Shown in pieces: positions 1 to 35,052 of a stretch of 35,052 nucleotides of DNA. Made by a program: the position numbers and the translations under genes. The notes under the pieces are model-generated. The model worked only from the letters and a program-made list of their open reading frames with translations. It was not told the DNA's origin and did not search any database. Source of the DNA: an uncultured Desulfococcus sp. (GTDB taxonomy: Bacteria > Desulfobacterota > Desulfobacteria > Desulfobacterales > Desulfococcaceae); the NCBI GenBank assembly GCA_913060435.1, contig CAJXSB010000004.1, positions 1 through 35,052 of the forward strand. Direction: 5' to 3'. Position 1 is the stretch's first letter, and each line of letters begins with the position of its first letter.

Positions 1-1659
1 TCCTTCCTCTACCACTTTTCCCACCAGGGAGGGCTCTTTCTTCCAGGGGGGCATGACATAGCTCCATGCAGGGGTGTGGATACCCGCCGCCACATCCTTT
101 GCGAAATTCACCGCACCCTGGTAGCCCGCGTAGGGGCCACTGTAGTCATAGGAATGCATCTGCTTGGAGTACACCCCCATCTTCTGGATTATATATTTGT
201 CTTTGATCCCCGATCCGAAAAATGCGGGTTTTAACGCCTTTACCAGCATCTCGGTCTCATAATGATTGAGATCGTCCACCACCACGGTGCCGTCCTCCAT
301 CTCGGTCATGAGTCCCGGGTAACTGCTCAAGGGGATCTCCTTTTGCAGCTCCTCGTACTTTTCCTTGGACAGCCGCAGCCGGTACATCTTTTCATCCTGT
401 TTCACATCCAGTTCCTCGATATTGCGGCTGTCTGCGTCGATCTTGATGTCCGGGATCACATCCCGGCCTTCGTAGTCGTCCCGGTGGGCAAATTCATACC
501 CCGCCGCCACGGTCTCAATGCCGATCTCTCTGAGAAGCCCTTGGTAATGGTGGGCCCTGGAGCCGCCTACAAACAGTACGGCGGTCTTGCCGTCACACAT
601 CTTCTTGTAGAATTCCATTTCATCCTTGATGGCCGCGGTCTCCTCGGCTATCACCGCTTCGGTCCTGGCGATGAGGGCGGGGTCGTCAAAGTACTTTGCC
701 ATATCCCGCAGGGATTGGTTCATGGCTTCCATCCCGATGAAATTCACCTTGATCCAGGGCAGCCCGTACTTGGTCTCGATCATATCGGCGATATAATTGA
801 TGGACCGGTGGCACTGGACCAGATTGAGGTCCGCGTGGTGGGCCTGGCTGATCTCATCGTAGACCGAATTGCCGGTCATGGTGGTGATGACATTGTAGCC
901 GACCTTCTGGAGCACCCGGGATATCTCCCACTCGTCGCCGCCGATATTGTATTCCCCCAGCATATTGATGCTGTAGGGCTTTGTTTCCTCCATCTCGCCG
1001 GTGCCCACTACCTCGGCCATCAGTTTATTGTTGGCGATATGGTGCCCCGCCGACTGGCTCACGCCCTTGTATCCCTCGCAGCTAAAAGCCAGCACCGGGA
1101 TACCCAGCTTCTGGGACGCCTGCTTGGCGACCTGGTGAATATCGTCCCCGATGAGGCCCACCGGGCAGGTGGCTGATATGGAGATCGCCCGGGGCGCAAA
1201 TGCCTCATAGGCCTCCTCGATGGCCCGCATCAGCTTCTTCTCCCCGCCGAAGATGATCTCCTCGTCCTGCATGTCCGTGGAGAAGCAGTAGGTCATGAAG
1301 TTATGGCCGTCGGGCGTGGTGGACGAATCGGTCTGGTTCCGCCGGGTCAGCCACGAGTAGAAGCCGCACCCGATGGGGCCGTGGGTGATGTTGACGATGT
1401 CCCGGGTCGGCCCAAGGACCACGCCCTTGCATCCGGCGTAGCAGCAGCCCCGCTGGCTGATGAGGCCGGGAACGGTCCGGACGTTGGATTGGATGACGGG
1501 GACCTCTTCCCCGGGTTCGATTTTGTTGACGATGATCTGCTTGGCCCGTTTCCGGGCCACCTTGGTCGGGTAGCTGGCGAGGAGCTCCTCCTTGACCTTT
1601 TCCGGGTTCAGCCCGTCCAGTTCCAGTTTCTTTTTGTCGTCTGCGGCGGGTTTTGCCAT
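1..1659 (-). CDS. nifD: Nitrogenase molybdenum-iron protein alpha chain (NifD), truncated at the left window edge
   Basis: Open frame with no stop from ATG at 1659 to position 1. Manual translation gives MAKPAADDKKKLELDGLNPEKV...ISQRGCCYAGCKGVVLGPTRDIVNITHGPIGCGFYSW...ATCPVGLIGDD...GIPVLAFSCEGYKGVSQSAGHH..., NifD cluster-ligand motifs. Not in the ORF track because it runs off the edge. Confidence 0.95.
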   Translation of the reverse strand, partial: MAKPAADDKKKLELDGLNPEKVKEELLASYPTKVARKRAKQIIVNKIEPGEEVPVIQSNVRTVPGLISQRGCCYAGCKGVVLGPTRDIVNITHGPIGCGFYSWLTRRNQTDSSTTPDGHNFMTYCFSTDMQDEEIIFGGEKKLMRAIEEAYEAFAPRAISISATCPVGLIGDDIHQVAKQASQKLGIPVLAFSCEGYKGVSQSAGHHIANNKLMAEVVGTGEMEETKPYSINMLGEYNIGGDEWEISRVLQKVGYNVITTMTGNSVYDEISQAHHADLNLVQCHRSINYIADMIETKYGLPWIKVNFIGMEAMNQSLRDMAKYFDDPALIARTEAVIAEETAAIKDEMEFYKKMCDGKTAVLFVGGSRAHHYQGLLREIGIETVAAGYEFAHRDDYEGRDVIPDIKIDADSRNIEELDVKQDEKMYRLRLSKEKYEELQKEIPLSSYPGLMTEMEDGTVVVDDLNHYETEMLVKALKPAFFGSGIKDKYIIQKMGVYSKQMHSYDYSGPYAGYQGAVNFAKDVAAGIHTPAWSYVMPPWKKEPSLVGKVVEEG

Positions 1660-1728
1660 GGTGCCGTTCTCCTTTGGGAGGGTTTTTCGGTTCGGTTTTC
1701 TTCTGGTTCACATCGCGGGACGACCGGT

Positions 1729-2109
1729 TCAGACATCGTCCAGGATACTGTTGCCTTTTTCGCCGGTGCGGACCCGCACGGCGTCCATGCAGGGCATCAC
1801 GAAGACCATGCCGTCGCCGGATTTGCCGGTCCGGTTGACCTGGATGATGGTCTTGACGGTCTTGTCCACCAGCTTGTCGGGCACGACGATGATCATGGCG
1901 CGCTTGGGGATGAGCCGGGAGCTCTGCCCCAGCTGGGAAATCGCCTCCTCGTAGCCTTTCTCCGCGCCCTCCAGGAGGTTCATGTCGACAAGTCCCCTGC
2001 CGCGCCCGAGGCAATCCCGGGCGGTGATCGACGAGATGCCGGCCTCGGCGAGGGCGCATTTGGTCTGGTTCATCATGTTCATCCGGACGATGGCCATTAC
2101 CTCTTTCAT
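1729..2109 (-). CDS. nifI2: Nitrogen regulatory PII-like protein NifI2
   Basis: 126-aa GlnB-family protein (MKEVMAIVRMNMMNQTKCALAEAGISSITARDCLGRGRG...) between nifI1 and nifD; overlaps nifI1 by 4 nt. Confidence 0.93.
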   Translation of the reverse strand: MKEVMAIVRMNMMNQTKCALAEAGISSITARDCLGRGRGLVDMNLLEGAEKGYEEAISQLGQSSRLIPKRAMIIVVPDKLVDKTVKTIIQVNRTGKSGDGMVFVMPCMDAVRVRTGEKGNSILDDV

Positions 2110-2462
2110 ATCTCCACCTCTTCCGTCGTGCCGTCGGCATTCTGCTTGATGCCGGAGCTGATGGTGTAGGACTCCTCGACCGGGACGACGAAGATCTTGC
2201 CGTCGCCAAAGGCGCCTTTGTCGCCGCTTCTCGCCGCGTTGATAATGGTCTTGATGGCGAAGTCCTTGTCCTGGTCGGGGACGACGGTCAGGAGGAGCTC
2301 CTTGGGGATCTCGTCGTAGGTGATCTCGCCGATCTTGATGCCGCGCTGTTTTCCACGGCCGACGACGGACATCTTGGTCACGCCGGGGAATCCGGCCTCC
2401 ATGAGGGCGGCCAGGACGTTGTCGACTTTTTCCGGTCTGACGATGGATCTGAGCATAATCAT
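2106..2462 (-). CDS. nifI1: Nitrogen regulatory PII-like protein NifI1
   Basis: 118-aa GlnB-family protein (MIMLRSIVRPEKVDNVLAALMEAGFPGVTKMSVVGRGKQRGI...) directly after nifH. Confidence 0.94.
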   Translation of the reverse strand: MIMLRSIVRPEKVDNVLAALMEAGFPGVTKMSVVGRGKQRGIKIGEITYDEIPKELLLTVVPDQDKDFAIKTIINAARSGDKGAFGDGKIFVVPVEESYTISSGIKQNADGTTEEVEI

Positions 2463-2510
2463 GGTGCTTTTTTCTCCTCTATGGGTAACAAGTGGTATCT
2501 TGGCTTCCGG

Positions 2511-3473
<963 letters not shown>

Positions 3474-3527
3474 CTAATAAAACTTATTAAAATTTTATGA
3501 GCGAGCGCTTGGAAAAAATAGACAAAA

Positions 3528-3551
3528 ATGTATAAAAATACATATATGTAT
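3528..3551. promoter_or_regulatory. AT-rich overlapping palindromes upstream of the nifH promoter (candidate activator/repressor site)
   Basis: ATGTATAAAAATACAT (3528-3543, 6-bp inverted repeat) overlaps the perfect 14-bp palindrome ATACATATATGTAT (3538-3551); a further ATGTAT lies at 3576-3581. Confidence 0.4.
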
Positions 3552-3732
3552 ATTGCTATCCTAAAATAATCATTTATGTATCATTAAGGGAAATGGCACT
3601 ATTCAGTGTTTCGGGGGAATGAATCCTGGGCGGCGCTGCCGGCGGTGTGGGGAATGCGTGTGCGCCGCCGGGGTCACTGCCCGGCCGGGCGAATCCCTGA
3701 GGACCTGCTTGATTGGGCCAAAACGGTGCTTT

Positions 3733-4875
3733 TTAAACAGGCGCTGCAGACATATGGCGGCAAAGTTCGGCAAGGTCTTTTCCGGAGATGGGTCCGCCCT
3801 TCATTTCGGCGCGGCGCCGGATCTCCGGCAGGAGCCTTTCGGCGTCCATGCGGCCGCCGGCATGCCCAAGGCGCGACAGGAGGTGCTGTACCGCACGGCG
3901 GCCGCTGTGTTTGCCGAGGACGAGATCCATCTCTTTCCGTCCGAAGGCGCGCGCCGGGAAGGGCTGATAGGTCCGGGGGTCCTTGATGAGGCCGTCGCAG
4001 TGGATCCCGGATTCATGCTGAAATGCCGCCCGGCCCACCACCGGCTGATCCACAGCGATGGGGCGGCCCGCGGCGTCTGCGACATATCGGCACAGGGGCA
4101 GGAGGTCTGGAAGCGAGATGGTGCAGGGGTGGCCGGTGGCGAAGGCGAGGGCGGTGCCGACGGCCTCGAGGGCGGCGTTTCCCGCGCGCTCCCCCATGCC
4201 GTTGACGGTGACGCTCAGGGCTGCGGCGCCGGCCTCTGCAGCGGAAACGGCGTTGGCGTTCGCCATGCCGAGATCGTTGTGGGCATGGAATTCAACGGCA
4301 ATGCCAACCGTGCCGGCATCCAGGGCCTGGATCATCCGATGCACGGCGCCCGGCGTGGCGATGCCGACGGTGTCGGCGATGCGGATGCGCCCGGCCCCGG
4401 CGGCGGCGGCCCGGGCCGCGAAGGACTTCAGGAAGCCGGGCTCCGCCCGGGTGGCGTCCTGGGCGCCGACGGAGACGTGGTCAAACAGCGTGCGCGCCCG
4501 GTGCACCAGCGCCGCCATTCGTGCAAGCACCGCCGCCGGGGTGGTCTTCAAGGCTTTCATATGGATCTCCGAAACCGGAAAGCTGATGTGGGCGCTGCCG
4601 GTGCCGCAGCGTTCGGCCAATTCCAGGTCCCTGTCGAGCGCCCGGCACCAGCAGGTCAGGCGGCAGGGCAGGCCAAGGGTGCGGATCTCCCGGATGACCT
4701 GCCGCTCCGAGGGCCCCATGGCCGGCGTGCCGACCTCGATCTCGTCGACGCCGACGGCGGCCAGCATGTCGGCGATGGCCAGCTTTTCCTGCCGATTGAA
4801 GGCGACGCCGGGGGCCTGTTCGCCGTCCCGCAGGGTTGAATCGATGATATGGATCTGCTGTTTCGGGGTGTTCAT
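3733..4875 (-). CDS. nifV: Homocitrate synthase NifV
   Basis: 380 aa; IIDSTLRDGEQAPGVAFNRQEKLAIADMLAAVGVDEIEVGTPAMG... (HMGL-like/homocitrate synthase signature), HAHNDLGMANAN, next to nifH. Confidence 0.93.
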   Translation of the reverse strand: MNTPKQQIHIIDSTLRDGEQAPGVAFNRQEKLAIADMLAAVGVDEIEVGTPAMGPSERQVIREIRTLGLPCRLTCWCRALDRDLELAERCGTGSAHISFPVSEIHMKALKTTPAAVLARMAALVHRARTLFDHVSVGAQDATRAEPGFLKSFAARAAAAGAGRIRIADTVGIATPGAVHRMIQALDAGTVGIAVEFHAHNDLGMANANAVSAAEAGAAALSVTVNGMGERAGNAALEAVGTALAFATGHPCTISLPDLLPLCRYVADAAGRPIAVDQPVVGRAAFQHESGIHCDGLIKDPRTYQPFPARAFGRKEMDLVLGKHSGRRAVQHLLSRLGHAGGRMDAERLLPEIRRRAEMKGGPISGKDLAELCRHMSAAPV

Positions 4876-4951
4876 GGCCTACTCCTCAGCGGGGCTGCAT
4901 GCCTGGGGGTTGCAGAAATGGAACGAAACTTGGCAATTGTGATAGAGGCGC

Positions 4952-4967
4952 TGCAACAAGGATGCCA
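4952..4967 (-). promoter_or_regulatory. Candidate sigma54 (-24/-12) promoter of nifV
   Basis: Minus strand TGGCATCCTTGTTGCA: consensus TGGCA...TTGCA with exact spacing, about 77 nt upstream of the nifV ATG. Confidence 0.8.
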
Positions 4968-5301
4968 GGGAGGAAGCCCGTTGGGCGCTCCTGCGCTGCC
5001 GGGGTCCTCCCGCACCCGTCAATGGCGCCGCCGGAGGCACAACGGCGCTTCGGGGCGGAAGGAGCGGCACTCACTGTACCGGCCTGCCGCGGTCTCGGGG
5101 AAAGGGCACACTTGGCACAAAAATGTTTTTGGCGGATTCAGAAACAACGAAACTGTGATGGCCGCGGGCCGCCGGCGTTCCTGAAAAAGAGTTGCGGGGA
5201 TCCATTGCCTGGTCTATATATAACGCTTATGTTTTTATATACTTCCAGATCATGGCACCGGGGGGATGACTGCGGTGTGGGGTTGAGGACCGGTTGCGAT
5301 T

Positions 5302-6093
5302 ATGGGGCGTGTGTTTTCATATAATGAGGCCAAAGCGTACGAGCGTTGGCAGAACCGGCCCGGCAATCAGGCGGACATCCAGATGGAGCACCGGCTGATG
5401 TTGCGGCTGCTGGCACCGCTTCGCGGGGAGAGCGTTCTGGACGTCGGATGCGGCACCGGAGGTTCGATGAAGGCGCTGCTCGAAGCCGGGCTTCGCGTAT
5501 CGGGGCTTGATCCCTCGCCGGGCATGCTCGACATCGCCGCTCAGAGCGTGGGGCATCACGCGGAGCTGCATCAGGGGGTGGCGGAGGATCTGCCCTTTGA
5601 CGACAACCATTTCACCTACGCCGCCGTCGCCGGCACCCTCGAATTCGTCGATGATCCCGAGAAGGCCATGGAAGAGATCTTCCGGGTCACCAAGGACCGG
5701 GTCTTTATCGGATTTCTGAACCGCCACTCGACCCTGGTGTCGGGCATCCGGGCCCAGCGGGTCTTCATCCAAAACCGCTACAGCGGCGCCCGCTTCTTCT
5801 CCGTGTGGGAGCTCAAGCGGCTGATTCACGATATGGCGGGGGAGGTGCCGGTCACCTGGCGCTCGCTGAGCCGCTTTCCCAATCCCCTCGGGCTGATCCT
5901 CCGGCGCCGGCGAACGATACATCTGATCTGCAAGTCCCCCGTCGCATCCTATGTCGGCGTGGGCGTCTCGCTGGTGCCGCGTTTCAGAACCCGGCCGCTT
6001 CGGCTCAAATGCCGGACGAAACTTTTTGAAGGCACGCTGACGGGCCTGGCCAGCGTCCAATGGAGGCCTCACCATGGAAGCACTGCTGTATGA
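5302..6093 (+). CDS. Class I SAM-dependent methyltransferase
   Basis: LRGESVLDVGCGTGGSMKALLEAGLRVSGLDPSPGMLDIA (SAM-binding motif I). Confidence 0.88.
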   Translation: MGRVFSYNEAKAYERWQNRPGNQADIQMEHRLMLRLLAPLRGESVLDVGCGTGGSMKALLEAGLRVSGLDPSPGMLDIAAQSVGHHAELHQGVAEDLPFDDNHFTYAAVAGTLEFVDDPEKAMEEIFRVTKDRVFIGFLNRHSTLVSGIRAQRVFIQNRYSGARFFSVWELKRLIHDMAGEVPVTWRSLSRFPNPLGLILRRRRTIHLICKSPVASYVGVGVSLVPRFRTRPLRLKCRTKLFEGTLTGLASVQWRPHHGSTAV

Positions 6094-7087
6094 ACCCTTG
6101 AAGGAGGGCAAGGTCCGATGCGGGCTGTGCCACCACCGATGCGTCATCAAGCCGGGCCGCCGGGGGATCTGCCAGGTCCGGGAAAACCGGGAGGGGCGCC
6201 TCGACACCCTGGTGTATGGGAAGCTCATCGCCCGTCACATCGACCCCATCGAGAAAAAGCCCCTCTTCCACGTCATGCCGGGCAGCCGCTCCTACTCCAT
6301 TGCGACCGTCGGCTGCAATTTTTCCTGCCGGTTCTGCCAGAATGCGGATATCGCCCAGCTGCCTGCCGACCACGGCGGGAGGATCCTCGGCGAAACCGCC
6401 TCCCCCGAGTCGGTGGCAGCGGCCGCCGAGGCGGGCGGCTGCCGCAGCATCGCCTACACCTATACCGAGCCCACGATCTATTTCGAGATGGCCCTGGCCA
6501 CGGCCCGGATCGCACGGCAGCAGGGCATCCGGAACGTTTTTGTCAGCAACGGGTACATGACCCCGGCGGCGGTGGAGATGCTGGCGCCGGTCCTCGACGC
6601 CGCCAATATCGACCTGAAGGGGTTCAGTGAGGAGTTCTACAAAACCTACTGCGGCGCCAGGCTGGCGCCGGTCCTGGAGACCCTCAAGGCGCTCAAGGCC
6701 GCCGGCATTTTTCTGGAGGTCACCACCCTGGTCATCCCCGGCCTTAACGACGCACCGGCGGAGCTCGAAGCCCTTGCCGGCTTTGTCTGTACCGAGCTTG
6801 GCCCCGATACCCCCTGGCATATCAGCCGCTTCCATCCATGCTATCGGCTGACGGACCGGCCCCCGACGCCGGTGGAGACCCTGAAGGCTGCACGGGAGAT
6901 CGGCGCGGCCGCAGGGCTCCGGTACATCTATCTGGGCAATGTGCCCGGCAGCGGCGGGGAGGATACGGTGTGTCCGGCCTGCGGCAGCGCCGTCATCCTC
7001 CGGCAGGGATTTCGCGTCGTCGAGAATCGCCTGAAGCACGGGGCCTGCCCGGACTGCGGCGAAGCCATCCCCGGTGTCGGCCTGTGA
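6074..7087 (+). CDS. AmmeMemoRadiSam-system-type radical SAM enzyme (PflA-like)
   Basis: MEALLYEPLKEGKVRCGLCHHRCVIKPGRRGICQVRENREG...VGCNFSCRFCQNADIAQ (CxxxCxxC cluster motif), C-terminal zinc-ribbon-like CPACGS...CPDCGEA. Confidence 0.9.
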   Translation: MEALLYEPLKEGKVRCGLCHHRCVIKPGRRGICQVRENREGRLDTLVYGKLIARHIDPIEKKPLFHVMPGSRSYSIATVGCNFSCRFCQNADIAQLPADHGGRILGETASPESVAAAAEAGGCRSIAYTYTEPTIYFEMALATARIARQQGIRNVFVSNGYMTPAAVEMLAPVLDAANIDLKGFSEEFYKTYCGARLAPVLETLKALKAAGIFLEVTTLVIPGLNDAPAELEALAGFVCTELGPDTPWHISRFHPCYRLTDRPPTPVETLKAAREIGAAAGLRYIYLGNVPGSGGEDTVCPACGSAVILRQGFRVVENRLKHGACPDCGEAIPGVGL

Positions 7088-8016
7088 TGATCCGAAACAG
7101 CATCCACCTCGCATCGCGGCGTCGCTGGATCCTGGACCCGCTGGCGGCCCTTGCGGCCCGGGCCGGGGTGTACGGCCGCATGATCCGCTTCAGCCACACG
7201 GTCTTCGCCCTCCCCTTCGCCCTCTCGGCCCTGGTGCTGGCGGGCCGGGAGCAGGAGATCACCGCCGCCCAGATTTTCTGGATCCTGGCGGCCATGGTGG
7301 GGGCCCGGTCTGCGGCCATGGGGTTCAACCGGATCACCGATGTCGCATTCGACGCCCGGCACCCCCGTACGGCAACGCGGGAGATCCCGGCCGGGCGCCT
7401 CTCCAAGACGGCGGCGGCGGCCTTTGTCGCCTTCTTTTCGGGGGTATTCATCCTGGCCGCGGGCATGCTGGGGCGCCTGCCGCTGCTGTTGTCGGTGCCG
7501 GTCCTCGGCGTGCTCTTCCTCTATTCCTACACCAAGCGATTCACCTGGCTTGCCCATCTCTACCTGGGCTTTGCCATCTCCCTGGCCCCGCTGGCGACCT
7601 GGATCGCCGTCACCGACGATTTTTCGGGGGGGATCCTGTGGCTTTCGCTGGCGCTCCTGGCCTATATCGCCGGGTTCGACATTCTCTACGCCTGCCAGGA
7701 TGTCGATTTCGACCGGGCCCAGGGGCTCTTTTCCATTCCGGCGCGATTCGGCGTCCCGAGGGCGCTCCAGGCGGCGCGGGCGATCCATGCCGTGGCCTAC
7801 CTGTCGTTTCTGATGCTCTATTTCGTCTTTCATATGACCGGGGGCTTTCTCCTGGCGGTGGGGCTGATCGGGCTTTTGCTCGTCTTCGAGCACTGGCTGA
7901 TCGACCCCCATGACCTGAGCCGCGTCCATATCGCTTTTTTTCACGTCAACAGCCTCATATCCCTGACGCTTCTGGCAGGGGTTGCGGCAGATGAGCTGAT
8001 CCGGAGGATTCCATGA
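7087..8016 (+). CDS. UbiA-family prenyltransferase (probable menaquinone branch, MqnP-like)
   Basis: MIRFSHTVFALPFALSALVLA...GFNRITDVAFDARHPRTATREIPAGRLS, multi-TM UbiA family; in a UbiA-UbiX-UbiD gene set. ATG at 7087 overlaps the upstream TGA. Confidence 0.9.
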   Translation: MIRNSIHLASRRRWILDPLAALAARAGVYGRMIRFSHTVFALPFALSALVLAGREQEITAAQIFWILAAMVGARSAAMGFNRITDVAFDARHPRTATREIPAGRLSKTAAAAFVAFFSGVFILAAGMLGRLPLLLSVPVLGVLFLYSYTKRFTWLAHLYLGFAISLAPLATWIAVTDDFSGGILWLSLALLAYIAGFDILYACQDVDFDRAQGLFSIPARFGVPRALQAARAIHAVAYLSFLMLYFVFHMTGGFLLAVGLIGLLLVFEHWLIDPHDLSRVHIAFFHVNSLISLTLLAGVAADELIRRIP

Positions 8017-8636
8017 AGAAACAGGAGCGGAAGCGGACCGTCGTGGTTGCCATCTGTGGTGCAACGGGGGTGGTCTACGGCATACGCCTTTTGAAGGCCC
8101 TGCTCGCGCGGCCCGTCGAGGTCTACCTGGTCGTTTCCAGGGCCGGCGCCGCCGTGCTGCGGCACGAGGCGGACTATGACGGCGGGCCCTTTGATGACTA
8201 TCTTCGGCGGCAGGGCGTCGAATTCCACTGGGACGCGCGGCTCTACCATCACGATGTCAACGATCTCTTCGCGCCGCCGGCCAGCGGTTCGTTTCGCCAT
8301 GACGGGATGGTCATCGCGCCATGCTCCATGAAAACCCTGGGCGCCGTGGCATCGGGCATCGCAGACAGCCTGATCCACCGGGCGGCGGACGTCTGCCTCA
8401 AGGAGCGGCGCCCCCTGGTCCTGATGACCCGGGAGACGCCCCTCAACCTGATCCACCTGAAGAACATGCAGCGAACGCTGTTGGCCGGGGCGACCATCAT
8501 GCCCCCGTGCCCGGGCTTCTACACCCGGCCGGAGAGCCTGATGGACATCGTCGACGGGACCGTGGCCCGCACCCTGGACCAGCTCGACATCGACAACGAC
8601 CTGACGAAACGATGGGGGGACAAGGACCTTGTATAG
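8013..8636 (+). CDS. ubiX: UbiX-family flavin prenyltransferase
   Basis: VVAICGATGVVYGIRLLKALLARPVEVYLVVSRAG...MVIAPCSMKTLGAVASGIADSLIHRAADVCLKERRPLVLMTRETPLNLIHLKNM. Confidence 0.95.
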   Translation: MKKQERKRTVVVAICGATGVVYGIRLLKALLARPVEVYLVVSRAGAAVLRHEADYDGGPFDDYLRRQGVEFHWDARLYHHDVNDLFAPPASGSFRHDGMVIAPCSMKTLGAVASGIADSLIHRAADVCLKERRPLVLMTRETPLNLIHLKNMQRTLLAGATIMPPCPGFYTRPESLMDIVDGTVARTLDQLDIDNDLTKRWGDKDLV

Positions 8637-10437
8637 GAACCTGAGGGATTTTCTGGCGGCCCTGGAGGGGGCGGGGGAGGTGCGCCGCATCACGCAGCCG
8701 GTCTCCCCGCATCTCGAGATCAGCAAGATCACGGATGAGGAGTCGAAGGCGCCCGGGGGCGGCAAAGCGCTCATCTTCGAGAAGGTCGAGGGATCGGCCT
8801 TCCCGGTGGCCACCAACATCTTCGGGAGCATGAAGCGCATCTGCATGGCCCTGGAGGTGACCGACCTCGACGAGCCCGGCCGACGGATCAAGGAGTTTAT
8901 GGAGTTCGACCCGCCCCGGAGCTTCAAGGAGGCCATCAACGTCATTCCCCGGGCCATCGAGGTCTCGAAATTTTTCCCGCGGACCTTCAAGGGGAAGACG
9001 CCGCCCTGCCAGGAGGTGGTTCGGACCGGGGACCAGGTCGACCTCTCCATGCTGCCCGTGCTCCACTGCTGGCCCCAGGACGGGGGCCCCTTCATCACGC
9101 TGCCAATGGTGGTGACCCGGAGCCTGGAGACGGGCAAACGGAATGTGGGGATGTACCGGATGCAGATCTTCGACCGGAACACCACCGGGATGCACTGGCA
9201 TATCCACAAGGACGGCTCCCATTATTACAACGAGTACCGAAGGCAGGGGCGCCGGATGCCCGTGGCCGTGGCCATCGGCGCGGATCCGGCGACCATCTAC
9301 GCCGCCACCGCGCCCCTCCCCCGCGGGGTGGACGAGATGATGCTGGCCGGTTTCATCCGGAAGCGCCCCGTGGTCATGGCCCCGTGCGTGACCGTCGACC
9401 TCTCGGTGCCGGCCGAGGCCGAATTCGTGCTGGAGGGATATGTCGACCCGGATGAGCTCCGGGTGGAGGGCCCCTTCGGGGACCACACGGGGTACTACTC
9501 CCTGGCGGATTTGTATCCCGTCTTCCACGTCACGGCCATCACCCATCGTCGGGATCCGGTCTACAACGCCACCCTGGTGGGGCGGCCCCCCATGGAGGAC
9601 TGCTATCTGGCCAAGGCGACGGAGCGGATGTTCCTGCCCATGCTCCAGACGGTCTTTCCCGAGGTGGTCGACTACTGGCTTCCCTGGGAGGGGGTCTTTC
9701 ACAACATCGTCGTCGTCGCCATCGACAAGGAGTATCCGGGCCATGCCCAGAAGGTCATGAGCGGCCTCTGGGGACAGGGGCAGATGAGCTTCTGCAAGGC
9801 CATCACCGTCATGGACCGGACCGTCGACCTCACGAATCCCGGGGAGATCATCACGGCGCTCCTGACGCGCTTCGACGTCACCTCGGACATCACCCTGACC
9901 AAGGGGGTGCTGGACGTCCTCGACCATTCCTCCCCCTTTCCCAACTTCGGCAACAAGATCGGCCTCGACCTGACCGAGCGGTTTCCGGGGGAGCCGCCCC
10001 GCAGCCCCGCAGGCGCCGATGACAGGAGCGGGGGATCGGCGGCAGCCGACGGTGATGTGCTTCGGGAGCGGCTGCCGACGGAGATCCCCTGGGTGGCGGA
10101 CGTCCGTCCTCTCTTTCCCGGCCGGCCGGCCGACGGCGCCGGGGAGAACCGCATCCTGGCCCTTGCCGTGGAGAAGGCGGAAGATCGCGGGGGGCGCGCC
10201 ATCGCAGAGATGCTCCTGGAGCGGCCTGCGCTCTCCGACTTCAACATCCTCGTCCTCTTCGACCGGGAGATCGACCTGGACGACGGGTCCCTGATGCTCT
10301 GGAAGATCTTCAACAATGTCGATCCCGGGCGGGACATGGTCCTCCGGGGCCGGCGGCTGGTGGTGGATGCCTGCCGGAAAGGCCCCATGGATGGACACGA
10401 CCGGGAATGGCCCGATGAGCTCACTTTTGAGGAATAG
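8629..10437 (+). CDS. ubiD: UbiD-family decarboxylase (menaquinone biosynthesis type)
   Basis: 602 aa; MYRNLRDFLAALEGAGEVRRITQPVSPHLEISKITDEESKAPGGGKALIFEKVEGSAFPVATNIFGS..., UbiD signature; apparent TTG start overlapping ubiX. Confidence 0.93.
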   Translation: MYRNLRDFLAALEGAGEVRRITQPVSPHLEISKITDEESKAPGGGKALIFEKVEGSAFPVATNIFGSMKRICMALEVTDLDEPGRRIKEFMEFDPPRSFKEAINVIPRAIEVSKFFPRTFKGKTPPCQEVVRTGDQVDLSMLPVLHCWPQDGGPFITLPMVVTRSLETGKRNVGMYRMQIFDRNTTGMHWHIHKDGSHYYNEYRRQGRRMPVAVAIGADPATIYAATAPLPRGVDEMMLAGFIRKRPVVMAPCVTVDLSVPAEAEFVLEGYVDPDELRVEGPFGDHTGYYSLADLYPVFHVTAITHRRDPVYNATLVGRPPMEDCYLAKATERMFLPMLQTVFPEVVDYWLPWEGVFHNIVVVAIDKEYPGHAQKVMSGLWGQGQMSFCKAITVMDRTVDLTNPGEIITALLTRFDVTSDITLTKGVLDVLDHSSPFPNFGNKIGLDLTERFPGEPPRSPAGADDRSGGSAAADGDVLRERLPTEIPWVADVRPLFPGRPADGAGENRILALAVEKAEDRGGRAIAEMLLERPALSDFNILVLFDREIDLDDGSLMLWKIFNNVDPGRDMVLRGRRLVVDACRKGPMDGHDREWPDELTFEE

Positions 10438-10475
10438 CCGGCCGGCGCGGCAGCACGGCGAATCGTGAAGAGGGG

Positions 10476-11708
10476 ATGATGAAGGATTTTTTCAAGGTCA
10501 TGGACATCGACCAGGTGACAGCGCTGGCCACCGGCTTCGGGACGGTGGCGGATGAGACGGTCCCGGCGGACGAGACCCTCGATCGGATCCTGGCGGAGGC
10601 GGTGGTCTCGGACATCGACCTGCCGGATTTCCGGCGGACGACCATGGACGGATATGCCGTTCGGGCCGGTGCCACCTTCGGGGCCTCCGAGGGCAGTCCG
10701 GCCTACCTGAACGTCAAGGGGACGATCCGCATGGGGGATGTGCCCGACTTCTCCGTGGGCCCGGGGGAGGCGGCCCGGATCTCCACCGGCGGCATGCTCC
10801 CCGACGCCGCGGACGCCGTCGTCATGATCGAACACACCGAGGCCTTGGACGACACGGTCATCGAGGTCTACAAGAGTGTCGCGCCGGGGCAGCACGTGGT
10901 CGATGTGGGCGAGGACTTCCAGCGGGGCGAGACGGTCCTGGACCGCGGCCGACGGATCCGGCCCCAGGAGATGGGGGTCCTCTCGGCCCTGGGCCGGGAG
11001 TCGGTGCGGGTCTTTCGGCGTCCCGTGGTGGGCATCATTTCCACCGGCGATGAGGTGGTCCCCATCGACCGGATGCCCAGGCAGGGCCAGATCCGGGACG
11101 TCAACACCTATTCCCTGGCCGGCTGGGTCCGTCGGGCCGGCGCCGTGCCGAAGACCTACGGCATCATCCCCGACCGGCGGGACGACCTGCGCGAAGCCTG
11201 CCGCCGGGCGCTTTCCGAATCGGACATGGTGCTGGTCTCCGGCGGCAGCTCGGTCGGCACCCGGGACTACACCATCGATGTCCTCGAATCCCTGCCGCAA
11301 TCCCGGGTGCTGGTCCACGGCATCTCCATCAGCCCGGGCAAGCCCACCATCCTTGCGTCGGTCGACGATAAACCCTTCTGGGGCCTGCCGGGCCATGTGG
11401 TCTCGGCCATGGTCGTCTTTGCGGTGGTGGTCCGGCCCTTCATCGACCACATGGCCGGTCTGGCGGCATCCGGGATGCCCGATCTGCGCATCCCCGCCCG
11501 CCTGACGCGCAACCTCGCCTCTGCCCAGGGCCGCGTCGATTACGTTCGGGTCCGGCTGACGGCGGGGGAAGGCGGGCTGGGTGCGGAGCCCATCCTGGGG
11601 AAGTCGGGCCTGATCCACACCATGGTCCGGGCCGACGGCCTCATCCGCATCGACCGCGACGTCGAAGGGATGGAAAAGGGGACGGCGGTGCAGGTGCTCC
11701 CGCTCTAA
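10476..11708 (+). CDS. moeA: Molybdopterin molybdenumtransferase MoeA
   Basis: TTMDGYAVRA, ISTGGMLPDAADAVVMIEHTE, GIISTGDEVV, SGGSSVGTRDYT, SPGKPTI; MoeA family. Confidence 0.93.
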   Translation: MMKDFFKVMDIDQVTALATGFGTVADETVPADETLDRILAEAVVSDIDLPDFRRTTMDGYAVRAGATFGASEGSPAYLNVKGTIRMGDVPDFSVGPGEAARISTGGMLPDAADAVVMIEHTEALDDTVIEVYKSVAPGQHVVDVGEDFQRGETVLDRGRRIRPQEMGVLSALGRESVRVFRRPVVGIISTGDEVVPIDRMPRQGQIRDVNTYSLAGWVRRAGAVPKTYGIIPDRRDDLREACRRALSESDMVLVSGGSSVGTRDYTIDVLESLPQSRVLVHGISISPGKPTILASVDDKPFWGLPGHVVSAMVVFAVVVRPFIDHMAGLAASGMPDLRIPARLTRNLASAQGRVDYVRVRLTAGEGGLGAEPILGKSGLIHTMVRADGLIRIDRDVEGMEKGTAVQVLPL

Positions 11709-11786
11709 GATCGTATTTTTCTTTTCCAACACCACTATGATGATGGCGCCGGCGCGCCGGCGTTTCCGGCGCCTTCAGGAGACGAT

Positions 11787-13730
11787 ATGGCATCCAAACG
11801 CAACATCTATTTGAAGAAGCGGACCCTGGCGGAGGCCCGCCGGATCCTGTTCGAGGCATTTCCCGGCGTCGGCACCACGGCGGTGGAGCACATCCCGCCC
11901 GACGCGGGGGTCGGCCGGGTGACGGCAGCGCCGGTCTTCGCCCGGATCTCCTCCCCCAATTTCCATGCGGCCGCCATGGACGGCGTCGCCGTTGAAGCAG
12001 CCGGAACCTTCGGTGCTGCGGAAACCCGGCCCAAGACCCTCACCGTCGGCAAAGACGCCTTCTGGGTCAATACCGGGCACCCGCTCCCCCCGGGGACCGA
12101 CGCCGTCATCATGGTGGAGAACCTCAACCCTGTCGACGAGGCGACCCTGGAGATCGAGGCGCCGGCATTCCCGTGGCAAAACATCCGGAAGCTGGGGGAG
12201 GACATCGTCGCCACCGAGCTGCTCTTCCCGCGCCACCACCGCATTACGCCCTACTGCGTCGGCGCCCTCATCGGCGGGGGGATTTTTTCGGTGCCGGTGC
12301 GGAAAAAGCCCTCGGTCGTGGTGATGCCCACGGGGTCGGAGCTGGTCGACTGGCGGCATGCCGACCTCGCGGATCTTCAGCCGGGCCAGGTGCTCGAGTC
12401 CAACTCCTTCGTGCTGAGCAGCATGGTCCGGGAGTGGGGCGGCGAAGCAGTCCGGCACGACACCCTCCGGGACGACCTGGAGGCCATCTCCCGGGCGGTG
12501 GCCGCGGCGGTGGACGGCGGTGCGGACATGGTGCTCACGGTGGGCGGCTCCTCGGCCGGATCCGAGGATTTCACCCGCGCGGTGATCGAGGCCCGGGGCG
12601 AGGTGCTGGTGCACGGGGTGACCATCATGCCGGGCAAACCGCTGCTCATCGGCCGGGTCCAGGGGACGCCGGTGATCGGGATGCCCGGATATCCGGTCTC
12701 CATGATCGTCGCCTTCGAACAGTTTGTGGGGCCGCTGATCTGCCGCATGCTGGGGCTTGCCGAGCCCGAGCGCCCGACAGCGCCGGTGGAGACGACCCGG
12801 AAGATTCCCTCCAAGCTCGGCGTCGAGGAGTTCCTGAGGGTCAAGCTGGGCAAGGTGGGGGACCGCATCGTAGCGACGCCCCTTCCCCGTGGGGCGGGGA
12901 GCATCACCACCATCACCGAAGCCGACGGCATCATCCGCATCCCCAACCACCTGGAGGGCGTCAAGGAGAACGAAACGGTCACGGCCTCCCTGCTGCGCCC
13001 CCTCGGATCGATCGAAAAGACCCTGGTGGTGGTGGGAAGCCATGACAACACCCTTGATGTGCTGGCCGATCAGCTCCGGGCGGAGGGAGACGGGGAGATC
13101 ACCCTCTCGTCGAGCCATGTCGGCAGCATGGGGGGGCTGATGGCGATCAAGCGGGGCGTGTGCCACCTGGCGGGGGCGCACCTCCTCGACATCGAAGACG
13201 GCTCCTACAACATCTCCTATGTCCGTCGCTTTCTGTCGGGGGTGGAGGTGAGAATCGTCAACCTGGTCTTCCGCGATCAGGGCCTGATCGTGGGTCGCGG
13301 AAACCCCAAGGACATCCGGGACATCGAGGACCTGGTCCGCGATGATATCCGCTTTGTCAACCGCCAGGGCGGTTCGGGAACCCGTATCCTCCTCGACTAC
13401 CGCCTGGCCCAGCTCGGCATCGATCCGGCGCGGATCGCGGGGTATGCCGACGAAGAGTTCACCCACATGGCCACGGCCGCGGCGGTGTTGAGCGGGGCCG
13501 CCGATGTCGGCCTCGGCATCTACGCCGCCGCCAGGGCGCTCCACCTCGATTTCATCCCGGTGGTGACGGAGCAGTACGACCTGATCATTCCCGAGGCGTA
13601 TATGGACTGGAGGCCCATGACGGTCCTGCTGGAGACCATCCATTCGGCGGCGTTCAAGGACCGCGTCAAGGCCCTGGGGGGATACAGCACCCAGAAGACG
13701 GGGCAGGTGATGTTTTCGGGCGTTGCCTGA
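11787..13730 (+). CDS. MoeA-like protein fused to a C-terminal substrate-binding (PBP-like) domain
   Basis: N-terminal MoeA motifs (AAMDGVAVEA, VMPTGSELVDW, VGGSSAGSEDFTRAV, MPGKPLLIG), then about 230 aa resembling PBP-like domains (LVVVGSHDNTLDVLADQLRAEG...LSSSHVGSMGGLMAIKRGVCHLAGAHLLD...FVNRQGGSGTRILLD). Confidence 0.92.
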   Translation: MASKRNIYLKKRTLAEARRILFEAFPGVGTTAVEHIPPDAGVGRVTAAPVFARISSPNFHAAAMDGVAVEAAGTFGAAETRPKTLTVGKDAFWVNTGHPLPPGTDAVIMVENLNPVDEATLEIEAPAFPWQNIRKLGEDIVATELLFPRHHRITPYCVGALIGGGIFSVPVRKKPSVVVMPTGSELVDWRHADLADLQPGQVLESNSFVLSSMVREWGGEAVRHDTLRDDLEAISRAVAAAVDGGADMVLTVGGSSAGSEDFTRAVIEARGEVLVHGVTIMPGKPLLIGRVQGTPVIGMPGYPVSMIVAFEQFVGPLICRMLGLAEPERPTAPVETTRKIPSKLGVEEFLRVKLGKVGDRIVATPLPRGAGSITTITEADGIIRIPNHLEGVKENETVTASLLRPLGSIEKTLVVVGSHDNTLDVLADQLRAEGDGEITLSSSHVGSMGGLMAIKRGVCHLAGAHLLDIEDGSYNISYVRRFLSGVEVRIVNLVFRDQGLIVGRGNPKDIRDIEDLVRDDIRFVNRQGGSGTRILLDYRLAQLGIDPARIAGYADEEFTHMATAAAVLSGAADVGLGIYAAARALHLDFIPVVTEQYDLIIPEAYMDWRPMTVLLETIHSAAFKDRVKALGGYSTQKTGQVMFSGVA

Positions 13731-13767
13731 CGCGGGACGGGCGGATGCAGCGCTGCCGCCAAAAAGA

Positions 13768-13817
13768 AAAACCTCCACCCGGTGCGCTGCAGGCACCGAA
13801 TGGAGGTTTCTTTTTTT
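13768..13817. terminator. Bidirectional intrinsic terminator between moeA-PBP and the ompA-like gene
   Basis: AAAACCTCCAcccGGTGC-gctgcag-GCACCgaaTGGAGGTTTC followed by TTTTTTT on + and an A-rich flank giving a T-run on -; between convergent genes. Confidence 0.85.
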
Positions 13818-13843
13818 CGTCGATCAGCGCAGGGCCAGGCGAC

Positions 13844-14779
13844 TTACCAGATCGGTGTCAGCTCCACCCGACGGTTCAGCTGGCGGCCTTCTGCGGTCTC
13901 GTTGGTGGCGATGGGCTTCTCTTCGCCGAAGCCAACGGCATTGATGCGGTCGGCGCTGACACCGTTCCGCTCCATGAGCGCATTCTTGATGGCATTGGCG
14001 CGTCTTTCCGACAGGCCCTGGTTGTATGCTTCCGTACCGATGGAATCGGTATGGCCCTCGAGCTGGAGGGTCATGGTGGGGTTGTTGTCCAGGATACCGG
14101 CGATGCGGTCCATCAGCGGATAGAATTCGGGCTTGACTTCCGCCTTGTCAAAATCAAACAGGTAGGTCTGCTCCAGGACCCAGCAGCCTCTTTCGTCCAC
14201 CTCAACACCCTTCGGGGTGTTGTTGCAGACGTCGACTTCATCACAGACGGTGTCGCCGTCAGCGTCGACGCACTCGGTCTCCATGACGATTACTTCCGGG
14301 AGCTTGTAGGCGGCCAGGATCTGGCTCAGCTCCGCGGCGCTGTAGGCGGTGGATTTATCGCCGAAGATGATTTCGCCGTCGACGACCTTGCAGTAGTTGG
14401 TCGCACCCTGAATGGCGGCGGCGTCTTCAGGGGAGAGTTCCAGGCCGTAGGCGGTGAAGATCCTGTGGTAGTCCTCGGGGGTGTAGGCGGTGGATTTATC
14501 GCCGAAGACCACGGTGTCATCGACCACTTTGGCGTAGCCTGCCGGAACATCAGCGGCGGCCTCGGGGGACATTTCCAGGCCGTATGCGGCCAGAATGTCG
14601 TTGATGGTCGCCGGGGAAAACCCGGTGGACTTGCCTTTGTAAACGACCTCTCCGTCCGCTACCGATCCGAAGACGGACGGAATATTGGCCGCATCAGGGC
14701 TCAATTCAATGGCAGATGCGGGCAGGGCCACTGCCAGCGCAACTGCAACAGACATAACCATAATAATAATTTTTTTCAT
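13844..14779 (-). CDS. OmpA-family outer-membrane protein with three-fold N-terminal repeat and TSP3-like linker
   Basis: Signal peptide MKKIIIMVMSVAVALAVALPASA; CVDADGDTVCDEVDVCNNTPKGVEVDERGCW linker; OmpA C-domain TMTLQLEGHTDSIGTEAYNQGLSERRANAIKNALMERNGV. Confidence 0.93.
   Translation of the reverse strand: MKKIIIMVMSVAVALAVALPASAIELSPDAANIPSVFGSVADGEVVYKGKSTGFSPATINDILAAYGLEMSPEAAADVPAGYAKVVDDTVVFGDKSTAYTPEDYHRIFTAYGLELSPEDAAAIQGATNYCKVVDGEIIFGDKSTAYSAAELSQILAAYKLPEVIVMETECVDADGDTVCDEVDVCNNTPKGVEVDERGCWVLEQTYLFDFDKAEVKPEFYPLMDRIAGILDNNPTMTLQLEGHTDSIGTEAYNQGLSERRANAIKNALMERNGVSADRINAVGFGEEKPIATNETAEGRQLNRRVELTPIW
14300..14701 (-). repeat. Three tandem ~44-aa protein repeats in the OmpA-like protein
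   Basis: SPDAANIPSVFGSVADGEVVYKGKSTGFSPATINDILAAYGLEM / SPEAAADVPAGYAKVVDDTVVFGDKSTAYTPEDYHRIFTAYGLEL / SPEDAAAIQGATNYCKVVDGEIIFGDKSTAYSAAELSQILAAYKLPEV. Confidence 0.85.
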
Positions 14780-15251
14780 CTCTTTTCCTCCTTAACGTAA
14801 ATAATCCTCTGTTTCCATCCTTGGGTGCTGCAAGTGATAAGGTTCGCCGATCACCTCCCTCCGCCATAGTGTTATGTATGAGAATTACATGCCTGTGTGA
14901 ACCTAACAACCACAGGACGCCCCTCGTCCCCGATGGATGCCGCACGGACCTGATATCCTTTCGGGATACCCTTCATCTGTTCAATACCCGATAATGGCAT
15001 CATATGGGAACATGCCTTTTTCTTATAAAATTGTCAAACCCATAATGTGTTTTACGGCCATATGGTAGGATAATCAAGAAGAAATTGAATGATTCCACCG
15101 GATGGATCATGTTTTCGCGGGTGTCGTGCCGGAATGGGGCGCCTCCGGTCGCGGGTATCCTGCGCCGCCGAGTATCGGCGGCGGAAATCGCAAGGGTCGT
15201 TTTTCCCTGCACCGGCCGCCCTGTCGGGTGGACGGTGCCAGCTGCCGGCGA

Positions 15252-15926
15252 TCAGGACTTTTTGTATTTTGAATGGAGGCCTGCGGCTTCGGCCTGGGCC
15301 CGTTTGATCTGGGCGGGTTTCATCTTGGATTCAATCAGCGTCAGGTAATTCTTCCCTGCGAAGTGGCCGTTGGCAGCGGCCAGGGCGCACCAGGCATAGG
15401 CCTTGACGTTGTCTTTCCGGATCCCCCGCCCATGGAAGTAGATCTGCGCAAGGTTGTACTGGGCCGCGGCATAGTTCTGTTCAGCGGCTTTCAGGTACCA
15501 TTTCATGGCTTCGGCATAGTTTCTGGGAACACCCTGCCCCTTTTCATACATCATGCCCAGCTTGTTCTGGGCGCCGGCAAATCCCTTCTCTGCGGCCTTC
15601 TGGTACCAGTTCAGGGCCTTGGCGAAGTCTTTGGCGGCGCCGTTGCCGCTCTGGTAGATGACGCCGAGGTTGTACTGGGCGATGGTGTAGTCCTGGTTGG
15701 CCGCACGGAGATACCAGTTCATGGCTTCGGCGTTGTTTTTGGGGACGCCGTTGCCATTGAAGTAGATGGTGGCCATTTTGTACTGCGCGATGGCATGCCC
15801 CTTTTCGGCGATGCGCTTGATCTGTTCGAACGTCGGCTCCTGGGCCGCCGGTTCTCCGCTGAATCCGATAAGGCAGATGAGCAGGATCAGGGCTGCCGGC
15901 AAAGATTTTTTCATCGGTTCCCCCAT
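15252..15926 (-). CDS. Secreted/periplasmic Sel1-like repeat (SLR/TPR) protein
   Basis: N-terminal signal-like segment, then repeated AQYNLGVIYQSGNGAAKDFAKALNWYQKAAEKGFA-type Sel1 units. Confidence 0.92.
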   Translation of the reverse strand: MGEPMKKSLPAALILLICLIGFSGEPAAQEPTFEQIKRIAEKGHAIAQYKMATIYFNGNGVPKNNAEAMNWYLRAANQDYTIAQYNLGVIYQSGNGAAKDFAKALNWYQKAAEKGFAGAQNKLGMMYEKGQGVPRNYAEAMKWYLKAAEQNYAAAQYNLAQIYFHGRGIRKDNVKAYAWCALAAANGHFAGKNYLTLIESKMKPAQIKRAQAEAAGLHSKYKKS

Positions 15927-16148
15927 ATGTGTTGGTTGGTTGCCTTATTCCCCAAGGCAGGAAGGAACGCCGCCATGGCGCCTCAATAACAATCCTTATT
16001 ACTTTTGCAAAATATTTTCTGGATTGTCAATCTGATTTTTGGCCGGCGGACGCGGATGGCGGCATCTTTCCATCGTGAGAGAATCGTGCTGTACATCTCT
16101 TCAGGGTTGTGCAATGATTAAAGGTTGTAATGATATTTTTGCCAATGG

Positions 16149-16511
16149 ATGGTAGCAATGACCACAGAAAACGATGTCGTACTGATATATTTCGAAGAGG
16201 AGCCCATGACCTTCGCCCGGATCGAGAGCATCCAGGCGGACCACAAACCCGACTGGTACCATGTCAAGCTGCTGATGCTGCAGGTGCCGCTGCAGGCCGT
16301 GACCTGGATCCTCCGGACAGCCTATATCGACGGGGAGGAGTTCACCATGAACGGCAACCGGATGCGGCTGGAGCGGGTGGTCTGTCCCGAAGACCCGGAA
16401 CGGGACGCCCCCGGAGCGGAGAAGAAGGCGCCGTCGGAAAAGACCGACGCCAAAAAGTCCGGGGAGAGGGAGACGAAGGTCATCTCGTTCCAGGACCACC
16501 GGAAGCGCTGA
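16149..16511 (+). CDS. Small conserved-type protein of unknown function
   Basis: 120 aa (YFEEEPMTFARIESIQADHKPDWYHVKLLMLQVPLQAVTWILRTAYIDGEEFTMNGNRMRLERV + charged tail); stop overlaps the dusB start (TGATG). Confidence 0.75.
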   Translation: MVAMTTENDVVLIYFEEEPMTFARIESIQADHKPDWYHVKLLMLQVPLQAVTWILRTAYIDGEEFTMNGNRMRLERVVCPEDPERDAPGAEKKAPSEKTDAKKSGERETKVISFQDHRKR

Positions 16512-17509
16512 TGGGAGGCGGCATGAAGATCGGATCCGTTGCCCTGAAGAATGCTACGGTGCTGGCGCCGCTGGCCGGCATCACGAACCTGCCCCATCGC
16601 CTGATGGCCAAGGCGGCCGGATGCGGGCTGGTGGTCTCGGAGATGATCAGCGCCAACGGCCTGGTCTACGGTGCCCACAAGACCCTCCGGATGCTGGAGA
16701 GCGCACCCGGGGAGAAGCCGCTGTCCGTGCAGATTTTCGGCTCGGATCCCGGGGTTATGGCCGATGCCGCGGAAATCGTCGCGGCGGCAGGGGCGGACAT
16801 CCTGGACATCAACTTCGGATGCTCCGTCAAAAAGATCCTGAAGTCCGGTTCGGGCGCGGCCCTCATGCGGACGCCCGAGACCGCCAGGGCCGTCCTGACG
16901 GCGGTCCGCCGCCGCATCCGGATCCCCCTGACCATCAAGATCCGCAGCGGCTGGGATCCCTCCGGCAACCAGGCCCTGGAGATCGCCCGCATGGCCGAGG
17001 CCTGCGGCGTTGATGCCGTGGCGGTCCATCCGCGGACGGCGGTACAGGGGTTCCGCGGCTTCGCCGACTGGTCGGTGATCGCCGCCGTCAAACGCGCGGT
17101 GGGGATCCCGGTGATCGGCAACGGCGACATCGTCGACCCGGAGGACGCCCTCCGAATGCGCGAGGAGACCGGCTGCGATGCGGTCATGGTGGGGCGGGCC
17201 GCCATCGGGGCTCCATGGATCTTTTCCCAGATCCATGCACTGGAGCGGGGCGAGCCGGCGGCGCAGGTGACCCTGGACCATCGGATTTCCACCATGATGC
17301 GATATCTGGATGCATCGGTGGCCTATCTCGGAGAGGAGACCGCCTGTCGGATGATGCGCAGCCGCCTCGGGTGGTTTGTGAAAGGGGTGCGAAACAGCAC
17401 CCGCTTCCGGGCGTCCATTACGCGTGTCCGCACCCGACGGGAGGCCGCCGCCCTGATCGAAGCGTTCCGGGTCCTGCATGACGTCCCGGAGACGGCGGCA
17501 TGTGCTTGA
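16511..17509 (+). CDS. dusB: tRNA-dihydrouridine synthase (DusB-like)
   Basis: MKIGSVALKNATVLAPLAGITNLPHRLMAKAAGCGLVVSEMISANGLVYG...DINFGCSVKKILKSGSGAALMR...VHPRTAVQGF...GNGDI...DAVMVGRAAIGAPWIF. Start at 16511 or 16523. Confidence 0.94.
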   Translation: MGGGMKIGSVALKNATVLAPLAGITNLPHRLMAKAAGCGLVVSEMISANGLVYGAHKTLRMLESAPGEKPLSVQIFGSDPGVMADAAEIVAAAGADILDINFGCSVKKILKSGSGAALMRTPETARAVLTAVRRRIRIPLTIKIRSGWDPSGNQALEIARMAEACGVDAVAVHPRTAVQGFRGFADWSVIAAVKRAVGIPVIGNGDIVDPEDALRMREETGCDAVMVGRAAIGAPWIFSQIHALERGEPAAQVTLDHRISTMMRYLDASVAYLGEETACRMMRSRLGWFVKGVRNSTRFRASITRVRTRREAAALIEAFRVLHDVPETAACA

Positions 17510-17569
17510 AACAGGCGCTGCCCGGCCTGGAACGAAAATGATCCCATTTTTTCCGGAAAGGAGAAGCGG

Positions 17570-18136
17570 ATGACAAAAACCGCGCTGGTCCCCATTGCCG
17601 ACGGGACCGAAGAGATTGAAGCAGTCAGCATTATCGACGTCCTGCGCCGCGCCGGTGTCGCGGTCACGGTGGCGTCGGTCATGGACCGGCTCCAGGTGAC
17701 CGCCTCCCGCGGCGTGATGCTGGTGGCCGAAAAACAGATCTCCGATTGTGTGAATGATACCTACGACCTGGTGGTCCTGCCCGGGGGCATCCCGGGGGCC
17801 GAGCATCTCCGGGACTCGGAGGCGCTTGCCGGGATCCTGGAGCGCCAACGGGCGTCCCAGGGGCTCTATGGCGCCATCTGCGCCGCACCGGCGGTGGTGC
17901 TCCACGAAAGGGGGCTCCTCGAGGGGCGCAGGGCCACCTGCCATCCGGCCTTCCGCGACCATCTGCCCGGATACGAGGAGCCGGATGCCGGCCGGCGGCG
18001 CGTGGTGGTCGACGGCCCGTGCGTAACGAGCCAGGGCCCGGGCACCGCCATCGAGTTTGCACTCTCGCTGGTCTCCCTGCTGCTGGGGGAGGAAAAGGCG
18101 GAAGAGGTTGCCGGGCCCATGATGATGCGGCAGTAG
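17570..18136 (+). CDS. DJ-1/PfpI (YajL-like) family protein
   Basis: TALVPIADGTEEIEAVSIIDVLRRAG...YDLVVLPGGIPGAEHLRDS...YGAICAAPAVVL (nucleophile-elbow Cys). Confidence 0.93.
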   Translation: MTKTALVPIADGTEEIEAVSIIDVLRRAGVAVTVASVMDRLQVTASRGVMLVAEKQISDCVNDTYDLVVLPGGIPGAEHLRDSEALAGILERQRASQGLYGAICAAPAVVLHERGLLEGRRATCHPAFRDHLPGYEEPDAGRRRVVVDGPCVTSQGPGTAIEFALSLVSLLLGEEKAEEVAGPMMMRQ

Positions 18137-18165
18137 CGTTTCGACAGGCGCAAGGAGGTGCATGC

Positions 18166-18510
18166 ATGACCATGACGAAGTTTCTGCAGCAGGCGAAGCG
18201 GCTGGAGATCCAGCCCTACAAGAAGAAAGCGAATATCGAAGAACTGAAGGCGAAGAGCATCCCGTTTATCGGATCTCCCCTGAGGCACCCCGTGGACAAG
18301 GCCAAGGTTGTGCTCATCGTGGACCCCTACAACCAGACCAACTTCTATTATGAATTCAAGACGGAGGACATCACCTTTGTCGAGGATTTTCCCACCATCG
18401 TCAATATCGAAGGGGAGAACGTCACCATGGTGAAGCTCTGGATCCGCAAGGGCGGCATCGGCGTCCGGTGCTCCCCCTTCGTGGTGGAGTCCTTCGCCTC
18501 GCCCTTCTAA
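18166..18510 (+). CDS. Small conserved-type protein of unknown function
   Basis: 114 aa, strong AAGGAGG RBS just upstream; MTMTKFLQQAKRLEIQPYKKKANIEELKAKSIPFIGSPLRHPVDKAKVVLIVDPYNQTNFYYEFKTEDITFVEDFPTIVNIEGENVTMVKLWIRKGGIGVRCSPFVVE. Confidence 0.8.
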   Translation: MTMTKFLQQAKRLEIQPYKKKANIEELKAKSIPFIGSPLRHPVDKAKVVLIVDPYNQTNFYYEFKTEDITFVEDFPTIVNIEGENVTMVKLWIRKGGIGVRCSPFVVESFASPF

Positions 18511-18578
18511 AACGGGGCCGGGCGGAAATCGCCGGCGCGGAACCGAAGCATCGATACGATGATGCACGGCGAAAGGGT

Positions 18579-18602
18579 CGGAAACCGGACCCGGAAAACA
18601 CC
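18579..18602 (+). repeat. Partial copy of the terminal arm of the palindromic element at 27251-27428
   Basis: CGGAAACCGGACCCGGAAAACACC compared with CGGAAACCGGACCCGGAGAACGCC at 27405-27428 (2 differences). Confidence 0.6.
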
Positions 18603-18621
18603 TCAAGTTGAGATTGAAATA

Positions 18622-18655
18622 AAAACGGCAGCGTCCCAGGGGGCGCTGCCGTTTT
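18622..18655. terminator. Bidirectional intrinsic terminator downstream of fdhA and the small unknown gene
   Basis: AAAACGGCAGCG-tcccaggggg-CGCTGCCGTTTT, perfect stem with A/T flanks, between convergent genes. Confidence 0.88.
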
Positions 18656-18681
18656 GGCGTTGGTATGGCCGGTGCGGCGTT

Positions 18682-21450
18682 CTACTGCGCTGCCGCCAGC
18701 TTCACCGCACAGACCTTGTACTCCGGAATGCCGGAGACCGGGTCGAGGGCGGCGCTGGTCAGCATGTTGACCGCTGATTCTGCAAAATGAAACGGAATGA
18801 AGACCGTCCCGGAGACGGCGGTGGTGCAGACCTTGGCAACGGCGGAGATCTTGCCGCGCCGGGAGCTGATCTCGATGGTGTCCCCGTCGGAGACCCCGAA
18901 AGCCTTTGCATCCTTGCTGGAGATTTCGACGAAGTTCTCCGGCACCCGCTCGTTCAGCCCTTCGGATTTCCGGGTCATGGTGCCCGTGTGATAGTGGTAG
19001 ATCACGCGGCCGGTGGTCAGGTAGAGCGGATACTCCTCGTCCGTCGACTCCGCCGGCGGGGTGAAGTCGATGGCGTGGAAATTGCCCCTGCCGATGGGGA
19101 ACTGGCCCTTGTGGAGGATCGGGGTCCCGGGGTGGTCCGCTGTCGGGCACGGCCAGTGGAGCCCCTCGAAGTCGATCCGGTCGTAAGTGATGCCCCCGTA
19201 GGACGGGGTGACCTGGGCGATCTCCGCCATGATGGCTTCTGCGTTCTCGTAGTCCATGTCGACGCCCATGCGCTTGGCGATCTGGGTGGTGATCCACCAG
19301 TCGTCCCGTGCCTCGCCCGGCGAGTCGACGGCCTTGCGGACGCGCTGGATCCGCCGCTCCGTATTCGAGAAGGTGCCATCCTTCTCGGCGAAGCAGGCGG
19401 AGGGGAGCACCACGTCGGCCGCCCTGGCGGTTTCGGTCATGAAGATGTCCTGGACCACGAGGAAGTCGAGGTTGTCGATGCCCTTGACCACGTGGTTCAG
19501 GTCGGCGTCGGAGACCAGTGGGTTTTCGCCGATGATGTAGAGGGCCTTGAGCTCGCCCTCGAGGGCCTTGGGGATCATTTCGGTGACCTTGAGCCCCACC
19601 TTGTTGGAAAGTCCCGTGACGCCCCAGGCGGCCTCCATCTTCTGGATGACCGCATCGCTGGTGACCGGCTGGTAGCCGCTGAAGACGTTGGGGAGACCGC
19701 CCATGTCGCAGGCGCCCTGGACGTTGTTCTGCCCGCGGAGGGGGTTGACGCCGCCCCCGGCGTTGCCCAGGTTGCCCGTCAGCATGGCCAGGTTGGCCAG
19801 GGACTTGACGTTGTCCGTCCCCGAGATATGCTGGGTGATGCCCATGCAGTAGACGATGGCGGCGTTCTTCGCGCCGGCATAGAGCCGGGCTGCGTCGATG
19901 AGCTGCTGGGCCGGGATGCCGGTGATCTCCTCGACATATTCCGGCGTGAATTTCTCGACCATCGCCTTGAGCTCTTCAAAACCCTTGGTGCGGCTGTCGA
20001 TGAAGGCCTTGTCGTGGAGCTCCTCCTGGATGATGACATGCATCAGGCCGTTGATCCACGCGACGTCGGTGCCCAGGTTCTGGCGGAGCCAATGGGAGGC
20101 GAAGGTCGTCATCTTGATCCGCCTGGGGTCGACGACGATGAGCTGGGTGCCGTTGAATTTGACGGCCCGCTTGATGTAGGAGGAGATGACCGGGTGGTTC
20201 TCCGAGGTATTGGACCCGGTGATCAGGATGACATCGGCCTCTTCCAGGTCGCCGATGGTGTTCGTCATTGCGCCACTTCCGAATGCTGCGGCCAGACCGG
20301 CCACGGTGGAGCTATGTCAGAGACGGGCGCAATGGTCGATATTGTTGGTCTTCAGGACCGCCCGGGCGAATTTGTTCGCCACGTAGTTGTCTTCGTTGGA
20401 GACGCGGGCCGAGGTCAGGACGCCGATGGCGTCGGGGCCGTCCGTCTGCTTGATGGCGCCGAGCTTCTCCGCCGTAAGGCTGAGGGCCTCCTCCCAGGAT
20501 GCCTTCCGGAATTCGCCGTCCTCCTTGATGAGCGGCGTGGTGAGGCGCTCCTCGGAGTTGATGAAGTCGAAGCCGAATCTTCCCTTGACGCAGAGGCTGC
20601 CGTAGTTGGGGGCCACATCCTCGACACCGGTGACCTTGACCACCTTCCCCTCCTTGACGTGGAGGTTCAGCTGGCATCCGACGCCGCAGTAGCTGCAGGT
20701 GGTGCGGACCTGCTTCGTCTCCCAGGGGCGGACCCGGTATCGGGCGTTCTTCTCCACCAGGGCGCCCACCGGGCATGCCTGGACGCACTCCCCGCAGAAG
20801 ACGCATTCGGAGTTCTTGAGGGGTTTGTCCTCGGCGGCGATGATCTTGGTGTCCGTGCCCCGGTATCCGAAGCTGATGGCGTTGTTGACCTGGACGTCGT
20901 TGCATGCCTGGACGCACCGGCCGCACTTGATGCACCGGGAGAAGTCCCGGACAATGAACGGATTGATGTCCTCCATGGGATAGGGCACATCGGTCCTCGG
21001 GAAGCGTTCCGCCGATACCTGGTACTGGTAGGCGAGGTGCTGCAGTTCGCAGTCCCCCCATACCGGGCAGAGTTCGTTGCTCTGGTCGTATTGGTTGACG
21101 TCGAGCTGGAAACGGCTCCATTCCTGGTCATCGGAAACCCGGACCGCGCAGTTGTGGTTGCCGGAGGAGAGCATCAGTTGAAGGACCAGCCGCCGGGCTT
21201 CGATGACCTTGGGCGACTCGGTCAGAACCACCATGCCCTTGGCTGCCGGGGCGGCACAGGAAGCCACCAGACTGCGGGCGCCTTTGACTTCGACGACGCA
21301 GATCCGGCACTGGCCGGTGGGCGTCGCGTTTTTCAGGTGACAGAGGGTCGGGATAGGGATGCTGTTCCGCTGGGCCACCTGAAGGATGGTCTCTCCGGGA
21401 GTGAAAGGAAGCTCATTCCCATTGATGACGATGGTGTTTTGTGCGTCCAT
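18682..21450 (-). CDS. fdhA: Selenocysteine-containing formate dehydrogenase alpha subunit (NuoG-like N-terminus plus molybdopterin domain); UGA at 20317-20319 read as Sec
   Basis: Track ORFs 20317..21450 and 18682..20304 are in the same frame, separated by one TGA: ...[48 protein letters not shown].... This is the FDH active-site context (E. coli FdhF: CARV-U-HGPSVAGL). N-terminal [2Fe-2S], two 4Fe-4S (CIKCGRCVQAC, CVFCGECVQAC) and CSYCGVGCQ motifs. Confidence 0.95.
20290..20302 (-). promoter_or_regulatory. Candidate bacterial SECIS element apical stem-loop
   Basis: RNA GGCC-GGUCU-GGCC starting 14 nt after the UGA. The GGUCU loop begins 18 nt after the UGA, the same spacing as in E. coli fdhF (recalled sequence). 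Confidence 0.82.
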
Positions 21451-21510
21451 GCGTAATTATCTCCTTCAGACGTTGGATGGTTGTTGCGCCATCGGTAAGT
21501 GTCAAATTGC

Positions 21511-21993
21511 CTATTTATAGGAACTTCGGAGATTTGTCAATCTGTGATTTCCCCGGGTCGGCCGGGCGGTGCGGGCGGCGATCCATGCCGCAAGACCGGC
21601 GCCGAGCAGCGCGCCGACCGCGTCCGCCGCGAGGTCGAGCAGGTCGCCGCTCCGGGTGGGCACAAAGGCCTGGTGGAGCTCGTCCGTGGCCCCGTACAGG
21701 GCGGCGGCCAGGGCCGACAGCCGCCAGATGACGCGGCGGGGGGCGGTGGGGCGGGAGGCCCGCAGCGCCTGGAAGAAGAGGGCGCCCAGCAGGGCGTACC
21801 CCGCCAGGTGGAGGAGCTTGTCCCCCAGGGGCACCGCCCGGGTGCTGACCGGCGAGGGCAGGGAGGACTGGATGAAGATCAGGAGGCAGTAGGCCCCCAC
21901 CGGGAGCCAGTGGAAAAGGGCACGCTTGAAGGTCATGGCATCGGTCCGTTTCTCGGCGTCTCGTCCGGGGTTGTCCGGCATCAAGGCCGGCAC
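21511..21993 (-). CDS. VanZ-family membrane protein
   Basis: HWLPVGAYCLLIFIQSSLPSPV...GDKLLHLAGYALLGALFFQALR...ALAAALYGATDELHQAFVPTRSGDLLDLAADAVGALLGAGLAAW. Start may be the internal Met (MTFKRALFHW). Confidence 0.88.
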   Translation of the reverse strand: MPALMPDNPGRDAEKRTDAMTFKRALFHWLPVGAYCLLIFIQSSLPSPVSTRAVPLGDKLLHLAGYALLGALFFQALRASRPTAPRRVIWRLSALAAALYGATDELHQAFVPTRSGDLLDLAADAVGALLGAGLAAWIAARTARPTRGNHRLTNLRSSYK

Positions 21994-21999
21994 CAGGCC

Positions 22000-23925
22000 T
22001 CAGTCCTTGAGGATCTCCAGGTCCGGCCGCCTGTCCCGGATGTGCGCCAGGGTCCGGGCGAGGAAGTCGTCCTGGGGGACGCCGTATTGCACGGCCCCGT
22101 CCAGGGTCCGGACAGAGAGGGTGCCGGCCGCCTTCTCCTTGGCGCCGATGGTCAGGATCAGGGGAACGTACTCGAGCTGGGCCTCGCGGATCTTCCGGTT
22201 GAGGCTTTCGGTCCGGTCGTCGGTCTCCACCCGCAGGCCGCCCGCCTCGAGAAAGGCCTTCACCTCGTTGGCATAGGGGGCCAGCTCGTCGTTGATGGGC
22301 AGGAGCCGGGCCTGGACCGGCGCGAGCCACAGGGGAAACTTGCCGCCGAAATGCTCGGTCAGGATGCCGAAAAACCGCTCGATGGACCCGTATATCACCC
22401 GGTGGATCATGATGGGCCGGTGCTTTTCATTGTCCTGGCCCACATAGTTCAGGTCGAAGCGCTCGGGCAGGGACATGTCCAGCTGGACGGTGCCGCACTG
22501 CCAGGTTCTCCCCAGGGCGTCCTTGATATGGACGTCGATCTTGGGGCCGTAGAAGGCGCCGTCCCCTTCGTTGATCTTATACTCCCGGCCGTAGGCGTCC
22601 AGGGCCTTCCGGAGACCGTCCGTGGCCTGGGCCCATTGTTCGTCGGTGCCGATGGACTTCTCCGGCCGGGTGGAGAGCTCGAGGTGGAACCCGAGTCCGA
22701 AGGTGCTGTAGATCTCCTCGACCAGCCGGAGCACCCCCAGGATCTCCCCTTCGATCTGGTCGGGGGTCATGAAGATGTGGGCGTCGTCCTGGTGAAAGGC
22801 CCGGACGCGGAAGAGCCCCGAGAGCACCCCGCTCATCTCGTGGCGGTGGACCAGGCCGATCTCGGCCTGACGCAGGGGGAGCTCCCGGTAGGAGTGGGGC
22901 TTGCTGGCATAGAGCAGCATGCCGCCCGGGCAGTTCATGGGCTTGATGGCGTAGTCCATCTCGTCGATGCTCGAGGTGTACATGTTTTCGCGGTAGTTCT
23001 CCCAGTGCCCGCTCCGCTCCCAGAGGGAGCGGTTGAGCATGATGGGGGTCTTGGTCTCCACGTACCCGGCGCGGCGGTGGGCTTCCCGCCAGTACGCCAG
23101 CAGGGTGTTCCAGATGATCATCCCCTTGGCGTGGAAGAAGGGCATGCCCGGCGCTTCATCGTGGAAGCTGAACAGGTCGAGGCGTTCGCCGAGCTTCCGG
23201 TGGTTCCGCTTGCGGGCCTCCTCGAGGAAGGCAAGATGCTGCTTCAGCTCCTTCTTGTCGAAGAAGGCGGTGCCGTAGATCCGCTGGAGCTGGGCGTTGT
23301 TCTGGTCGGCGCGCCAGTAGGCCCCGGAGGTCTTCATCAGCTTGAAGGCCTTGACGAAGCCGGTGTGGGGCAGGTGGGGCCCCCGGCAGAGGTCGGTGAA
23401 CTCGCCCTGCTCGTAGAAGGAGATGGTCCCGTCCGGGAGGTCTTCGATCATTTCCAGCTTGTAGGGCTCGTCCTGGTAGAATGCCAGGGCGTCGGACTTG
23501 GAGACGGTCTTCCGACGGATGGGCAGCTTCGCTTTCACGATCTTGCGCATCTCGGCTTCGATTTTGGGGAAGTCGTCCTCCGACAGCGGCCCCATGTCGA
23601 TGTCGTAGTAGAAGCCGTCCTCCACCACCGGGCCGATGGTCAGGTGGGCGTCCTTGTAGATCCGAAGGACGGCCTGGGCCATGACGTGGGCGGCGCTGTG
23701 CCGGAGAATCTCCAGGGCCTCGGGGTCCTTGGTGGTGATGAGGCGGACCGCCGCATCCTCGGGGATCTTCTGGTAGAGGTCGCGCATCTGGCCGTTGATC
23801 TCCATGGCGACGCAGCTCCGGGCGAATCCTTCGGAGATGCTCTGTGCCACGTCGACGCCCGTGGGCGTGTCGTCAAACGTTTTGGTGCTTCCATCGGGAA
23901 GTGTGATATGAATCATTATGTTCAC
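22000..23925 (-). CDS. thrS: Threonyl-tRNA synthetase
   Basis: 641 aa; TGS, SAD (HSAAHVMAQAVLRIYKDAHLTIGPVVEDGFYYDI) and class II catalytic core (MNCPGGMLLY...HRHEMSGVLSGLFRVRAFHQDDAHIF). Confidence 0.97.
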   Translation of the reverse strand: MNIMIHITLPDGSTKTFDDTPTGVDVAQSISEGFARSCVAMEINGQMRDLYQKIPEDAAVRLITTKDPEALEILRHSAAHVMAQAVLRIYKDAHLTIGPVVEDGFYYDIDMGPLSEDDFPKIEAEMRKIVKAKLPIRRKTVSKSDALAFYQDEPYKLEMIEDLPDGTISFYEQGEFTDLCRGPHLPHTGFVKAFKLMKTSGAYWRADQNNAQLQRIYGTAFFDKKELKQHLAFLEEARKRNHRKLGERLDLFSFHDEAPGMPFFHAKGMIIWNTLLAYWREAHRRAGYVETKTPIMLNRSLWERSGHWENYRENMYTSSIDEMDYAIKPMNCPGGMLLYASKPHSYRELPLRQAEIGLVHRHEMSGVLSGLFRVRAFHQDDAHIFMTPDQIEGEILGVLRLVEEIYSTFGLGFHLELSTRPEKSIGTDEQWAQATDGLRKALDAYGREYKINEGDGAFYGPKIDVHIKDALGRTWQCGTVQLDMSLPERFDLNYVGQDNEKHRPIMIHRVIYGSIERFFGILTEHFGGKFPLWLAPVQARLLPINDELAPYANEVKAFLEAGGLRVETDDRTESLNRKIREAQLEYVPLILTIGAKEKAAGTLSVRTLDGAVQYGVPQDDFLARTLAHIRDRRPDLEILKD

Positions 23926-24120
23926 CTGGAAAAGCTGGTTATGGTCGGTTATGGATGATGGCCGAGAAGAAGTGTAACCCCGCCGGAAATATATGAAACT
24001 TGAAAACTAAGAGAAAACCCAATCGGGGTCAAGGAAAAAGTGCGCGGGCGGCATCCGCCGCCGCCGCGGGACGGCGGGGCGTCGGGATGGTTTTTTTTCA
24101 AAAGGTTTTATGGTATTGTT

Positions 24121-24126
24121 TATAAT
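24121..24126 (+). promoter_or_regulatory. Putative -10 element (TATAAT) of the RNase D gene
   Basis: Perfect TATAAT about 37 nt upstream of ATG 24163 in an AT-rich stretch; no good -35 seen. Confidence 0.35.
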
Positions 24127-24162
24127 CATATTTTAAAAAAGGAAGGTTGAAACATCCAGACC

Positions 24163-25428
24163 ATGTCTATGGAGACCCAGAACATATCCAGTACAGCACC
24201 GGCGGCGGATGCCGCCGCTCCCTCGGGGACTGCCCTCGCAACGGAGTACCGCCTGGTCGCCGATCCCTTGGCGCTCGAGGACTTCATCGGTACCATCGGG
24301 GACGGGCCCGACCTTGCCGTGGACCTCGAGGCGGATTCCATGTACCATTTCCGGGAAAAGGTCTGCCTGATCCAGATGACCGCCGGCGACGATGTCGCCA
24401 TTGTCGATCCCCTGGCCGTGGACGACCTTTCCGCGCTTCGGCCCGTCTTTGCCGATCCCGGCATCCGGAAAATCTTCCACGGTGCGGACTATGACGTCCG
24501 GTCCCTCCACCGGGATTTCGGCATCGAGATCCAGAATCTTTTCGACACCCAGATCGCCTGCCGGTTCCTGGGATTCCAGGAGAGCGGGCTGGAGGCGGTC
24601 CTCCGCTCCCAGTTCGACGTCGTCCTCGACAAGAAATTCCAGAAGAAGAACTGGTCCCGGCGCCCGCTGCCCCCCGAGATGCTGGCCTATGCCGCCTCGG
24701 ACACCCGCTATCTCATCCCCCTGGCCGAGCGCCTCTGGGCCGCCCTGGCGGAAAAGGGGCGCCTCCCCTGGGTCCTCGAGGAGTGCCGGCTGCTCAGCCA
24801 GGTGCGGGCCCTCCCGGAAAACGGGGATCCGCTCTTCCTGCGCTTCAAGGGCGCCGGGCGTCTCCGCCCCAGGAGTCTGGCGGTGCTCGAAGCGCTGCTG
24901 CAGCTCCGGCGGGAGATTGCCCAGAAGAAGGACCGGCCGCTGTTCAAGGTCTTCGGCAACGACAGCATTATGAGGATCGTCAAGGCGCGGCCGACCTCCA
25001 GGGCCCAGCTGGAGCGGGCCCGCGGCCTGAGCCGGAAGCAGCTGGAGATGTACGGGGATGCGGTGGTGCAGCGGGTTTCGACCGCCATGGATCTGCCCGA
25101 GGAAGCGCTTCCCGACTATCCCCGCAAAAAGTCGCCGGTGCTCTCCCCCCGTGTTCCCGAGCGGATCAGCATCCTCAAATCCTGGCGCGACGACAAGGCG
25201 GCCGACCTGGAGATCGACCCCACCCTGATCTGCAACAAGGCCCTGCTCACGAACCTGTCGGTGGTCAATCCCCACGACATGGCCGCGCTTTCGGGCGTCG
25301 AAGAACTGAAGGCGTGGCAGCGTGAAGCCTTTGGCGAAGAGATCCTGGCGGTGCTCGAAGGGCTCCGGAAGGCCCGCAAGTCCGGCAAATCGAGAAAGCG
25401 CCGACGCCGGCGGCGAAAAAAGCGTTGA
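24163..25428 (+). CDS. rnd: Ribonuclease D-like 3'-5' exonuclease with HRDC domain
   Basis: LAVDLEADSMYHFREKVCLIQMTAGDDVAIVDPL...KIFHGADYDVRSLHRDFGI...FDTQIACRFLG...YAASDTRYLIPL (DEDD exonuclease motifs); Arg/Lys-rich tail. Confidence 0.92.
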   Translation: MSMETQNISSTAPAADAAAPSGTALATEYRLVADPLALEDFIGTIGDGPDLAVDLEADSMYHFREKVCLIQMTAGDDVAIVDPLAVDDLSALRPVFADPGIRKIFHGADYDVRSLHRDFGIEIQNLFDTQIACRFLGFQESGLEAVLRSQFDVVLDKKFQKKNWSRRPLPPEMLAYAASDTRYLIPLAERLWAALAEKGRLPWVLEECRLLSQVRALPENGDPLFLRFKGAGRLRPRSLAVLEALLQLRREIAQKKDRPLFKVFGNDSIMRIVKARPTSRAQLERARGLSRKQLEMYGDAVVQRVSTAMDLPEEALPDYPRKKSPVLSPRVPERISILKSWRDDKAADLEIDPTLICNKALLTNLSVVNPHDMAALSGVEELKAWQREAFGEEILAVLEGLRKARKSGKSRKRRRRRRKKR

Positions 25429-25466
25429 ACATGGCGGCCGTGCCGCCGACATAAAGGGGGCAATCC

Positions 25467-26060
25467 ATGGAAAATACGATCTTCTTTCCCTCCGGCGGCT
25501 TCCGCCTGAAGGGGCTCTACCACCCCGGCGGCGAGAAGGGTGCCGTCATCACCCATCCGCATCCCCTCTATGGCGGGGACATGAACAACATTGTCGTGGA
25601 GACCCTGGCCATGGCCTACCAGCGCAAGGGGTATGCGACCCTCCGGTTCAATTTCCGGGGGACCGGCGACAGCGGCGGCAGCCATGACAACGGCGTCGGC
25701 GAGCGGGAGGACGTCCGCGCCGCGTGCGCCTTCCTGATGGACGAAGGCGTCCGGGAGATCGACCTCGCCGGCTATTCCTTCGGGGCCTGGGTCAATGCCC
25801 ACACCGGATGCGCCGGCATCGAACGGATGGTCATGGTGTCGCCGCCGGTCAATTTCCTCGACTTTGCCGACGTCGCCGCCATCCCCTGCCTCACCCTGGT
25901 CATCGGCGGCGACGACGACGAGTTCGGCGACGCCGCCCGCATCCGCCAGATGGCCCGCCACTGGAGCCCCCGCGCCCGCTGCGAGCTGATTGCGGAGACG
26001 GACCATTTCTACTCCGGGGCGCTTCGGGAGCTGGAGGAGATCCTGGCGCAGAGTCTTTAG
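25467..26060 (+). CDS. Alpha/beta hydrolase (dienelactone hydrolase-like)
   Basis: HPHPLYGGDMNNIVVETLAMAYQRKGYATLRFNFRGTGDSGGSHDNGVGEREDVRAACAFL...LAGYSFGAWVN (GxSxG). Confidence 0.9.
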   Translation: MENTIFFPSGGFRLKGLYHPGGEKGAVITHPHPLYGGDMNNIVVETLAMAYQRKGYATLRFNFRGTGDSGGSHDNGVGEREDVRAACAFLMDEGVREIDLAGYSFGAWVNAHTGCAGIERMVMVSPPVNFLDFADVAAIPCLTLVIGGDDDEFGDAARIRQMARHWSPRARCELIAETDHFYSGALRELEEILAQSL

Positions 26061-26081
26061 GGATAGGGCCCTCGGCCCTGA

Positions 26082-26744
26082 TCATCCCTTTCCCCGAACC
26101 TTCCCCCTGATCCAGTCCACCCATGCAGCCAATCCTTCCCCTGTTTTGGCGGAGAGCTCAAACACCGGCATGCCGGGGTGGACCTGGTGGATGTAGTCGA
26201 CGGCGGCGTCGCGGTCGTAGTCGAGGTAGGGGAGGAGGTCCGTCTTGTTGAGGACGGCGGCGTCCGACTCCCGGAACATGAGGGGGTACTTGATGGGCTT
26301 GTCCTCCCCTTCGGTGACGCTGAGGACGACGGCCCGGGCGTTTTCGCCGATGTCGAACTCGGCCGGGCAGACCAGGTTGCCGACGTTCTCCACGATGAGG
26401 AGGTCGAGGGCGTCGAGGTCGAAATTCTCCGCCGCCTTCTCGATGACGTGGGCGGCCAGGTGGCAGTCGCCGCCGAATTCATCGGTGTTGACCTGGACCA
26501 CGGGGACGCCGGCGGCCGACAGGCGGTCGGCGTCGTTGGAGGTGCAGATGTCCCCGACGATGACGCCGGTGCGGATGTCGGGCATGATCTCCGCCAGGGT
26601 CTTCTGGAGCAGCGTTGTCTTGCCCGAGCCGGGCGAACTCATGACATTGAGCACGAAGACCTTTTTTTCGGCGAAGCGCAGCCGGTTCCGCTGCGCGTTG
26701 GTATCATTGACGTCCAGGACCTTTCGAACGACTTTTACTTCCAT
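26082..26744 (-). CDS. hypB: Hydrogenase nickel-incorporation GTPase HypB
   Basis: MEVKVVRKVLDVNDTNAQRNRLRFAEKKVFVLNVMSSPGSGKTTLLQKT...VQVNTDEFGGDCHLAAHVIEKA...LLIVENVGNLVCPAEFDIGE. Confidence 0.95.
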   Translation of the reverse strand: MEVKVVRKVLDVNDTNAQRNRLRFAEKKVFVLNVMSSPGSGKTTLLQKTLAEIMPDIRTGVIVGDICTSNDADRLSAAGVPVVQVNTDEFGGDCHLAAHVIEKAAENFDLDALDLLIVENVGNLVCPAEFDIGENARAVVLSVTEGEDKPIKYPLMFRESDAAVLNKTDLLPYLDYDRDAAVDYIHQVHPGMPVFELSAKTGEGLAAWVDWIRGKVRGKG

Positions 26745-26788
26745 GGGGATTTCCTTCTGTTGGTGGTTGTGATGCCGCAAACAAGTTC

Positions 26789-27139
26789 TCAGGGGTCTTC
26801 AATGTCGATGGAGATGATCTCGAGCTCCTGGCCGGAGACGATCCGGACGTTGCCGGAGCCGCAGGCGCCGCAGCGGAACTCCGGGCGGTCTGCAGTCCAG
26901 CTGTGGCCGCAGTCGCCGCATTCGGCCGTCACCGGGATCTCCTGTATGTGGAGGACGGAGCCCGCCAGGGGGGTGTCGCGGATGACGACATCGTAGCAGA
27001 ACCGGAGGCTGTCCGGCACCACCGCCGCAAGCTTTCCCACCTTCAGGTTGACCCGTTCGACCCGGCTGCCGGCCATCTCCGGCGGAATGGATGCCGCGGC
27101 GATCTCCACGACCTGCATGGCGATTCCCATTTCATGCAT
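26789..27139 (-). CDS. hypA: Hydrogenase nickel-insertion protein HypA
   Basis: MHEMGIAMQVVEIAAASIPPEMAGSRVERVNLKVGKLAAVVPDSLRFCYDVV...CGDCGHSW...FRCGACGSGNVRIVSGQELEI; start reassigned to 27139 so that it begins MHE. Confidence 0.94.
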   Translation of the reverse strand: MHEMGIAMQVVEIAAASIPPEMAGSRVERVNLKVGKLAAVVPDSLRFCYDVVIRDTPLAGSVLHIQEIPVTAECGDCGHSWTADRPEFRCGACGSGNVRIVSGQELEIISIDIEDP

Positions 27140-27250
27140 TGGTGTCCAAATCCTTTCCTCGGGCGGCGAAATAGCGTGCATCTGCCTCGCATCGCGGCCC
27201 GTCGCTGCCTGAGACGCCACGTTCGAGATTCGTTCCTGCGATGGATATGA

Positions 27251-27428
27251 GGTGTTCTCCGGGTCCGGTTTCCGCCCCGTGAGCCGCGAGCTTTAGTCCC
27301 GCTTGGATGCAGCGGAGGAACAGCGGCCCGGACTGTCTGAGCGAAGCGAGTTTCCGGGCCGCCCGGAGCAAATCCTAGCGGGACTTAAGCGAAGCGGCGT
27401 GGGGCGGAAACCGGACCCGGAGAACGCC
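27251..27428. repeat. 178-bp nested imperfect palindrome (MITE/REP-like or structured 5' leader element)
   Basis: Outer arms 27251-27278 / 27401-27428 (28 bp, one G-T type mismatch); middle arms 27292-27308 / 27372-27388 (15/17); inner hairpin GCGGCCCGGA 27323-27332 / TCCGGGCCGC 27353-27362. Confidence 0.85.
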
Positions 27429-27465
27429 GCCGGATGAAACTCCGAATGTTGAGCCCAGGATATAG

Positions 27466-27551
27466 AACATCCATGGAAAAAGTCAACGATGCGAATGTCC
27501 TGGGTGAGAACGAATCCGAACCTGTATGAAACATCCATGGAAAAAGTCAAC
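27466..27551. repeat. Pair of exact 22-bp direct repeats upstream of the hypA palindrome
   Basis: AACATCCATGGAAAAAGTCAAC at 27466-27487 and 27530-27551 (64-bp period); on the minus strand each carries TTGACT. Confidence 0.9.
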
Positions 27552-27631
27552 AGGTGCGGCGTGGTGCGGGCGGGGAAGGGAGTCGCCCCGCCCCGGCTTC
27601 GGCGCCGGAGCGGGGCGGACCCTGGGTGCTG

Positions 27632-28501
27632 CTATTTGAAGGTTTCCGCGCAGACGTCGCCCAGGTAGGCGAGGTTTTCACAGACGTTGATGCCGTTGGC
27701 CTTCATGGCTTCGACCTTGCTCTGGCCGGTGCCGCTGCTGCCGCTGATGATGGCGCCGGCATGGCCCATGCGGCGGCCCGGAGGCGCGGTCAGGCCGGCG
27801 ATGAAGCCGACCACCGGCTTGGTGACGTTGGCCTTGATGTATTCGGCCGCATCCTCTTCGGCGTTGCCGCCGATTTCACCGATCATGACGATGCCCTCGG
27901 TGGCGTCGTCGGCCTGGAACCGGCTGAGGCAGTCGATGAAGTTGGTGCCGTTGACGGGGTCGCCGCCGATGCCGATGCAGGTGGTCTGGCCCAGGCCCGC
28001 GAGGGTGAGGGCGTGGACGGCCTCATAGGTCAGGGTGCCGGAGCGGGAGACCACGCCGATCCTTCCGGGCTCGTGGATCTTGCCGGGCATGATGCCGATC
28101 TTGCACTCCCCGGGGGTGATGATGCCGGGGCAGTTGGGGCCGATGAGGCGGACCGGCTTGCCCTGGATGTAGTTCTTGACCTTCATCATGTCCATGACCG
28201 GGATGCCCTCGGTGATGCAGACGATCAGGGGCACCTCGGCGTCGGCGGCTTCCATGATGGCGTCGGCCGCAAAGGGGGGCGGCACGAAGATCATGCTGGC
28301 GTTGGCGCCGGTTTTGACGACGGCATCCTTGACAGAGTTGAAGACCGGGACGTCATCCATCATCATGCCGCCCTTGCCCGGCGTGACGCCGGCCACGACA
28401 TTGGTCCCGTATTCAACGCACGCGCGGGTGTGGAACTGGCCTTCTTTACCCGTGATCCCCTGTACCAAAAGTTTCGTGTCTTTATTGACGAGTATACTCA
28501 C
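27632..28501 (-). CDS. sucD: Succinyl-CoA synthetase alpha subunit (ADP/GDP-forming)
   Basis: [45 protein letters not shown]...[20 protein letters not shown]...[21 protein letters not shown]. Confidence 0.96.
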
Positions 28502-28535
28502 TGTGGTGTCCTCACTGGCTTGCGGTGGTGGTTGC

Positions 28536-29702
28536 TTACTGGATGGCTTCTGTCAGCTTCTGGGCGGCGTCCTTGAGGTCCGCCGCGTTGATGAGCGAGA
28601 GGCCCGAATCCGCCAGGATCTTCCGGCCCTCCTCGAGGTTGGTGCCCTCCATGCGGATGATGACCGGCACCTTCATGCCGACCTTTTTGGCCGCCTGGAC
28701 CACGCCGTTGGCCAGCCGGTCGCACCGGAGGATGCCGCCGAAGATGTTGATGAGGATCGCCTTGACGTTGGGGTCGCTCTGGAGGATCCGGAAGCCGTTT
28801 TCGATCTGCTCCGCGCTGGCGCCGCCGCCCACGTCCAGGAAGTTGACGGGATTGCCGCCGGCGAACTTGATGCAGTCCATGGTGGCCATGGCCAGTCCGG
28901 CGCCGTTGACCATGTTGCCGACGTTGCCGCCGCCGCCGAGGTGGATGTAGTTGAGCTGGTATTGGGAGGCTTCGACCTCGGTGGGATCCTCTTCGTCGAG
29001 GTCGCGGTACTCGGCGACGTCCTTGTGGCGGTAGAGGGCGTTGTCGTCAAAGTCCATCTTGGCGTCGAGGGCGATGACCTCGTTTTCCGCCGTCAGGACC
29101 AGGGGGTTGATTTCGACCATGGAGCAGTCGTAGCTCACCGCCAGGTTGTAGAGGTTTTTCAAGAGGGTCGTGAAGGACTTCATGGCCTCTTTGGGGATGT
29201 TGAGGCCGAAGGCCGCGGACCGGAGATGGTAGGGCATCAGGCCCAGCAGCGGGTCCACGTAGACCTTGATGATCTTTTCCGGCGTCTTTTCGGCCACCTC
29301 TTCGATGTCCATGCCGCCGGCCTCGCTGGCCATGATGATCATCTTGGCCGTGGCGCGGTCGGGCAGGATGCTGAGGTAGAGTTCCTTGGCGATGTTGAGG
29401 CCCTGCTCGATGAGGAGCTTCTTCACGAGTTTGCCCTCGGGGCCGGTCTGCTTGGTCACCAGGGTCATGCCCAGGATCTCGTTCGCGTATTGATCGAAGT
29501 CCGCCGCGTCCTTGGCCACCTTGACGCCGCCGCCCTTGCCCCGGCCGCCGGCATGGATCTGGGCCTTGACCACCACCGGAAATTCGCCGAGCTTGTCCGC
29601 CACCGCCTTGGCTTCGTCAACGGAGAAGGCGACGCCGCCGTCGGGCACCGCAACGCCGTGTTTTCTGAACAGTTCTTTGGCTTGGTATTCGTGGATCTTC
29701 AT
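28536..29702 (-). CDS. sucC: Succinyl-CoA synthetase beta subunit
   Basis: [65 protein letters not shown]...; ATG at 29702. Confidence 0.96.
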
Positions 29703-29787
29703 GTTTTCCCTGCTTTCTTGTCTGTCGGGTTTGGGGGGCTGTGCTGCAGGGCGCCGGGCCGGCGCCCTGCAGATCACATGAGGGGCA

Positions 29788-31842
29788 TTAGCCGATCACG
29801 CAGAGGACCGCGCCTTTGGCGACCGAATCGCCGCTGGAGAAGTTGACGGCCTTGATGGTGCCGTCGCAGGGCGCCGGCAGGGCATTTTCCATCTTCATCG
29901 CCTCCAGGATGACCACGGTGTCGCCCTTTTTGACGGCGTCGCCGACATTCTTGGCATAGGAGACGACCATGCCGGGCATGGGCGCCGCCAGCGGCGTGCC
30001 GTCGACATCCGCAGCTGCCGCCGGTGCCGGTGCGGGCGCGGCGGCCGCAGCCTTGGGTGCTGCCGGCGCCGGTTTGGCCGGCGCTGCAGGGGCTTTCGGA
30101 GCAGCGGGCTTGGGCGCTGCCGGGGCTGCCGGGGCGGCAGGGGCTGCCGGAGCCGCCGGTGCTGCCGGAGCGGCGGCCGGGGCCTGGTAGGCGATCACCG
30201 GGGCGCCGCCGGGCTCGTCCACCTCGACGGCGAAGTAGTCGCCGTCCACGAAGACGTTGAACTGGCGGGTGGCCTCGCCCTTTTCCGGGATTTCCTTTTC
30301 CGGCTCTTTTTCCACCAGGAGGCCGGCCTTGGCCTTCTTGATCAGCTCATCCTGCTTCTTCACGTCCTCGAGGGTCCGGGGCAGTACCTCCTTGGGCGGG
30401 GCTTCAACACCGTATTTCCACTTGAGGAACTTCTTGCCGGTGACGGGGTAGATGGCATAGAGGACCTGGTCGTCGATGTCCTTGGCCAGGTCGCCGATCT
30501 CCTCCTTGGCCTTTTCCAGCTCGGGCTCCAGCACCTCGGCCGGGCGGCAGGTGATCGGCTCCTCGCCCCGGGAGTAGCCCTTGAGGGCCTTCTTCTGGAC
30601 CTCGGGGTCGATGGGGATGGCGGTCTTGCCATAGAGGCCGTAGCAGAGGTCCTTGACCTGGGCCGTGATCATCTTGTAGCGCTCGTCCTCGTCGTCGAAG
30701 AGCACGTTGTTGACGGTCTGGATGCCGACGATCTGGCTGGTGGGGGTGACCAGCGGGATGGCCCCCAGCTCCTTGCGGACCCGGGGCAGCTCCTTGTAGA
30801 CCTGGTCGATCTTGTCGAGGGCGTCCATCTCCCGGAGCTGGTTGACGAGGTTGGAGAGCATCCCGCCCGGGGTCTGGTGGAGCAGGACGTTGATGTCGAT
30901 GATGGACATCTTGCTGTCGTCCAGGAGGTGCTTGTATTTCGGCATAATCTCCTTCTCCAGGATCTCGTTGATCCTGGCCAGGTGCTTGATGTCGAAGCCG
31001 GTGTCGCGGTTGGTGCCCAGGAGCGCCATGACCAGGGGCTCCACGGCCGCATGGGAGGTGCGGTAGGCGTAGGGGGTCATGCAGGTGTCAATGATGTCGA
31101 CGCCGGCCTCGATGGCCTTGAGGTGGCTCATGGGCGACATGCCCGAGGTGAAGTGGCTGTGGAGGTGGATGGGCGGTTTGACGGCCGCCTTGAGGGCCTT
31201 GATCAGGTTGTAGGCGTCATAGGGGGCGATGAGGCCGGCCATGTCCTTGATGCAGATGGAGTCGGCGCCCATGGACTCCAGGTCCTTGGCCTTGTTGACG
31301 TAGTAGTCGAGGTTGTAGATCTCGCCGCCCAGCCGGGGCTCGGTCATGGTGTAGCAGATGCAGCCCTGGAAATGCTTGCCGGCCTTCTTGATCCCCTTCA
31401 CCACCGTCTCGAAATTGCGGTAGTCGTTGAGGGCGTCGAAGGTCCGGAAGACGTCCATGCCGTTCTCGGCGGCCCGATCCACGAAGACCTCGGCCAGGTC
31501 GTCGGCGTAGTTGCGGTAGCCCACCAGGTTCTGGGCCCGGAGCAGCATGGAGAACGGGGTCTTCTTGATGTAGCGCTTCAGGGTCCGGAGCCGCTGCCAC
31601 GGATCCTCGTTCAGGAACCGGTGCATGGTGTCGAAGGTGGCGCCGCCCCAGGTCTCGATCGCCCAGAAGCCGACCTCGTCCATCAGCTCGGCAACGGGGA
31701 TCATGTCCTCGGTCCGGCCGCGCGTGGCGAAGAGGGACTGGTGGCCGTCGCGCAGGGACAGGTCCATGATTTTGATGGGATTCTCCGCCTTCGGGCGGTC
31801 CGGGCTGTAGTTCATTTCGGTCATTTTGACTTGATCGCTCAT
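29788..31842 (-). CDS. Biotin-dependent carboxyltransferase (pyruvate/oxaloacetate type, transcarboxylase 5S-like) fused through an Ala/Pro linker to a biotin carrier domain
   Basis: [64 protein letters not shown]...; (AAP)n-rich linker; biotinyl motif [19 protein letters not shown]. Confidence 0.94.
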
Positions 31843-31974
31843 GTGTATTCTCCCGTTGGTGTTTTTTTTATTAGGGCCGAGGGCCGAGGGCGCTGGGTGC
31901 CTTCGGGGCTCGGGCTGTTTTCTTGGGGGCCGGGGGCGCCGGGTTTCCGCGGATGCCCCTCGATCCGGGATATC

Positions 31975-32205
31975 CTATCTTGCTTTTACCTGGAACGCCT
32001 TCATCTGCATCATGTTGCGCATCTGCATCATGTCCTGGCGGCCGCTGATGCCCCACAGGGAGGGCATGGGGGCCGGTGGCTCGGGCGCGGCGGGTGCTTC
32101 CGCGGGCGCCTGCATGGCCGCCATCTCCTCGCCGCTCTTGATGTACGCCGCTACGGCCGACAGGGCGGCGGCCATCTTCTTCCTGTTCAGGTCTTTCTCT
32201 TTCAT
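31975..32205 (-). CDS. 76-aa small protein, probable accessory/linker subunit of the carboxyltransferase complex
   Basis: MKEKDLNRKKMAAALSAVAAYIKSGEEMAAMQAPAEAPAAPEPPAPMPSLWGISGRQDMMQMRNMMQMKAFQVKAR; same strand, between mmdA-like and 5S-like genes; Ala/Pro linker and W..SGRQ.MM.MR motif. Confidence 0.75.
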   Translation of the reverse strand: MKEKDLNRKKMAAALSAVAAYIKSGEEMAAMQAPAEAPAAPEPPAPMPSLWGISGRQDMMQMRNMMQMKAFQVKAR

Positions 32206-32244
32206 GCCGACTCCTTCGTTTCGGTTCCGGTTGGGGCTGCCCTC

Positions 32245-33798
32245 TTACAGCGGGATGTTGCCGTGCTTCTTGGGCGGCCGCAGCTCGCGTTTGCTGCTCA
32301 GGGCCTCCAGGGCGTCGATGAGCCGGGGCCGGGTCTCGCTGGGGATGATGATGTCGTCGATGTATCCCCGCTCCGCCGCGCGGTAGGGGTTGGAGAAGAG
32401 GTCTTCGTACTCCTGGATCTTCTCCTTGCGCTTGGCGCCCGGATCCTCGGCAGCCTTGATCTCCCTGGCGTGGATGATGTTGGCCGCGCCTGCGGCGCCC
32501 ATGACCGCGATCTCGGCGGTGGGCCAGGCAAAGGCCATGTCGGCGCCCAGGTCCTTGGAGCACATGGCGAGGTAGGATCCGCCGTAGTCCTTGCGGGTCA
32601 CCAGGAGCAGCTTGGGCACCGTGGCCTCGGAGTAGGTCCAGAGCAGCTTGGCGCCGTGGCGGATGATGCCGCCCCACTCCTGGTCCGAGCCGGGCAGGTA
32701 GCCGGGCACGTCCGCGATGGTCAGCATCGGGATGTTGAAGGCGTCGCAGAACCGGATGAACCGGGAGGCCTTGTCCGAGGCGTTGATGTCGAGGGCGCCG
32801 CCCATGTAGGCCGGCTGGTTGGCGATGATGCCGATGCTCCGGCCGTTGAGGCGGGCGAAGCCGATGAGGATGTTGGGGGCGTAGAGCTCATGGGGCTCGA
32901 AAAAGTCGCCGTTGTCCACGATCCCGGCGATGACGTCCCGCATGTCGTAGGACTGGTTGGGGTTGTCGGGGATGATCGTGTCCAGGTCCGGATTTGCGCG
33001 GTCCGGGCTGTCGCCGGTGGCCACGATGGGCGGATCCTCCATGTTGTTGGACGGGAGGAAGGAGAGGAGCTTCTTGATCTTGTCGATGGCGTCCTCTTCG
33101 GACTCGCAGGCGAAGTGGGAGACGCCGCTCTTCTCGTTGTGGGCGCTGGCGCCGCCCAGGTCCTCGAAGCTGATCTCCTCGCCGGTGACGGCCTTGATGA
33201 CCTGGGGCCCGGTGATGAACATGAAGCTGGTGTTCTTGACCATGAAGATGTAGTCGGTCATGGCCGGCGAATAGACCGCACCGCCTGCCGTGGTGCCCAT
33301 GATGGCCGAAATCTGGGGAATGACGCCGGAGGAGATGGAGTTCCGGTAGAAGATCTGGCCGAAGCCGGACAGGGCGTCGACGCCCTCCTGGATCCGGGCG
33401 CCGCCCGAGTCGTTGAAGCCCACGAAAGGCGCGCCGGCCTTGAGGGCCATGTCCATCACCTTGCAGATCTTCTTGGCGTGCATCTCGCCCAGGCTGCCGG
33501 CCCGGGAGGTGAAGTCCTGGGCAAAGGCGAAGACCGTCCGGCCGTCCACCTTGCCGTAGCCGGTCACCACGCCGTCGGACGGGATCTCGACCTTCTCCAT
33601 GCCGAAATTGCTGCAGCGGTGGGTGACGAAGGCGTCGACCTCGCGGAAGGTTCCCGCATCGAAGAAAAGGTCCAGCCGCTCCCTGGCGGTCAGCTTGCCC
33701 TTCTCCTTGTGCTTGGCCACCGCCTTCTCGCCGCCCATCTCCAGCAGCTTGGCTTTTCGATCCTTAAGATCTTGAATCTTGTCTGCAACATTTCCCAT
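32245..33798 (-). CDS. Acyl-CoA (propionyl/methylmalonyl-CoA) carboxyltransferase, MmdA/PccB/12S family
   Basis: 517 aa; KHKEKGKLTARERLDLFFDAGTFREVDAFVTHRCSNFGM...GFNDSGGARIQEGVDALSGFGQIF...IMGTTAGGAVYSPAMTDYIFMV. Confidence 0.95.
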   Translation of the reverse strand: MGNVADKIQDLKDRKAKLLEMGGEKAVAKHKEKGKLTARERLDLFFDAGTFREVDAFVTHRCSNFGMEKVEIPSDGVVTGYGKVDGRTVFAFAQDFTSRAGSLGEMHAKKICKVMDMALKAGAPFVGFNDSGGARIQEGVDALSGFGQIFYRNSISSGVIPQISAIMGTTAGGAVYSPAMTDYIFMVKNTSFMFITGPQVIKAVTGEEISFEDLGGASAHNEKSGVSHFACESEEDAIDKIKKLLSFLPSNNMEDPPIVATGDSPDRANPDLDTIIPDNPNQSYDMRDVIAGIVDNGDFFEPHELYAPNILIGFARLNGRSIGIIANQPAYMGGALDINASDKASRFIRFCDAFNIPMLTIADVPGYLPGSDQEWGGIIRHGAKLLWTYSEATVPKLLLVTRKDYGGSYLAMCSKDLGADMAFAWPTAEIAVMGAAGAANIIHAREIKAAEDPGAKRKEKIQEYEDLFSNPYRAAERGYIDDIIIPSETRPRLIDALEALSSKRELRPPKKHGNIPL

Positions 33799-33900
33799 CT
33801 TCCCATCCTTTCCGTCGGAGTTAATATCGGAGTTATTTGATTGTATCTTGTTCTTATGTAAAGTTTGCGTTCGGGTTGCGGGTTGAGTCGTTAGGGTGAA

Positions 33901-33941
33901 GGGCTGAGGGCCCAGGGGAGTGCGCCCTGGGCCCTCAGCCC
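33901..33941. repeat. 17-bp perfect inverted repeat (7-nt loop) overlapping the meaB stop codon
   Basis: GGGCTGAGGGCCCAGGG-gagtgcg-CCCTGGGCCCTCAGCCC. Confidence 0.9.
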
Positions 33942-34915
33942 CTCAATCTCTCCAAGAGTTTTGCCGCGGCAGCGGTCGGCGACAATTCCCCAACCTCCAC
34001 CTCCCTCCGGAGCCGGGGAAGGGTTTCTTTGACCTCGGGGTCGTTGAAGAACCACTGCCGCAGGCCCTCGTCCAGCATGAAGGACATCCACTCCAGGGCC
34101 TGCTTCTTCCGCCTGGCGGGCAGCTCGCCGCTGGCCGTCAGCTTGTCGCGGTGCGACAGGATGGTCTCCCAGATCTTGTCGATCCCCGTCATGTTCAGGG
34201 CGCTGCAGGTGAGGACCGGCGGCGACCAGTTGGGGCTCTCGGGCATGAGCAGGTGGAGGGCGGCCTCGTATTCCTTCCGGGCCATCTCCGCGCGCATCAC
34301 GTTGTCGCCGTCCGCCTTGTTGATGGCGATGGCGTCGGCCACCTCCAGCACCCCTTTCTTGATCCCCTGGAGTTCGTCCCCGGCGCCGGCGATCATCAGG
34401 ACCAGGAAGAAGTCGACCATGGAGGCTACGGTGGTCTCCGACTGGCCCACCCCCACGGTCTCGATGATGACCACGTCGAACCCGGCGGCCTCGCACACGA
34501 GCATGCTCTCCCGGGTCTTCCGGGCCACGCCCCCCAGGGTGCCTCCCGAGGGGCTGGGCCGGATATAGGCCGCGGGCTGGACCGCAAGCTGCTCCATGCG
34601 CGTCTTGTCGGCCATGATGCTGCCGCCACTGCGTGTGGAGCTGGGGTCCACGGCCAGCACGGCCACCTTGTGGCCGCGGCCGATCAGGGCCATGCCGAGG
34701 CTCTCGATGAAGGTGCTCTTGCCCACACCGGGAACGCCGGTGATGCCCAGCCGAATGGCGCCTCCCGCATGGGGCAGGAGCTGGTCCAGGACGATGCGGG
34801 CCAGCTCGCGGTGGCCGTCGAGGGCGCTTTCGATCAGGGTGATGGTTTTGGCAAGCGCCCGGCGATCCCCTTTCAGGACGCCTGCGGCATAGTCTGCGGC
34901 GGTGGCTGGCACCAT
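33935..34915 (-). CDS. meaB: Methylmalonyl-CoA mutase-associated GTPase MeaB (ArgK family)
   Basis: IRLGITGVPGVGKSTFIESLGMALIGRGHKVAVLAVDPSSTRSGGSIMADKTRMEQLAVQPAAYIRPSPSGGTLGGVARKTRESMLVCEAAGFDVVIIETVGVGQSE. Confidence 0.96.
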   Translation of the reverse strand: MVPATAADYAAGVLKGDRRALAKTITLIESALDGHRELARIVLDQLLPHAGGAIRLGITGVPGVGKSTFIESLGMALIGRGHKVAVLAVDPSSTRSGGSIMADKTRMEQLAVQPAAYIRPSPSGGTLGGVARKTRESMLVCEAAGFDVVIIETVGVGQSETTVASMVDFFLVLMIAGAGDELQGIKKGVLEVADAIAINKADGDNVMRAEMARKEYEAALHLLMPESPNWSPPVLTCSALNMTGIDKIWETILSHRDKLTASGELPARRKKQALEWMSFMLDEGLRQWFFNDPEVKETLPRLRREVEVGELSPTAAAAKLLERLRG

Positions 34916-35052
34916 CAGACCCCCAGTGCTTTCAGGATCTTGTTGGCCGAGTCGGTGATCGGGGTGCCGGGTCCAAACACTCCGGCAACCCCGTGTTCTT
35001 CCAGAAAGGGATAGTCCTTGGGCGGAATGACACCGCCCACGAAGACCAGGAT
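34915..35052 (-). CDS. Methylmalonyl-CoA mutase cobalamin-binding domain, C-terminal end (gene continues beyond the right edge)
   Basis: Translation [45 protein letters not shown]-stop; stop overlaps the meaB ATG by 1 nt. Confidence 0.9.

Follow-up and report, generated by a model that had tools for sequence, protein, structure and literature searches.

The region between the hypA and sucD genes was analysed in a window of 35,052 nucleotides (the whole stretch of DNA under study) from an uncultured Desulfococcus sp. The element described here lies 3' of sucD and 5' of hypA. A preliminary description had noted a nested palindrome upstream of hypA, and all three of its inverted-repeat layers are present at the positions it gave, with outer arms of 28 nt (Table 1). 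The inner arms, GCGGCCCGG and CCGGGCCGC, flank the tip on both sides. As DNA, the palindrome folds with −84.1 kcal/mol compared with −46.5 for shuffled sequences (z = −10.8), and the RNA of the minus strand reaches −141.2 (z = −10.3); in both cases none of 200 shuffles was as good. Analysis of the protein-coding capacity of the element revealed nothing of note, as had been stated before. The earlier limits of 27251–27428 do enclose the palindrome, but this is only the interior of a larger feature, as copies are homologous over about 27215–27453. A 27-bp direct repeat is found just outside the element, and one of its copies contains the only promoter-like match of the spacer, which is weak and is directed at hypA from just beyond the edge of the element.

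Table 1. Features of the sucD–hypA spacer (window coordinates).
Feature	Position	Strand	Sequence	Remarks
hypA start codon	27139	−		
Whole MITE	27215–27453	+		239 bp between outer TIR ends; genome copies homologous over 27219–27453
Left TIR	27215–27227	+	CGCCACGTTCGAG	family form CTCAACTTTCGAG; 3 mismatches to pattern
Outer palindrome arm, 5' copy	27251–27278	+		inverted-repeat search; pairs with 27401–27428, 28 nt, 96% complementary
Middle arms	27290–27308 / 27372–27390			19 nt, 89%
P1 inner helix, 5' strand	27295–27303	+	AGTCCCGCT	followed by TTGGATG (most relatives TTAAGCG); position common to other lineages
Apical helix, 5' strand	27323–27331	+	GCGGCCCGG	sequence; folds
Conserved tip	27333–27353	+	CTGTCTGAGCGAAGCGAGTTT	includes GC-GNA-GC mini-hairpin
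Apical helix, 3' strand	27354–27362	+	CCGGGCCGC	sequence; helix covariation
P1 inner helix, 3' strand	27377–27385	+	AGCGGGACT	preceded by CCT (relatives TTT/TTA)
Outer palindrome arm, 3' copy	27401–27428	+		in congener both arms of other sequence, still fully complementary to each other
Right TIR	27440–27453	−	CTCCGAATGTTGAG	family form CTCGAAAGTTGAG; TIR pairing and sequence
Promoter-like TTGACT-N18-TATCCT	27486–27457	−		inside first copy of direct repeat
27-bp direct repeat	27461–27487 / 27525–27551			93% identical, spacing 64
sucD	27632–28501	−		

The element was scored at about 40 places in its own 4.58-Mb draft genome, with homology ending at the same ends. This number is an underestimate, because many contigs end inside the element. 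Copies read together with their flanks have the common ends CTCAACTTTCGAG...CTCGAAAGTTGAG, while the flanking DNA is unrelated. The TIR pattern CTCAACTTTCGAGNTTCGTTC, with up to three mismatches allowed, gave 91 matches in this genome and none when reversed. For a congener represented by a single 4.46-Mb contig (G001), 357 matches to its own TIR form were obtained, the reversed control again giving none, and more than 30 copies are near full length.

For target-site duplications (TSDs), the left and right flanks of each element were matched against each other over 3 to 10 bp, with shuffled flanks as the control. Identity peaks at 7 bp, the TSD length, and is significant in both genomes. Mean identity at this length is 0.62 in the congener, as against 0.36 after shuffling (maximum 0.43), with exact duplications in 14/62 cases, for example TAATATA, TCATGCA, TATTTTA and TGAAAAA. 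The corresponding values in the genome of the window are 0.49 and 0.29 (maximum 0.37). The window copy has no clear TSD and its ends are imperfect; it is therefore an old insertion.

The sucD–hypA gene pair is syntenic in the congener, where the spacer is 159 nt long and free of the element; it measures 492 nt in the window genome. The flanks of the orthologous site cannot be aligned base by base, and the comparison thus demonstrates absence at the syntenic locus, not the exact pre-insertion sequence. Dispersed copies in unrelated flanks, TIRs, a TSD of fixed length, lack of coding capacity and an element-free site in a relative identify the element as a MITE. Bacterial MITEs are known as a class (reviewed in PMC10969869), of which this family is a new member.

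The earlier reading as a mobile palindrome is thereby confirmed and made specific. A REP-like nature had also been suggested, and this part of the earlier assignment is not supported. A REP/REPIN palindrome mobilised by RAYT, a Y1 transposase, would likewise form multicopy intergenic palindromes, and inverted copy pairs do occur on two plasmids. However, the copies have TIRs and 7-bp TSDs, features which REPs are without, and at 239 bp the element is far longer than REPs. The terminal GTAG or CGTC tag which is part of the REP definition (PMC3733652) was not seen at its ends. PF01797 was unmatched in the own genome and in six other carriers, with one match in the congener. We regard the REP/REPIN reading as scarcely credible; its RAYT-driven form is ruled out by the absence of PF01797 from the own genome together with the TSDs.

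It is also very unlikely that the element is a cis-regulatory 5' leader RNA of hypAB, the other proposal in the preliminary description. It is located directly upstream of hypA, and the minus-strand promoter-like match could be taken in its favour, but that match is weak and lies just outside the element. The family is dispersed and multicopy and has no Rfam match. At the syntenic hypA locus of the congener it is missing, as it is, judged by BLAST, at the hypA loci of other family members. We found nothing in support of such a leader.

A search for a partner transposase covered the PF01609 family: none of the PF01609 transposases of the congener has these TIRs, and the own genome has no PF01609 match. 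One element copy of the congener (C1:886500-892500, L200) contains the gene of a 401-aa protein similar to IS110-family transposases. Beside this gene are four near-identical units of ~380 bp, each of which consists of half an element joined to a fragment of coding sequence.

In addition to the form of about 238 bp, both genomes contain short forms of about 42–119 bp, the commonest being 70 bp in the own genome and 59–76 bp in the congener. Inspection of the junctions suggests that these may have arisen by deletions between short direct repeats within the hairpin. In one copy (L054), the inner core is inverted relative to the ends, as arm–arm recombination would give. Another element of the own genome (C203; L087 1501-1735) shares these TIRs and is almost equally long, with an unrelated interior which is devoid of the tip.

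The two congeners share the ends of the element and its inner core (~83% identity), but not its outer arms. These are GGTGTTCTCCGGGTCCGGTTTCCGCCCC in the window genome and GGTGCCGGGAGGATACGGCCCGCGCCCC in the congener, only 57% identical position by position. Within each congener, the family-form outer arm is fully complementary to its partner, whereas the window copy has one mismatch.

The 21-nt apex CTGTYTGAGCGNAGCGAGTTT recurs almost unchanged in at least six phyla (Desulfobacterota, Nitrospirota, Bacteroidota, Fusobacteriota, Bacillota and Pseudomonadota), a conservation that is beyond the view of a single sequence on which the preliminary description was based. In a scan of one genome per species, 86 contig stretches contained the palindrome centre GGACTGTYTGAGCGNAGCGAGTTTCC; they belong to Desulfobacterota, Nitrospirota, Bacteroidota (Alkaliflexus, Marinilabilia), Lachnospiraceae and a Halopseudomonas bin. 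It is also present on plasmids of Ilyobacter (Fusobacteriota, 15 copies), Aureibacter, Butyrivibrio, Variovorax and Parabacteroides. The distribution is patchy (18/395 genomes of Desulfobacterota, 6/198 of Bacteroidota) and copy number is often high, with up to 79 copies; the reversed tip pattern is almost never found. Neither IMG/VR contigs nor phage or E. coli records contained the tip, and its absence from IMG/VR and phage records speaks against a phage origin of the module.

The tip is nearly always at the centre of a palindrome, the arms of which share little or nothing between lineages. In 26 lineage-distinct sequences, the nine pairs adjacent to the tip are paired to 87.6%, compared with 58.7% after shuffling, and to at most 57.7% in slid registers. 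Double-sided changes number 72 versus 20 in shuffles (0/500). The adjacent helix covaries across lineages. The element termini vary by lineage as well: CTCAACTTTCGAG in the window family and apparently CATTGGTGTCCGGTTAAAA in Alkaliflexus, CAGCAATTCTCGGTGAAC in Desulfatitalea and TAAATTACTGAATTTATC in Ilyobacter. Such constancy of the tip, with arms that differ in sequence, suggests a structured module of RNA or DNA that seems not to have been described before.

In Ilyobacter, the copies are located between genes and in mixed orientation relative to their neighbours. When 469 ORFs near 122 carrier loci were clustered, no module-specific family of neighbour genes emerged, and a tblastn search for the module in plasmids via its read-through peptide found nothing. 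Mixed orientation and the lack of a recurrent neighbour are less easily reconciled with a cis-regulator than with an element that hitch-hikes or acts in trans. Unrelated plasmids of Variovorax (L265/L272) and Parabacteroides (L266/L273) carry two opposed copies each, 364–409 bp apart. Very long palindromes surround the tip in Lachnospiraceae UBA3332 (L109, L123) and on a Butyrivibrio plasmid (L264; about 240 bp). The outermost arms in UBA3332 differ between copies yet stay palindromic, as if copied from local DNA. We have considered fold-back copying as a possible source of lineage-specific arms, at which these copies hint.

Many carriers have a fuller form, in which an H-type pseudoknot (A-B-A'-B') follows 45–130 nt after the hairpin. 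It is present in Ilyobacter, Parabacteroides, Aureibacter, Variovorax, Halopseudomonas, Desulfococcus, other Desulfobacterales, Marinilabilia/Alkaliflexus and Nitrospirota bins. Helix A occurs in unrelated forms (CTTGAA/TTCAAG, CTTGACC/GGTCAAG, TCGCC/GGCGA, GGCGACC/GGTCGTC, ACGGCA/TGCTGT), and helix B also varies. The loop that separates A from B is oriented parallel to the purine strand of B and fits predicted U·A-U and C·G-C triples. Examples of loop and purine strand are TTTCTTT/AAAGAAA, TTCTTTT/AAGAAAA, TTTTCTTTT/AAAAGAAAA and CTTTT/GAAAA, a single C in the loop tracking a single G in the strand. For 15 sequences, the mean matching run is 6.1 versus 4.6 with partners exchanged (0/5000), a figure which is indicative because the pairs, taken from script output, were trimmed by hand, include one added by eye and cover some lineages twice. 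No pseudoknot was found in the copies of the window, the congener and Desulfatitalea. These copies retain P1 and the tip, together with the TTAAG/TTA internal loop, which in the window is degenerate. On the plasmid pAT6 of Aureibacter tunicatorum (L267, 2001-2022), a type I-D CRISPR operon contains the tip module with its pseudoknot between cas7d and cas5d.

No family of Rfam 15 scored above its gathering threshold for the window element or the other carriers, and at E-values up to 5–10 the only matches, all below threshold, were to hairpin families that are eukaryotic or unrelated. Known RNA families, including skipping-rope RNA, which was considered for its pseudoknot, were rejected for lack of an Rfam match. 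We searched open-access papers for sequence strings and for the topic and met no description of the module; subscription journals and preprints were outside the scope of this search. The module is likely to be novel. We see an even chance that the core belongs, as one domain, to a class of structured RNA not yet described, present in at least six phyla and spread at high copy in unrelated MITEs. This class would combine a long hairpin of invariant tip with a UUAAG/UUA internal loop and, where complete, a triple-helix pseudoknot on the 3' side. Its tip would read CUGUYUGAGCGNAGCGAGUUU (21 nt), and the predicted U·A-U and C·G-C triples of the pseudoknot may lie in the major groove. The function of the cross-phylum module we can only infer.

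It is possible, if rather improbable, that tip and arms have been selected only as DNA, with an extruded hairpin recognised by an enzyme in transposition or replication and no function as RNA. The high-copy elements lie between genes in mixed orientation, the module is carried inside elements with TIRs and TSDs, and the copies of the window genus are without the pseudoknot, all of which would suit this explanation. So would the GC-GNA-GC tip, as the d(GCGNAGC) mini-hairpin is very stable. Against it, the 3' pseudoknot lacks the symmetry of a simple palindrome, and its two crossing helices covary, as does the match between loop and purine strand. Such covariation is what RNA would be expected to show and has no easy explanation in duplex DNA, with a mirror repeat forming H-DNA as a partial alternative.

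For the locus as a whole, we are confident that an old gene-free MITE of ~239 bp was inserted upstream of hypA, with a central module that is older and would act as a folded nucleic acid carried repeatedly by MITEs. A transposase would have acted in trans at the 12–13-bp TIRs, inserting the element with a 7-bp TSD; this duplication is evident for the family and would have decayed at the window copy. Symmetric deletions between short repeats in the hairpin could then have generated the short forms. The central module, consisting of P1, the TTAAG/TTA internal loop, a long helix and the 21-nt tip, is probably much older than the window MITE, because it is present in several phyla, on unrelated arms and in elements with other termini. 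It would act as a folded single-stranded nucleic acid, most likely RNA, and may be a selfish or trans-acting hairpin that MITEs have carried repeatedly. The insertion at hypA was probably neutral and would at most add a stable hairpin to a leader transcript.

Should the module be an RNA, it would be a widespread, high-copy and uncatalogued one, which spreads by hitch-hiking in DNA transposons and has a triple-helix pseudoknot of a kind rare in bacterial repeats. The 21-nt tip provides a sequence handle to annotate much unexplained intergenic palindromic DNA, which also breaks assemblies.

The fuller module resembles structured RNAs of Rfam such as skipping-rope RNA (RF02924, PMC7779021) in being pseudoknotted and distributed over several phyla, but differs from them in lacking a match to Rfam 15 in every lineage that was tested. 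With the REP, BIME and REPIN sequences associated with RAYT transposases (PMC3116915, PMC3733652), the element shares the character of high-copy intergenic palindromes; unlike these, it is 239 bp long, has TIRs and TSDs, combines an invariant tip with a variable stem and resides in a host without PF01797. Like bacterial MITEs, the element is short and gene-free, with TIRs, a TSD, many intergenic copies and internally deleted variants. It departs from that class in its interior, a three-layer palindrome whose core is common to elements of other phyla with other termini, and in its outer arms, which are swapped wholesale between two congeners and yet are complementary in each.
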